A stretch of DNA of 64,000 nucleotides, taken from the NCBI GenBank assembly GCA_002700385.1, contig PADC01000008.1, positions 164,485-228,484 on the forward strand. Direction: 5' to 3'. The DNA comes from Cycloclasticus sp. (lineage in GTDB: Bacteria; Pseudomonadota; Gammaproteobacteria; Methylococcales; Cycloclasticaceae). A program made the translations under genes and the position numbers. Shown piece after piece: positions 1-64,000 of this stretch. The notes beneath the pieces were generated by a model. The model saw only the letters and a program-made list of their open reading frames with translations, was not told the origin of the DNA and searched no databases. Within the stretch, counting starts at the first letter, position 1, and every line of letters begins with the position of its first letter.

Positions 1-974
1 AAAGGAATAGAGGCTGGCGTCGTTATTGAAACATCACCACCCGTCCCATCACTGAAACTTAAGGTGCCTGCCCCTTGATTATCGGCTAACAACGTTAACG
101 CGCTACCATTTAACGTAGAGGTAACATCCGTATTACCCAAACTTTGTTCGGTATTAATTGCGGCATTCAAATTAGCCATTGTTGTGTCAGTATCAACCCC
201 AATTGAAATGGCTGTATGGCCTGCTGTTGTGATGGCGTCATTATCAAACTCATACGTTACGCCGTTTATAACAACGGTTTCACCATCTGCCGGTAATACA
301 CCCATGGTAACAACCATTTCTTCCGCTGCGGGTCTATTCGATGCTAAATCCGTGGCCAGATTATAAATGGTGCTGAACATGTCTTCAGTATTGCCATTTT
401 TATCTTGTAAGTTAAAAAATATTTCTGCACCTGAATTATTGTCCGACACGGTACGGTTTTCACCAATTTGGATAAGGCGCTGACCTTGGTCACCTTGAAA
501 ACTGAATACACCCGTTTCAGACGAGCCTGTTACCGCTTGTGTTTGCCCCTTAAAACCGGCGTACAAGTAGTCGCCATTAGCATCTTTAGTATTAGCTAAC
601 GCAATCATTTCATCTAAACGCTGAAACATTTCCTGTGCCAAAAATTGCCGGTCTTCAGCCGTGTTTGTATCGTTGAAACCTTGCACAGCCAATTCACGAA
701 CCCTTTGCAAACTGTTGGTGACACTTTGCAAAGTTCCATCCGATAAAGAGAGCCGATTTTCTGCATAGTTTATATTGGTTTGAAAGTGTGTAATTCGGCT
801 AATCGATTGATTAAAGTCTAAAATCTGTACAGCACCTGACGGGTCATCCGCCGCTGTCAGAATACGCTTACCGGATGAAATTTGCTGTTGCGTTTGATGC
901 ACTTTCGTTTGCTGTAACAAAATGGCATTAATGCCCAATTGTTGCGCAAGACTGGTTGAAATTCTATCGGCCAT
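1..974 (-). CDS. flgL: Flagellar hook-associated protein 3 (FlgL), C-terminus beyond window
   Basis: FlgL forms the second hook-filament junction ring on top of FlgK, outside the cell. The reading frame is open from the ATG at 974 to the window edge (about 324 codons). It begins with the flagellin-like helix MADRISTSLAQQLGINAILL, followed by QISSGKRILTAADDPSGAVQ, which is the SGxRI...DDPAG signature of the flagellin/FlgL N-terminal D0-D1 domain. The start overlaps the flgK stop by one base (TAATG), so the two are translationally coupled, as is normal for flgKL. The C-terminal part lies left of position 1, so the total length cannot be judged. Confidence 0.95.
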   Translation of the reverse strand, partial: MADRISTSLAQQLGINAILLQQTKVHQTQQQISSGKRILTAADDPSGAVQILDFNQSISRITHFQTNINYAENRLSLSDGTLQSVTNSLQRVRELAVQGFNDTNTAEDRQFLAQEMFQRLDEMIALANTKDANGDYLYAGFKGQTQAVTGSSETGVFSFQGDQGQRLIQIGENRTVSDNNSGAEIFFNLQDKNGNTEDMFSTIYNLATDLASNRPAAEEMVVTMGVLPADGETVVINGVTYEFDNDAITTAGHTAISIGVDTDTTMANLNAAINTEQSLGNTDVTSTLNGSALTLLADNQGAGTLSFSDGTGGDVSITTPASIP

Positions 975-2893
975 TATCTGAATGCTCCTAAAAGCGTATC
1001 GAAAATCGTACGCGATGTTAAAACCACCTGGCTGGCAGCTTGGTAGGCTTGCTGAAAGCGTATCAGGTTAGCTGCTTCTTCATCTAAATTAACGCCACTA
1101 ACGGCCTCTTTAGAAGCAATCATTTGCGTTAACAAACCATTTTGCGCAGCACTGTTGACTTCAGCCGCTTGCGTGCGACGTCCAACATCCGCTATAAGCT
1201 GGCCATAGACATCTTGAAACGAAGCGGTTCCACCCGATAAGGTAAAACTTGTTTGTATATTGGCTAACGCGTGTGCGTTTCGGTTATCGCCAATGCCACC
1301 TGCATTATCAATAAGCGAGATAGTGTCTCCCTGATCGGGCTGCCCTGTTAAGGTAAAACTTATATCACCAAAACCCGCCACATTAACAGTGTAGCTCTGG
1401 CCACTGTTACTTGCCGAGTCGTACGCTAATGGGCCACCTGTTGCATTACTAACGGTATACTGCTTTAACGTATCGTCATAACTTAAAACCACATTGGATG
1501 GTAAATTCGCAGCAGATAAACCACTGATAGACATATTGCCCAACCCGCCTGTACCCGTATTACTCGCTGCTTGTTCAGAAACAACAGGTAAAGCAACGGC
1601 TATATCTCTTGGGTCACTCAGCGCGAGTGAAAATTTTTCCGCTGAATAACGTGTTGGACTAATGACTCGATAGCTCTCATTTGCCGAGACGCCTGTCAGG
1701 TCAAACGTTAAACCATCTAACTGTTCAAGGGTTGTGCCTGCAATCAGGCCCGTTGCAAGCACCGTATTATCAGAGAGCCGGGTAATTGTATAATTATTGC
1801 CCCCATCCGTTGTCACCTCATAATCACTGTTGTTGATCGTTGACGGATCAAAGACATTTGTTGTTAAAGATCCCCCATTATTCACCAGGTCAATCTGGCT
1901 TAAGGTGGGTGTGCTGAAAAAATTTAAACCTTGCTGCCCATCCAAATCAATGCCATTAGCATGTTGTGCATTGATAGAAAAAGATAAGCCGATGGCTATT
2001 TGCCCAAGTGAATGTACTGCTTCATCTAAGACCTCTTCTTTAAAACGAAGCGTACCGCCAATTTCACCCCCCGTCATAAATTGGGTCACAATGGTATTAC
2101 CACCCGGCTGTTGAAAAACAATATCAACTGAACTTGGATCGAATTGAGAAGGCTGAAGCGCCAAGGTATTATGCCGCTCCCCTAAAACAAGCGACTGCCC
2201 GTTACCAATAAAGACGTTAACTGCACCATCTTCCTGTTCGTTTGTTTTTACATTAACCAAGGCCGATAAATCGTCTATCAATTTATCACGCTGATCCAAC
2301 AAATCATTTGGCACATTACCGTTTGCGTTACTTAAAGCGACTTTAATTTGCTGATTCAACGTCGCAATATTGTCAGACAGTGTATTAATTTCATTAATGT
2401 TATCTTGCAATGAACCTCGAACTTGCGTGCCCAGATCACTAAATAACTGGTCCAAAGTAGCAAATCGATTCTCTAATACACCGCCCTCCGTTAGCATGAC
2501 TTGTCGTGCGGGGATAGAGGTCGGATCATCGGCCACTACTTGAACAGCATTAAAAAAATCTTGCAAGGCGCTATTTAGGCCAATATTCTCATTGGCCAAT
2601 GCACCATCTATTTGGCTGGCAAACCCTAAATACGTGTCTAATTCTGCAGAAGCTGTCTGACTACTTCTGAATTGTGCGCTCAAAAAAGCATCGTAAAGCC
2701 TGTTAACGTCCGTCGCATTTACCCCTGTACCGACATATCCCGCCCCAGCAATTTGTGGGGTTGTAGCATCTAGCTCTACACGCTGACGACTGTAGCCTGC
2801 CGTTGCCACGTTGGCAATATTATGACTCGTCGTATCGAGCACGGTTCTAAAGGCAGTTAAACCTGACAGCCCGGTGAGCAGTAAGTCACTCAT
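974..2893 (-). CDS. flgK: Flagellar hook-associated protein 1 (FlgK)
   Basis: FlgK is the first hook-filament junction protein and is exported through the flagellar type III system. The 639-residue protein carries the rod/hook-family D0 signature near its start (TTSHNIANVATAGYSRQRVE, residues about 22-41) and the matching C-terminal helix (NLIRFQQAYQAASQVVLTSR) in its last 30 residues. The middle is Asn/Gly/Ser/Thr-rich beta domain, as expected for the exposed part. A GGAG Shine-Dalgarno sits 7 bases before the ATG. It follows flgJ after 62 bases and overlaps flgL by one base. A sigma-28-type promoter at the end of flgJ could let flgKL be expressed late, apart from the rest of the operon. Confidence 0.97.
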   Translation of the reverse strand: MSDLLLTGLSGLTAFRTVLDTTSHNIANVATAGYSRQRVELDATTPQIAGAGYVGTGVNATDVNRLYDAFLSAQFRSSQTASAELDTYLGFASQIDGALANENIGLNSALQDFFNAVQVVADDPTSIPARQVMLTEGGVLENRFATLDQLFSDLGTQVRGSLQDNINEINTLSDNIATLNQQIKVALSNANGNVPNDLLDQRDKLIDDLSALVNVKTNEQEDGAVNVFIGNGQSLVLGERHNTLALQPSQFDPSSVDIVFQQPGGNTIVTQFMTGGEIGGTLRFKEEVLDEAVHSLGQIAIGLSFSINAQHANGIDLDGQQGLNFFSTPTLSQIDLVNNGGSLTTNVFDPSTINNSDYEVTTDGGNNYTITRLSDNTVLATGLIAGTTLEQLDGLTFDLTGVSANESYRVISPTRYSAEKFSLALSDPRDIAVALPVVSEQAASNTGTGGLGNMSISGLSAANLPSNVVLSYDDTLKQYTVSNATGGPLAYDSASNSGQSYTVNVAGFGDISFTLTGQPDQGDTISLIDNAGGIGDNRNAHALANIQTSFTLSGGTASFQDVYGQLIADVGRRTQAAEVNSAAQNGLLTQMIASKEAVSGVNLDEEAANLIRFQQAYQAASQVVLTSRTIFDTLLGAFR

Positions 2894-2947
2894 GATGCTG
2901 CTCCATTTAAACGTTGCTTTGTCATCATTTTATCTTCCATTATTCCT

Positions 2948-2973
2948 TTATCGGCTTATCCTGCAAAACCTGA
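2948..2973 (-). promoter_or_regulatory. Candidate sigma-28 (FliA) promoter for flgKL
   Basis: On the minus strand TCAGGTTT (2966-2973) and GCCGATAA (2948-2955) are separated by 10 bases. The family consensus is TAAAGTTT-N11-GCCGATAA, so the -10 is perfect and the -35 is good, with a spacer one base short. It overlaps the flgJ stop codon and sits about 55 bases before the flgK ATG. A separate class 3 promoter for flgKL is known in enterics. Assignment here is by motif only. Confidence 0.6.
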
Positions 2974-3882
2974 AGTCGGTGTCGTTAATGCGCTCAATTG
3001 CTCACGCCCTAAAATAGATATTATTTTCCTGGCATACGCGGGATCGGTTGCATAACCAGCCTTTTGTAAGCCTTTTATAAAGCCTTCATTTGAATCTACC
3101 TTTTCCAGTGCTTCCTGGTAACGGGGGTTTTGCTTTAAGAACTGTACGTAATCTTTAAAACTCTCTTCAAAACTGTCATAAGCACGAAAAGTAGCTTGGC
3201 GTTTTGAAGCAACTCCCTGGTCGTATTCAAGTGTCTGCACTGTCACCGTTTTACCTTCCCAACCGCGCGACGCTTTAATGCCAAATAAATTGTGGCTACT
3301 TTGACCTGCTTTATTTTGTATAACATGCTGGCCCCAACCTGTTTCTAGGGCTGACTGTGCAAGCAACACACGTGCATCCACGCCCAGTTCTTTCGCTGCT
3401 TGTTGTGCTTGTGGCCACAGCTTATTAATGAAGTCTTCTGGTGACTCAATTTTATTGCGGGCTTCATCGGTTTTTTCAATCGGCCATTCTTGTAAGGCAC
3501 CTTGTATGCGTCGAACAGAAAAATCTCGGTAGTTCGCCAAGCCAAGTCCTTCCACTCCATCATTAGCCTGAGTTTGCTCGCCCATTTGTTGAACAATCAT
3601 ATCGGCTAACCCTAAGTTGCCACGTTTTGATAAATCCAATGAGATTTGATCGTCGTACATTGATTCGTAAAACGTTGTTTTTTCGCTGTTTATTAGCTCA
3701 GACTCTGGCACCGTATCCCTCATGCTCTTGAGCATCATTTTGAGAAAAACGGTTTCAAACTGACGAGCCACGTCTTTAAGAGCCGCCTGATTATCCGCTG
3801 AACTGCCCTTTGCCTTCGCTTTTAATTGCGCCAGACCATTAAAATCCGCATAAATATCTGCTTGTGAGCCGGTGATATTCAT
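2956..3882 (-). CDS. flgJ: Flagellar rod-capping protein and peptidoglycan hydrolase FlgJ
   Basis: FlgJ helps the rod assemble and opens the peptidoglycan layer in the periplasm. The 308-residue protein has the two-domain form. The N-terminal rod-binding domain is residues about 25-115 (FLKMMLKSMRDTVPESE). The C-terminal GH73 glucosaminidase domain is residues about 150-300, with the catalytic Glu near residue 180 in LETGWGQH, followed by SHNLFGIKA and a YATDPAYARKI tail. Many bacteria outside beta/gamma groups lack this second domain. The start overlaps the flgI stop by one base (TAATG). The end of the gene also contains the candidate sigma-28 promoter for flgKL. Confidence 0.97.
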   Translation of the reverse strand: MNITGSQADIYADFNGLAQLKAKAKGSSADNQAALKDVARQFETVFLKMMLKSMRDTVPESELINSEKTTFYESMYDDQISLDLSKRGNLGLADMIVQQMGEQTQANDGVEGLGLANYRDFSVRRIQGALQEWPIEKTDEARNKIESPEDFINKLWPQAQQAAKELGVDARVLLAQSALETGWGQHVIQNKAGQSSHNLFGIKASRGWEGKTVTVQTLEYDQGVASKRQATFRAYDSFEESFKDYVQFLKQNPRYQEALEKVDSNEGFIKGLQKAGYATDPAYARKIISILGREQLSALTTPTSGFAG

Positions 3883-4982
3883 TAGATAACAATAAGCTCC
3901 GCAGACAAAGCACCCGCACCTTTTAGTGCTTCTAGAATAGCCACCAAATCACTGGGCCCTGCACCCACCTGGTTGACCGCCCTGACAATTTCATCTAACG
4001 ACACCCCAGGGTTAAATACAAACATTCGTTTATCTTCTTCCGTGACTGTGATGTCCGATTCAGGGGTTACCACTGTTTCACCATCCGAAAATGCACCCGG
4101 CTGACTGACATTTAAATTCTCATTGATCGTAACGGTTAAGTTACCGTGCGAAACCGCTGCGGGTCGCACGTTAACTTGATTATTAATAACCACTGTACCC
4201 GTTCTTGAATTAATAATAATGCGCGCTGCCGTTTGTGCGGGCTGCACTTCTAAATTTTCAAGCAGCGACATAAAGGCGACCCGTTGTGCTGGATCACGTG
4301 GCATGTTCACTTTAATACTACCCCCATTAACGGTATGCGAGGTTTGCGGCCCAATCGCTTTATTAATAGACATTGAAAGGCGATTAGCCGTTGTAAAGTC
4401 ATACGTATGCAAATTCAATGTCAGTGAATTGCCTTCGTTAAAAGGGCTATAAACCGAACGTTCTACTGTTGCACCATTTGGAATATTACCAACGGTTGGA
4501 ATGTTCACGCTGACCTTAGAGCCGTCATTTCCTGACGCACTCAAACCGCCCACCACCAAATTTCCTTGAGCAATACCATAAATTTGACCATCTGCACCTT
4601 TCAGAGGTGACATGAGCAAGCTTCCGCCACGCAAACTGCTCGCTTCGCCAATGGCATTGACTGTCACATCAATTTGTTGACCCGGGCTGGCAAACGGTGG
4701 CAACGTTGCATGAATAATGACCGCCGCGACATTTTTAGATTTAACTTGTACCGTTGAGGGAATTTTTACGCCCATTTGACTCAACATACTGCGCAAGCTC
4801 TGAGACGTAAAATCGCCGGACTTAACTTTATCGCCCGTTCCGTTTAAGCCAACCACGACACCATAGCCCACTAATTGGTTAGATCGTACACCGGTAATGG
4901 ATGCCAAATCCTTAATTCGTTCCGCATACACCGTGGTGCAGCTAAGCGTTAAAAGAAAAACGGTAGTGATTAATTTTTTCAT
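3882..4982 (-). CDS. flgI: Flagellar P-ring protein FlgI
   Basis: FlgI forms the P ring around the rod in the peptidoglycan layer. The mature part starts with [20 protein letters not shown], a strong FlgI signature, after a Sec signal peptide ([20 protein letters not shown]). The frame is open 69 bases further upstream, but that extension would overlap flgH and destroy the signal peptide. The ATG at 4982 has AAGGAG six bases upstream, while an adjacent ATG at 4985 is slightly too close. This gives 366 residues, the normal length. It overlaps flgJ by one base. Secretion by Sec rather than the flagellar exporter is typical for the ring proteins FlgH and FlgI. Confidence 0.96.
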
Positions 4983-4992
4983 CATCCTCTCC

Positions 4993-5673
4993 TTAAAACG
5001 GGAATATCGCACTGATAAAGAACCGAGCCAACCACCCCGCCTTATTGGCATCGGCTAAGGCCCCTTCACCTGTATACATAATGGTCGCGTCGGCAATTTT
5101 TGTGGACTCAATACTGTTATCTGGGTTGATATCTGTAGGCCGAACGATGCCAGCTAAGCGAATGTATTCATTCCCTTGATTTAAACGAACACGTTTTTCG
5201 CCTCGAATTTTCAAGTATCCATTGGGCAGTACATCTACAACACTGACCGTAATACTGCCGCTCAAGCTGTTATTTTGTGTGCTTTCAGCTTCACCCGCGA
5301 AGTCATGAGCCGACGTTAAACTACTATCAAGATTAAGTCCTTTTAACGAGGGGTCTACAACACCCAATATTGTTGGCGCCGACATACTGCTTGTATTGTC
5401 TTTTTTGAAATCAGTATCCGCTTGCTTCTTTGCATCCGTTTTTTCAACAAGATTAATCGTTAAAATATCGCCAATACGCCGAGCTCTTATATCTTCAAAC
5501 AAACGCACTTCATAGCCTGATTGATAGATAGATCCATTGTTGCTTTTTGGCATTTGATAAGAGGCCGGTTGAGCTGGAACATACTCAGGGTCGTGGCGCG
5601 GTTTACTCATGTTATCCATCATGGCGCAACCGGGTAACAGAGCGACTAAGGTCATAAGGTTAAGCGCTTTCAT
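4993..5673 (-). CDS. flgH: Flagellar L-ring lipoprotein FlgH
   Basis: FlgH forms the L ring in the outer membrane. The protein has a lipoprotein signal ending in LLPGC, so the Cys would be lipidated and anchored. The conserved core follows: [20 protein letters not shown], residues ~50-75, and near the end [20 protein letters not shown] and [10 protein letters not shown]. The frame contains ATGs at 5682, 5679 and 5673. AAGGA directly abuts the first two, so the third, nine bases away, is the best placed and gives 226 residues. The exact start is therefore a judgement. It lies 11 bases upstream of flgI. Confidence 0.94.
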
Positions 5674-5689
5674 GTTCATCATTCCTTAT

Positions 5690-6478
5690 TTATAAATCCT
5701 GCATTAAACGTTGCAGCATTTGGTCTGAATTCGAGATGGCTTTTGAATTCATTTCATACGCACGCTGTGTTTCTATCATGCTGACCAATTCTTCCACCAC
5801 ATTTACGTTAGATGTTTCAAGCGAACCGCCCGATAACAAACCCACACCAGATTCACCGGGTGTCGACACGGTTGGAGACCCACTGGACAAAGACTCTCTA
5901 AACTGGTTCTCTCCAATGGGGTCTAGACCGGTTGGATTAGTGAAATCCGCTATCGTAATATTCCCCACTTGAGATGGGGTCCCATTTCCCGGTTGCAGAA
6001 CCGATACCGTCCCATCCACACCAATCGTGACGCTCAGCGCATCTTCTGGAATACTGATAGACGGCTCTAATGGATACCCGCCAGAGGTGACCATTTGACC
6101 ATCGCCATCCAGTTTAAAACTGCCATCACGGGTATAGGTGATGGTGCCATCAGGCCGTAGGATTTGAAAAAACCCTCGCCCATTCACCGCGATATCTAAG
6201 GAGTTACCTGTTTGTTGAATAGTGCCTTGCGTGTGTGTCTTTTCTGTTGCGACCGTACGAACACCCGTCCCAATTTGAAGACCCGTTGGCAGAATAGTAT
6301 CTTGCGACGATTGCGCGCCCACCTGCCTCACATTTTGATACAGTAAATCTTCAAAGACGGCACGAGATTTTTTGTACCCAGTCGTGTTCACGTTGGCCAG
6401 ATTATTTGAAATAACGGACATACGGGTTTGTTGTGCTTCTAATCCCGTTTTGCTGATCCACATGGATTGCGTTGACAT
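5690..6478 (-). CDS. flgG: Flagellar distal rod protein FlgG
   Basis: FlgG builds the distal rod between the basal body and hook. The 262-residue length is typical. The N-terminus ([20 protein letters not shown], then [20 protein letters not shown]) carries the rod/hook family signature, and the C-terminus ([20 protein letters not shown]) is the diagnostic FlgG/FlgF/FlgE helix that packs with it. The region [18 protein letters not shown] is the conserved D1 entry. An AGGAG seven bases before the ATG supports the start. It sits 10 bases after flgF and 16 before flgH in the flgB-L operon. Confidence 0.97.
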
Positions 6479-6488
6479 AATTGATCTC

Positions 6489-7229
6489 CTAACTGATACG
6501 CATTAATTGAGCGCTGCTGGCTTCGTTTTCGCTGACTGTTTTCATCATTTTGACTTGAAACTCAAAATGACGAGACAGCTCAATCATATCGACCATCGCA
6601 CCGACCACACTGACATTACTGCTTTCCACCGAACCCGAGACTAAACGCACTTCCGCACTGGGTTCTGCATTCACATCACCTTTTAATCTAAATAAACCGT
6701 CCTTGCCTTTTTCCATGTCGGCGAGTTCTGGGTTAACTAACTTGATTCTGTCAATCGCAGATAACGTTGCTGCGCTATCCCCCAGTGGGATAATACTGAT
6801 CGTTCCATCACTGCCTATGTCTATTTTTTCCGCTTCGGGAAGTGTTACAACACCACCTCCTCCCATCACCGGTAACCCCGTTCCAGTAGTTAACAAGCCG
6901 TTTGGGGTTACTCTTAAATCACCTGCTCGGGTATAAGCTTCAGAGCCATCATCCGTTTGAACAGCTAACCAACCATCGCCGTTGATGGAAACATCTAAGT
7001 CACGCCCCGTTGACTGCATCGTGCCTTTATTAAAATCAATGCCCGGACGCTCTGCCATCGCATAAACATTAGAAGGCAACCCTGCTCCATACACAGGCAT
7101 ACTTCTAAATTGTGATAAATCAGCCTTAAAACCGGTCGTATTCGCATTAGATAAATTATGTGCATTGACCGCTTGGGCCAACAAGGCTTGCTTAGCTCCA
7201 CTCATCGCAACGTATAGGCTGGTGTCCAT
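6489..7229 (-). CDS. flgF: Flagellar proximal rod protein FlgF
   Basis: FlgF is a proximal rod subunit. The 246-residue protein opens with [20 protein letters not shown] and [20 protein letters not shown], has [18 protein letters not shown] at residues ~75-95, and ends with [20 protein letters not shown]. FlgF is distinguished from FlgG by this shorter, SRHFE-type C-terminal helix. GGAGG is placed five bases before the ATG. It lies between flgE and flgG in the usual order. Confidence 0.97.
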
Positions 7230-7255
7230 TTTTTCCTCCCTTAATTCGTCGTTAA

Positions 7256-8536
7256 TTAACGGATGTTAATAATGGCTGTTTGGATTTCATTTTCAGTAGA
7301 AATCGCCTGTGCATTCGCTTGGAAATTACGTTGCGCTGTAATCAAACTCACCAATTCCGTCGCAATATCCACGTTAGAGGCTTCTAAGGCACCTGATTGA
7401 AGCGAACCAAAGCCGGCTGTTCCTGGTGAACCAATAACACGGTCACCTGCCGCAAATGTATCTGCCCATGACGTATCACCCAGTTGACGCAATCCATGTG
7501 AGTTTGGAAATGTCGCCAGAGCAACCTGTCCCAATTCTGTAGACTGCCCATTCGTAAATGTAGCCGATACGATGCCAGCTTCATCCACACTGATCCCACT
7601 TAAACGCCCAGAAGCAAACCCATCCTGGCTTAAAGAGTTAACGGCAAAATCACCGCCGTACTGGGTGGTGCCCGAGTAATCGTAGTTCAACACCAAATTG
7701 GCAGCTCCATTCCCCATTGGCAAGGCATCAAATGTAACATCACCACTACTGGGAATAGCTGCTTCGGCAATCTGCTGGAATGAACCCAGACCATCAAATG
7801 TCATCGTAAAAAAGTCATTAGCGCCAGCGTTTAAGGTTAAGCGGTTACCATCAACATAGGTATGTACTTGCCATTCGTTAATACTTGGGTCACTCGCAAC
7901 GTAATACATGGTCGCAGGAAAATCATTCCCCAAAGAATCAAACACTGTCGTCGATGTTGAGTGGTTATAACTGCCTGCATCCGTCGTACTGAATTCGGTC
8001 GGGTCAATTGGGAAAGTCGTATAACTCGAGGGCACTGTTTGCTGCGCATCTAAATTCAATGTTGGATCCACAGAAGTAGTCGCTGCTGGCGCAGAGTCAC
8101 CCGTGCTTAATTGTAATGACGTTAAATTTCCCGTATTAAATGTACCATTACCGTTTGTAGGAAAGGTTTGCAATTGACGGCCTGAGCTATCAACAACAAA
8201 ACCATCCTTATCGGTACGGTAAGCACCGGCACGCGTGTAAACATTGGTTCCGTTATCACTCAAGACAAAAAAACCATCGCCATTAATCGCCAAGTCTAAA
8301 CTACTGGATGTAAATTCAACATTACCCTGACCAAACTGCTGGGACACACTGGCAACACGAACACCACTCCCAGGGGTATTACCCGAAACACCCGTAAAAG
8401 AAGTCGCAAAAACATCCGCAAATTCTGTTCTAGATTCTTTAAACCCATTGGTAGATGCGTTAGCAATATTATTACCTGTAACAGATAAATCTGTTGCTGC
8501 TGCATCCAAGCCACTTAATGAAGTACGGAAAGCCAT
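7256..8536 (-). CDS. flgE: Flagellar hook protein FlgE
   Basis: FlgE polymerises into the hook, the universal joint of the flagellum. The 426-residue protein has the N-terminal hook signature (MAFRTSLSGLDAAATDLSVT, GNNIANASTNGFKESRTEFA), the SSLDLAINGDGFFVL segment (residues ~78-93) and the C-terminal ALEASNVDIATELVSLITAQ helix. The Thr/Ser/Asn-rich centre (residues ~130-330) is the variable exposed region. An AGGAG precedes the ATG. It is preceded by the hook-cap gene flgD, as expected. Confidence 0.97.
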   Translation of the reverse strand: MAFRTSLSGLDAAATDLSVTGNNIANASTNGFKESRTEFADVFATSFTGVSGNTPGSGVRVASVSQQFGQGNVEFTSSSLDLAINGDGFFVLSDNGTNVYTRAGAYRTDKDGFVVDSSGRQLQTFPTNGNGTFNTGNLTSLQLSTGDSAPAATTSVDPTLNLDAQQTVPSSYTTFPIDPTEFSTTDAGSYNHSTSTTVFDSLGNDFPATMYYVASDPSINEWQVHTYVDGNRLTLNAGANDFFTMTFDGLGSFQQIAEAAIPSSGDVTFDALPMGNGAANLVLNYDYSGTTQYGGDFAVNSLSQDGFASGRLSGISVDEAGIVSATFTNGQSTELGQVALATFPNSHGLRQLGDTSWADTFAAGDRVIGSPGTAGFGSLQSGALEASNVDIATELVSLITAQRNFQANAQAISTENEIQTAIINIR

Positions 8537-8555
8537 ATTATTCTCCTGTTACTGT

Positions 8556-9236
8556 TTAAAATATTCTTGATACGTTTGTGAATGGAACACTGCCTAAACC
8601 AGCCAAGTTAAGCTCGAGTGGCTTACCTAAACCGCCTAATGTGACACTGTCCACATCTGCCGAAATATGTGTATCCAATTCAAAATTTTGCCCATCAATC
8701 CGAGCCTGTGCATTCACGTTATATAACCCGGCTGGTGCCATCGTTCCGTCTGCTTGTTTGCCGTCCCATGAAAACACCACTGGGCCAGCAGGTTGTGTTC
8801 CTAACGGAATCGTTCTGACGATTTGCCCTACCTGATCGGTTATATTGATTGAAACGTCTGGTGAACTGGCCGGCAACGTCAACTCACCATCAATCGTACC
8901 GCCTGCTGTTAGTGCGCCCGTTTGCAATGGAACAGAAACACGACGGCCTACTAGATTGGCTGCTTGCAGGGCTTGATCGTTTGAAACAGACGATGCAAAC
9001 TCTGAAAATGAAGTTTGCAAGTCTTCAATACCCGTTACCGTACTGAATTGTGCAATTTGACCTAAAAAATCACCGCTTTCCATCGGCTTCATGGGGTCTT
9101 GATTATTAAGCTGCGTTACCATCAACTTTAAAAAATCCCCTTGAGCTAAATCACTGTTTGATTTCTTTGTTTCAGTTGTTGTGGTTTGTTTTGCAAGACC
9201 TAAATTTTGCAACGTATTGAAATCGACTTCTGACAT
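8556..9236 (-). CDS. flgD: Flagellar hook-capping protein FlgD
   Basis: FlgD is the scaffold cap that guides FlgE assembly and is discarded on hook completion. The 226-residue protein shows the FlgD signature FLKLMVTQLNNQDPMKPMES (residues ~35-54) then FLGQIAQFSTVTGIEDL. The rest is a FlgD Ig-like/Tudor region (SWDGKQADGTMAPAGLYNVN). GGAG lies nine bases before the ATG. It sits between flgC and flgE. Confidence 0.97.
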   Translation of the reverse strand: MSEVDFNTLQNLGLAKQTTTTETKKSNSDLAQGDFLKLMVTQLNNQDPMKPMESGDFLGQIAQFSTVTGIEDLQTSFSEFASSVSNDQALQAANLVGRRVSVPLQTGALTAGGTIDGELTLPASSPDVSINITDQVGQIVRTIPLGTQPAGPVVFSWDGKQADGTMAPAGLYNVNAQARIDGQNFELDTHISADVDSVTLGGLGKPLELNLAGLGSVPFTNVSRIF

Positions 9237-9249
9237 TTTTTATACTCCG

Positions 9250-9666
9250 TTACTGACCAATTTTTAATGTTTGTTGTAACAATTGTTTTGCGGTGTTGAG
9301 CATCTCAACATTGTTTTTATAACTTTGACTGGCTGACATCATATTGGCCATTTCTTCAACCATATTGACGTTTGGTTTAAAAATGTAACCTTCCTCATTT
9401 GCCATAGGGTGTTGTGGCGCATATTCTGTCCGTAGCGGTGCTTGACTTTCTATAACACCCAGAACACGGACACCTTTTGATGTTGATTGATGAGCCATTG
9501 CATCTTGTAATAAAGCACCAAAAACTGGCTGACGTGCGCGATATGTTTCGTTTGTACTGCTACTAACCGTTTCAGCATTCGCCATATTGCTGGCCACTAG
9601 ATTTAAGCGCGTTGTTTGCGCACTCATACCGCTGCCAGCCACGTTAAAAATGTTATAAAGAGACAT
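9250..9666 (-). CDS. flgC: Flagellar proximal rod protein FlgC
   Basis: FlgC is a proximal rod subunit. The 138-residue size is typical. It begins MSLYNIFNVAGSGMSAQTTR with NLVASNMANAETVSSS, and ends with YIFKPNVNMVEEMANMMSAS and QSYKNNVEMLNTAKQLLQQT, the FlgC C-terminal helix. It starts two bases after the flgB stop, so the two are probably translated as a pair. Confidence 0.97.
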   Translation of the reverse strand: MSLYNIFNVAGSGMSAQTTRLNLVASNMANAETVSSSTNETYRARQPVFGALLQDAMAHQSTSKGVRVLGVIESQAPLRTEYAPQHPMANEEGYIFKPNVNMVEEMANMMSASQSYKNNVEMLNTAKQLLQQTLKIGQ

Positions 9667-9668
9667 GT

Positions 9669-10061
9669 TTATTCACCCTTTAAAGCTGAAAGATAACCCG
9701 AAATTTTGCCGTTGATAAACCGAAGTGATGTTTGATAATCCATTGCATTCTGAGCATATTTGGCTTGCTCAACCTGCGTATCTACCGTATTCCCATCTAA
9801 CGATGCACTCCGAGGATTGCGATACGACAAAGCAACCGCGGCTGGCGTTTTATCAAACGCAATGTGTTGATGGTGTGTTTGCCTTAGATGACCCGCCGGT
9901 GTATTTAAGTGATTAAGAACAGCTTTAAAATCAAAATCCCGCGCTTTATAGCCCGGTGTATCTGCATTCGCCATATTTGATGCCAGCACCTCCGCTCGTT
10001 TAGAACGATAAATAAGGGCTTGCGCATGTACCCCGAATAATGAATCAATGGTTGTTGCCAT
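9669..10061 (-). CDS. flgB: Flagellar proximal rod protein FlgB
   Basis: FlgB is the proximal rod subunit nearest the export gate and is the first gene of the flgBCDEFGHIJKL operon. The 130-residue protein begins MATTIDSLFGVHAQALIYRS and carries VLASNMANADTPGYKARDFD; the C-terminus has AMDYQTSLRFINGKISGYLS. The frame is open 42 bases further upstream, but the ATG at 10061 has AGGAG at proper spacing, and the predicted sigma-54 transcript would start near 10081, inside that extension. The shorter start is therefore preferred. Confidence 0.96.
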   Translation of the reverse strand: MATTIDSLFGVHAQALIYRSKRAEVLASNMANADTPGYKARDFDFKAVLNHLNTPAGHLRQTHHQHIAFDKTPAAVALSYRNPRSASLDGNTVDTQVEQAKYAQNAMDYQTSLRFINGKISGYLSALKGE

Positions 10062-10090
10062 GGGTTTCTCCTGTTTCACTGCAAGCAATA

Positions 10091-10108
10091 AAGCAGTAAC
10101 CATGCCAA
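10091..10108 (-). promoter_or_regulatory. Sigma-54 (-24/-12) promoter of the flgB operon
   Basis: The minus strand reads TTGGCATGGTTACTGCTT. Against the RpoN consensus TGGCACG-N4-TTGC it has the invariant GG and GC at the correct distance, with TGGCATG at -24 and CTGC at -12. Transcription would start near 10081, giving a 20-base leader that holds the flgB Shine-Dalgarno. Sigma-54 control of flgB operons is established for Vibrio and Pseudomonas. Confidence 0.8.
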
Positions 10109-10164
10109 TTAATTTAATCCTTAATAATCAATTAGTTAGATATTTATCGCCCCCTATCCGACAT

Positions 10165-10195
10165 GGCAAAACGGCAAAAAGCGGCAAGGCGGCAA
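10165..10195. promoter_or_regulatory. Cluster of four GGCAA (CGGCAA-type) boxes, candidate enhancer
   Basis: GGCAA occurs at 10165, 10173, 10183 and 10191; the last three are GGCAA preceded by C or GC. Spacing is 8, 10 and 8 bases. The cluster lies about 84-114 bases upstream of the predicted flgB transcription start, the usual distance for a sigma-54 enhancer-binding protein of the FlrC/FleR type. Binding is inferred from position and repetition only. Confidence 0.5.
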
Positions 10196-10638
10196 TAATC
10201 AAAAAGGCTTATCAAGGTGTTCGATAAAAGTGACCACAGCATATTAAAGGCGTATAAACCGCCGAGTTGGGTTTGAGTATCGAACAACGCCCTTAAAACA
10301 AGAAGGCGCTCACTTTAATACACCAAACGACTCGAGTGAAATATTCAAATGACAAGTCGCCGGTGGATGAGCATTTTTTGAAAACACCACCATACTATAT
10401 AGATGCTTGCTCACCCGTATCGCTTCTTAAACGCTATACACAGTGTTTTAATCAGCACATCGGCAAATCATTGTTTGACGCTATGTGGACAAAGCAGCTT
10501 ATTATCGAAAATTCAAATCAGCGTTATTAAACTCGAACATTCGGCATTTTTTTGCCGCAACCCCAATAAATTTGTGCTTAAACTTTCATTAACCCAACAA
10601 AAGCCCCTCTTTTACCGCTTTGCTTGCCACAGAAACAT

Positions 10639-10655
10639 CCGGCATATTAAATGCA
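10639..10655 (+). promoter_or_regulatory. Weak sigma-54-like promoter for flgA
   Basis: The sequence CCGGCATATTAAATGCA keeps the invariant GG (10641) and GC (10653) at the right distance, plus GGCA and TGCA, but is otherwise divergent. Transcription would start near 10666, 36 bases before the flgA ATG. A TTGCCG box lies about 110 bases upstream of that start, the same distance as the boxes at flgB. Confidence 0.4.
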
Positions 10656-10701
10656 TACTTAATAGAAAATAAATTACCTTCAACGTTCTGCCGAGCTATT
10701 T

Positions 10702-11403
10702 ATGAACAAATCATTTACTCTTTTTATTTTTATTTTTTTCGCCATACCCGCTGCTTATGCAAAAAACATTCAATTCGAAAGCCACCAAGTTATTAAAAAT
10801 AAAGCACTGGCTTATTTAAGCTCAAGATTGGACGCCGAAGACATAGAACATACTCTTCAAATTCAGCATATAGACCCCCGACTGAAGCTAAAAAAATGCC
10901 CGTTGGAAATTGAAATAAACTTAACCCAAGAGCTTGTAAAACCTGGGAAAAACACATTAAACATCCAATGCAAATCGCCGGCTCCCTGGAGAGTATTTAT
11001 CACTGCTGATGTCACTCTCTTCAGCCAGGCCTTAGTCGCCAAATACCCATTAAATAAAGGCCACCTTATTCAAAAAAATGATCTCAAATTAGAAACGATA
11101 AAACTCACGGGGCTTCGCACAGCTTATTTATCCGATCCAGATAGAGCCGTTAATCATGTATTAAAAAGAAGAGTCCAGCGTGGTGACCTTATCAGTGTCA
11201 AAAATTTGTCTAAACCAACGTTAATCAAAAAAGGTGACAAAATAACGATCATTGCAAAAAACAACGGATTTCAAATTAGCATGAAAGGCACCGCTTTAAC
11301 GGCCGGCGGTAAAGACGACAAAATCAGGGTAAAAAACAGTAAAACAAAAAAAATCATCCAAGGGATTATTTTTGATGCCCAGACCGTAAAAGTCACTTTA
11401 TGA
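10702..11403 (+). CDS. flgA: Flagellar P-ring assembly chaperone FlgA
   Basis: FlgA is a periplasmic chaperone for P-ring (FlgI) assembly. The 233-residue protein has a Sec signal peptide (MNKSFTLFIFIFFAIPAAYA) and a C-terminal SAF/ChapFlgA domain (residues ~105-230). That domain shows the motifs YPLNKGHLIQKNDLKLE, RRVQRGDLISVKNL and IKKGDKITIIAKNNGFQIS. It is divergent from flgB, the normal arrangement, and is followed by flgM and flgN. The ribosome-binding site is weak. Confidence 0.95.
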   Translation: MNKSFTLFIFIFFAIPAAYAKNIQFESHQVIKNKALAYLSSRLDAEDIEHTLQIQHIDPRLKLKKCPLEIEINLTQELVKPGKNTLNIQCKSPAPWRVFITADVTLFSQALVAKYPLNKGHLIQKNDLKLETIKLTGLRTAYLSDPDRAVNHVLKRRVQRGDLISVKNLSKPTLIKKGDKITIIAKNNGFQISMKGTALTAGGKDDKIRVKNSKTKKIIQGIIFDAQTVKVTL

Positions 11404-11418
11404 TAATGATATTAACCA

Positions 11419-11445
11419 TCAAGTTTTCTAATTTGAAGCCGTTAA
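11419..11445 (+). promoter_or_regulatory. Sigma-28 (FliA) promoter for flgM
   Basis: TCAAGTTT (11419-11426) and GCCGTTAA (11438-11445) are separated by exactly 11 bases, matching TAAAGTTT-N11-GCCGATAA with one mismatch per box. It lies between flgA and flgM, 27 bases before the flgM ATG. A FliA-dependent flgM promoter is the known feedback point of the flagellar cascade, since FlgM inhibits FliA. Confidence 0.75.
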
Positions 11446-11472
11446 ATAAGCTAAATACTTTTAGGAATTTCC

Positions 11473-11796
11473 ATGTCTATTAAAATAAAAGGGGGAAATA
11501 GCAAGCCCTCTAAAACTTCGCTTAATAAATCTGGAAGCACCGAAAAAGGTGCTAAAAGCTCAACTCAATCGAGCCGAAAAACTGCAGACAATGATCGTGT
11601 TGATTTAACAGAAGCAGCCTCCAGGCTTCATCAAATTGAGCAATCATTGGCCGATATTCCTGTTATTGATACCGGTCGTGTAGAGGCAATAAGCCAGTCT
11701 ATTGATGAAGGCACCTACACCATCAATAATGAAAAAATTGCTGATCGAATCATTGAAAGTGAAACCGCACTTCGCAAAAAAAAGGACTCACTATGA
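11473..11796 (+). CDS. flgM: Anti-sigma-28 factor FlgM
   Basis: FlgM binds and silences FliA until it is exported through the finished hook-basal body. The 107-residue protein is small and polar. Its disordered Ser/Lys-rich N-terminus (residues 1-35) is followed by DRVDLTEAASRLHQIEQSLA and VEAISQSIDEGTYTINNEKI, the sigma-28-binding helices of FlgM. AGGA lies seven bases before the ATG. It overlaps flgN by four bases (ATGA), so the pair is coupled. Confidence 0.93.
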   Translation: MSIKIKGGNSKPSKTSLNKSGSTEKGAKSSTQSSRKTADNDRVDLTEAASRLHQIEQSLADIPVIDTGRVEAISQSIDEGTYTINNEKIADRIIESETALRKKKDSL

Positions 11797-12284
11797 CGGA
11801 CCATTCTTCGGCGCAACTTTTAGAATTGATACAATCACTTGAAAACGTCTCCATGCAATTAAACGAGGTGTTAAAAAAAGAGCATGAAACCCTAAGCCTT
11901 AACGATAGCCAACAACTACTAGAGCTTTCTAAGACCAAAAAAGCTTTCGTTTCCAAACTAGAGAGCCAGACTAAAGTCGTCCATCTTTATTTAAAAAACA
12001 TCAAGATAGAAAACGGGCTGTATGGTTTTACGGCATTTCTCTCTGAACAAAAACCAAGTGACGTATCGACGTTGCTTGAAACCTCCTGGCAAAACATTCA
12101 ATCGTTAGCTGAAGACAATAAAACGCTTAACCATTCAAATGGCGCAATGATTGAACTCAATCGCCGGCATGTTCAACGCTCTCTTGAAGTTTTACGTGGC
12201 CAAGTGGGTAAAGAGACGTCCACATACGGAGCGGATGGGCAAACTATGACAAGCAAAATCTCAAGAAACATCTCAACGGTCTGA
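11793..12284 (+). CDS. flgN: Flagellar export chaperone FlgN
   Basis: FlgN is the cytoplasmic chaperone for FlgK and FlgL and affects flgM translation in enterics. The 163-residue all-helical protein begins with an alpha-helical segment LLELIQSLENVSMQLNEVLK and has KTKKAFVSKLESQTKVVHLY. Sequence conservation in this family is low; the call rests on length, helical character and position directly after flgM with a four-base overlap. The C-terminus is likely the flexible client-binding tail. Confidence 0.85.
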   Translation: MTDHSSAQLLELIQSLENVSMQLNEVLKKEHETLSLNDSQQLLELSKTKKAFVSKLESQTKVVHLYLKNIKIENGLYGFTAFLSEQKPSDVSTLLETSWQNIQSLAEDNKTLNHSNGAMIELNRRHVQRSLEVLRGQVGKETSTYGADGQTMTSKISRNISTV

Positions 12285-12290
12285 TATATC

Positions 12291-13031
12291 GTGCGTTTTA
12301 TTTCGTCGCTAAAATCACTGTTAGCATCAGAAGAAGAGCAGCATCACACTCAGAACAGCAACCCACACTTTATTACTCAACCTGCGCGTATCAAGCATAT
12401 GCTCCAGCTTCTCATGGAATCCCACGTTCAGGTTTCTGTTGTTTTTGACGAACAATCAGACCATACCAGCATGCTGCTAGACATCTCCACAAACGAAATA
12501 ACACTGGATCAATTAAACAGCCGAGCTGCTCACCATAAAATGCAGCCAGGCCAAATAATACAAATTAACGCGAAGCATCACTCTGTTCCACTCAACTTCT
12601 CTTCAACCATTACAGCTATATCAAAAAATGGTGACTACCTCTGCTCAATGCCAGAAAAAATATATCACCCTCAAAAAAGGGCTTTTTTTCGAATTCCTTT
12701 GGAGAACATTGAAAAATACAAATTCAGCGGTGCGATTCAGTTTTCTGAAAATCTGGTTTCAGGGTATCTCTATGATGTCAGTTTTGGTGGAATTAGCGTG
12801 GCGGTGTACTCAAATACTTACATTAAAAAAGGGGATATTCTTTCTCCTGCCAGTATAAAGCTTAAAAACGGCAGCACCATTCACAGTGACTTCACAGTTT
12901 GTTCTATAAGGAAATCTCCCCAAGAGGGCTTCTCACGCATAGGGTGCGAGTTTCTCAATCTTCAAGCCGACGATAAACGAATCCTCCATAAATTTATTAC
13001 TGAAAGTGATCGTGAGCGCGCCAAAAAATAA
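12291..13031 (+). CDS. PilZ-domain cyclic-di-GMP receptor, YcgR-like flagellar brake
   Basis: The 246-residue protein has an N-terminal YcgR-type domain (residues ~25-120) and a C-terminal PilZ domain. The c-di-GMP contacts are visible: KRAFFRIP supplies the RxxxR switch and DVSFGGISV the (D/N)xSxxG motif. YcgR-type proteins slow or steer the motor when c-di-GMP is high. It begins with GTG six bases after flgN and has no clear Shine-Dalgarno, so it may depend on coupling. Its place directly after flgN fits a flagellar role. The specific role is inference; the PilZ assignment is firm. Confidence 0.88.
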   Translation: MRFISSLKSLLASEEEQHHTQNSNPHFITQPARIKHMLQLLMESHVQVSVVFDEQSDHTSMLLDISTNEITLDQLNSRAAHHKMQPGQIIQINAKHHSVPLNFSSTITAISKNGDYLCSMPEKIYHPQKRAFFRIPLENIEKYKFSGAIQFSENLVSGYLYDVSFGGISVAVYSNTYIKKGDILSPASIKLKNGSTIHSDFTVCSIRKSPQEGFSRIGCEFLNLQADDKRILHKFITESDRERAKK

Positions 13032-13118
13032 CCGACTGAAACATTGACCATACCGACCGAAAAATTAACCATGAAGCTATAAAAATTAAGCTCATTGCCC
13101 TACCCTTAAAAAGGTTAT

Positions 13119-13130
13119 TGGTGCTATCAT
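13119..13130 (+). promoter_or_regulatory. Possible extended -10 promoter for tRNA-Arg
   Basis: TGCTATCAT at 13122-13130 is an extended -10 (TGnTATCAT). No good -35 is present at 16-18 bases. The tRNA begins about 50 bases downstream of the expected start. Weak, motif-only call. Confidence 0.3.
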
Positions 13131-13187
13131 TTCTTAATACATCACTCAAAGATTTTTATTTAAAACTCATCGAGCATTTTTAGCATG

Positions 13188-13264
13188 GCCTCGGTAGCTC
13201 AGCTGGATAGAGCGCACCCCTCCTAAGGGTGAAGTCGCAGGTTCGAATCCTGCTCGGGGCACCA
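13188..13264 (+). tRNA. tRNA-Arg (anticodon CCU)
   Basis: The 77-base gene folds as a full cloverleaf. The acceptor arm is GCCTCGG with TCGGGGC, and the D arm reads TAGCTCAGCTGGATAGAGC. The anticodon stem is CACCC/GGGTG around CTCCTAA (anticodon CCT at 13222-13224), and the T arm contains GTTCGAATCC. The CCA end is encoded (13262-13264). It reads AGG codons. Confidence 0.97.
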
Positions 13265-13374
13265 ATTTAGTGCTAAACATTAATCATGAATTAAATGAAT
13301 ACGTTAAACAGTTATCTTTTTTAAAAACTCTATTACACTTACAGATATAAATTCAGGCTGACGGAATATATTTA

Positions 13375-16194
13375 ATGAACAACTTAATGCAGTTATTTAA
13401 AAGCACTTCTGCGCTAAATGGTGCTAATGCAAATTTTGTTGAAGATTTGTACGAACAATATCTCAACGACCCAGATTCTGTTGATGAGCAATGGCGAGAA
13501 AAATTTCAATCCATACGCTCAAGCGCTGAAACAGTGGATATACCTCACTCTTCCATAAAAAAACATTTTTCCGATCTAGCAAAAGCCCCAACAGGTGTAC
13601 GCGTTATTCAAGGAGGCCTTTCATCTGAGCAGTTAGCCAAACAAGCTGCTGTCTCCAGATTAATGAATGCCTACCGGATTAACGGCCATAAACAAGCCAA
13701 CGTAAACCCGCTTGAAACACCAAAAACTCAACTGATTGCTGAATTAGACATAGCTTTCCATGGGCTAAGCGAACTGGATCTTAATACCCAGTTTGACACA
13801 GGTACTCTACACAACACCCCAGAACAACTGGCGCTAAAAGATATCATTCCCATATTGAAAGAAACGTATTGTGCCAGTATCGGTGTCGAATACATGCACA
13901 TCAGCGACACCGAAATGCGCTCTTGGGTTAGACGCCGTATGGAAGGCCCTCGTGCCAAATTAAACCTTCAGCCCGAGCAAAAAAAGTGGCTGTTAAAATT
14001 ACTCACCGCTGCTGAGGGCATCGAAAACCATCTGCATAGAACTTATGTTGGTCAAAAACGTTTCTCGCTGGAAGGGGGAGAAAGTTTAATCCCCATGCTT
14101 GATGAGATGCTTCAACGCCTTGGTGAACACGGCGTGAAAGAAACTGTTATTGGCATGGCTCACCGTGGTCGGTTAAATGTTCTCATCAATATTTTTGGAA
14201 AAAAACCGTCTATCCTTTTTGAAGAATTTGAAGGCAAGCGCTCAGCCTCGCCTGCTAAAGATGGTTCTGGCGACGTGAAATACCACATGGGGTTCTCATC
14301 CGACATCAATACACCGGGTGGAGAAATGCACTTGGCTTTAGCCTTTAACCCTTCACATCTGGAAATTATTAATCCTGTGGTTGAAGGTTCCGTACGCGCG
14401 AGACAAGATCGCCGTGGCGAGAACGGAGAAGATCAAGTCGTTGCCATTCAAATTCATGGTGACTCGGCCTTTTCAGGTCAAGGGGTGATCATGGAAACGC
14501 TTCAAATGTCCCGCACTCGAGCTTATGGCACAGGCGGAACGATTCACATTGTTGTTAACAACCAAGTGGGCTTCACCACCAGTAATCCAGCGGATACTCG
14601 TTCAACCCTTTATGCCACTGATGTCGCAAAAATGCTGGAAACACCGATTTTGCACGTTAATGCCGATGACCCTGAAGCTGTTTTATTTGCTGCTCAACTA
14701 GCCGTAGATTTCCGTCATGAATTCAGGCAGGACATCGTCTTGGATATGGTCTGTTACCGCCGCCGAGGGCACAATGAAGCTGACGAACCTGCGGTCACAC
14801 AACCGTTGATGTATAAAACCATTCGATCTTTACCAACAACCCGTAAAATTTATGCTGACCGAGTAACCCAAGAAGGTTCGCTAAGCCAGGATGTTCCTGC
14901 AGCGTTGGAAGCTGATTACAGGTCGGCCTTGGAAAAGGGCGAAATCGTGTCTCGCCCTATTCTGGAACATAAGGTAAACCCTTATGTGGCCAAGTGGGAT
15001 GCGTTCTTATCCAGTAAGTGGGATGACCCTTGCGACACAACTGTACCCGCAAAAGAGTTCCATAAAGTCTCCGATTTAATGCTAACGTTGCCGCCTGAGT
15101 TTCCATTGCAAAACCGGGTTGAAAAAGTACTTGAAAGTAGAAAAAAAATGTCTGTAGGTGCTCTACCTATTGATTGGGGCTATGCTGAAAATATGGCCTA
15201 TGGAACCCTCTTAAGCCAAGGGCGTAATATCAGAATGACTGGACAGGACGTTGGTCGTGGGACATTCTTTCATCGACATGCCGTTTTGCACAACACACAA
15301 AATGGTGAAACATACACCTCCTTAAGGCACCTGCTACTCGAACAAGGCAGATTCTCTTTATACGACTCCTTCTTATCTGAAGAAGCCGTTCTTGGCTTCG
15401 AATACGGATATTCAACAACAGAACCCGATGATTTAGTGATCTGGGAAGCACAATTTGGTGATTTTGCTAACGGTGCTCAAGTCCTTATGGATCAGTTCAT
15501 CAGCTCAGGCGAAACCAAATGGGGCCGACTATGCGGCCTTGTGATGCTATTACCGCATGGTTACGAAGGCCAAGGTCCAGAGCATTCATCTGCACGATTA
15601 GAACGTTATTTACAACTTTGTGCTGAGCACAATATGCAGGTCTGCGTACCCTCTACCCCATCACAAATATTCCATTTATTGCGTCGCCAGACCTTAAGTT
15701 TATTCCGTAAACCACTTATCGTTATGAGCCCAAAGAGCTTGCTTCGCCATAAGCTTGCAACATCAACCCTCGAAGAACTCATCGAAGGAAAATTTCATCC
15801 TCTGATCAAAGAAATTGACGAGCTGGACCCGAAAAAAGTAACCCGGCTTATCGTCTGCTCTGGCAAGGTTTACTACGACCTGCTGGAACAACGTAGAACC
15901 GACGGTCTAGAAAATGTCGCCATCTTCAGAGCAGAGCAACTGTACCCCTTCCCGATCGATGAGCTGCATGAATCATTTGACCAATACCCTAACTTAAAAG
16001 AACTTGTCTGGTGCCAAGAAGAGCCGAAAAACCAAGGCGCCTGGTATCAAATCAGACATCGCTTCTTTGACTTAGTGAGCGAGAAATTAGAACTTAAATA
16101 TGCGGGCAGACCCATGTCAGCCTCACCTGCTGTTGGTCAATTTAGCTTGCATGTAGAGCAACAACAAAAACTAATCCAAAAAGCACTTTATTAA
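13375..16194 (+). CDS. sucA: 2-oxoglutarate dehydrogenase E1 component
   Basis: SucA is the ThDP-dependent decarboxylase of the 2-oxoglutarate dehydrogenase complex in the TCA cycle. The 939-residue length is typical. The N-terminal E2-binding segment (FVEDLYEQYLNDPDSVDEQW) is present, and the core shows GMAHRGRLNVLINIFGKKP, AFNPSHLEIINPVVEGSVRA and IHGDSAFSGQGVIMETLQMS. NNQVGFTTSNP completes the ThDP/Mg site. GHNEADEPAVTQP and LLPHGYEGQGPEHSSARLER are further family signatures. It leads the sucA-sucB-lpd operon, 27 bases before sucB. Confidence 0.98.
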   Translation: MNNLMQLFKSTSALNGANANFVEDLYEQYLNDPDSVDEQWREKFQSIRSSAETVDIPHSSIKKHFSDLAKAPTGVRVIQGGLSSEQLAKQAAVSRLMNAYRINGHKQANVNPLETPKTQLIAELDIAFHGLSELDLNTQFDTGTLHNTPEQLALKDIIPILKETYCASIGVEYMHISDTEMRSWVRRRMEGPRAKLNLQPEQKKWLLKLLTAAEGIENHLHRTYVGQKRFSLEGGESLIPMLDEMLQRLGEHGVKETVIGMAHRGRLNVLINIFGKKPSILFEEFEGKRSASPAKDGSGDVKYHMGFSSDINTPGGEMHLALAFNPSHLEIINPVVEGSVRARQDRRGENGEDQVVAIQIHGDSAFSGQGVIMETLQMSRTRAYGTGGTIHIVVNNQVGFTTSNPADTRSTLYATDVAKMLETPILHVNADDPEAVLFAAQLAVDFRHEFRQDIVLDMVCYRRRGHNEADEPAVTQPLMYKTIRSLPTTRKIYADRVTQEGSLSQDVPAALEADYRSALEKGEIVSRPILEHKVNPYVAKWDAFLSSKWDDPCDTTVPAKEFHKVSDLMLTLPPEFPLQNRVEKVLESRKKMSVGALPIDWGYAENMAYGTLLSQGRNIRMTGQDVGRGTFFHRHAVLHNTQNGETYTSLRHLLLEQGRFSLYDSFLSEEAVLGFEYGYSTTEPDDLVIWEAQFGDFANGAQVLMDQFISSGETKWGRLCGLVMLLPHGYEGQGPEHSSARLERYLQLCAEHNMQVCVPSTPSQIFHLLRRQTLSLFRKPLIVMSPKSLLRHKLATSTLEELIEGKFHPLIKEIDELDPKKVTRLIVCSGKVYYDLLEQRRTDGLENVAIFRAEQLYPFPIDELHESFDQYPNLKELVWCQEEPKNQGAWYQIRHRFFDLVSEKLELKYAGRPMSASPAVGQFSLHVEQQQKLIQKALY

Positions 16195-16221
16195 AAATAG
16201 ATTTTAAAACAAGGAAAAAAC

Positions 16222-18926
<2,705 letters not shown>

Positions 18927-18946
18927 GTTTTTAAAAATATCGAAGT

Positions 18947-18996
18947 GCACCAATATTCTCATCGTTCTTTTGATGGGGTATTGGTGCCTTTTATCT
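18947..18996 (+). terminator. Rho-independent terminator of sucA-sucB-lpd
   Basis: GCACCAATA (18947-18955) pairs with TATTGGTGC (18979-18987), with an inner CATC/GATG helix in the loop, followed by CTTTTATCTT. It sits 20 bases after the lpd stop. Confidence 0.7.
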
Positions 18997-19279
18997 TAAG
19001 AATGCTGTTACCTTTTTTTTAATATCTCATTAACTTTATCCCCCCTCTACAGACCTTCACCATAGACATAAGATCAACTAAAACCTTCCTCACCCCAATT
19101 AACGTCATCTTCTTCTCCTTCTTCTGGATAAGGACTTTCGATAAACAACCACCCTCATCTTTTACTCACTATTGCTTTACAAAAAGATTCAATTAGATTA
19201 TTTTTACTTAAAGCTAATGTGTTTATTTAAGTTGTTTTTTTAACTTATTGATTTAAAAGACTTAAAAAAAGAGGTAAAA
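18997..19279. other. AT-rich intergenic region before the ThDP operon
   Basis: No coding frame is evident. The stretch includes a pyrimidine-rich tract (about 19081-19130) and the pair TTGCTT / TAGATT (about 19168-19195) that could act as -35 and -10. A short inverted repeat TAAGTT / AACTTA around a T-run lies near 19228-19247. GAGG five bases before the ATG at 19280 is a good ribosome-binding site. Promoter reading is tentative. Confidence 0.35.
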
Positions 19280-21109
19280 ATGAGCGCCACCATCCAAAAC
19301 ATTATTCCAAAAAATGAGATTGCGGCTTGCGACCTTCTGATAGATTATTTAGAAAAAATTGGGGTTGAGTTTATATTTGGCATTCCAGGCGGCGCAATAG
19401 AACCTCTCTATAATGCTTTAGCCAGAAGTGAAAAACGTGGCGGTATAAAAGCCATTACAGCCAGACATGAAACCGGCGCTGTTTTTATGGCAGATGCCTA
19501 CGCAAGAAACACAGGCAAATTAGGTGTCTGTTGCTCTACAACCGGACCTGGAGCAACAAACATGATCACCGGTATCGCTTCGTCTTATGAAAACAATACC
19601 CCTCTTTTAATTATCACGCCTCAAACTTCACAAGATAAAGCTGGCAAAAAAGCCATGCAAGAATCTGGAGATACAGGCATCAATATTTCGGGTATGTTCC
19701 AATTTTTCACCAAATACACGAGTTACGTCACTCATGTAGAACAAGTTGAGCATAAACTCGTATCGGCGATTATGTCGGCCTTTAGTAGCCCAGGTGGCCC
19801 AACACATTTGAGCATTCCAGCAGACATACTTAAGAGCCAAGTTCCCCTCAAACAAAGCTCGATCAATATTAAAAATTTACTGAGACGCCCTGTTTTCAAG
19901 GATGAAAGCGCCATACAAACGCTGATAAAAGAAATAAATGATTCTAAAAAAACAATTTTTGTTATTGGTGCTGGAACAAAAGAATGTAGCGGCTTAATAG
20001 CACAATGTATCAATGCATTAAACATTGAGTTTGTCGCAACACCTGATGGTAAGAGCTTCGTTAATCCCTATCACCCTTTATACAGAGGTGTTATCGGCTT
20101 TGCCGGGCATAAAAGCGCCAATAAAGCCCTTCAGAATAATGCCGTAGACACCATTGTTGTTATTGGCTCCTCGCTGGGTGAATTTACCAGCAACGCATGG
20201 GATCAATTAACCCTACTCAATAACAAATTGATCCATATCGATAATAATCAAGACAACTTTACCCGATCTTCAATGGCTAAATTACAAGTAGCTGGTGATA
20301 TACCCAGTGTATTAGAAGCCATTTTAGAAAACCACAGAGCCCAAAACAAAGCCGCAGATAAAAGCGCGTCAACGTCCATTATCGATAAAAGCCAGTTATT
20401 CACGCATATGCAAATGGATAATCAAAAATCTGTGTATTTTGAGTTTGATGAGCCAGATAAAATTAAAGACCAATCCAGCCCTTTAAAACCGCAATTTTTA
20501 ATGCATCAACTGACTCAAATTTTCCCATCGAATGCCCGCTATTTAGCAGATACAGGCAATAATTTAGCTTGGTCCATTCATTACCTCAACCCCTACGACA
20601 GACGATTTAACAACCGAAGAGCAACTCAAAGAAATGAAAAAGACAGGCGATCGAATAGTGCTGGACTTCTCCAAATTTGCGCTGAATTTTGTTCAATGGG
20701 CTGGTCCGTCGGAAGTGCCATAGGGACAGCCTTGGCACACCCAAAAGATCCCGTTGTGTGCATAGTAGGTGATGGCAGTTTTCTAATGTCTGGCAATGAA
20801 ATTACCGTTGCACTTCAAGAAAAGCTAAATGTTATTTTTCTGATCATGAATGATCAACATCTCGGCATGGTTAAACATGGACAAAAACTAAATAACTCGG
20901 CTGATATTGCCAATAAACTACCTAATATCAGTTATGCTTTAATGGCCTCAGCAATGGGAGTCATGAGTTATACCATTGAAAGCGCAGATGATTTAGCTAA
21001 GTTGGACATCAATAAAATTTGTACGCGAAATGGACCGACTCTGTTAGACATCAGAATCGATGCGAACGAGGTCCCTCCCATCGCCACACGACTAAAAGGC
21101 ATGAAATGA
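19280..21109 (+). CDS. ThDP-dependent acetolactate-synthase-like enzyme, substrate unknown
   Basis: The 609-residue protein has the three-domain POX/ALS fold: N-terminal PYR domain with the cofactor-activating Glu at residue 64 (ARHETGAVFMADAYAR), central domain (~200-345), and C-terminal PP domain with GDGSFLMSGNEI starting at residue 497 and the metal-binding N about 28 residues on. Enzymes of this fold decarboxylate or ligate 2-oxo acids. No ilvN-like regulatory subunit is nearby, so it is unlikely to be the branched-chain enzyme. Residues ~440-460 are an Arg-rich insertion (RRFNNRRATQRNEKDRRS). The stop overlaps the next start (ATGA), making a three-gene unit with two citrate-synthase-like genes. 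The reaction is unknown. Confidence 0.85.
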   Translation: MSATIQNIIPKNEIAACDLLIDYLEKIGVEFIFGIPGGAIEPLYNALARSEKRGGIKAITARHETGAVFMADAYARNTGKLGVCCSTTGPGATNMITGIASSYENNTPLLIITPQTSQDKAGKKAMQESGDTGINISGMFQFFTKYTSYVTHVEQVEHKLVSAIMSAFSSPGGPTHLSIPADILKSQVPLKQSSINIKNLLRRPVFKDESAIQTLIKEINDSKKTIFVIGAGTKECSGLIAQCINALNIEFVATPDGKSFVNPYHPLYRGVIGFAGHKSANKALQNNAVDTIVVIGSSLGEFTSNAWDQLTLLNNKLIHIDNNQDNFTRSSMAKLQVAGDIPSVLEAILENHRAQNKAADKSASTSIIDKSQLFTHMQMDNQKSVYFEFDEPDKIKDQSSPLKPQFLMHQLTQIFPSNARYLADTGNNLAWSIHYLNPYDRRFNNRRATQRNEKDRRSNSAGLLQICAEFCSMGWSVGSAIGTALAHPKDPVVCIVGDGSFLMSGNEITVALQEKLNVIFLIMNDQHLGMVKHGQKLNNSADIANKLPNISYALMASAMGVMSYTIESADDLAKLDINKICTRNGPTLLDIRIDANEVPPIATRLKGMK

Positions 21110-21939
21110 GCGTAGAAAAGGAAACAATCACCACCAAGATCTGGTTTGAGGAAGAAGAGCCAGACAACCCTTTTGCCGCTAAAACCAGCTATTGTTCTGG
21201 TTATGACGTCTACGGTGAACTCTTGGGAAAAATATCCTGGTCTGAATATATCTATTTGCTCTTTAAATTAGAAAAACCTCAACCTTGGCAGTCTAAATTA
21301 TTAGAAGCTATCGCCATCGCTATTGCCAATCCAGGCCCCCGTGATTTAAGTGTACGTGGTGCAATGAATGGTGGTGTGGGCGGTTCGACTGCCGCCTCTT
21401 GTTTAATGGCAGCCCTCGCCCCAGGCGCCGGTAAAAATGGGGGTGCTAGAGAAGTTTATCAAGTAATGCGTTTATGGCAACAATGTGAATTTGATTTACC
21501 ACTGTGGCAACAAAACCTATCCAACTATCAAGATGAAGAAGATGTTGAAGTTTGGCCAGCCAGTGAACACCCCCCAGGTTTTGACCCATATGGAGCGAGT
21601 TGTGCCACACCCATTTTACAAACTTTAAATCACTTAACGACTATTTGCTCAGATGGAGCTCTCGCTTACTTATCAAACAACCGAAAGGAATTTGAGCAAG
21701 CTGCTGATTGCCCGTTAGGTATGACAGGTGTCATAGGGGCAGCATTTACCGATTTAAATTTTACTGATGAACAAGCAGAAATGCTCTATCTATTGCTTCG
21801 CCTTCCCGGTGCAGCTGTACATTCACTAGAACAAAAAAAACTGGGCTGGCGAAAATACCCATTTTTTGGAAATAGTTTACAAGTTACAAATGACCCTGGC
21901 TCTTTTAAACAGAAATCCAAATTGCAAGAAACATCATGA
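21106..21939 (+). CDS. Citrate-synthase-fold protein A (citryl-CoA lyase-like)
   Basis: The 277-residue protein resembles short citrate synthase / citryl-CoA lyase proteins. Landmarks are VYGELLGKISWSEYIYLLFK, ANPGPRDLSVRGAMNGGVGG, and a C-terminal LRLPGAAVHSLEQKKLGWRK. By eye, positions that are His in classical citrate synthase are Asn111 (GAGKNGGAR) and Pro161 (PPGFDPYG), and the catalytic Asp position is Thr207 (GMTGVIGAA). These alignments are manual and may shift by a residue. The start at 21106 is chosen because it overlaps the upstream stop as ATGA; an 87-base upstream extension of the frame lies wholly inside the ThDP gene. It ends in an ATGA overlap with the second paralogue, suggesting a stoichiometric complex. 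Confidence 0.75.
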   Translation: MSVEKETITTKIWFEEEEPDNPFAAKTSYCSGYDVYGELLGKISWSEYIYLLFKLEKPQPWQSKLLEAIAIAIANPGPRDLSVRGAMNGGVGGSTAASCLMAALAPGAGKNGGAREVYQVMRLWQQCEFDLPLWQQNLSNYQDEEDVEVWPASEHPPGFDPYGASCATPILQTLNHLTTICSDGALAYLSNNRKEFEQAADCPLGMTGVIGAAFTDLNFTDEQAEMLYLLLRLPGAAVHSLEQKKLGWRKYPFFGNSLQVTNDPGSFKQKSKLQETS

Positions 21940-22736
21940 GTAGAAATCAAATACTAGAACTAGCCGAGGATAATTGGCAAACAGAAATGGGAGCAGCATT
22001 TCCAGGCGAACGCGTAGTCTTTAGAGGAAAAGATTTATTTGAAGAACTAGGGGACTTAACTTGGTTTCAATACCTTATGTTTGGAATTACTGGAAAAAAA
22101 TTCTCTAACAATGAAATTGCATTAATCGAAGCCATCTGGTCATTAACCGTAAGTTATCCGGATCCAAGGTTATGGAACAACAGAGTTGCTGCTTTAGCAG
22201 GCACCGCAAATTCAACGGGCATACTAGGCACATCCGCTGCGATTGCATGCTCTGAAGCGAGTATTTATGGCAATCAAATAAATATACAGTCCATTGATTT
22301 TATTAAGCGAGCAACGATTCATGAACTATCTGAAAAGCCATTACTTGACTTAATTAAAAATGAATTGAAACAAAAACGCATCATCCCAGGTTATGGGCGC
22401 CCTATCGTTCAACATGATGAACGAAGACAGCCACTAATAAACAAAGCTACGCAGCTAAATTTAGCTAGCGGCAATCACTTTAAAACAGCCATCAAAATAG
22501 ACGAACTATTACAAACAACAAAATACCGTATGCAGATTAACGCCAGTGGGTTGGCTGCGGCGTTAATGGCCGACATTGGTTTAAGTAATAGAGAACATTA
22601 CTATTGTTCACTATTAGCCTTTTCTGCGGGAATCATCCCTTGCCATATTGATGCATCAGAACATAAAGAAGGCACCTTTTTTCCTTTACAATGTAACAGG
22701 ATAAATTACACAGGGAACGAAAAAAGACACTGGTAA
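21936..22736 (+). CDS. Citrate-synthase-fold protein B (citryl-CoA lyase-like)
   Basis: The 266-residue protein is a diverged paralogue of its upstream neighbour. Landmarks are VVFRGKDLFEELGDLTWFQY, SYPDPRLWNNRVAALAGTAN, and PGYGRPIVQHDERRQPL. The last corresponds to the PGFGHRVY loop of citrate synthase, with Arg155 where the catalytic His would be; Asn202 (MQINASG) stands where the catalytic Asp is expected. The segment PLQCNRINYTG resembles the RPRxxYTG end of the family. It overlaps the preceding gene by four bases. A heteromeric enzyme or a regulatory pseudo-enzyme are both possible. Confidence 0.7.
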   Translation: MSRNQILELAEDNWQTEMGAAFPGERVVFRGKDLFEELGDLTWFQYLMFGITGKKFSNNEIALIEAIWSLTVSYPDPRLWNNRVAALAGTANSTGILGTSAAIACSEASIYGNQINIQSIDFIKRATIHELSEKPLLDLIKNELKQKRIIPGYGRPIVQHDERRQPLINKATQLNLASGNHFKTAIKIDELLQTTKYRMQINASGLAAALMADIGLSNREHYYCSLLAFSAGIIPCHIDASEHKEGTFFPLQCNRINYTGNEKRHW

Positions 22737-22787
22737 TTTTGAAAATCACAACTAAGCTTAACTGTACTAATAAAAAGGTATAGCTTA

Positions 22788-24860
22788 ATGATGAAAAAAT
22801 CTATAACTTGGTTGCTAATTACTCTCATAAACTTAATTTTCAATAACGCACAAGCATTCGATGAAGAAGCTTTAATGGATGCATATGGTGGCGAAGAATT
22901 TTTATACATTGCCACAGGCAGAAAACAAACTGTTTCTCAAGCGCCGGCCGTTGCCAGTATAATTTCTGCTAAAACTATTCGTCAGATAGGCGCTCGTGAT
23001 ATCGATGAAGTATTAGAAACCATACCAGGCTTACACGTTTCCTACGCCGCTGGGGGATACAACCCTATTTATCAAATACGCGGTATTTCATCTAGCACCA
23101 ACCCTCAGGTTCTCATGCTAATAAATGGCATCCCCATTACAAATATTTTTGCTGGTAACAGGTCACAAGCATGGGCTGGTATGCCGGTTGAGAATATTTC
23201 AAGAATCGAAGTCATCCGTGGCCCTGGCTCTGCCTTGTATGGCGCCGATGCCTTTGCTGGCACCATTAACATCATCACTAAAAACGCCAGTGAAATTAAT
23301 GGGCTCGAGGTTGGTGTGTCGGCCGGCAGTTTTGATGAATATCGCGGCTGGTTACAGTATGGCAGCACCGTGGCGGGTTGGGAGACGGCTTTTTCTGCAC
23401 AGGTTTTAGATACCCACGGCCAGCATGAAAAAGTGGATCGCGACTTCCAATCAGGCCTTGACTCCCTATTAGGCACCTCGGCCTCTTTAGCGCCCGGTAG
23501 CATCAGCTTGGGTCGTCAATCACTGGACACACGACTTGATCTCTCTAAAGAAAAATGGCAAATCCGTTTGGGTTACCAAGGGAGACGACACGGCAAAACT
23601 GGTGCCGGGTTATTTCAAGCCTTAGACCCTGTTGGAGAAGCGAATGCTGATCGTTACAATGCGGATATTACATACCATAATCAAAGTTTTACTGAGCACT
23701 GGGACTTTAAAGCACAATACAGCTTTTTCAACTCAATAACCGAATCCGATTTAGTACTGCTGCCACCGGGCACAAACATAACCGGGCTTCCAGCTCATAC
23801 GTTTCCTAATGGTGTAATCGCTAAACCCGATGTGCATGAACGCCATAACCGTATTGACCTGTCAATGTTCTACACCGGTTTACAGCATCATGATATTCGA
23901 ATAGGCGCTGGCTTCCACCATCAAGACCAATACAAAATAGAAGAAAAGAAAAACTATTTAGCAGTTGGGCCTGCTTTAATTCCTCTGGGAGCTGTTATTG
24001 ATGTTACTGACACCGCGCCGTTTAACCAGGAAGAAACCCGGAAGATTTATTATGCTTTTGCCCAAGATGCATGGGATTTTGCGCCTGATTGGACACTAAC
24101 CGCTGGCTTACGTTACGACCATTATTCAGATTTCGGAGACACCCTTAACCCTCGTCTCGCCCTCGTCTGGCAAACCAGTTATCGATTAACCAGCAAACTT
24201 TTATATGGACGCTCTTTCCGCGCCCCCTCCTTTGCTGAACAGTTTAACATTAACAACCCCGTTGCCTTGGGCAACCCTGATTTGGACCCAGAAATTATTG
24301 ATACATACGAAATGGCTTTTAGTTATACCGCCACTGACAATTTGAAGCTCAGTATGAATCTTTTCTACTACCAAATGAAAGATATTATCCGATTCAATCC
24401 GACAACAGCAAATAACACCGGCAAACAAACCGGTCATGGCCTTGAGGCGGAAATCAACTGGAAAGCAACCGACAAATGGTCAGTCTACGCTAATTACGCT
24501 TATCAATCGTCCGAAGACAAGGATACCGACAGTGAGGTTGCTGATGTTCCTCAACAGCAAATCTACTTGCGAACTCATTATGAGCTGACGTCCATTTGGT
24601 CCATCAATTCGCAACTTAATCATGTTCGCGACAGAAAACGCGCCTCAACAGACCTACGTTCAGCGATTGACGATTATACCGTTGTTGATTTAACGCTTCG
24701 CGCAAAAGAATTTGCGCCAGGATTTGAATTTGCCCTATCTGCCAGGAACTTATTTGATGAATCTGTTAAAGAACCGTCCTTAGCGCCGGGCGCCATACCC
24801 AACGATTTACCTTTAGCAGGCAGGGGAGTATTTGTGGAATTAAGGAAATCTTTCCACTAG
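22788..24860 (+). CDS. TonB-dependent outer-membrane receptor
   Basis: The 690-residue protein has a signal peptide (first ~23 residues, ending NNAQA) and a plug domain (residues ~45-170: APAVASIISAKTIRQIGARD, VLETIPGLHV, RIEVIRGPGSALYGADAFAG, INIITK). A beta barrel follows, with FRAPSFAEQFN and NPDLDPEIIDTYEMAFSY, closing with an aromatic C-terminal strand (GRGVFVELRKSFH). Such receptors take up siderophores, vitamin B12, haem or other large ligands. It starts 51 bases after the citrate-synthase-like pair and lies 22 bases before a binding-protein gene. The ligand cannot be read from sequence. Confidence 0.92.
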   Translation: MMKKSITWLLITLINLIFNNAQAFDEEALMDAYGGEEFLYIATGRKQTVSQAPAVASIISAKTIRQIGARDIDEVLETIPGLHVSYAAGGYNPIYQIRGISSSTNPQVLMLINGIPITNIFAGNRSQAWAGMPVENISRIEVIRGPGSALYGADAFAGTINIITKNASEINGLEVGVSAGSFDEYRGWLQYGSTVAGWETAFSAQVLDTHGQHEKVDRDFQSGLDSLLGTSASLAPGSISLGRQSLDTRLDLSKEKWQIRLGYQGRRHGKTGAGLFQALDPVGEANADRYNADITYHNQSFTEHWDFKAQYSFFNSITESDLVLLPPGTNITGLPAHTFPNGVIAKPDVHERHNRIDLSMFYTGLQHHDIRIGAGFHHQDQYKIEEKKNYLAVGPALIPLGAVIDVTDTAPFNQEETRKIYYAFAQDAWDFAPDWTLTAGLRYDHYSDFGDTLNPRLALVWQTSYRLTSKLLYGRSFRAPSFAEQFNINNPVALGNPDLDPEIIDTYEMAFSYTATDNLKLSMNLFYYQMKDIIRFNPTTANNTGKQTGHGLEAEINWKATDKWSVYANYAYQSSEDKDTDSEVADVPQQQIYLRTHYELTSIWSINSQLNHVRDRKRASTDLRSAIDDYTVVDLTLRAKEFAPGFEFALSARNLFDESVKEPSLAPGAIPNDLPLAGRGVFVELRKSFH

Positions 24861-24882
24861 CCCAGCCGTATAATACTTAAGT

Positions 24883-25887
24883 ATGCCAAACCAATTGATA
24901 ATCATGGATGATCATAATCAAAATGCGTTCTTTAAAAAAATACATAGTGCTGTTTTACTTTCAATTCTATTTTGTGCAAGCCTTTTTTTGGGGCATACAG
25001 CACAAGCTAGCACCACCTTCAACGTGACTGTTTTTTACCCTGATGTTAGAAAACCATACAGCATGATTTTTGAAACGATTACCAATGGCATTAAAGAGCA
25101 CCCTGAAATAAACCTTAGCGTTCAACGAATCAGCAAAACGACGACAGAGGCCGAGATTCTAAAGTCCCTCCAACAAAAAAACCCAAATGCAGTCATTATG
25201 CTGGGTGGAGGTTTTAAATCCCTACAAGAAAAACTAAATGCCTCCTTTAAAACACTTTATGGCGCTGCTTTTTTTTCCAGCCAGGATATAGAAAAAGGGA
25301 TCATGGGGGTCTCAATGGATCCAGCTCCTTCCCTGCTTTTTAAAGAGTTAAAAAAGTTGCACCCTAACATCAAGAGAGTTCACGTAGTTTTTGAACCTAA
25401 TGCTAATGGTTGGTTAATCGAAAAAGCGCAACAAAGCACCAAAGAACAAGGAATTACACTAATACCGCACCAGGCAACCAATGTAAAACAAGCCGCGTTA
25501 ATTTATAAAGAAATCGCTCAAAATAATCAGCACGATGAAAGTGCCTTATGGCTTCTCCATCATGACCCGACATTAGACAGCAAAAGTCTGTTACCCAGAA
25601 TCCTGGTTGATGCATGGAAATATAAGCAGGTGGTCATCTCAAGTAATCCGGCGCATGTACGCCGAGGCGCACTGTTTTCATTACTCCCTGACAATCAGCA
25701 GATTGGAAAAGATCTTGCGGATATGACCGTCAATATCTTAAATGGGCAAACTGCCAACATGGAGCCGATGAAGTCTTCGTTAGTTGTCGCTAACCTTAGA
25801 ACAGCCAAACATTTATCTAACTTCCTGATGTTAAAACAAAAAAAGAATTTTGCGCTAACCTATCCGAAGGGCGGGTCATATGATTAA
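24883..25887 (+). CDS. Periplasmic substrate-binding protein (ABC_sub_bind type), no permease
   Basis: The 334-residue protein has a signal peptide (hydrophobic LLSILFCASLFLGHTAQA, residues ~24-42) and a two-lobed periplasmic binding fold. Typical segments are FYPDVRKPYSMIFETITNGI, MLGGGFKSLQE, VSMDPAPSLLFKELKKLHPN and VVFEPNANGWLIEKAQQSTK. No ABC permease or ATPase gene is adjacent. It overlaps the sensor kinase gene by eight bases, so it more likely presents a ligand to that kinase than feeds a transporter. An alternative ATG at 24904 is possible. Confidence 0.8.
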   Translation: MPNQLIIMDDHNQNAFFKKIHSAVLLSILFCASLFLGHTAQASTTFNVTVFYPDVRKPYSMIFETITNGIKEHPEINLSVQRISKTTTEAEILKSLQQKNPNAVIMLGGGFKSLQEKLNASFKTLYGAAFFSSQDIEKGIMGVSMDPAPSLLFKELKKLHPNIKRVHVVFEPNANGWLIEKAQQSTKEQGITLIPHQATNVKQAALIYKEIAQNNQHDESALWLLHHDPTLDSKSLLPRILVDAWKYKQVVISSNPAHVRRGALFSLLPDNQQIGKDLADMTVNILNGQTANMEPMKSSLVVANLRTAKHLSNFLMLKQKKNFALTYPKGGSYD

Positions 25888-28800
25888 CAAACTGCACGTA
25901 TTTTTAACAAAATACAGTTTTAAAAACCTGTTAGCTACGACCTATGTCATTGGTATTTCGTTATTAATAGCGATTGCCACCTTGATCACCTCAAATTTAT
26001 CAACAAGGAGCGTGCATGAGAGCCTGAATAAAACAGGCGCTCAACTGATCGAATCATTTTCTGATAATAGCCGTATTGCACTCCTTTACCAAAGTAGAGA
26101 CGAAGCTAAATTGGTCACAGAGTCGATCTTATCCTTTCCGGATGTAACCGCTGCTGGCATTTATAACCCCCAAATGCAGCCCATCTATCAAACCACCGAT
26201 CAACTGGGAAAAAATACGATCAATTTGCCTGATAGCACCACTGTATTGGATTATGAAAATGAATTGGAGTGGTCATATACAGCGCCGGTTTTTAGTACTC
26301 AAGATGATGAAGCCTTCCTTTATTCTGTTGAAAAGTTTAAACCAGAACTGCTTGGTTATGTCCGTCTAACAGTCAGCAAAGGGGTCCTGAGCACACTGGA
26401 AAGAAATTTTTACAAATACAATTTAATTGTCATTGGCATCCTGGCCTTACTGTTACTCTGGGCTCTGTTAATCGTCACAAAACGTATCACCAAACCGATA
26501 GATAATCTTGCAGAGCACATGCTAGAAGCCACAAAAGGCAAATTAATCAAGACAAAAAGCATTGGAACGACGCGAGATATCATTAAAATGGAACATGCCT
26601 TTAGTGACATGATGCAAATTCTCGACAATCGTGAAAAAGAATTGATCACTACGCGTGATCTTGCAGTTGAAGCCGCTAAGGTTAAAAGTGAATTTGCTGC
26701 CAATGTCAGTCATGAGCTCAGAACACCACTAAATGGCATCTCGGGCATGTTAGAACTGCTTTCTGAGATGGACCTTGATGCGCAACAACAGGAATATTTA
26801 AGAGTCGCCTCTACCAGTGCTGCATCCTTATTAGAACTCATTGACGATGTTTTAGATTTTTCTAAATATGATAGCAATGACATTTCATTGCACCATGAAT
26901 CATTCAACTTAAGAAACACCTTGGAAAACACCATCACCCTTCTAAGTACGCAAGCCCACAAAAAAAATCTTTCTATCGCATACTTCCTGGGTAACGACAT
27001 CCCATGCCACATCATTGCCGATGAATTACGACTTCAGCAGATACTACAAAACTTATTGGGCAATGCTTTAAAATTCACACCGACTGGCGAAGTGATTATT
27101 AACACATCAATGGTTAAATTAGATGGACAATCAGTCACCTTACTATTTGAAGTAAAAGACACTGGGGTTGGCATCCCTGAAGAGGCACAAAGCAAAATTT
27201 TTAACGCCTTTTCGCAAGCGGACAATTCAACCACAAGAGAATTTGGCGGAACCGGTTTAGGGCTCGCTATCGCACAACAATTGGTCACCATGTTCGATGG
27301 AGAAATAGGTGTTAATAGCAAAGTTGGTGAAGGCAGTACGTTTTGGTTTACTGCAAATTTTACCATCGACAGTCAAATTGAACATCCTCAACCTTCTCCC
27401 GATTCTAAACACCTGAACATTTTATATGTCGGTGATGATGACTTATCTACCCGATTTATAAAACAGCAACTCCAAGCATTATCTTACTTTGCTGATTATG
27501 TTACCAACGCCCCGAGCGCCATTAGAAAATTACGCAACCACAAAACACTCAATAGGCCCTATGATTTTATTTTAGTCGACACACTCCAGTCGATGATAGA
27601 TCAGCGCAACTTAATCCATATGGTCAATAATGATGAAACAATCAACAAAACAAAAGTTATAGCTTTGGTTGATAATGGCTCCAACAGCCTTAATTTAAAT
27701 TCTGAAGGATTAAACATTTTTCAGTACATAAATAAGCCGGTTATGCTGAACGACTTGACCCTCAAATTAAACCTGCCTTCAGATACAGCCATACAACAAT
27801 CAACTGAGCAAGATGAACAGCTTCCTCACTATGAAGGTAAAAATATTCTAGTCGTTGAGGACAACAAAGCTAACCAAATCGTTGCCAAAGCGATGCTGGA
27901 AAAATTTAAATGCACTATAACCCTTGCCAATAATGGCGTCGAAGCGTTAAAAACCTTTTCATCGCAATCATTCGATCTCATTTTTATGGACTGTCAAATG
28001 CCTGAAATGGATGGATATGAGGCCACATTTCAAATTCGAGAGTTAGAAAATAAAACTGTTCACACACCCATTATTGCATTAACAGCAAATAAACAGCTTT
28101 CAGACCGCGAACAATGTATAGCTGCAGGTATGGATGACTTTATGTCAAAGCCATTAACTCTGAATACATTAAAAAATGCGCTGGAAAAGTGGCTCTCCAC
28201 CACACCCAAATCGGATCAGGACCCGGACTCAATAACCACCGTGCTCGATGAAATCAGCTATGCACAATTAAAAGAAAACCTGGGAAGCAGATTTAATGAT
28301 GTATTGGATGCTTTTGTTCAACAAATGCCTGATGATTTGTCTCAACTCACAGCTGACGTCGCTCAAGCCAACCTTGTTTCAATCAACAAAACCCTCCATA
28401 CAATAAGAAGTAGCGCGTCCAATGTTGGCGCGCTACGACTTTATCAAGCATGCGAGACTATGGAAAAAACGTTTGATAATAAGGAAGCTAATGCCCTGTC
28501 TATTCAGCTTAAAATAATTTTATTTGAGGCTGAATTAGCAATTAAAGAAGTCAGCTCTAGAAAAAACCAACCTTCTTCAACGTTACCCGCAGCTATACAA
28601 ACAGAGTATCAATCAAAAATATTATTAATTAATAGCAGTAAAACCGTCAGGCTCGACATAAAATCGACGTTGGAATCTGCAGGACATCATGTAGATGAAG
28701 TGATAAACAGTCACCAAGGGGTGATGTACTGTGAACGTAATAAACCCGATATGGTTATCCTGGAACAGATGTTTTCTGGTGACAATAAAGAATTCGAAGA

Positions 28801-30310
28801 TACCTGCATCGCGTTAAAAAAGCATGATATTCCTTTTATCGTGACCTCTAATACCGAGAGCGAAACATCAATTAATAATGCCTTTACTTCCGGTGCAGTC
28901 GACTATTTTTCAACTCCATTAAACTTTCCACTTTTTACACAGCGAATTAATAAACTGATCGCAGCCAAAGTAGCGGAAAATAAAATCTTTGACTTAGCAC
29001 ATAAAGACCATTTGACCGGTCTAATGAACCGTTCTTTATTTACCAAAAAGGTCTCTGATTATTTAACACAACACGAACGAGACGGAAAATTATTCGCCCT
29101 CATTTTCCTTGATTTAGATCGATTTAAACTGGTCAATGACTCATACGGCCATGAAGCCGGCGATTTATTACTTAAAATTGTTGCCGAGCGCCTTTCAAGA
29201 AGCGTTAGAGAAGTTGACATCATTTCCCGTTTTGGTGGTGATGAATTCGTGATTGGGCTGAGCGATATAAAATCACACAAAATTATAGAAAAACTAGCGC
29301 AAAAAATTCAAAATAATTTATCCAGGCCCTTTGTCTTCCTTGGTAAAGAAATGCACGTTAATGCCAGTCTAGGTATTAGTGTATTCCCACAAAGTGGTAC
29401 CACCGTGAGTGATCTTGTAAAAAATGCCGATATCGCGATGTATTTATCTAAACAGTCAAAAACACCCTATGTGTTCTTTGATGATTCAATGGCTGAAAAT
29501 ATTAACAAACGCTTGACCATAGAAAATGAATTACGCAATGTTATTTTACGTAATGAATTAAACGTTTTTTATCAGCCGCAGTTCAGCCTATCAACCGGCA
29601 AATTAATCGGTATGGAAGCCTTAGTCAGATGGAAGCACCCTGAAAAAGGCTTAATCCCGCCAAATGATTTCATTGGTCTTGCTGAAGAAACCGGTCAAAT
29701 TCATATGATTGGAGAGTGGGTCTTACAAACTGCCTGTTTAACTTTAAAAAATTGGATTGATCGTGGTGCCAGCCCTATTAGAGTTGCAGTCAATCTGTCT
29801 AATCTCCAACTTGAAGATGAGGAGATCATCAATAAAATCTCCGCTACTTTAAACTCTACCCAACTACCGCACGAGCTGCTTGAACTAGAAATAACCGAGA
29901 GCGCGGTGATGAACAATGAACAGCTCGTCATCGATAAACTAGAAGTATTAAAAGACTTAGGCATCAAGCTGGCTATTGATGATTTTGGCACCGGTTATTC
30001 ATCGCTGAGCTATTTAAAGCGTTTACCGATCAATTTACTAAAAATTGACCGTTCTTTTGTCAATAATAGCCTTAGCAATAAAGCCGATGAAGATATTATA
30101 AAAACCATCATTGTGCTGGCTCACAGTATGGGCGTTGAAGTCATAGCCGAAGGGGTAGAAACTAAAGAACAAAGTACCTTATTAGAGGAACTTCATTGCG
30201 ATTATGTTCAAGGTTACTATTTTGGCAAGCCGATGCCCGCTGAAGAATTTGAGAAATTATTATTTCCGAAAGCAAATAATAACGTGTACCCAATCTCTTT
30301 GTTACAATAA
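25880..30310 (+). CDS. Hybrid sensor histidine kinase with REC, Hpt, GGDEF and EAL domains
   Basis: This 1476-residue membrane protein has TM1 (~14-36), a periplasmic sensor (~37-175), TM2 (~177-199), HAMP (~200-255) and HisKA with phospho-His 278 (SHELRTPLNG). HATPase is at ~385-495 (GTGLGLAIAQQ). A degenerate receiver lies at ~509-630, then a receiver with Asp704 (FMDCQMPEMDG). Hpt has His840 (LHTIRSSASNVGA), and a third receiver-like domain is at ~910-1030. GGDEF is intact at 1119-1123 with an RxxD I-site (REVD), and EAL begins at Glu1246. The EAL catalytic set appears complete (EALVRW, VNLSNLQL, LEITES, DDFGTGYSS, LLKIDRSFV, AEGVET). It probably turns a periplasmic signal from the overlapping binding protein into phosphotransfer and c-di-GMP change. 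Confidence 0.9.
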   Translation: MINKLHVFLTKYSFKNLLATTYVIGISLLIAIATLITSNLSTRSVHESLNKTGAQLIESFSDNSRIALLYQSRDEAKLVTESILSFPDVTAAGIYNPQMQPIYQTTDQLGKNTINLPDSTTVLDYENELEWSYTAPVFSTQDDEAFLYSVEKFKPELLGYVRLTVSKGVLSTLERNFYKYNLIVIGILALLLLWALLIVTKRITKPIDNLAEHMLEATKGKLIKTKSIGTTRDIIKMEHAFSDMMQILDNREKELITTRDLAVEAAKVKSEFAANVSHELRTPLNGISGMLELLSEMDLDAQQQEYLRVASTSAASLLELIDDVLDFSKYDSNDISLHHESFNLRNTLENTITLLSTQAHKKNLSIAYFLGNDIPCHIIADELRLQQILQNLLGNALKFTPTGEVIINTSMVKLDGQSVTLLFEVKDTGVGIPEEAQSKIFNAFSQADNSTTREFGGTGLGLAIAQQLVTMFDGEIGVNSKVGEGSTFWFTANFTIDSQIEHPQPSPDSKHLNILYVGDDDLSTRFIKQQLQALSYFADYVTNAPSAIRKLRNHKTLNRPYDFILVDTLQSMIDQRNLIHMVNNDETINKTKVIALVDNGSNSLNLNSEGLNIFQYINKPVMLNDLTLKLNLPSDTAIQQSTEQDEQLPHYEGKNILVVEDNKANQIVAKAMLEKFKCTITLANNGVEALKTFSSQSFDLIFMDCQMPEMDGYEATFQIRELENKTVHTPIIALTANKQLSDREQCIAAGMDDFMSKPLTLNTLKNALEKWLSTTPKSDQDPDSITTVLDEISYAQLKENLGSRFNDVLDAFVQQMPDDLSQLTADVAQANLVSINKTLHTIRSSASNVGALRLYQACETMEKTFDNKEANALSIQLKIILFEAELAIKEVSSRKNQPSSTLPAAIQTEYQSKILLINSSKTVRLDIKSTLESAGHHVDEVINSHQGVMYCERNKPDMVILEQMFSGDNKEFEDTCIALKKHDIPFIVTSNTESETSINNAFTSGAVDYFSTPLNFPLFTQRINKLIAAKVAENKIFDLAHKDHLTGLMNRSLFTKKVSDYLTQHERDGKLFALIFLDLDRFKLVNDSYGHEAGDLLLKIVAERLSRSVREVDIISRFGGDEFVIGLSDIKSHKIIEKLAQKIQNNLSRPFVFLGKEMHVNASLGISVFPQSGTTVSDLVKNADIAMYLSKQSKTPYVFFDDSMAENINKRLTIENELRNVILRNELNVFYQPQFSLSTGKLIGMEALVRWKHPEKGLIPPNDFIGLAEETGQIHMIGEWVLQTACLTLKNWIDRGASPIRVAVNLSNLQLEDEEIINKISATLNSTQLPHELLELEITESAVMNNEQLVIDKLEVLKDLGIKLAIDDFGTGYSSLSYLKRLPINLLKIDRSFVNNSLSNKADEDIIKTIIVLAHSMGVEVIAEGVETKEQSTLLEELHCDYVQGYYFGKPMPAEEFEKLLFPKANNNVYPISLLQ

Positions 30311-30337
30311 TTTCTTTTTAATCGACAAAATTTATTA

Positions 30338-31861
30338 ATGACCGTTATTAAACAAGATGACCTTATAGAAAGCGTTGCCGCTGCTTTTCAATTTATTTCT
30401 TACTATCACCCAAAGGACTATATTCAAGCGCTTGGAAAAGCCTATGAATTAGAAGAATCGCCAGCTGCCAAAGATGCAATGGCACAAATTCTTCTTAACT
30501 CACGGATGTGCGCGATGGACCATCGCCCTATTTGCCAAGACACGGGTATCGCTAATGTGTTTTTAGACGTGGGGATGGACGTTCAATGGGACGCCAATAT
30601 GAGCTTGGAAGATATGTGTAACGAAGGCGTGCGTCGTGCGTATAACTACCCAGATAATGTTTTACGAGCTTCTATAGTCGCTGACCCTTTAGGATCGAGA
30701 AAAAACACGGGCGATAATACACCAGCCGTCATTCACACAAGAATCGTTCCCGGCAATACCGTGAGTGTTCACGTTGCTGCAAAAGGAGGCGGCTCTGAAA
30801 ATAAATCTAAATTTGCCATGCTCAACCCCAGCGACAGCCTGGTTGATTGGGTACTCAAAACAGTCCCTACCATGGGTGCAGGCTGGTGCCCACCCGGCAT
30901 TTTAGGCATTGGTGTTGGTGGTACCGCTGAAATGGCCATGAAGTTAGCCAAAGAATCATTAATGCAACCCATTGATATTCAAGAACTTAAAGAACACGGT
31001 CCTAAAAATCGTGCTGAAGAACTGCGTTTAGAACTGTACGACAAAGTGAACGCGTTGGGTATAGGGGCTCAAGGCCTGGGCGGCTTAACCACGGTACTCG
31101 ATGTAAAAATTAATGACATGCCAACGCATGCTGCCTCTCTGCCTGTTGCGATAATTCCAAACTGTGCCGCTACTCGTCACGCACATTTTGTTCTAGATGG
31201 CTCTGGCCCAACTTACATAGAACCACCCAAACTTGAAGACTGGCCAGATATCGCTTGGGCACCCGATGCTCAAACCAAGCACGTCAATTTAGATACCGTT
31301 ACTGAAGAAGAAGCTCAATCATGGCAACCAGGTGACCGCTTATTATTAAGTGGCCACATGTTGACTGGCCGAGATGCTGCGCACAAGCGTATTGCTGATC
31401 TGTTTGCCAACGGTGAAGCCTTACCAGATGGCGTCGACTTTAAAAACCGCTTCATCTACTACGTAGGCCCTGTTGATCCCATTGAAGGCGAAGTGGTGGG
31501 GCCTGCTGGTCCAACAACGGCAACCCGCATGGATAAATTCACCGAGATGATGCTCGATAAAACCGGCCTACTTGGTATGATTGGTAAAGCAGAACGGGGA
31601 CCCAGTGGCATTGATGCCATTAAAAAACACAAAGCCACTTACCTTATGGCCGTTGGCGGCGCTGCCTATCTGGTTGCAAAAGCCATCAAGGGCTCCAAGG
31701 TAATTGCTTTTGAAGATTTGGGAATGGAAGCCATTAGAGAGTTCTATGTGGAAAATATGCCGGTGACTGTTGCTGTTGATTCTAACGGCGAGTCTGTACA
31801 CAAAACGGGGCCCGCGCTGTGGCAATCCAAGATTGCAGGTATCCCCATTATAGAAGGCTGA
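30338..31861 (+). CDS. fumA: Class I (iron-sulfur) fumarate hydratase
   Basis: The enzyme hydrates fumarate to malate using a [4Fe-4S] cluster. The 507-residue single-chain form has Cys residues in HRPICQDTG, GAGWCPPGILG and PNCAATRHAHF, which are the three cluster ligands of the class. GSRKNTGDNTPAVIH and AAKGGGSENKSKFAMLNP form the active-site region, and the C-terminal beta domain has YYVGPVDPIEGEVVGPAGPT. Class I enzymes are oxygen-sensitive; a class II FumC elsewhere cannot be excluded. It stands alone, 27 bases after the sensor gene, and ends at a strong bidirectional terminator. Confidence 0.95.
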   Translation: MTVIKQDDLIESVAAAFQFISYYHPKDYIQALGKAYELEESPAAKDAMAQILLNSRMCAMDHRPICQDTGIANVFLDVGMDVQWDANMSLEDMCNEGVRRAYNYPDNVLRASIVADPLGSRKNTGDNTPAVIHTRIVPGNTVSVHVAAKGGGSENKSKFAMLNPSDSLVDWVLKTVPTMGAGWCPPGILGIGVGGTAEMAMKLAKESLMQPIDIQELKEHGPKNRAEELRLELYDKVNALGIGAQGLGGLTTVLDVKINDMPTHAASLPVAIIPNCAATRHAHFVLDGSGPTYIEPPKLEDWPDIAWAPDAQTKHVNLDTVTEEEAQSWQPGDRLLLSGHMLTGRDAAHKRIADLFANGEALPDGVDFKNRFIYYVGPVDPIEGEVVGPAGPTTATRMDKFTEMMLDKTGLLGMIGKAERGPSGIDAIKKHKATYLMAVGGAAYLVAKAIKGSKVIAFEDLGMEAIREFYVENMPVTVAVDSNGESVHKTGPALWQSKIAGIPIIEG

Positions 31862-31882
31862 TCTTTTCTTACTCATACTAAA

Positions 31883-31916
31883 AAGCCAAGCGACATCAGC
31901 CGCTTGGCTTTTTTTG
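31883..31916. terminator. Bidirectional terminator between fumarase and parC
   Basis: AAGCCAAGCG (31883-31892) pairs perfectly with CGCTTGGCTT (31901-31910) over an eight-base loop, with a T-run on the right and an A-run on the left. It can end both convergent transcripts. Confidence 0.9.
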
Positions 31917-31928
31917 ACTCATCAGTTT

Positions 31929-34175
31929 TTATTCATCTTTTGTAAGCAACTCTACCCCATCAGGTTTCTGAAACCCTCTTGGTAACTTAGTACCACGTTG
32001 TGCTCTTTTACCTCGATACGCATCCAAATCGGCTATTTTTAAATTAATATACCGTTTACCTGCATGAATTCGAATAGCCTGCTGTTCCGTGAAGACACAA
32101 AAACCAATAACACTATCATCGCCTGATTTTAAATCTTTGCCGGGTATTTGAATCAACTTATTCCCTTTGCCACGTGCTAATTCTGGCACCTCGTCAACAG
32201 GAAAGATTAACAAGCGACCCTGCTGACTGAGAATGGCCACCATAGCCTCTTGAGCTTCATAAAGAGCTGGAGACAACACGGTTGCCCCTGCAGGTAAGGA
32301 AATCAAGGCTTTGCCCGCTTTATTTTTACTATACAGGTCTGACAGCGTCGTCACAAAACCATAACCCGCATTGGATGAAAGCATCACCTTTTCTTCCTGA
32401 CCCGCTAACACGTGGGTAAACATAGCGCCTGCCGGCGGTTTAAAATGACCGGTTAAAGGCTCACCTTGCCCTCGTGCAGAGGGTAAACCATGCACCGGTT
32501 GGCTATAGATTCGACCTGCTGAATCGAGGAAATACACCAAGCTATTACTCCGCCCTTTGGCCGACGCAAGATAGCCATCACCTGCTCTAAACGCAAGACT
32601 CGTCGGATCAATGTCATGCCCTTTTGCCGCCCTCACCCAGCCCTTCTGAGAAATCACAATCGTCATGGGTTCATTCGGAATCAGCGCTCGCTCATCTAAT
32701 GCTTGCGCCGCTTGCCTGCTAACGATTGGAGAACGCCTGGCGTCGCCATAAAGCGCCGCGTCCGCTTGTATTTCTTTTTTAACCAAGGTACGTAAACGCT
32801 GCTTTGAATTCAGAATTTTCTCTAACTCATCACGCTCTTTTACTAACTCTTCTTGTTCCGCACGAATTTTAAATTCTTCTAACTTAGCCAGTTGACGCAA
32901 TTTAATTTCCAAAATGGCATGAGCCTGAACATCTGTGATGCCAAAGCGCTGCATCATCACTTGTTTCGGATTATCTTCTTCACGAATAATTCGAATGACT
33001 TCATCAATATTTAAATAGGCAATCAACAAACCATCCAGAATATGCAAACGGTCGTTCACTTTATCCAAGCGATAATCCAACCGCCTAGTAACGGTTGCAA
33101 TACGGTAAGTTAACCATTCGCTTAACAGGGTCTTTAAATTTTTAACCTGAGGTTTGCCCGACAGGCCAATCACATTGAAATTAACTCGATAGGTACGTTC
33201 CAGGTCGGTCGTTGCAAATAAATGTGACATCAACTGTTCGGTGTCCACACGGTTAGAACGTGGGATAATGACCAAACGTGTCGGGTTCTCATGATCAGAT
33301 TCATCACGTAAATCCTCGACGATGGGTAATTTTTTCGCCTGCATTTGTACGGAAATCTGCTCCAGCACCTTCGCCCCTGAAACTTGGTACGGCAAGGCCG
33401 TCACAATAATTTGGCCGTGCTCTATCTCGTACCGCGCTCTAGCACGCAAACTACCACCACCCTTTTCGTACATTGATTTAATGTCTTCTCGCGACGTAAT
33501 AACTTCGGCTTCGGTTGGAAAATCCGGCCCTTTAACATGTTCCATCAACGCACTGATCTCTGCTTTCGGTTCATCCAGTAAATGAATACAGGCACTGGCG
33601 ACTTCATTTAAGTTATGCGGCGGAATATCTGTGGACATGCCAACAGCAATACCCGTGACCCCATTTAACAGCACATTGGGTAACCGCGCTGGCAGTAAAA
33701 CAGGCTCTTGCAACGTCCCGTCAAAATTATCAGTCCAATCAACCGTGCCCTGGCCTAATTCACTTAATAAGCTTTCTGCATAGGGCGCAAGCCGTGATTC
33801 TGTGTAACGCATAGCAGCAAAGGATTTAGGATCGTCGGGTGAGCCCCAATTCCCCTGCCCATCCACCAAAGGATAGCGATATGCAAATGGTTGTGCCATG
33901 TGCACCATGGCCTCATAACAGGCGGTATCGCCGTGCGGATGAAACTTACCGAGCACGTCACCAACGGTCCTTGCCGATTTTTTAAATTTCGCTTGATTCG
34001 ATAAGCCAAGCTCAGACATGGCATACACAATGCGTCGTTGTACGGGTTTAAGGCCATCGGCAATATGCGGTAAGGCACGGTCTAAAATAACGTACATTGA
34101 ATAATCTAAGTACGCTTTTTCTGTAAAATCTTTTAGCGGTAATGTTTCTATATTTTCAAATTCTACTGTGCTCAT
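31929..34175 (-). CDS. parC: DNA topoisomerase IV subunit A
   Basis: ParC is the DNA-cleaving subunit of topoisomerase IV, which decatenates daughter chromosomes. The 748 residues fit ParC rather than GyrA. The quinolone region is [20 protein letters not shown], with Thr where E. coli has Ser80 and Glu at the Glu84 position, so no resistance change is evident. The catalytic Tyr lies in [15 protein letters not shown]. The C-terminal beta-pinwheel follows residue ~490. It lies eight bases downstream of parE in one transcript. Confidence 0.97.
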
Positions 34176-34183
34176 ACTGTTCT

Positions 34184-36070
34184 CTACAAATCAGCCAGAT
34201 TGCCACTTTCTTCCAACCAGGCTTTACGGTCAGATGCGCGCTTTTTAGCTAATAACATATCCATTTTTGTGTGTGTTTCATCACCCGGATTCATGCCTAA
34301 GCGCACTAATCGGCGCGTATCAGGATCTAACGTTGTTACACGCAATTGGGCAGGGTTCATTTCACCCAACCCTTTAAAACGTTGAACATTCACCTTGCCT
34401 TTTAATTTTTCTGCAGAAATTCTATCTAAAATACCTTCTTTCTCCGCATCGTCTAATGCGTAAAAAACTTGTTTACCGACATCGATACGATATAAAGGCG
34501 GCATGGCAACGTAGATATGCCCAGCATCAACTAACGAAGAAAAATGACGCACAAACAAGGCACATAACAACGTCGCAATGTGTAAGCCATCTGAATCGGC
34601 GTCCGCTAAGATACAGATTTTACTGTAACGCAATGATTTTAAATCAGTTGAACCCGGTTCAACACCAATGGCGACTGAAATATCATGCACTTCTTGAGAC
34701 GCCAACACATCAGCAGGCTCAACTTCCCAGGTATTTAATATTTTTCCACGCAAGGGCATAATCGCCTGGAATTCACGATCCCGTGCTTGCTTTGCCGACC
34801 CTCCTGCTGAGTCCCCTTCCACTAAAAACAATTCAGAACGATCTGAATCTTGCGATGAACAATCAGCTAATTTACCGGGCAAAGCTGGGCCAGAAGACAC
34901 CTTCTTACGCACAACTTTTTTTCCTGCACGCTGTCTATTCTGAGCACGTTGTATCGCTATTTGCGCAATTTCTTCACCCATTTCTGGGTGTTGATTTAAC
35001 CAAAGACTGAAACTGTCTTTCGCCACACCGGATACAAACGCAGCACATTCCCTAGAGGTTAACCGCTCTTTCGTTTGACCGGAAAATTGAGGGTCCTCCA
35101 GCTTGATCGACAGCACGTAATGACAACGCTCCCATACATCATCTGGGGTAATTTTAACGCCTCGTGGTAACAAGGATTGAAATTCGCAAAACTCACGAAT
35201 TGCTTCAGTTAGGCCGGTACGCAATCCGTTCACATGTGTCCCGCCTTGTGCCGTTGGCACGAGATTAACATAACTTTCGGTGATGCCCTCACCGGCATCA
35301 GTCGACCATGCCACCGCCCACTCAACCGATTCACGCTCACTGTTAGCAGCCGATATAAAGCCTTCAGCCGGTAGCAAACTGAGATGTTCTAATTCACCTA
35401 GCAAATAATCTGTTAGGCCATTTTCGTAATACCACTCGAACTTTTCAGCCTTCGTTTCATCATTCAATGTAATACGAAGCCCAGGACAAAGCACAGCTTT
35501 AGCTCGCAGCACGTGTTTCAACTTACTGGTAGATACGGTCGCGGAGTCAAAATAAATAGCATTCGGTTTAAATCGTACGGTGGTGCCTGTGTTGCGTTGG
35601 CCAACGCTACCCACTGCTTCCAAATCGCTGACTTTCGCCCCATTTTCAAAGGCCATATGCCAACGGCTACCTGCTCGTTTAACATCCACATCCACTCGGC
35701 TGGACAGCGCATTAACCACTGAAATGCCAACGCCATGCAAACCGCCCGAAAATTGGTAATTTTTATTAGAGAACTTACCCCCCGCATGTAGCCTCGATAA
35801 AATCAACTCAATGCCTGGCAGGCCATGTTCAGGATGAATATCAACCGGCATTCCCCGGCCATCATCAATAATTTCGATAAAACCATCTTTATACAAATTC
35901 ACATTGATGACAGAAGCAAAACCCGCAATGGCTTCATCCACACTGTTATCCAATACTTCTTGAACTAGGTGGTTTGGGCGCGCGGTGTCGGTATACATAC
36001 CAGGACGTTTTTTAACGGGGTTTAACCCACTTAACACCTCAATATCGGAGGCACTGTAATTACTGCTCAT
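34184..36070 (-). CDS. parE: DNA topoisomerase IV subunit B
   Basis: ParE is the ATPase subunit of topoisomerase IV. The chosen start gives [20 protein letters not shown], which matches the E. coli ParE N-terminus in position, and 628 residues. An upstream ATG at 36115 in the same frame would add 15 residues without support. GHKL motifs ([42 protein letters not shown]) and TOPRIM motifs ([49 protein letters not shown]) are present. It heads a parE-parC operon. Confidence 0.96.
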
Positions 36071-36210
36071 AAAGAATTCATGTCTAATTGTGTGATGGGT
36101 TTTGTACAAGCGCAAAGCATAATCATTTACGTTAGCCGCTACAATCTTTTTACGCCGAATAAAAAACTTATGGGCTATATTTTTTGAATATTAGGCTATT
36201 CTTAAGTATT

Positions 36211-36219
36211 AAGGAGGAG
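36211..36219 (+). other. Strong Shine-Dalgarno with no start codon behind it
   Basis: AAGGAGGAG lies 37 bases before the ATG of the GGDEF-EAL gene, far outside normal spacing, and is followed by no ATG, GTG or TTG at 5-10 bases. CTTAA/TTAAG just before it (36201-36212) can form a small stem. It may be a leader or standby ribosome site. Confidence 0.3.
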
Positions 36220-36255
36220 CTGGTAATAAAAAAATATTAAAACCCTTTAAATAAT

Positions 36256-39243
36256 ATGAATAATAAGAGCCCAAAAAATTCATCTTCTGCACTAGATCGT
36301 GTTGACGAAATTATAGATACATCCCTTACCGAATTTACCAAATTAAAACTTATCCTTCGCACTGTCCGTGAAGCGTTAGGGGCTGACCGTTGCTGGTTAT
36401 TATACCCATCTGAGCCAAATGCAGATAAGCACCTTGTCGCTATTGAAGACACGAGTGACGACTACCCAGGGGGCCATCGATTAAAAAATTACTCTTCGGC
36501 TAATCCAGTATTTATTCACATCATCAATCATGCCTTAACATCTAAAAACACTGTAAGTTACGATCTGTCTTCACTATCAACTGACTTAAATCTTCTATAC
36601 AAACAATTTAAAGTAAAATCTCAAATGGCATGTCAGGTTCCTATCGATAATAAAGAGGGCTGGGTGATAGGTGTCCATCACTGTAAAAAGGCCCATCATT
36701 ACTCCAGTGAAGATAAAAACTTTTTAACGAGCATCTCAAAAATAATCTCACCGTCTCTTGAGAAGTTATTAGATATTCCTAACTTACTGAACGCCGCAGA
36801 ATTATCAAGTGAAGTTCTTGAAAACAGTCAATTAGCCCAATCTGTCTATAACATAGATCGACGCATTGTTTATGCGAATAAAACCTACTGCGAGTTAAAT
36901 CAACGTCAACTCAAAGATATTGTCAGGGTTCACGGTAAACAATTCATCAGTGATCCATATAAAACTGACTTTGATTTATTTTTTGATGAGATTGAAGCAA
37001 AGGGTCACGCAAGCAGCAAAAGTAAAAAAGTCACGGGGTCAGGCAACACTATTTATACTGAAAACTCGGGTGCTACGCTTCTTTACAATGGCCAACCACA
37101 CTATTTAATTACTTCAATTGATGTTACAAAAGAAACTGAGGCGCTTCATGCCTTAGAAAATTCTTTGGATATACAACGTGCTATTTTAGAAGCAACAGAT
37201 GATGGCGTACTGGTTGAAGACCTTGATAGAACTGTTATCGCCATCAATCAGAAATTTTATGACTATTTCGATATTGAGCCTGGCAGAACGGATATTATCA
37301 AAACTATTGGCTTACTAGAAGCCGGACTACCCAGCGTATTAAATCAGGAAGAAGTTGCCCCCAAGGTGTTAAACGCAAGCCCCAGTGCCGCAGAGAACAC
37401 GCTGATCACCATCTTACTCAAAAATGGAACCATTCTGGAGTTGGATGCTTTTCCTCTTATTCATAATAATGGTATTAAAGGACGGGTTTGGTACTTTAAA
37501 AATGTCACTGAACAAACACTGTCAACCCGCGCATTAGAAGACGCATTGGATATACAGCGCGCCATCACCGAGGCTTCTGATGACGGACTGTTAGTCGAGG
37601 ATATTAATAGACGCATTATTAGAATCAATCAATCTTTTATGGAAACTTTCAATATTCCTGAACACGAAATGGAACACAAAGGTGAAAGCGCGCTTAAATT
37701 ATTTGAAACAGGCATCGAACTGATTACCAATGCCCACGAAATTGGTGACATGATCCAACAAATACTTCCTAGTTCAAACAAAAAAATGAACTTTCTTATG
37801 CATTTAAATGACGAACGCGTCTTAGATACAACGTCATTCCCGTTGATAAGAGAGGGGTTAATTCATGGCCGTGTGTGGTATTTCCAAGATATTACTGAAA
37901 AGCATCGGCTAACTGATAAATTAAGCTTTGAAGCGACCCATGACCCTCTTACAAAACTCGTTAATCGCCGCGGTTTTGATGAAATATTACGAAATGCCAT
38001 CGCTGATATTCCATCTAACACCAGTGTACACGCCCTGCTTTACTTAGATTTAGATCAATTTAAAATCATTAATGATAGCTCCGGTCATAGTGCTGGTGAC
38101 TTAGCGCTGATAGAAATCAGCAAAATTCTCACCAGCATACTACGAAAAGCAGACGCGCTCGCGCGTGTTGGCGGTGATGAGTTTTGTATTCTTCTACGAG
38201 ATTGCTCGCCTGAAGTCGCAAAAAAAATAGCTGAAAAAATTCGCCAAGCCATTGATAAGTTTATCTTTATTTGGGATGAAAAAGAATACAATTTAGGGGT
38301 TAGCATCGGTGTTGTAAGTTTAGATGAAACCGTGAAATCTTATGAATCCGCCTTAAACCTCGCAGATACCTCCTGTTATTTGGCAAAAGAAGCTGGAAGA
38401 AACCGTATCCATGAGCATACGACAGCCGATCAAGCTGTGATTCAACGGCTCCAAGAAGGTAATATCATCAGCAAGATTCACACGGCCCTCAAACAAGAAC
38501 ATTTCGTCTGCTATGCACAAAAAATATGCGATACAACGCCTAACGGAGGTAACGAATGTGATACGCCCAATTACGAGATTCTGATACGCCTGCAGGACGC
38601 CAAAGGACAGATTCACGCACCGTATACCTTTTTACCTGCCGCCGAGCGATATAAATTAGCTTATAAAATAGATCACTGGGTCATCAAAAAGAGTCTTTCT
38701 CAAATGGCCTCTATTCAAAATAAATTTGGCTGGATCAGTATCAACCTCTCTGGACAGACCATTGCCCATGAAGAGACTTATAATGTCATCGTTTCTGCGA
38801 TAAAACGTTCTGGCATGCCAGCCGACAAGTTGTGCTTTGAAATCACAGAAACTGCGGCTATTACAAACCCAAGAATAGGTCTGGCCTTCCTCAATAAATT
38901 AAGAGAACTCGGCTGTAAAGTCGCCCTCGATGATTTCGGCACCGGTTTATCATCCTATGAATATCTAAAAAAATTACCCGTTGATATTCTAAAAATCGAC
39001 GGACAATTCATTAAAAACATGCTGGACGATAAACTCGATCTGGCAATGGTTAAGTCTATTAACGAAATTGCCCACCTAATGGGAAAGAAAACCATTGGCG
39101 AATTTGTAGAAAACCCTGAAATATTCGCAAAGTTAAATGAAATTGGCATAGATTACGGGCAAGGTTACCACTTGCACAAACCTTGTAGCGTCCAAAGCTT
39201 GATAGAGACCTATCAAGCCTCAGGAGCCATTCAAGGAGTTTAA
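36256..39243 (+). CDS. GAF-PAS-GGDEF-EAL cyclic-di-GMP enzyme
   Basis: The 995-residue protein is soluble, with no clear membrane segments. It has a GAF domain (~20-170, GADRCWLLYPSE) and three PAS-like domains (~180-550). GGDEF is at 639-643 (ARVGGDEFCIL) with an RxxD I-site (RKAD), and a C-terminal EAL domain begins at Glu774. The EAL motif reads EIL, but INLSGQT, FEITET, LDDFGTGLSSYEYL, ILKIDGQFI and GEFVEN keep the metal and base residues, so hydrolysis is plausible. PAS2 and PAS3 are near-copies (LDIQRAILEATDDGVLVED / LDIQRAITEASDDGLLVED). It is divergent from parE and overlaps the DUF3501 gene end by four bases, convergently. Confidence 0.9.
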   Translation: MNNKSPKNSSSALDRVDEIIDTSLTEFTKLKLILRTVREALGADRCWLLYPSEPNADKHLVAIEDTSDDYPGGHRLKNYSSANPVFIHIINHALTSKNTVSYDLSSLSTDLNLLYKQFKVKSQMACQVPIDNKEGWVIGVHHCKKAHHYSSEDKNFLTSISKIISPSLEKLLDIPNLLNAAELSSEVLENSQLAQSVYNIDRRIVYANKTYCELNQRQLKDIVRVHGKQFISDPYKTDFDLFFDEIEAKGHASSKSKKVTGSGNTIYTENSGATLLYNGQPHYLITSIDVTKETEALHALENSLDIQRAILEATDDGVLVEDLDRTVIAINQKFYDYFDIEPGRTDIIKTIGLLEAGLPSVLNQEEVAPKVLNASPSAAENTLITILLKNGTILELDAFPLIHNNGIKGRVWYFKNVTEQTLSTRALEDALDIQRAITEASDDGLLVEDINRRIIRINQSFMETFNIPEHEMEHKGESALKLFETGIELITNAHEIGDMIQQILPSSNKKMNFLMHLNDERVLDTTSFPLIREGLIHGRVWYFQDITEKHRLTDKLSFEATHDPLTKLVNRRGFDEILRNAIADIPSNTSVHALLYLDLDQFKIINDSSGHSAGDLALIEISKILTSILRKADALARVGGDEFCILLRDCSPEVAKKIAEKIRQAIDKFIFIWDEKEYNLGVSIGVVSLDETVKSYESALNLADTSCYLAKEAGRNRIHEHTTADQAVIQRLQEGNIISKIHTALKQEHFVCYAQKICDTTPNGGNECDTPNYEILIRLQDAKGQIHAPYTFLPAAERYKLAYKIDHWVIKKSLSQMASIQNKFGWISINLSGQTIAHEETYNVIVSAIKRSGMPADKLCFEITETAAITNPRIGLAFLNKLRELGCKVALDDFGTGLSSYEYLKKLPVDILKIDGQFIKNMLDDKLDLAMVKSINEIAHLMGKKTIGEFVENPEIFAKLNEIGIDYGQGYHLHKPCSVQSLIETYQASGAIQGV

Positions 39244-39824
39244 TCCAAATCATCGGCTAACGACGCTCTTATATTGTCGGCGATAGGTGTGCAGGCTTTC
39301 GTATACGCAGCATGATCAACGCCCATATTGATGGCCGCTGCTTGTTTAACAGCCGCTACCATAGCGTCGGATAATTCAAATCTTAGAAAGTGTACCGACG
39401 ATGTTTTTTCCTCAGTTTCACGTTCTAAGTCTTCATTGGCAATCGGGAACACTTTATCAAACCCGTCAACTTGCACCCATGTTGCTTTTTCTATTCCAAT
39501 CATCTTAGCTAACGCATCGACACGGTCTTCCACCTTGTCAAACTGAATCATCATCGTTGCTTTCCAGTTTTTGCCATCGGGAATCAACGGATTATAAGCC
39601 TCAATTTCCTCCATAATACCGGCGGAATCAAATATCTTTTCAGTACGCAACATTTCTTGTACCTGATAATGCATGGTCAGGTAATCTTCAAAATGCAGGC
39701 TTACATTTTCGCCAATTCTAACAATTCTGTTTTCTTTATGGGCACGAACTTTTGCTCTAAATTCGGCACGAAGGTTTGAGTATTCTTCCAACGAATACAA
39801 CGCATCTTTAACTAGTTTTTTCAT
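39240..39824 (-). CDS. DUF3501 family protein
   Basis: The 194-residue protein resembles DUF3501 (LVKDALYSLEEYSNLRAEFR, KVRAHKENRIVRIGENVSLH, EDYLTMHYQVQEMLRTEKIF, YNPLIPDGKNWKATMMIQF). No signal or membrane segment is present. It lies 14 bases after the CCG-type Fe-S gene, with which it forms a conserved pair; the function is unknown. The family-level call is from memory of its hallmark N-terminus, so moderately sure. Confidence 0.75.
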   Translation of the reverse strand: MKKLVKDALYSLEEYSNLRAEFRAKVRAHKENRIVRIGENVSLHFEDYLTMHYQVQEMLRTEKIFDSAGIMEEIEAYNPLIPDGKNWKATMMIQFDKVEDRVDALAKMIGIEKATWVQVDGFDKVFPIANEDLERETEEKTSSVHFLRFELSDAMVAAVKQAAAINMGVDHAAYTKACTPIADNIRASLADDLD

Positions 39825-39838
39825 TATGTTCCTTACGT

Positions 39839-41164
39839 TTATAAGCCATATGCTTGTTTTAACAAGCTCATCGGATTTTGCACTGCTTTTTCGTTTTTTA
39901 ACCCCGAAGCGATATGGTCAGCCGCCATTGGGCAGTCGCTGGAAAAAACGGCCGTGCTTTCTTTATCCACTTTATTAACAATTGGCCGGGCAATTTTTTT
40001 TGATATATCGTGAAACTCAGATTTTAGCGCATACGTTCCATCATGCCCTGAGCACCTTTCGTGTGCTTTAACTGAGGTATTTGGAATTAACTCCAACAAC
40101 TCCTTTGTTTTTTGGCCAATATTTTGAACCCTGAGATGACAAGCCACTTGATAAGACACCTCACCAATTTCTTCTTTAAACTCAGTACGTAACAAGCCGC
40201 CTTTATGGCGAATCATCAAATACTCAAAGGGATCAAACATGGCGTCCCGAACTTTTAAAACATCGGGGTCATCAGGAAACATGAGGGGTAATTCCTGTTT
40301 AAACATCAACACACACGATGGAACCGGCGCGACGATGTCGAAACCTGCATCAACTAAGCGCGCTAACGCTGGAATATTATTATTTTTAAGCCGTTCAACT
40401 TCTTCAAGATCACCCAGTTCCAATTTGGGCATCCCACAACATTTTTCCTGTTGGCACATCTCAACTAAAATTCCATTGTGTTGATAAACGGCCACCAAGT
40501 CTTTAACTAAATCCGGGCGATTATAATTGCCATAACACGTTGTAAAAATCGCGACCTTGCCGGTTGTTTCTTCACAAGCTTGCACATCTATCGCCTGAGG
40601 GCTTTGTTTAGCAAATTGTTTTCTAGCTGTGTCTGTATGATAGGCAGGAATAACAGCCTCGGGATGGATGCCTAATTGTTTATCAAGCAATCGGCGCATG
40701 GTTTTATTTTGATTCACTGCATTAACAGTATTCACCACGATGGGAATTGAGGCTAATTTTCCAATCTTATCGGTTGATGTAATTAATTTATCACGTTTTT
40801 TTACGTCATCTTTTTTAAACTTAACCGCTTTTGCACGCAGCATTAAATGAGGGAAGTCCAAGTCCCATTCATGTGGCGGCACGTAAGGACACTTTGACAT
40901 AAAACACATGTCACAAAGATAGCAATTATCAACCACATCCCAATAGACTGTCTTATCGACGCTATCAAGCTCCATTGTTTCAGACTCATCGATGACGTCG
41001 AACAATAAAGGAAATGCATTACAAAGATTAAAACAACGACGACAGCCATGACAAATATCAAACACTCTATCCAGCTCGTTGAATAAATTTTCTTCATTAA
41101 AAAAATCTACGCCCTTCCAATCAATGGGATGCCTAACAGGGGCTTCTAAGCTACCTTCTCTCAT
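39839..41164 (-). CDS. CCG-type iron-sulfur protein (HdrD/GlpC-like)
   Basis: The 441-residue cytoplasmic protein has two N-terminal ferredoxin-type clusters (CHGCRRCFNLCNAF and CYLCDMCFMSKCPY) and two cysteine-rich domains. The first has a canonical CCG motif (MCQQEKCCGMPKLELGD); the second reads ERCSGHDG instead of CCG. This is the architecture of heterodisulfide-reductase subunit D and GlpC, which pass electrons between a partner flavoprotein and a disulfide or quinone. No flavin partner is adjacent. The ATG at 41164 has GGAG eight bases upstream; an in-frame extension to 41203 would run into the upstream terminator. It is grouped with rubrerythrin and DUF3501, which suggests an oxidative-stress or thiol-redox role (inference). 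Confidence 0.85.
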   Translation of the reverse strand: MREGSLEAPVRHPIDWKGVDFFNEENLFNELDRVFDICHGCRRCFNLCNAFPLLFDVIDESETMELDSVDKTVYWDVVDNCYLCDMCFMSKCPYVPPHEWDLDFPHLMLRAKAVKFKKDDVKKRDKLITSTDKIGKLASIPIVVNTVNAVNQNKTMRRLLDKQLGIHPEAVIPAYHTDTARKQFAKQSPQAIDVQACEETTGKVAIFTTCYGNYNRPDLVKDLVAVYQHNGILVEMCQQEKCCGMPKLELGDLEEVERLKNNNIPALARLVDAGFDIVAPVPSCVLMFKQELPLMFPDDPDVLKVRDAMFDPFEYLMIRHKGGLLRTEFKEEIGEVSYQVACHLRVQNIGQKTKELLELIPNTSVKAHERCSGHDGTYALKSEFHDISKKIARPIVNKVDKESTAVFSSDCPMAADHIASGLKNEKAVQNPMSLLKQAYGL

Positions 41165-41185
41165 ATTTATTTCTCCAATAAAAAA

Positions 41186-41212
41186 AGGAGGGCACACAAG
41201 CACCCCCCTCCT
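41186..41212 (-). terminator. Terminator after rubrerythrin
   Basis: On the minus strand AGGAGGG (41212-41206) pairs with CCCTCCT (41192-41186) over a 13-base loop and is followed by a run of six or more T. It separates rubrerythrin from the Fe-S/DUF3501 genes, so the latter are reached only by read-through or by their own promoter. Confidence 0.8.
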
Positions 41213-41226
41213 CTAATCACAGCAAA

Positions 41227-41646
41227 TTAAGCGCTTAAAGAATCTAACGCTTTTTGGAAACGATTAGCGTGTGAACGCTCCGCTTTTGCTAATGTTTCAA
41301 ACCAGTCGGCAATCTCGTCATGACCTTCATCACGTGCTGTTTTTGCCATACCCGGATACATATCCGTGTACTCATGTGTTTCGCCAGCAATCGCTGCCTT
41401 TAGGTTATCTTCGGTGCCACCGATCGGTAAACCTGTTGCCGGGTCACCTGTCTCTTCCAAGTACTCTAAATGACCATGTGCATGACCTGTTTCACCCTCA
41501 GCAGTCGAACGAAATACTGTCGACACATCGTTATACCCTTCGATGTCAGCTTTGTTTGCGAAGTACAAGTAACGACGATTCGCTTGAGACTCACCAGCAA
41601 ACGCGTCTTTTAAATTCTGTTCTGTTTGAGAACCTTTAAGTGACAT
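41227..41646 (-). CDS. Rubrerythrin, short form without rubredoxin domain
   Basis: The 139-residue ferritin-like protein carries the two diiron half-sites: EGETGHAHGH in helix 2 and ETHEYTDMYPGMAKTA, then AKAERSHANRF near the end. These supply the ExxH ligands. Rubrerythrins reduce hydrogen peroxide in the cytoplasm. The usual C-terminal rubredoxin domain (CxxC pairs) is missing, so an external electron donor is needed; the neighbouring Fe-S protein is a candidate (inference). The ATG at 41646 has GAGGA seven bases before it; the 69-base upstream extension of the frame has no such site and covers the promoter. Confidence 0.93.
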   Translation of the reverse strand: MSLKGSQTEQNLKDAFAGESQANRRYLYFANKADIEGYNDVSTVFRSTAEGETGHAHGHLEYLEETGDPATGLPIGGTEDNLKAAIAGETHEYTDMYPGMAKTARDEGHDEIADWFETLAKAERSHANRFQKALDSLSA

Positions 41647-41686
41647 AATAATTCCTCTATTTATGTTGAATGATATCAAATCTACC

Positions 41687-41715
41687 TTTAGACTTGGTCT
41701 AAGAGTAAAGCTCAA
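41687..41715 (-). promoter_or_regulatory. Rubrerythrin promoter with overlapping operator palindrome
   Basis: On the minus strand TTGAGC (41715-41710) and TCTAAA (41692-41687) are 17 bases apart, a fair sigma-70 promoter. A perfect inverted repeat TTAGAC-TTG-GTCTAA (41688-41702, plus strand) overlaps the -10. This placement suits a repressor site. The regulator is not identifiable. Confidence 0.5.
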
Positions 41716-41835
41716 GATACGTCACCGCCTATTCGATGTCAACATCATTAACGGTGACCTGACTAAGCATCAATAGTGACCTTACCTAACAGATAAGGTA
41801 ACGTACTTCCTTTTAAAAAATCAACGACAATAGTC

Positions 41836-42060
41836 ATGGCTAAAGCAAAAAAACTCGATTTAGAATCATCCCTTCAATCTCTCGAAGAACTGGTTGATCG
41901 AATGGAAAATGGAGGGTTAAGCCTCGAAGAATCACTTAAGGAGTTTGAACAAGGCATTAAATTAATACAGTCTTGCCAAAAGTCGCTCACCGATGCCGAA
42001 CAAAAGGTTGAGATATTATTAAGTAAATCCACGCTCGCCAAACCCGTGGATTTTGATTAA
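41836..42060 (+). CDS. xseB: Exodeoxyribonuclease VII small subunit
   Basis: XseB binds several copies to one XseA to form exonuclease VII, which degrades single-stranded DNA. The 74-residue protein has the diagnostic SLQSLEELVDRMENGGLSLE and FEQGIKLIQSCQKSLTDAEQ helices. Its position just before ispA and dxs is the widely conserved gammaproteobacterial order. It is 23 bases from ispA. Confidence 0.96.
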   Translation: MAKAKKLDLESSLQSLEELVDRMENGGLSLEESLKEFEQGIKLIQSCQKSLTDAEQKVEILLSKSTLAKPVDFD

Positions 42061-42083
42061 TTTCATACCCATTAAGACCCAAC

Positions 42084-42968
42084 ATGACTGCATTTCAACG
42101 GTTTCAACATGAGAAAGTTCAACAAATTGAGGCTGCTTTAGATTCCCTCCTTCCATCTACTCAGCTTGAACCAAAGCAGTTACACGCAGCCATGCGCTAC
42201 TCAACCCTGAATGGTGGAAAACGTATTCGAGCCATGTTGGTCTATGCAACAGGGCATTTACTTGAAATACAACAACAGACACTAGATAGCCTTGCCAGCT
42301 CAATAGAACTCATCCATGCTTATTCCTTGATTCATGATGACCTACCTGCCATGGATGATGATGACTTGCGTCGAGGAAAACCAAGTTGCCACAAGGCGTT
42401 TGATGAAGCAACCGCCATTTTGGCGGGTGACGGACTTTTAACACTGGCATTCAATGCCCTGGCAAAAGCCAAGTGCAGTAGCGAACAAAAAATCACCTGC
42501 ATTCAACTTTTATCTCAAGCAGCGGGTTCTAGAGGTATGGTCGGTGGCCAAGCGATTGATTTGGCAAACGAAGGAAAATCTCTATCCATTGCTGAAATTG
42601 AGAATATGCACCTTCACAAAACAGGGGCACTGATCTGTAGCTGTATCACCTTGGTTGCCAGTTTAAAACTTACCCCCGATGATGCCGAGTATCGTCATTT
42701 AAAACATTATGCAGAATGTATTGGGCTGGCCTTTCAAGTACAAGATGATATTCTCGATGAAACCTCATCAACCGAAACGCTTGGAAAAACTCAAGGCAAG
42801 GATAAACAGGCCGATAAATCCACTTACCCCTCCATTCTAGGTTTAAAGGCATCGAAGGAGTTAACAGAAGATTTATATAACGAAGCACTCCTGAGTTTGT
42901 CACATTTTGATCAACGCACAGAGTACCTTAGAGATATTGCTCAATTTACCATCTCACGGATTTCTTAA
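42084..42968 (+). CDS. ispA: Polyprenyl (farnesyl/geranyl) diphosphate synthase
   Basis: IspA condenses IPP and DMAPP to farnesyl diphosphate for quinone and undecaprenyl lipids. The 294-residue protein has the first aspartate-rich motif DDLPAMDDDDLRRGKPSCHK and the second DDILDETSS, plus GGKRIRAMLVYATG. FARM region residues fit a C15 synthase. It lies between xseB and dxs. Confidence 0.96.
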   Translation: MTAFQRFQHEKVQQIEAALDSLLPSTQLEPKQLHAAMRYSTLNGGKRIRAMLVYATGHLLEIQQQTLDSLASSIELIHAYSLIHDDLPAMDDDDLRRGKPSCHKAFDEATAILAGDGLLTLAFNALAKAKCSSEQKITCIQLLSQAAGSRGMVGGQAIDLANEGKSLSIAEIENMHLHKTGALICSCITLVASLKLTPDDAEYRHLKHYAECIGLAFQVQDDILDETSSTETLGKTQGKDKQADKSTYPSILGLKASKELTEDLYNEALLSLSHFDQRTEYLRDIAQFTISRIS

Positions 42969-43058
42969 GGAAAGGCGCCTTAGCGTAGTATTAACTTGCA
43001 TAGTCTTTACTGGCAAACGATAATACGCAACCTTAAATCAACGCATTATGAAGATTAC

Positions 43059-44927
43059 GTGACAATCACGGCAAAATACCCCATTCTAGATAAAATAAGT
43101 TTACCCGCTGACCTTAGAGGTTTAACGGAAGGCGAACTTATTGATTTAGCAGACGAATTACGCGATTTTCTCATCGCGTCCGTCAGTAAGTCTGGCGGAC
43201 ATCTTTCCGCTGGGTTAGGGACTATTGAGCTCACGATAGCATTGCACTACATTTTTAACACGCCTGATGACAAACTCATCTGGGACGTAGGCCATCAAGC
43301 TTACCCGCACAAAATTTTAACCGGGCGTAAAAATAAAATTTCAACCATCCGTCAGAAAAACGGCATCACCCCTTTTGTTACACGATCAGAAAGTGAATAC
43401 GATGCTTTTGGCGTCGGCCATTCAAGCACATCCATCAGCGCCGCCTTAGGCATGGCCATCGCTGCTGGAATCAATCATGACGCGAAACGTACCGTTGCCA
43501 TTATTGGTGATGGTGGGTTAACCGGCGGCATGGCGTTTGAAGCGTTGAATCATGCAGGTGCATTAGACGCAAATTTACTGGTGATTCTTAACGATAACGA
43601 TATGTCCATTTCCCCGAATGTTGGGGCATTGAAAAATTACCTGGCTAAAATTTTGTCCGGTAAATTTTATACAACGGTTAAAGAAGGCAGCAGAAAGGTC
43701 ATGTCTAATATGCCAAGCGTTTGGGAGTTGGCTAGACGAACTGAAGAACATGTTAAGGGCATGGTAATCCCCGGCACACTGTTCGAGGAAATGGGGTTTA
43801 ATTACATCGGGCCTATCGATGGCCATGATTTGCCCACCTTAGTAAAAACACTTTCCAATTTAAAAGACCTAAAAGGCCCGCAGTTCCTGCATGTTGTTAC
43901 ACAAAAAGGAAAAGGTTACTCTCCCGCAGAGGCCGACCCTATCGGCTACCATGGTGTTTCTAAATTTGATCCTAGCAAAGAAAACTTACCTAAAAAAGCA
44001 ATCAGCTCAGCAACATATTCTGAAGTTTTTGGCCAATGGCTTTGTGATATTGCCAATGAAAATAGCCAAATTGTCGGCATCACGCCGGCTATGCGTGAGG
44101 GTTCTGGTATGGTCGAGTTTGAACAACAATACCCTGAACGCTATTTTGATGTTGGCATAGCTGAACAACATGCTATCACCTTAGCCGCTGGCATGGCCTG
44201 CGAAGGGTTACACCCCGTTGTGGCGATTTATTCAACCTTCCTACAACGTGGTTACGACCAGCTTATTCACGACGTTGCTTTACAAAACTTACCGGTTCTT
44301 TTTGCCATTGATCGTGCGGGCTTGGTTGGCCCTGACGGGCCTACTCACGCTGGATCGTACGATCTTTCGTACCTGCGCTGCTTACCGAATATGATCATCA
44401 TGGCCCCCGCAGACGAAAATGAATGCCGCCTTATGCTGACAACCGGCATTAACTACAACGGCCCTGTTGCCGTGCGTTACCCTCGCGGTAAAGGTCCTGG
44501 TGTCGCAATAAATAACACATTAGATAGCCTGCCAATAGGTCAAGCCTTGACCGTGCGTGAAGGAAAAGATATCGCATTATTAGCGTTTGGCCCAACACTC
44601 TCGCCAGCCTCTGACCTTGCTGAGCAACTCAACGCAACTGTGGTGAATATGCGCTTTGTAAAACCCCTTGATGAGGACATGATCAGAAAAATTGCCGCGT
44701 CTCACAAAACCATTTTTACACTTGAAGAAAATGTCGTTAAAGGCGGCGCTGGAAGTGCTGTAAACGAGTTTATCAACCAAGCGGCGTTGTCAGTCAATAT
44801 TTATAACATCGGTTTACCAGACCGTAATCTTGAGCACGGATCAAGAGAAGAGCTGCTTGAAGAAGCCGGTCTTGATGTGTCTAACATTAAACGAACCATA
44901 CAAGCATACTTAAAAACAAACCCTTAA
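43059..44927 (+). CDS. dxs: 1-deoxy-D-xylulose-5-phosphate synthase
   Basis: Dxs joins pyruvate and glyceraldehyde-3-phosphate with ThDP, the first step of the MEP isoprenoid pathway and a source of ThDP and pyridoxal precursors. Motifs include [55 protein letters not shown] with NDNDMSIS, and [18 protein letters not shown]. The frame is open back to a TTG at 42996, but family proteins start a few residues before KYP; the GTG at 43059 gives [10 protein letters not shown] and 622 residues, close to the usual 620. Neither start has a strong ribosome-binding site. Confidence 0.96.
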
Positions 44928-44952
44928 TCTGGCTTAAACAGCTTATTAGACT

Positions 44953-45735
44953 ATGACCATCGAAGACGTACAAAATCATCCTGACACTAGAAACATAGCC
45001 ATCAACAAAGTAGGCATCAAGGATATTCGTCACCCATTTATTTTCATTGATAAAGAAGGTCATCAACAAGCAACCGTTGGTACATTCAATCTATCGGTGA
45101 ATTTACCTCACCATCAAAAAGGCACACACATGTCTCGCTTTGTGGCCCTACTCAATGAAGACTGTCAGCAATTATCAATTAAAAGTTTTAGTGCACTACT
45201 AGAAAAAATGACACTTAAGTTGGAAGCTGAGACAGGTTACATCAACACCGAATTTTTATATTTCGTCAATAAAGCCGCGCCTGTCTCTGGGGTAAAAAGC
45301 TTACTCGACTATCAAATAAAACTCGAGGGTCAATGGACTAACGATGTCACAAAAATCCATGTCAGTGTTGTTATACCTGTCACGAGCTTATGCCCCTGTT
45401 CAAAGAAAATTTCTGAATATGGTGCACACAATCAACGTTCTCATATTACTGTTAGTGCTGCAATTACAGGCAATATTTGCCTTGAAGATATTATCCAACT
45501 TGTTGAAAAACAAGCATCGAGTGAGCTGTATAGCCTTCTCAAAAGGCCAGATGAAAAATATGTCACCGAACTTGCTTATGACAACCCGAAGTTTGTCGAA
45601 GATGTGGTTAGGGATATTGCCGCTGCATTAAATGAAGAAGAGCGAATCTTATCCTATACCCTGGAAGCAGAAAACTTTGAATCCATACATAATCACTCGG
45701 CATACGCAGTGATTGAGAATAACAAATTAACTTAA
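44953..45735 (+). CDS. folE2: GTP cyclohydrolase FolE2 (type IB)
   Basis: FolE2 makes dihydroneopterin triphosphate from GTP for folate and queuosine; it is the zinc-independent alternative to FolE. The 260-residue protein has the family motifs [24 protein letters not shown] and [20 protein letters not shown], which holds the active-site Cys. It lies 25 bases after dxs and 17 before pckA. Bacteria with FolE2 often use it when zinc is scarce; whether FolE is also present is unknown here. Confidence 0.95.
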
Positions 45736-45752
45736 TAATACCGGAGCCCCCA

Positions 45753-47357
45753 ATGTCTAATACCATAGACCTCAGTCAATATGGAATAACTGATGCCAAT
45801 GAAATTATCCATAATCCTTCATATGACCTTCTATTTGAAGAGGAAACCCGGGAAGATTTAACTGGATATGAAAAAGGGACAGTGAGCAATTTAGGTGCTG
45901 TTGCCGTTGATACAGGCATCTTCACCGGACGTTCTCCGAAAGACAAATATATCGTCATGGACGATGTATCTCGCGATACCGTATGGTGGTCTACTCAAGG
46001 TAAAAACGATAACAAACCTTTATCTGAAGAAAACTGGGGAAACCTTAAAAAAATCGTAACCAATCAATTATCAGGCCAGCGTCTCTTTGTTGTCGATACA
46101 TTTTGTGGTGCCAACAAAGACACCCGTTTGTCGGTCCGATTTATTGTGGAAGTCGCCTGGCAGGCACACTTTGTCAAAAATATGTTTATTCGCCCGACTG
46201 AAGAAGAGCTTAAAGATTTTGAGCCTGATTTTGTTGTTTTAAATGGCGCTAAAACGAACAACCCTGACTGGAAAGAACACGGCCTTAATTCAGAAAACTT
46301 TATCGCCTTTAACCTGAGCGAAAAAATGCAACTGATTGGTGGCACTTGGTATGGCGGTGAAATGAAAAAAGGCATGTTCAGTATGATGAACTACCTGCTC
46401 CCCTTACGTGGCATTGCCTCCATGCACTGCTCAGCTAATATCGGCAAGAAAGGCGATGTTGCCATTTTCTTTGGTCTATCTGGTACGGGAAAAACAACGT
46501 TATCAACAGATAAAGATCGCCAATTGATTGGTGACGATGAACACGGTTGGGATGATGACGGTATCTTCAATTTTGAAGGCGGCTGTTATGCAAAAGTCAT
46601 TAATTTAAGCAAAGAAGATGAACCTGAAATTTATGGCGCTATTCGGCGCAATGCCCTCTTAGAAAATGTCACGCTATCGGACGATAATGTTATTCAATTT
46701 GCTGATAACTCTAAAACAGAAAATACCCGTGTTTCATACCCCATTGACCATATCGATAATATCGTCAAACCCATCTCAAAAGGTGGTCATGCAAAAAAAG
46801 TTATTTTCTTAACAGCTGATGCGTTTGGCGTCACGCCGCCTGTTTCAAAGTTAACACCTGAACAGACGAAATATTACTTCTTATCCGGCTTTACAGCAAA
46901 ATTAGCCGGTACCGAACGAGGCATTACGGAACCAACGCCCACTTTCTCGGCTGCTTTTGGTGCCGCCTTCTTGTCATTGCATCCGACAAAGTACGCACAG
47001 GAACTCGTCAAACGGATGGAAGCGGTTGGTGCTGAGGCTTATTTGGTCAACACCGGCTGGAACGGTAGCGGAAAACGCATTTCTATTAAAGACACACGTG
47101 GCATCATCAACGCAATTCTTGATGGCTCGATTGAAAAAGCCGACACAAAACGGATTCCTTTTTTCAACCTGGACATTCCCACCGCTTTACCTGGGGTTGA
47201 TGAAACGATTCTTGATCCACGAAACACGTATGAAAACCCCGAGGATTGGAATAAACGCGCACATGAATTGGCACACCTTTTTATCATGAATTTTGAAAAG
47301 TACACCGATAACGACGAAGGTCAGTCACTTGTCGAAGCGGGACCAAAAATTGATTAA
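45753..47357 (+). CDS. pckA: Phosphoenolpyruvate carboxykinase (ATP)
   Basis: PckA converts oxaloacetate and ATP to PEP, the entry to gluconeogenesis. The 534-residue protein has the P-loop [29 protein letters not shown] near the start, [16 protein letters not shown] and [19 protein letters not shown] seven bases before the ATG supports the start. It ends at a strong terminator. Presence suggests growth on acids that enter as TCA intermediates. Confidence 0.97.
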
Positions 47358-47380
47358 GCTCAAATTTTAGTGTTTCAAAA

Positions 47381-47407
47381 AAGGCCATGTACTTTCATGG
47401 CCTTTTT
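47381..47407 (+). terminator. Rho-independent terminator after pckA
   Basis: AAGGCCATG (47381-47389) pairs with CATGGCCTT (47396-47404) over a six-base loop, then TTTT. The open frame that begins at 47387 crosses this element, which is one reason to start the next gene at 47456. Confidence 0.9.
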
Positions 47408-47455
47408 TTATGGTATCGTAAAGGCATCAATCGCGTTCACACTGGTGAGGTTCTT

Positions 47456-49147
47456 ATGACAGGCAACTCTTTGGATAACATACGGCCGGGCGATAAAAAA
47501 CAACGTAGGGGCAGAACCTATCCACGGGGGCGCCAACTTGACCCCACCGCTCTAATAGAGATCCAAAAACTTCTTACTGACAAACCCCGTCAACCTGATT
47601 TACTGATTGAATATTTGCATCTTATACAAGATAAGTGGGGCTATATCAGCTCCTCGCACTTGATGGCTTTAGCCAGCGAACTCAAACTTTCCCAAGCGGC
47701 CGTTTATGAAGTGGCTACGTTTTATCATCATTTTGATGTCATTAAAGAAAACGAGGTGCCCCCACCAGAAACAACGATTCGCATTTGCCAATCCCTCAGT
47801 TGTAGCCTGAACGGTTCATCAGGTTTATTAAAAGAGCTTATCGATCAATCCCCTGATAATACCCGCATCGTTTCAGCACCGTGTATGGGTTTATGCAACC
47901 AAGCACCCGCTGCCGCTGTCAATAAACATTATCTTGGTAACGTATCAACCGACTCACTCATCACGGCAACGAAATCCAGTCAAAAGAACCCCATCCTACC
48001 CAGCTATCAAGACTATGAGCAATACATAAAAGCCTCGGGTTACCAGTCGCTTAAAAAAATGGACTCTCATCAACTGTCTGCTGATACAGTCTTGGATACG
48101 ATAGAGAAAAGTGGTTTAAGAGGCCTAGGCGGTGCCGGATTTCCAACCGCCAGCAAATTGCGGATCGTCAGAAATGAGCCTTCCCCCCGTTATCTTTGTG
48201 TCAATGCAGACGAAGGGGAACCCGGCACCTTTAAAGACCGTCACTATCTCTCTACGGAACCTCATCGCGTTTTAGAAGGTATGTTAATGGCTGCTCGCGT
48301 TATTGATGCCAGTAAAATCTATATTTATTTACGGGATGAATATGCCGCTATTTATCAGGTACTGCAACGCGAAATACAACAACTTATTCACCATCAGCAC
48401 ACAAAGGACGGTTTTATAGAAATAAGGCGAGGAGCGGGTGCTTACATCTGCGGTGAAGAATCTGCCATGCTGGAATCGATCGAGGGTAAACGAGGCCTAC
48501 CTCGTCAGCGCCCCCCCTATGTTGCTCATCAGGGCTTATTTGGTCGCCCAACCTTGGTGCAAAATGTAGAAACGCTTTATTGGATACCCAGTCTTCTCGA
48601 AAAAGGAGCCGACTGGTTTAAAAACCAGGGAAAAAATGGTGCCGCTGGACTTCGTTCCTTTTCTGTTTCTGGACGTGTTAAAAAGCCCGGTGTTATTGTT
48701 TCCCCTGCCGGTATTACTGTCCGAGAGCTGATCGAGTCAGCTGGCGGAATGCTTGATGGGCATCAGTTTAAAGCCTATTTGCCCGGTGGGGCATCGGGCG
48801 GAATTTTACCTGCCTCACTCGATCAAATCCCCCTAGATTTTGGTAATTTAGAAGAATACGGCTGCTTCATCGGTTCACATGCCGTTGTAATACTGTCCGA
48901 TAAAGACAGCATTAAAAACACCTGCCAAAACTTATTAAGTTTCTTTCAAGATGAAAGTTGTGGACAATGTGCGCCTTGCCGAATTGGTTGTGAGAAAGCC
49001 AATATATTGCTGACTGAAAATACATGGAACAAACCTTTATTAAAAGAATTAAGTCACATCATGGCTGATGCGTCTATTTGTGGTCTTGGCCAAGCTGCAC
49101 CTAACCCGATTCTTTCCAGCATTCAATATTTTGAAGATGAGGTCTGA
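47456..49147 (+). CDS. fdhB: NAD-dependent formate dehydrogenase beta subunit (fused NuoE-NuoF)
   Basis: The 563-residue cytoplasmic protein is a fusion. Residues ~25-165 are a NuoE-like thioredoxin-fold [2Fe-2S] domain (CQSLSC...CMGLC). Residues ~195-563 are NuoF-like, with FMN/NADH sites (SGLRGLGGAGFPTASK, NADEGEPGTFKDRHY, GAGAYICGEESAMLESIEGK) and a [4Fe-4S] motif (CGQCAPCRIGC). It passes electrons from the alpha subunit to NAD. A similar fusion is known for Methylobacterium extorquens FDH1. GAGG before the ATG at 47456 supports the start. It is one base from fdhA. Confidence 0.92.
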   Translation: MTGNSLDNIRPGDKKQRRGRTYPRGRQLDPTALIEIQKLLTDKPRQPDLLIEYLHLIQDKWGYISSSHLMALASELKLSQAAVYEVATFYHHFDVIKENEVPPPETTIRICQSLSCSLNGSSGLLKELIDQSPDNTRIVSAPCMGLCNQAPAAAVNKHYLGNVSTDSLITATKSSQKNPILPSYQDYEQYIKASGYQSLKKMDSHQLSADTVLDTIEKSGLRGLGGAGFPTASKLRIVRNEPSPRYLCVNADEGEPGTFKDRHYLSTEPHRVLEGMLMAARVIDASKIYIYLRDEYAAIYQVLQREIQQLIHHQHTKDGFIEIRRGAGAYICGEESAMLESIEGKRGLPRQRPPYVAHQGLFGRPTLVQNVETLYWIPSLLEKGADWFKNQGKNGAAGLRSFSVSGRVKKPGVIVSPAGITVRELIESAGGMLDGHQFKAYLPGGASGGILPASLDQIPLDFGNLEEYGCFIGSHAVVILSDKDSIKNTCQNLLSFFQDESCGQCAPCRIGCEKANILLTENTWNKPLLKELSHIMADASICGLGQAAPNPILSSIQYFEDEV

Positions 49148-49148
49148 T

Positions 49149-51884
49149 ATGGACAAACTTATTTCATTTTCTTTAGATGACCAACAGGTTACCGCCTCAC
49201 CTGATGAAACCATTTGGCAAATTGCAAAAAGGCTTGGTCATACAATCCCTCATTTATGTTTTAACGACAAACCAAATTATCGACCCGATGGCAACTGTAG
49301 GACTTGCATGGTAGAAATTGAGGGTGAACGAACCTTAGCCGCCTCGTGCTGCCGAAAACCAGACAATGGCATGGTCATCCATACACAAAGCAAACGCGCC
49401 ATTAGTATAAGACAGGGTGTGATGGAACTCTTAAACACTGACATAAATCAAAATGTCGCTGTTAAATCCAACTTTGCCGAGCTTGCTCAGTCGATGAACA
49501 TCGATCCATATCGCTTTCCAAAAACGCAACAACAACAACAACAAAATGACGACTCTCACCCTGCTATTACCGTTAAACTCGATGCCTGTATCCATTGCAA
49601 TTTGTGTGTGAGAGCTTGCCGTGAAATTCAGGTGAATGATGTCATTGGTTTATCCCAACGGGGGGCAAAAGAAAAAATTACTTTTGACTTTGACGACCCC
49701 ATGGGAGATTCCACCTGCGTTGCCTGTGGTGAATGTGTCCAAGTTTGTCCTACCGGTGCACTTAAAGAATCGCAACTCACATCAGACTTAAAAACCGATG
49801 AAGCGCCGGTACGTTCCATTTGCCCTTACTGCGGTGTTGGTTGCCAGGTAAATCTCCATACCAGCAATAACAAAATCACCTTCGTAGAGGGAGCAAATGG
49901 CCCTTCAAATGAAGGTCGCTTATGCGTTAAAGGTCGCTTTGGCTATGATTATATTACTTCTGAGCAACGCCTCACTGAGCCATTAATAAGATTAGAGGGT
50001 AGGGAAAAAGGGATTAATATTGATCCCGAAAACCCTCTGAGCCACTTCAGAAAAGCTACTTGGGCAGAGGCTTTAGATAAAGCTGCCAATGGTTTTTTGG
50101 CTCATAAACAACAGTATGGCGGACACGCTCTAGCCGGTTTTGGCTCAGCGAAATGCTCCAATGAAGAAGCTTATCTTTTTCAAAAATTGATTCGAGCGGG
50201 CTTTGGAACAAACAATGTCGATCATTGTACACGCTTATGTCATGCCTCATCAGTCGCTGCCTTGATGGAAACAATTGGCTCTGGCGCCGTAACAGCCCCT
50301 TTTATGGCTGTACAGCAGAGCGATGTCATTATTGTTATTGGTTCAAATCCCAGTGAAAATCACCCTGTCGCCGCCACCTATTTTAAACAGGCTGTTCAAC
50401 GCGGTGCCAAACTGATTGTAATGGATCCTAGAGCTCAGGCATTAAAACAACACGCAACACATATGCTTCAGTTCTCACCGGGAAGTGATGTCGCCCTACT
50501 GAACGCCATGATGCACGTCATCGTTAGCGAAAAATTGTATAACCAGCACTATATTCAACAATATACTTCCGGATTTAAAGAACTCGCTGAGCACCTTACA
50601 AAATTCTCTCCTGAAAAAATGCAATCTATCTGCGGCGTTGATGCAGAAACCATCAAAACCGTTGCCCGCACTTATGCCCAAGCCGATGCCGGTATTATTT
50701 TCTGGGGCATGGGTGTTGCACAACATACCCATGGAACGGACAATGCACGCTGCCTTATTTCGCTGGCGCTGATGTGTGGGCATATTGGCAAACCTGGAAC
50801 CGGCCTACACCCCTTACGTGGGCAAAACAATGTTCAAGGTGCATCCGATGCTGGCCTGATCCCGATGTTTTTTCCCAATTATCAAAAAACAAACGACCCT
50901 AAGGCCATTGCTCATTTTGAATCGTTATGGGCCACCAGGCTTTCTCAAAAAGAAGGGCTGACCGTTGTCGATATCATCCATGCCATTCATGCTGATGAAA
51001 TAAAATCAATGTACATTATGGGTGAAAATCCAGCCATGTCCGACCCTAATCTCAGTCATGCAAGGGCAGCCTTGGCCAAACTTGATCATTTAGTTGTTCA
51101 AGATATTTTTCTGACTGAAACGGCTATGTTCGCTGATGTCATCTTACCCGCTGCTGCTTGGCCTGAAAAAACAGGCACTGTCACTAACACCAATCGCCAG
51201 GTTCAAATGGGACGCCAAGCCATTAAGCCACCCGGCCATGCTAAACCTGATTGGTGGATTACAAACCAAATTGCCCAACGATTAGGGTTAAGCACTGACT
51301 ATAGCCAACCCAAAGATATTTACCTCGAAATGCAGACAGCGATGAGCTCCCTAAAAAATATAGACTGGGATCGCCTTGATGCTGAACATTCTGTCACCTA
51401 CCCTTGTCCTGCTCCTGATCAAGCAGGTTTCGATATTGTTTTTGCTGACGGCTTCCCTACAGCCGACAAACGGGGAAAATTTGTTCCAGCCGATGTACTT
51501 CCTCCAAACGACCCCTTGGATGAAAAATATTCCTTCATTCTGACGACTGGCCGCTTATTAGAGCATTGGCACACGGGTGCTATCTCTCGTCGCAGTGACC
51601 TTTTAAATACGCTAGAACCCGAAGCGTTTGTACAAATGAACCAAACAGACTGTATGCAACTTAATATTCAGCCAGGTGATACCGTTCAAGTGACGAGCCG
51701 TCGAGGCTCAATTCAAATCAAAGTACGCATTGATGATAAAGTTCAGCCTGGCTTGGTCTTTATTCCGTTTGCTTTTGTTGAGTCATCTGCAAACCTTCTT
51801 ACCAGTGAAGACTTGGATCCATCTGGGAAAATTCCAGAATTTAAGTATTCTGCTGTGAGCATCACAGTCCCCGAGCATGCCTAA
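49149..51884 (+). CDS. fdhA: Formate dehydrogenase alpha subunit (molybdo/tungsto-enzyme)
   Basis: FdhA oxidises formate to CO2. The 911-residue protein has an N-terminal NuoG-like [2Fe-2S] part (CFNDKPNYRPDGNCRTCMVE), two [4Fe-4S] clusters (CIHCNLCVRAC, CVACGECVQVCPTGAL), and the catalytic domain with CPYCGVGCQVNL and GRLCVKG for its own cluster. Cys364 in DHCTRLCHASSVA is the Mo/W ligand, so this is a Cys rather than selenocysteine form. A short glutamine run (~residue 125) links domains. The ATG at 49149 has GAGG; an in-frame upstream extension lies inside fdhB. It overlaps mobA by eight bases. Confidence 0.95.
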   Translation: MDKLISFSLDDQQVTASPDETIWQIAKRLGHTIPHLCFNDKPNYRPDGNCRTCMVEIEGERTLAASCCRKPDNGMVIHTQSKRAISIRQGVMELLNTDINQNVAVKSNFAELAQSMNIDPYRFPKTQQQQQQNDDSHPAITVKLDACIHCNLCVRACREIQVNDVIGLSQRGAKEKITFDFDDPMGDSTCVACGECVQVCPTGALKESQLTSDLKTDEAPVRSICPYCGVGCQVNLHTSNNKITFVEGANGPSNEGRLCVKGRFGYDYITSEQRLTEPLIRLEGREKGINIDPENPLSHFRKATWAEALDKAANGFLAHKQQYGGHALAGFGSAKCSNEEAYLFQKLIRAGFGTNNVDHCTRLCHASSVAALMETIGSGAVTAPFMAVQQSDVIIVIGSNPSENHPVAATYFKQAVQRGAKLIVMDPRAQALKQHATHMLQFSPGSDVALLNAMMHVIVSEKLYNQHYIQQYTSGFKELAEHLTKFSPEKMQSICGVDAETIKTVARTYAQADAGIIFWGMGVAQHTHGTDNARCLISLALMCGHIGKPGTGLHPLRGQNNVQGASDAGLIPMFFPNYQKTNDPKAIAHFESLWATRLSQKEGLTVVDIIHAIHADEIKSMYIMGENPAMSDPNLSHARAALAKLDHLVVQDIFLTETAMFADVILPAAAWPEKTGTVTNTNRQVQMGRQAIKPPGHAKPDWWITNQIAQRLGLSTDYSQPKDIYLEMQTAMSSLKNIDWDRLDAEHSVTYPCPAPDQAGFDIVFADGFPTADKRGKFVPADVLPPNDPLDEKYSFILTTGRLLEHWHTGAISRRSDLLNTLEPEAFVQMNQTDCMQLNIQPGDTVQVTSRRGSIQIKVRIDDKVQPGLVFIPFAFVESSANLLTSEDLDPSGKIPEFKYSAVSITVPEHA

Positions 51885-52503
51885 AAAAATAAACGGTATC
51901 GTCGGGGCTGTTCTTGCTGGTGGCTTATCAAGACGCATGAATAAGCAAAATAAAAGTTTCATTCCGCTGAACGGCAAACCACTTATCGACTATGTCATAG
52001 ACACCCTATCACAACAATGTGACACCATCGTCATAAACAGTAACGAAAACGATAGTCGGTTAGCTTCATACAACCACCCTGTTGTTAAAGATAGCCTCAA
52101 AGGTTACCTAGGGCCTCTTGCCGGTATTCTTGCCGTTATGGAGTGGACTAAACAGCATTTACCTGATTGCAAGTGGATTGTCACGGCCCCTGTAGACACC
52201 CCTTTTTTACCCGAAGATCTCGTCTCAACACTTTATCAGTCCCATCAAAAAAACCAGTCGGCACTTGCCTGCGCCTGTTCAAATGGGCGCACACACCCGG
52301 TTATTGGTTTATGGCCTGTTAATTTATTCGGTGAATTACGCCAGGCACTTGTCAACGAAGATCTACGTAAAATTGACTTATGGACTTCTCGGTACAGTAT
52401 TGCTCACCCAAATTTTGCTTATGACGTGATCGACCCCTTTTTTAACATCAACTGCGATAAAGATTTATTAGAAGCCGAATCTCTATTGAGCTCTGACGGC
52501 TAA
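51877..52503 (+). CDS. mobA: Molybdenum cofactor guanylyltransferase MobA
   Basis: MobA attaches GMP to molybdopterin to make the guanine-dinucleotide cofactor used by formate dehydrogenases. The 208-residue protein has the nucleotidyltransferase signature GAVLAGGLSRRMNKQNKSFI, then PLAGILAVMEW and APVDTPFLPEDLV. It overlaps fdhA by eight bases, so cofactor maturation is coupled to enzyme synthesis. It ends convergently with fdhD, overlapping four bases. Confidence 0.95.
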   Translation: MPKKINGIVGAVLAGGLSRRMNKQNKSFIPLNGKPLIDYVIDTLSQQCDTIVINSNENDSRLASYNHPVVKDSLKGYLGPLAGILAVMEWTKQHLPDCKWIVTAPVDTPFLPEDLVSTLYQSHQKNQSALACACSNGRTHPVIGLWPVNLFGELRQALVNEDLRKIDLWTSRYSIAHPNFAYDVIDPFFNINCDKDLLEAESLLSSDG

Positions 52504-53300
52504 GCATCTAGCTGCACATTGTCGATACCATTGAGTATATTAAAATGCCGCCCTTTTGCTCTAGAAATTAATGTAACACCAAACTTTTTTGCCACATCAA
52601 AACCCATTTTTGTCGCACCAGAGCGCGACAATAGAATAGGCACACCCATTTGCGCTACTTTTATTACCATTTCAGACGTTAAACGCCCCGTCGTATAGAA
52701 AACACACTCACCTCCCTGAATGTCATTCAACCACATGTAGCCCGCTATCGTATCAACCGCATTATGTCGTCCAACATCTTCTACAAAAAATAAAATGTTT
52801 TCTCCTTTACACAAGGCGCAACCGTGCACCGCGCCGGCAGTTTTGTAAATTTTATTATAGTCAGCCAAGAGCTTTAATAATGCATATAAAGCTGTTTGCT
52901 TAATAAGCTGCTTGGGCATCAACACACCGTTTAACGATTCCAGCACATCACCATACATAGTGCCTTGCCCACAGCCCGTTGTAATCGTTTTGCGTTCTTT
53001 AATTTTGGTTAAATCTTTTTTTTCCTTATTAGAAACAACGGCAACCGCCTCCGTTTCCCAATCTACTTGTACTGCTTTTATTTCATTCAGTTGATTAAAA
53101 ATAAGCTGATTTCTAAGATAACCCATCACTAATAATTCGGGAAATGCACCCATTGTCATCAAGGTCACCACCTCTTCTTTGTCAACAAAGATTGTTAGGG
53201 GTTTTTCTTCAACCAGAGAAATTTCGACTACGTCACCCTTTTCATTAATAGCGGAGACTACCGATGTTTTTTCTGTATTGGAACGAGTCATTTCAATCAT
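52500..53300 (-). CDS. fdhD: Formate dehydrogenase accessory sulfurtransferase FdhD
   Basis: FdhD carries sulfur from a cysteine desulfurase to the Mo cofactor before it enters formate dehydrogenase. The 266-residue protein has VHGCALCKGENILFFVEDVG, then RHNAVDTIAGY and FYTTGRLTSEMVIKVAQMG, and LLSRSGATKMGFDVAKKFG, all family signatures. In E. coli the sulfur relay uses a CxxC; here that site reads TGCGQG with Cys110 and Gly113, so only one Cys of the pair is present. AGGA lies eight bases before the ATG. It is convergent with mobA. Confidence 0.93.
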   Translation of the reverse strand: MIEMTRSNTEKTSVVSAINEKGDVVEISLVEEKPLTIFVDKEEVVTLMTMGAFPELLVMGYLRNQLIFNQLNEIKAVQVDWETEAVAVVSNKEKKDLTKIKERKTITTGCGQGTMYGDVLESLNGVLMPKQLIKQTALYALLKLLADYNKIYKTAGAVHGCALCKGENILFFVEDVGRHNAVDTIAGYMWLNDIQGGECVFYTTGRLTSEMVIKVAQMGVPILLSRSGATKMGFDVAKKFGVTLISRAKGRHFNILNGIDNVQLDA

Positions 53301-53329
53301 ATGATCAATCCTGTTCGTCGATTTCTCTT

Positions 53330-53345
53330 TTATAACACGTTATAA
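53330..53345. promoter_or_regulatory. Perfect palindrome upstream of fdhD
   Basis: TTATAAC-AC-GTTATAA is a 7-2-7 perfect inverted repeat about 30 bases before the fdhD ATG. The position suits an operator or promoter core for fdhD. No regulator can be named. Confidence 0.4.
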
Positions 53346-53356
53346 CGCGTAAAAAA

Positions 53357-53385
53357 AAAGCCATGCGAAAGCATGGCTTTTTTAT
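53357..53385 (-). terminator. Terminator after mdh
   Basis: AAAGCCATGC (53357-53366) pairs with GCATGGCTTT (53371-53380) over a GAAA loop. A-run and T-run flank it on both sides. On the minus strand it lies 20 bases after the mdh stop and ends before the fdhD promoter. Confidence 0.9.
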
Positions 53386-53398
53386 CTTCAGCTCGATC

Positions 53399-54376
53399 TT
53401 AAAGCAAGTGCTTTACACCATCGCGCTCTTCTTTTAATTCATTTTCAGTTGCAATCATTCTTTCACGACTGAAATCATTTATCTCAAGGCCTTGAACAAT
53501 CGAATAATCGCCCTCTTTAACGGTTACTGGGAAAGAATAAATCAAGCCTTCTTCGATACCATAGCTTCCATCACTGGGAATACCCATGCTAACCCAATCA
53601 CCCTCGTCAGTACCCTGTACCCAAGTGCGCATATGATCTAAAGCTGAACTGGCTGCAGAAGCCGCACTGGATAAACCACGCGCTTTAATAATCGCAGCAC
53701 CACGCTGTTGAACAGCCGGTATATATTCATCTGTATACCAACTCGCCTCAATTTTAGACAACGCCTCTTCGCCATTGATAAGCGCATGATGAAGGTCTGG
53801 GTATTGTGTAGCTGAATGGTTACCCCAAATAGTCATTTTAGTAATGTCTGTATTGTGAGTTCCTGTTTGCTCAGCTAATAGACTCATCGCTCGGTTATGG
53901 TCTAAACGTGTCATCGCCGTAAAGTTACGTGGATTTAAATCCGGCGCATTATTCATCGCAATCAACGCATTTGTATTTGCTGGATTTCCAACAACCAATA
54001 CACGGACATCACGCTTTGCCACTTTATTTAACGCTTTACCTTGAACGGAAAAAATAGCCGCATTCGCTTCAAGAAGATCTTTACGTTCCATGCCAGGACC
54101 TCGAGGGCGTGCACCCACTAAGAAGGCAAAATCAATGTCTTTAAAAGCAACTTCAGCATCATCAGAAATTTCAACACTTTGCAATAATGGAAATGCACAG
54201 TCATTCAACTCCATGACCGTCCCTTCTAAAGCACCTAACGCCGGTGTAATTTCCAACAAGTGCAAACAAATGGGCTGTTCAGGGCCTAAAAAGTCACCTG
54301 ATGCAATACGAAATAATAATGAGTATGAAATTTGGCCAGCGGCGCCAGTAACGGCAACATGAACAGGTGCTTTCAT
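53399..54376 (-). CDS. mdh: Malate dehydrogenase (NAD)
   Basis: Mdh oxidises malate to oxaloacetate in the TCA cycle. The 325-residue protein is of the cytosolic-type (MDH type 2) form: [49 protein letters not shown], and [15 protein letters not shown]. The catalytic His is in [18 protein letters not shown] precedes the ATG and a perfect TATAAT lies about 30 bases upstream. It is monocistronic, closed by a terminator. Confidence 0.97.
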
Positions 54377-54406
54377 TTCTAAAAATCTCCTTAAAATAAA
54401 AACGCC

Positions 54407-54412
54407 ATTATA
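54407..54412 (-). promoter_or_regulatory. Probable -10 box of mdh
   Basis: TATAAT on the minus strand (54412-54407), 30 bases before the mdh ATG. The -35 region at 16-17 bases is poor (GCTAAA). Motif-only call. Confidence 0.4.
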
Positions 54413-54493
54413 GCTGATAAATGATCGCTTTAGCTTTAAATCACACCCTATGCCGTCGCAAAATATTAATGAACAGAGGCATAAACCCCTAAT

Positions 54494-54805
54494 TTATCTA
54501 GAACCCAATATTTTCTTTAAATCATAATGATAAATAAAGCCTGGTAAGGCAAAAACCGCGAACAAACAAAGCGTCACAACATAAAACTCCCAATCTTGGG
54601 AACTGTTTGTACCCATTATTTTATTCTCCAACGCAAAACCGACAACAAAAGCGATGACATACCACATCATCCATTCAAACCATCGAAGCCAGCCAGATTT
54701 AGATGTTAGATTTCGGATACAAAAAAGCTTATCACTCAACCAGGGTAGATTTGCCGTAACAAAACTATAAAAAAGAAAAAGGAAAATGGGATACTGATTA
54801 TTCAT
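54494..54805 (-). CDS. DUF2818 family small membrane protein
   Basis: The 103-residue protein has three or so hydrophobic segments: residues ~5-22, ~45-65 and ~75-95, with NLPWLSDKLF near the first. The C-terminal WEFYVVTLCLFAVFALPGFI is the clearest DUF2818 mark. In beta- and some gammaproteobacteria this gene closes the nuo operon. Here it lies directly after tRNA-Leu with no nuo genes. The frame includes a TTG at 54808, but the ATG at 54805 is preferred. Function unknown. Confidence 0.7.
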   Translation of the reverse strand: MNNQYPIFLFLFYSFVTANLPWLSDKLFCIRNLTSKSGWLRWFEWMMWYVIAFVVGFALENKIMGTNSSQDWEFYVVTLCLFAVFALPGFIYHYDLKKILGSR

Positions 54806-54831
54806 CAATCATCTCTAAAAGCTGAAATTAT

Positions 54832-54918
54832 TGGTGCCGAGAGCGGGACTTGAACCCGCACGTCCATAAGGACACTACCCCCTCAAGATAGCGTGTCTAC
54901 CAATTCCACCACCTCGGC
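54832..54918 (-). tRNA. tRNA-Leu (anticodon GAG)
   Basis: An 87-base class II tRNA with a long variable arm. The acceptor arm GCCGAGG pairs with the 3' end, the D arm contains GAATTGGTAGAC, and the anticodon stem-loop is CTATC-TTGAGGG-GGTAG. The T arm has GGTTCAAGTCC, and CCA is encoded. It begins seven bases after the secG stop, so it is likely part of the tpiA-secG transcript. Confidence 0.96.
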
Positions 54919-54925
54919 TTATCGA

Positions 54926-55321
54926 TTAATCAGGAATAGGCACATCAGCCGGTTTCATGCCTTCTTCTTGAGTAGCTCCTTCACTGGGCGTACTCAGATT
55001 ATTAATAAGATCTACCGGCGTTGTTTCGGTCGATTCTGCAGGCTGTGTAACGGAAATGCCATCAATAATATCATCGGGTTCAGCTCTATTACCGCCTAAA
55101 TAGGCCAGCGCTAAACTCGTTGAAAAAAACAAGGCCGCTAAAATAGCCGTAGAACGACTTAAAAAAGAGGCTGAACCTTTCGACCCAAACACTGTTCCAG
55201 AAGCACCGCTACCAAAAGCAGCCCCGGCATCCGCCCCTTTACCGTGTTGGATTAAAATTAGCCCGATCATCAACGCCGCGATTAATACATGCACTGATAA
55301 AACAATTGCAAATAAACTCAT
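54926..55321 (-). CDS. secG: Preprotein translocase subunit SecG
   Basis: SecG is a two-helix membrane subunit that assists SecYE. The 131-residue protein has helix 1 (LSVHVLIAALMIGLILIQHG, residues ~7-27), the conserved loop KGADAGAAFGSGASGTVFGS, and helix 2 (~60-78), followed by an acidic, disordered tail that is longer than in many homologues. AAGGA precedes the ATG. It lies between tpiA and tRNA-Leu, the usual order. Confidence 0.95.
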   Translation of the reverse strand: MSLFAIVLSVHVLIAALMIGLILIQHGKGADAGAAFGSGASGTVFGSKGSASFLSRSTAILAALFFSTSLALAYLGGNRAEPDDIIDGISVTQPAESTETTPVDLINNLSTPSEGATQEEGMKPADVPIPD

Positions 55322-55383
55322 TCCTTTATCCTTTTTATACCTTGCGATATATGTTTCATTACAGCGGATTATTGCCCGCCCTT

Positions 55384-56130
55384 TTACGCTTTTTGGCAGA
55401 TTGAAATAAAGGCGTCGGCATCCAACGATGCACCGCCAATCAAACCGCCGTCAATATCTTGTTGCTTAAACAATAACGAAGCATTATCCGGCTTCACACT
55501 TCCACCGTATAAAATCTTAAGCTGTTTAGCTGATTCGGCATTTTTTTCTCTTATTAGACTCCTAATAAAAGCATGAACTTTCTGTGCCTCTTCAGGAGAG
55601 GCTGTCAAACCCGTTCCAATTGCCCAAACAGGTTCGTAGGCTATAACCAATCGATTTAAATCAATTGATGGATCACTCAGTAGCGCCCCTATTTGATCTT
55701 TAATAACGTCAACAGTGAGTCCTGATTTATAATCAGCTTCAGTTTCACCTACACAATACACCGGCAGCAAATCAGCCCCTTGTGCCGCCAGCACTTTATC
55801 AATCAGTACCGCATTTGATTCATTAAAAAGTGTTCTTCTTTCTGAATGCCCTACCAACACCCAATGGCAACCCAGCTCGGCCAACATCTGGGCAGAAATT
55901 TCACCGGTATATGCACCTGATGAGTATTCAGAAACTGTTTGTGCGCCAACCTTTATAGCACTTTTTTTCACGAGTTCATTAGCTCTATCGATATAAACAA
56001 AAGGGACACAAACCCCGATATCGCAGGCTATTTTATCATCAATAGCTTTATCTATCTTGGATAATAGTTCGCTTGTTAAACTCAGCGAGCCATTCATTTT
56101 CCAATTACCGATAACCAGTGGCTGACGCAT
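55384..56130 (-). CDS. tpiA: Triosephosphate isomerase
   Basis: TpiA interconverts dihydroxyacetone phosphate and glyceraldehyde-3-phosphate. The 248-residue protein has the catalytic Lys in GNWKMNGS, His in VGHSERRTLF, and Glu in AYEPVWAIGTG. The C-terminal loop YGGSVKPDNA binds phosphate. The first in-frame start is TTG at 56133; the adjoining ATG at 56130 is preferred. It lies between glmM and secG. Confidence 0.97.
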   Translation of the reverse strand: MRQPLVIGNWKMNGSLSLTSELLSKIDKAIDDKIACDIGVCVPFVYIDRANELVKKSAIKVGAQTVSEYSSGAYTGEISAQMLAELGCHWVLVGHSERRTLFNESNAVLIDKVLAAQGADLLPVYCVGETEADYKSGLTVDVIKDQIGALLSDPSIDLNRLVIAYEPVWAIGTGLTASPEEAQKVHAFIRSLIREKNAESAKQLKILYGGSVKPDNASLLFKQQDIDGGLIGGASLDADAFISICQKA

Positions 56131-56223
56131 CAAACTTCTTACCTTAAAAAACGAGCAAGGTTAGCGACTATTGCGAAAGAAATCAATCTTATTGATACTC
56201 TAAATAAACTTTGATGAATTCAT

Positions 56224-57564
56224 TCAAGCCTCTAGCAACTGCCCAACCGTTTCACTCAGCTCTATCGCTAATCTTTCGACTAATCTACTTTCTTCTCCTT
56301 CCACCATCACTCTAACCACAGGTTCAGTACCAGACGCTCTCAGTAATACCCTGCCCGTGCCATCCAGTATCTTTTCAATTTTTTGCACCGCATTTTGTAT
56401 TGGATCGGTCATGGTGAATTTTTTATCACCTTTAAGTCGAACATTGATCATGCACTGAGGGTATTTTTGGATTTCACTTTTTAACTCATTCAATGATGCT
56501 TCATCGCGGACCATTATTTCAAGAACTTGAAGAGCTGAAACGATGCCATCACCTGTTGTTGTCCTATCAGCGCAAATAATATGGCCAGACCCTTCCCCCC
56601 CTAAAATTGAATTGGATTCATTCATTAATTGAATAACATGACGATCACCAACTTGTGATCTCAGCAAGTTGAGCCCTAGCCTGTTTAACGCATGCTCTAT
56701 GCCCAAATTGGTCATTAGCGTTCCAACAACCGATGTCCCAAGATAACCTTTAGACTGACGACCCTTTGCTAAAATATACAAAATTTCGTCACCATCCAGT
56801 ATCTCCCCGAGGTGATCAACCATTATTAATCGATCTCCATCGCCATCTAATGCAACACCAAAATCTGCTTTATTTAATAAAACAGCTTCTTTTAATGCGT
56901 CAGGGTTTGTGGCTCCGCAGCCTTCGTTAATATTAATGCCGTCAGGTTCAGCACCTATTTTAATTACCTCTGCACCTAGCTCACTAAAGACAAATGGAGC
57001 TATGTGGTAAGTCGAGCCGTGAGCACAATCGACCACCATTTTTAAATTGGATAAGTCCATCATCGGCGGGACTGTACTTTTACAAAACTCAATATAACGA
57101 CCCGCAGCATCATTAACCCGTTTAGCCTTCCCTAAACAAAACGATTCGACCACAACCAAAGGTTCGCCCATTTTAGCTTCTATAGCTAACTCAATTTCAT
57201 CGGCAAGCTTTTCCCCATTACTGGAAAAAAATTTAATACCATTGTCATAATGCGGGTTGTGCGAAGCACTGATCACAATTCCTGCATTCGCCCGCATTGT
57301 CCTTGTTAAATAAGCAATACCTGGCGTAGGCATGGGGCCCACTAACCTAACATTAGCGCCAGCAGCAACAAGGCCTGCCTCAAGCGCAGATTCAAACATA
57401 TACCCCGATATACGCGTGTCCTTACCGATGAGAATTTTACAACGCCCTTGTTCTTCAAACACTTTACCGGTCGCCCAACCGAGTTTTAAAATAAACTCAG
57501 GGGTAATAACGCCTTCCCCAACCAATCCTCGAATGCCATCTGTACCAAAATATTTCTTTTTCAT
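56224..57564 (-). CDS. glmM: Phosphoglucosamine mutase
   Basis: GlmM makes glucosamine-1-phosphate for peptidoglycan and LPS precursors. The 446-residue protein starts MKKKYFGTDGIRGLVGEGVI, has the phosphoserine loop GIVISASHNPHYDNGIKFFS, the Mg-binding DGDGDRLIMVD, and the phosphate site RASGTEPVVRVMVEGE. It begins three bases after the folP stop with no clear Shine-Dalgarno, which fits translational coupling. Confidence 0.97.
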   Translation of the reverse strand: MKKKYFGTDGIRGLVGEGVITPEFILKLGWATGKVFEEQGRCKILIGKDTRISGYMFESALEAGLVAAGANVRLVGPMPTPGIAYLTRTMRANAGIVISASHNPHYDNGIKFFSSNGEKLADEIELAIEAKMGEPLVVVESFCLGKAKRVNDAAGRYIEFCKSTVPPMMDLSNLKMVVDCAHGSTYHIAPFVFSELGAEVIKIGAEPDGININEGCGATNPDALKEAVLLNKADFGVALDGDGDRLIMVDHLGEILDGDEILYILAKGRQSKGYLGTSVVGTLMTNLGIEHALNRLGLNLLRSQVGDRHVIQLMNESNSILGGEGSGHIICADRTTTGDGIVSALQVLEIMVRDEASLNELKSEIQKYPQCMINVRLKGDKKFTMTDPIQNAVQKIEKILDGTGRVLLRASGTEPVVRVMVEGEESRLVERLAIELSETVGQLLEA

Positions 57565-57567
57565 TTT

Positions 57568-58383
57568 TTAATTTATTGTTTGAACTGCGTTAAATATTTT
57601 TAAAGCATCCGATGTGTCAGCCACGTCATGTACGCGAATAATAGATGCCCCATTCACCACTGCTAATAGTGCAGCCGCTACACTGCCAACTGCACGCTGC
57701 TCAACCTCTTTATCCAATAACTGGCCTATCATTGATTTTCTTGATAGGCCCGCTAAGACTGGGCACCCGTGAATTGTAAAATCACTGAATTTAGCCAGTA
57801 AACTTAAATTATGCTGCAATGTTTTTCCAAAACCAAAACCCGGGTCTAATATCACGTTCTGCTTTTTGATGCCGGCTTCTTCACAAGCCAAAAGACGCTG
57901 CACAAAAAATGTATTGACCTCATCAACCACATCCACATAGCTCGGATTTTCTTGCATCGTTTCTGGGTTAGCCTGCATATGCATTAAACAAACGGGCACG
58001 CCTAAAGAAGCAGCCATTTCAATAGCCCCCGGCTTTTGTAACGCATAAACATCATTAATGAGATTAGCCCCAGCCTCAACCGCCGCTTTCATTACATCAG
58101 GCTTACTGGTATCTATTGAAATAGTGACATCGGACTGTCGACGGAGTGCTTTTATAACGGGAATAACACGACTTAATTCGTCATCCAATGAAACCTCTTT
58201 TGCATTTGGGCGTGTCGATTCACCGCCAATATCAATGATTGAGGCGCCTTGTCTAATCATAGCCAATGCGTGTTGAACCGCCTTGTCCAGATCACTAAAC
58301 TGCCCCCCATCAGAAAATGAATCGGGCGTAACATTAAGAACCCCCATAAGTTGGGGGTTCTTAATGTTTAAAAACGGGCTCAT
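57568..58383 (-). CDS. folP: Dihydropteroate synthase
   Basis: FolP joins p-aminobenzoate to the pterin in folate synthesis and is the sulfonamide target. The 271-residue protein has MGVLNVTPDSFSDGG (residues ~14-28), DIGGESTRPNA, NDVYALQKPGAIEMAASLG, DPGFGFGKTLQHN and GLSRKSMIG. The frame is open upstream into the ftsH end, but the ATG at 58383 has AAGG four to five bases before it and gives a normal length. A perfect 17-bp inverted repeat lies in codons ~6-18. Confidence 0.97.
   Translation of the reverse strand: MSPFLNIKNPQLMGVLNVTPDSFSDGGQFSDLDKAVQHALAMIRQGASIIDIGGESTRPNAKEVSLDDELSRVIPVIKALRRQSDVTISIDTSKPDVMKAAVEAGANLINDVYALQKPGAIEMAASLGVPVCLMHMQANPETMQENPSYVDVVDEVNTFFVQRLLACEEAGIKKQNVILDPGFGFGKTLQHNLSLLAKFSDFTIHGCPVLAGLSRKSMIGQLLDKEVEQRAVGSVAAALLAVVNGASIIRVHDVADTSDALKIFNAVQTIN
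58330..58368 (-). repeat. Perfect 17-bp hairpin inside the folP 5' coding region
   Basis: AACATTAAGAACCCCCA (58330-58346) and TGGGGGTTCTTAATGTT (58352-58368) are exact complements around a five-base loop. On the folP mRNA the hairpin begins 15 bases after the first base of the start codon. No T-run follows on either strand, so it is not a standard terminator. Confidence 0.9.
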
Positions 58384-58399
58384 CGCACCTTGATTAGAA

Positions 58400-60337
58400 T
58401 TAGGGTTGCTCAGCAGGACCACCCACAGTCGGCTTAGAATCTTTATCACTGGATTCTTTTTCTTCTTTCTCCACTTTAACAGAGCCTGAACCTGACTGAT
58501 CATCATTTTCCCAATCTTTGGGTTCGCTCACGGGTTGACGAGCCATAATCTGATCAAGTTGATCGCTATCAAGGGTTTCATACTTCATTAAGGCTTCCGT
58601 CATGGCATGCAAGATGTCAACATTTTCTGTCAGTATTTGTTTAGCGCGATCGTAATTTCGGTCTATAAAAGCGCGGACTTCCTTGTTGATCAACTCAGTC
58701 GTTTCATCGGAGATCATTTTGTTATGACCGCCACTGTGACCCATTATATTCTCATCTTCACCATAATTTAAGGCACCCAGTTTTTCAGAGAAGCCCCACT
58801 GGGTGACCATGTTTCTGGCAATGGCCGATGCTCTTTCGATATCGTTTGAGGCGCCTGTTGTTACCGCCTCTGCGCCAAAGATAATCTCCTCGGCAATTCT
58901 ACCGCCATACAAACTGGATAACTGGCTTTCGAGTTTTTGTTTACTCACACTGATTTGATCGCGTTCCGGTAAAAACATGGTCACACCCAACGCACGTCCA
59001 CGAGGGATAATGGTCACTTTGTACACTGGATCATGTTCAGGCACTAAACGGCCCACTATCGCATGGCCTGCCTCGTGATAAGCTGTGCACCTTTTTTCTT
59101 CCTCACTCATCACCATTGAACGACGCTCAGCGCCCATCAGCACTTTATCTTTGGCATTTTCCATATCGTTCATATCAACCAGCTTTTTATCAGCTCTTGC
59201 AGCAAATAACGCCGCTTCATTCACTAAATTAGCCAGATCAGCTCCTGAAAAACCCGGTGTACCGCGTGCTATCACATTCGGGTTGACGCTGTCCCCAGCC
59301 GGTACTTTTTTTAGATGAACTTTTAGAATTTGCTCACGCCCTCTTATGTCGGGTAACGGCACAACTACTTGGCGATCAAAACGGCCCGGACGCAACAACG
59401 CAGGGTCTAACACATCAGGGCGGTTGGTGGCTGCAATAACAATAACGCCTTCATTGCCAGAAAAGCCATCCATTTCAACCAATAATTGATTCAGCGTTTG
59501 CTCTCGTTCGTCATTACCGCCTCCCATGCCAATACCACGAGCCCGACCGACAGCATCAATTTCATCGATAAAAATAATGCATGGCGCACTTTTTTTCGCT
59601 TGTTCAAACATATCACGGACACGCGACGCACCGACGCCAACAAACATTTCAACAAAATCTGAACCTGAAATACTAAAGAAAGGCACCTTGGCTTCACCTG
59701 CAATCGCTTTAGCCAATAACGTTTTACCTGTTCCGGGAGAACCTGACATTAAAATGCCACGAGGTATCATACCGCCCAATTTTTGGAACTTACTGGGGTC
59801 CTTTAAAAAATCGACCACTTCAACGACTTCTTCTTTCGCTTCTTGAACCCCGGCTACATCAGCAAAAGTAACTTTTATTTCGTCCTCATTCAGCATTCTT
59901 GCCTTGCTTTTTCCAAAAGACAGCGCCCCACGCCCACCGGCTCCACCGGCTCCGCCTTGCATTTGACGCATAAAGAAAATCCATACGCCAATCAATAAAA
60001 GCATGGGAAACCAGGAAATTAGAATGGACATCAGAGCAGAAGGCTCTTCGGGTGGTTTGGCGATTATTTCAACGCCATTTTTCAACAAATCGTCAACTAG
60101 ATGGATATCGCCCGGGCTGCGAGTCGTAAATCGCTCACCTGACGTGGTTTGACCGATAATATTGGGGCCATCAATCGCCACTTTGCTCACTTGGCCTGCA
60201 TTTACAGAATTGATAAATTGCGAATAACTCAGCGTATTACTTGATGAATCTTTAGACCCACCAAAGTTATTGAATACAGACATTAGTACGACGGCGATCA
60301 CCACCCACATAATAATATTTTTAACCATTTCGTTCAA
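58400..60337 (-). CDS. ftsH: ATP-dependent zinc metalloprotease FtsH
   Basis: FtsH is a membrane-anchored AAA+ protease that degrades membrane and some soluble proteins. The 645-residue chain has TM1 (~6-24), a periplasmic domain, TM2 (~105-122), Walker A GSPGTGKT, Walker [15 protein letters not shown], and the zinc site HEAGH in [14 protein letters not shown]. The start is TTG at 60337: it has GGGAG seven bases before it, and MNEMVKN matches family N-termini, whereas the ATG nine bases later is badly spaced. It lies 89 bases after rlmE. Confidence 0.97.
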
Positions 60338-60426
60338 AGCGATACTCCCTAGTTACATTTATAACGGCCTTCACAGTCGGACTGTCATTTATACAATTCG
60401 TTCAATACTACCATGGGGTTAGATTA

Positions 60427-61047
60427 CTATAATTTCAAGCCCTTTGCCAAAAGGTAAACTTCCCGACTGCGAGCACGAGAGGCTTTGGGTTTACGGATAA
60501 CGACCGACAAAAAGGCTTTCTTAGCATCTGTAACGAATTGATCAAATCCTTCACCTTGAAATAGTTTAATCAGAAACACCCCTTTGTTTGATAAGCCGTT
60601 TTTAGCAAAATCCAATGCTAATTCAGCCAAATACATTGATTTAGGTTGATCTATCGCCTTGCTGCCACTCATATTAGGTGCTATGTCAGACAGGACAATA
60701 TCTATCGGTCGATTATCCATTAATTGTTGCAAGCGTTCAAAGACCGCATCGTCGCTAAAATCACCTTTGATGAAATCAACGCCATTAATCGGTTCTATAT
60801 CCAACAAATCCAAGGCTATCACACGTCCTTTGCCGGTGACCTTCTTAATAGCATATTCAGACCACCCGCCGGGGGCTGCACCCAAATCAACCACCACTTG
60901 GTTAGGCTCTAATAACTTATCTTTTTTATCAATTTCTTCTAACTTAAAAACCGCCCGCGAACGCAGCCCCATTTGTTGTGCTTTCTTTACATATTCATCA
61001 CTAAAATGCTCATCTAGCCATTTTTGCTTATTTTTATGTTTTGTCAT
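60427..61047 (-). CDS. rlmE: 23S rRNA 2'-O-methyltransferase RlmE (FtsJ)
   Basis: RlmE methylates U2552 of 23S rRNA. The 206-residue protein has the SAM fold ([20 protein letters not shown]), the catalytic KDKE set spread across the FtsJ fold ([27 protein letters not shown]), and [19 protein letters not shown] at its end. It is upstream of ftsH and divergent from yhbY, the conserved order. Confidence 0.97.
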
Positions 61048-61170
61048 GCCGTTTTTTAATTAATGATTTATTATCTTCCAAAGCTTACCCTTTGAGTACA
61101 ATTGAAAACGCCCTTCACCTTCATTTAAGTGTAGAATGCGCGACCTGACATAACAGCTTATATAACCCTC

Positions 61171-61458
61171 ATGGCCTTATCAAACCAACAAAAAAAGAAA
61201 TTAAAATCAGCTGCACACGCCTTAAAGCCTATTGTTCGTTTAGGTCAATCTGGATTAACAGCTGGCGTACTTGATGAAATTGAATTAGCCATTGATCACC
61301 ATGAGCTTGTCAAAGTTAAAATCACTGCTGAAGACCGCGATGATAAAAAAGCCATCATCCAAAATATTGCGGAGAAAACATCGTCTGACATTATTCAGTG
61401 TATTGGCTTTACGGCTGTTTTTTACAGGGAAAACAAAGACAAGAAAGCTTATTCGTAA
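61171..61458 (+). CDS. yhbY: CRM-domain ribosome assembly protein YhbY
   Basis: YhbY is a small RNA-binding protein linked to 50S assembly. The 95-residue protein is a single CRM domain: [20 protein letters not shown] and [17 protein letters not shown], with the GxxG-like loop (RLGQSG). It is divergent from rlmE and overlaps greA by ten bases at the 3' ends, a convergent arrangement. Confidence 0.95.
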
Positions 61459-61925
61459 CGAACTTCCATGATTTCGTATTCCGTGATCCCGCCCGGCGCT
61501 CTCACTTCGGCAACATCACCTTCTTCTTTACCAATCAAGGCTTTAGCAAAAGGGGAGGCATAGGAAATTAAATTTTGCTTAATATCTGCCTCATCTTCCC
61601 CAACAATTGTGTAGACAAACGTTTCTTCGGTTTCAATATTTTCAAGCTCTACAGTGCAACCAAAAACCACCTTACCTTGTGCGTCCATGGTCGACACATC
61701 AATAATTTGCGCATTGCCCAATTTACTTTCTATGTCTCGAATTCGCGCTTCCATTAAGCCTTGCTCTTCTCTAGCTGCATGATATTCTGCATTCTCTTTT
61801 AAATCGCCATGCGAGCGAGCATCAGCAATCGCCTCGGTAATTTTAGGCCGCTTAACATTTTTTAATTCATCTAGTTCTTCTTTTAAACTTTGTGCGCCTT
61901 TTTTTGTTAATGGTGTCTTACTCAT
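61449..61925 (-). CDS. greA: Transcription elongation factor GreA
   Basis: GreA reactivates stalled RNA polymerase by stimulating transcript cleavage. The 158-residue protein has the coiled coil with the acidic tip ([20 protein letters not shown], residues ~33-52) and the C-terminal FKBP-like domain ([20 protein letters not shown]). It lies 14 bases after carB, the standard carA-carB-greA order. Confidence 0.97.
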
Positions 61926-61939
61926 AAATCATCCTTACA

Positions 61940-64000
61940 TTATGTTCTTTCGTGGCGAGATTGAAGTGCGTTTAATTCCCTCACTTCTTTGACGGTAATG
62001 TCTGCTAGAGCATCGATCGTTGCTTTCGCGCCTGCAATTGTTGTGCAATACGTTGCTTTATTTTGTAATGACTCTCGTCGAATTGAGAATGAATCTGTAA
62101 TTGCTTGCTTGCCTTCTGTCGTATTAACAACCAATTGAATACTTTCATTTTTAATCACATCAACGATGTGCGGTCTACCCTCGTTGACTTTATTCACCAC
62201 GTCGCACTCAATGCCCTCAGCCCTTAACGCTTCAGCCGTTCCTTTTGTCGCTAAAATCTGCTTGCCTCGAGATATGAGTGTTTTCGCTAACGTTATGATT
62301 TTATCCTTATCTCCTTCCCTGACACTGAACAACACCTTATCCTTATCAGATAACTCAATGCCAGCTGCCCGTTGCGATTTACCAAATGCTTCGCCAAAGG
62401 TCTCGCCAACACCCATCACTTCACCCGTAGATTTCATTTCAGGCCCCAGCAAGGGGTCAACATTCGGGAATTTAACAAACGGGAAAACAGATTCTTTAAC
62501 CGAAAAGTAATCTGGAATAATTTCTTTTGTTGTCCCCTGCTCAGCGAGTGATCGCCCCGTCATACACCGAGCGGCAATTTTCGCTAAAGGATAACCCGTT
62601 ACTTTAGAAACAAAAGGCACCGAACGAGAAGCACGTGGGTTGACCTCAAGAATATAGATATCCTGACCTTTAATGGCAAATTGAATATTCATCAAACCAA
62701 CAACCCCTAGCTCTTTTGCTAGAGCCTTGGCTTGGATGCGCATTTTATCCTGCACATCCTGAGACAGGTCGAAAGGTGGCAAAGAACACGCAGAATCACC
62801 CGAATGAACCCCGGCTTGTTCGATATGTTCCATGATCCCACCTACTAATAATTCCTCGCCATCGAAAATAGCATCAACATCCACCTCAACAGCATCATCA
62901 AGGAATCGGTCCAGCAGGACAGGTGAATCGTTTGACACGCTCACAGCTTCACGCATGTAGGTTCGCAATTCAGCTTCGTTATAAACAATTTCCATTGCAC
63001 GGCCGCCTAATACATAAGAGGGTCTGACAACCAATGGATAACCAATTTCATCGGCCAGCACAACGGCTTGCTCTGGGTCACGGGCAGTCCTATTCGGTGG
63101 TTGTAACAACCCGAGCTTTTCAACAAGTTGCTGAAACCGCTCACGGTCTTCCGCCAAGTCGATGGCCTCGGGTGATGTTCCAATAATCGGCACACCGGCA
63201 GCTTCTAGGTCTTCAGCTAATTTTAAAGGTGTTTGCCCCCCATATTGAACAATAACGCCTTTCGGCTTTTCAATATTTACAATTTCAAGCACATCTTCCA
63301 GTGTCAGCGATTCAAAATACAAACGATCTGATGTATCAAAATCGGTTGAAACCGTTTCAGGGTTACAGTTCACCATGATCGTTTCATATCCATCTTCACG
63401 CATGGCCAACGCTGCGTGTACGCAGCAATAATCGAACTCAATCCCTTGACCAATTCGGTTCGGCCCACCACCTAAAACCATTATTTTTTCACGGTCACTC
63501 GGCTGTGATTCGCATTCCTCTTCATAGGTTGAGTACATATATGCCGTTGACGAGGCAAACTCACCGGCACACGAATCAATTCGCTTGTACACAGGGCGAA
63601 TATTCATACCTTGGCGAGCAGCTCTAACCTCGCTTTCCTCCACACCCAGTAAATACGCTAATCGCGCATCAGAAAATCCCTTACGCTTAAGACGATAAAG
63701 GCTGTGCTTATCTAAGTCAGACAAGTTTTTCTTGATTAAGCGATCTTCTTCATGCAATAAATCTTCAATCTGAACCAAAAACCAGCGGTCAATTTTCGTC
63801 TGTTCAAAAATGCTTTCCAGACCAAATCCTTTTCTAAAAGCATCCGCAAGGTAACGAATACGATCTGCTCCTGGCTGTTGGATTTCTTGCCTGATAACGG
63901 TCTCAATACCTTCTTCATTGATATCAACTATCGAGTCTAAACCATTCATGCCCGTTTCAAGCCCACGTAAAGCTTTTTGCAGAGACTCTTGAAATGTACG
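61940..64000 (-). CDS. carB: Carbamoyl-phosphate synthase large subunit, 5' end beyond window
   Basis: CarB makes carbamoyl phosphate for arginine and pyrimidines. The frame is open to the right edge, giving 686 residues of the usual ~1070; the first codons read [20 protein letters not shown], internal to CarB. The part seen holds the end of the first ATP-grasp half and the oligomerisation domain. The second ATP-grasp ([39 protein letters not shown]) and the MGS-like allosteric domain ([20 protein letters not shown]) follow. greA follows after 14 bases. Confidence 0.97.

Follow-up and report, generated by a model that had tools for sequence, protein, structure and literature searches.

A candidate module for making, importing and sensing a small molecule, headed by a ThDP-dependent enzyme and two citrate-synthase-family proteins, in Cycloclasticus and other bacteria

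In the genome of Cycloclasticus sp. (assembly GCA_002700385.1), six consecutive genes encode a ThDP-dependent carboligase-type enzyme (TD), two citrate-synthase-family proteins that lack the catalytic residues (CA and CB), a TonB-dependent receptor, a periplasmic binding protein and a hybrid sensor kinase. The genes lie within 64,000 nucleotides of contig PADC01000008.1 (positions 164,485 to 228,484), hereafter the window, and we lean, though not heavily, towards regarding them as one module by which a small molecule is made, imported and sensed. The head of the module, TD with CA and CB, would build a small carboligated molecule. CA and CB, as sister pseudo-citrate synthases, would pair into a heteromeric partner, a presumed complex that would accept an unstable product of TD and join it to, or rearrange it with, an acyl-thioester, the job done by a KAS III-like enzyme in carbazole biosynthesis. 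The small product would then exit the cell, return through the cognate TonB receptor, either free or complexed with a metal, be caught by the periplasmic protein and finally be read by the membrane kinase, which would adjust c-di-GMP. Recovery and sensing of a self-made molecule fits the data because a changeable biosynthetic head is fixed to a conserved receptor-sensor tail.

An earlier note on this DNA had treated TD, CA and CB as a unit ending at 22736. This trio proved to be conserved and linked, but, judging from the gene spacing, the presumed operon comprises six genes and continues to about 30310 (Table 1), so that the TonB receptor, the binding protein and the c-di-GMP kinase had been missed. 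The two reported overlaps were confirmed in their coordinates, both the TD/CA and the CA/CB junction reading ATGA. Spacers of 51 and 22 bases separate CB from the receptor gene and the latter from the PF04392 gene, respectively, and the ATG of the kinase gene overlaps the 3' end of the PF04392 gene. CA starts at the ATG at 21106; an alternative 306-aa form with a TTG start, present in the list of open reading frames, begins within TD. Upstream of TD, beyond the gap listed in Table 1, lie sucA-sucB-lpd. A promoter scan of the region before TD gave a count not above that in shuffled sequences, and the excess of terminator-like signals over shuffles was within noise. A plasmid search returned one weak match.

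Table 1. Genes of the candidate module and the region preceding them (positions in the window)
Feature	Position	Strand	Details
Intergenic region before TD, presumed operon promoter region	18927..19279	+	353-base gap after lpd
TD, ThDP-dependent carboligase-type enzyme (putative)	19280..21109	+	609 aa; Pfam TPP N/M/C; closest to HKA synthases BbmA/CsmA
CA, predicted citrate-synthase-fold protein without catalytic residues	21106..21939	+	277 aa; sub-threshold matches to NCBIfam citryl-CoA lyase subfamilies; structure model
CB, second citrate-synthase-family paralogue without catalytic residues	21936..22736	+	266 aa; GYGRP...DER signature; sequence/profile
TonB-dependent outer-membrane receptor	22788..24860	+	Pfam Plug and b-barrel
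Periplasmic binding protein, PF04392	24883..25887	+	Pfam E 3e-13
Hybrid sensor kinase	25880..30310	+	1476 aa; Pfam HisKA, HATPase, REC x3, Hpt, GGDEF, EAL

The proposal that TD is a 2-oxo-acid-type ThDP enzyme is upheld by the presence of all three Pfam TPP-enzyme domains and by its kinship with BbmA and CsmA, the PDB entries of which are titled 'ThDP-dependent HKA synthase' (HKA, alpha-hydroxy-beta-keto acid). BbmA is the best PDB match in a sequence search (E 9.7e-84), and direct comparison of TD with BbmA and CsmA yielded E values of 1e-83 and 3e-74, against 3e-57 for the next ThDP family. The predicted structure of TD (mean pLDDT 84.5) ranks the same two enzymes first, with Z scores of 41.0 (8x3x) and 40.8, the next families reaching at most 37.4. 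The catalytic/activation Glu64 and the GDG...N motif are intact in 77/77 TD homologues, all of which also carry a glycine (Gly534) at the position of the acetolactate synthase (AHAS) Trp; BbmA and CsmA have Gly there too, and in BbmA this is the residue altered in the BbmA-G484F entry. Identification of TD as an acetolactate synthase was ruled out by scores below the curated AHAS cut-offs (TIGR00118, 295 bits versus 538; NF006187, 297 versus 509), by the failure to find in TD the RFDDR arginines and active-site Trp of AHAS, and by the lack of an adjoining small-subunit gene, already remarked upon in the earlier note: the neighbours are lpd, CA, CB and the genes for the TonB receptor, the PF04392 protein and the kinase. 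The host's own AHAS reads RFDDR and MVRQWQ, and because this separate true enzyme (866 bits) is encoded elsewhere in the 2.5 Mb genome, TD is not the housekeeping AHAS. On the evidence of sequence and model, TD is a putative AHAS-superfamily carboligase of the HKA-synthase kind.

The sole family-model matches of CA and CB are to NCBIfam citryl-CoA lyase subfamilies, below the cut-off (best E 2e-11 and 4e-16, respectively), and both proteins match the solved citryl-CoA lyase 6hxp in sequence (CB with E 1e-7). The predicted structure of CA (mean pLDDT 86) aligns with 6hxp over 247 residues (Z 19.3, rmsd 7.2) and, across 239 residues, with 6hxj, another citryl-CoA lyase (Z 18.8, rmsd 3.8); by this model, CA has the citrate-synthase fold. 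CB is linked to CA by a profile match (probability 97.5) and belongs, by sequence, to the citrate-synthase family, so that the previous description of the pair as two different short citrate-synthase/citryl-CoA-lyase paralogues agrees with the fold model for CA and with sequence and profile for CB. In a FastTree tree rooted on one lyase, monophyly is recovered for CA (support 0.82) and for CB (1.0), and the two are joined in one clade (0.96) that excludes the lyases, consistent with a single ancient duplication. The catalytic His, His and Asp are found in 6/38, 1/38 and 0/38 CA sequences and in 0/36 CB sequences at each position, whereas 13 lyase controls, picked by both His motifs with Asp as no criterion, carry all three.

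A classical citrate-synthase or citryl-CoA reaction by CA and CB is unlikely because these residues have been lost; what remains is a remodelled site or a scaffold role. Of the C-C bond-forming or -breaking pathway envisaged earlier, the kinds of enzyme were right, but the canonical chemistry of the pair probably does not apply. CA and CB might then be non-catalytic, a pseudoenzyme scaffold or a pair of regulatory subunits for TD, a possibility we hold tentatively: the loss of catalytic residues in both proteins, their strict co-occurrence and their close linkage with TD speak for it, whereas the strong conservation of other polar residues rather fits a remodelled ligand site. These residues, invariant or nearly so, are W150, H155, R232, H239, E242 and Q243 in CA and W80, N82, R155, D161-R163 and N202 in CB. 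A scaffold would concern one step only and is compatible with the module.

CA was found in 20/101 genomes of close relatives and, a distant branch (about 30% identity) included, in 41/369 genomes drawn evenly across the class, a count that omits two matches judged to be canonical lyases, which served as controls. CB is present in all 41 of the CA genomes (Fisher 3e-49), so that independent occurrence in most genomes, which the earlier note had named as speaking against its proposal, was not observed. A scan of 84,980 species genomes yielded 80 loci, with hosts including Cycloclasticus, Marinobacter, Hahella, Collimonas, Dechloromonas, Gallionella and many MAGs, among them, going by their record titles, MAGs of the methanotroph family. 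Among the 47 loci with more than 20 kb, TD and CB adjoin CA in 47/47, a TonB receptor is present in 46/47, a HK/GGDEF/EAL gene in 45/47 and a PF04392 protein in 37/47. Clustering of the open reading frames of about 70 loci brought out no further credible gene family that recurs as often, and over the same loci no exporter, inner-membrane transporter or importer, metal regulator or further catabolic enzyme is conserved in the neighbourhood of the trio. The short clusters that are frequent in this analysis seem to stem from the same genes read out of frame. The ATGA overlaps were rejected as proof of the fixed stoichiometry that they had been taken to suggest: TD and CA abut or overlap in 29/64 loci and CA and CB in 40/65, so coupling is not general across loci.

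The receptor follows the trio closely. Its clade (E at most 1e-100) occurs in 38/41 trio genomes versus 16/328 genomes without CA (Fisher 2e-35), and its pairwise distances correlate with the CB distances at r 0.81, compared to 0.66-0.74 among the trio members themselves, a mirror-tree correlation that is confounded by shared descent and is supportive only. In genome G020, the CB gene is disrupted, its pieces lying 517 kb apart, and the receptor clade is missing too. The remainder of the tail is less uniform. The Hahella, Oleiphilaceae and Marinobacter loci have a convergent TonB gene and no PF04392 gene; nearby they encode instead a YfiR/HmsC-like PF13689 protein, along with a CHASE8 histidine kinase and a protein of REC-GGDEF-EAL architecture, the Pfam domains having been computed on the Hahella locus only. 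The periplasmic and inner-membrane parts thus appear, by sequence, to vary yet to stay c-di-GMP related.

The natural variants of the module concern its order, its head and its receptor. In four loci from a family of another class (L204-L206 and L211), the genes are arranged as TonB-CA-CB-TD-SBP-HK on one strand, close-packed and with most ends overlapping. The head gene is replaced in two cases only, in which TD and the TonB-PF04392-kinase genes are kept: in L233, CA and CB are lacking, and a ketoacyl synthase III and a 131-aa protein without a family match lie between TD and TonB, whereas in L225 this place is taken by a single SAM methyltransferase. By analogy, this suggests that the CA-CB pair may work at the same step as the KAS III of L233 and of the carbazole route, and it counts against a mere scaffold. 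Three loci of one family (L208-L210) have no TonB gene adjacent to the trio; they have a Ser/Thr kinase-AAA-GAF-HisKA_3 sensor and a LuxR-type regulator near it, FkbH-like and MaoC-SDR proteins close by and, in one genome, an ACP-like ORF. The trio also lacks an adjoining TonB gene in L135, on a contig named Planctomycetota. In six related loci, dehydrogenase-complex genes and a ScyB-like dehydrogenase (E 1e-83, far below cut-off) lie upstream of TD; they were rejected as members of the module, an opposite-strand transaminase gene separating them from TD.

Several of these observations were counted against the module, namely the receptor clade in genomes without CA, the TonB-less L208-L210 and L135, the finding of TD alone in some genomes and the lack of a conserved exporter or importer. 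Given the 16/328 genomes that have the receptor clade without CA, the ligand may be foreign in some hosts. The same count, together with the position of the trio after sucAB-lpd in Cycloclasticus, would also suit a catabolic function, in which the receptor would bring in a compound from outside, the sensor would register its presence and the trio would break it down. We consider this improbable: neither an inner-membrane importer nor additional catabolic enzymes are conserved (about 70 loci), the head varies between the citrate-synthase pair, KAS III and a methyltransferase and looks biosynthetic, and FkbH-like, ACP-like and MaoC-SDR genes accompany the trio in one family.

If the head is biosynthetic, its product could be a metal chelator, a siderophore or a chalkophore, with the tail providing uptake and feedback and signalling being secondary. 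TonB uptake suits a chelator or another scarce ligand, the receptor resembles heme, B12 and siderophore receptors at sub-threshold scores, and MAGs of the methanotroph family are among the hosts; however, the exporter, inner-membrane importer and metal regulator that were looked for are not conserved around the trio (about 70 loci), the best match to a Fur box before TD in a consensus scan of one genome, 12 of 19, is ordinary for the window, and one family has the trio next to the Ser/Thr kinase-GAF-HisKA_3 sensor, with no TonB gene adjoining it. A chelator is thus possible but rather doubtful, and it would be a version of the make-import-sense module, the alternatives not being mutually exclusive. 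Conversely, a signal agrees with a sensor that is constant, with neighbourhoods in which no exporter, importer or metal regulator is conserved and with the variant that has its sensor but lacks a receptor gene beside it. A linkage of putative synthase and sensor, as used to recognize autoinducer systems, is seen here at the gene level, the product of the trio being a candidate ligand. We entertain, with reserve, the still bolder idea that the trio makes a self-produced signal admitted by the TonB receptor and relayed through the periplasm to the c-di-GMP kinase, the interchangeable heads giving lineage-specific signals, which would constitute a widespread, undescribed class of communication.

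Neither a match to a characterised operon nor a description of the trio or of the six-gene unit was found in the open-access literature searched. The parts are of known kinds; as far as we can tell, the novelty lies in how they are combined, in a citrate-synthase-family pair devoid of catalytic residues and in a head that can be exchanged. The module is present in about one in nine genomes of the evenly drawn class sample and reaches other classes, and annotation with library models would get no further than calling its enzymes relatives of acetolactate synthase and citryl-CoA lyase. Should our preferred reading of a make-import-sense module be correct, the hosts make a small molecule new to science and perceive it by way of the outer membrane, and evolution has put citrate-synthase folds to a new use. 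Cultured genera with the module include Marinobacter, Hahella, Collimonas and Dechloromonas, which makes it testable.

Among known systems, the citryl-CoA lyase 6hxp resembles CA in predicted fold and length and is a distant sequence match of CB, but CA and CB, two diverged paralogues, have lost its catalytic His, His and Asp. Systems of the NspS-MbaA type consist of a periplasmic protein and a GGDEF-EAL receptor. The module likewise places a periplasmic binding protein beside a membrane c-di-GMP enzyme and adds to this arrangement a preceding TonB receptor gene, synthesis genes and kinase, REC and Hpt domains. Unlike TonB-coupled metallophore systems, it has no exporter or inner-membrane importer in its conserved unit (about 70 loci). 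BbmA and CsmA (PDB 8x3x and 8x3z) are the best matches of TD in sequence and structure, and GSSLG-E/D (as it reads in the window protein), GFAGH and the Gly at the AHAS Trp site are common to all three, but their identity to TD is only about 30-33%, and TD is partnered with two citrate-synthase-family proteins and a receptor. NzsH/CqsB3, another HKA synthase, couples indole-3-pyruvate with pyruvate (PMC7466098). In carbazole biosynthesis, the ThDP enzyme makes an HKA, and a KAS III-like enzyme then links this to a hydroxyacyl-ACP (PMC7466098). The module differs from this head, CqsB3-CqsB1-CqsB2, in that no CqsB2-like cyclase was seen in it and the citrate-synthase-family pair mostly replaces KAS III; a TonB receptor or kinase is not mentioned in the passages of PMC7466098 considered. 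Common to both would be a ThDP enzyme followed by an acyl-thioester enzyme, and L233 carries TD together with KAS III.

In G020, one genome of the class, the gene for CB, a citrate-synthase-family paralogue, is broken into two pieces lying 517 kb apart on the same chromosome, and the receptor clade (relatives of the window's TonB-dependent receptor at E <= 1e-100) is missing, marking this module as a decaying copy. The same clade is found in 16 of the 328 class genomes that lack CA, the other paralogue (loci L226-L232 and L234-L237), in many cases with genes of the kinase, PF04392 or YfiR-like kind close by; these genomes are possibly receivers without producers. The trio on a contig titled Planctomycetota, where 20 kb hold no TonB receptor, may reflect transfer or misbinning.

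Coordinates of the features discussed
Locus	Position	Feature
G020	C1:3775504-3775665	CB piece
G020	C1:3257639-3258289	CB piece
L135	8238-12105	TD-CA-CB
L213	1101-4093	FkbH-like, MaoC-SDR fusion
L215	5168-8443	FkbH-like, MaoC-SDR fusion
L223	7898-8680	short citrate-synthase family gene
L238	11581-13691	TD homologue
L239	11297-13440	TD homologue
L247	7362-8516	TD homologue
L240	10072-11937	free-standing TD homologue
L246	9520-11388	free-standing TD homologue

The window's genome encodes a further citrate-synthase family protein (260 aa), which falls outside the trio family and neighbours acyl-CoA and thiolase-like genes. In one family (L213, L215), FkbH-like and MaoC-SDR genes, accompanied in L215 by a 77-aa ACP-like ORF, sit just past the trio's kinase and regulator, hinting at acyl-carrier chemistry.

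Homologues of TD, the ThDP enzyme, also occur apart from CA/CB, where their neighbours are the gene for a NosP-like protein and one encoding a kinase or GGDEF/EAL protein (L238, L239, L247). The NosP model gave 5.8e-111, below cut-off, for the L238 protein and 7e-17 for that of L247; the L239 label follows from likeness to L238. In two genomes, a second TD homologue (58% identity to the nearest query) immediately precedes sucA-sucB-lpd, whereas the Cycloclasticus TD immediately follows these genes; both might share a 2-oxoglutarate connection.
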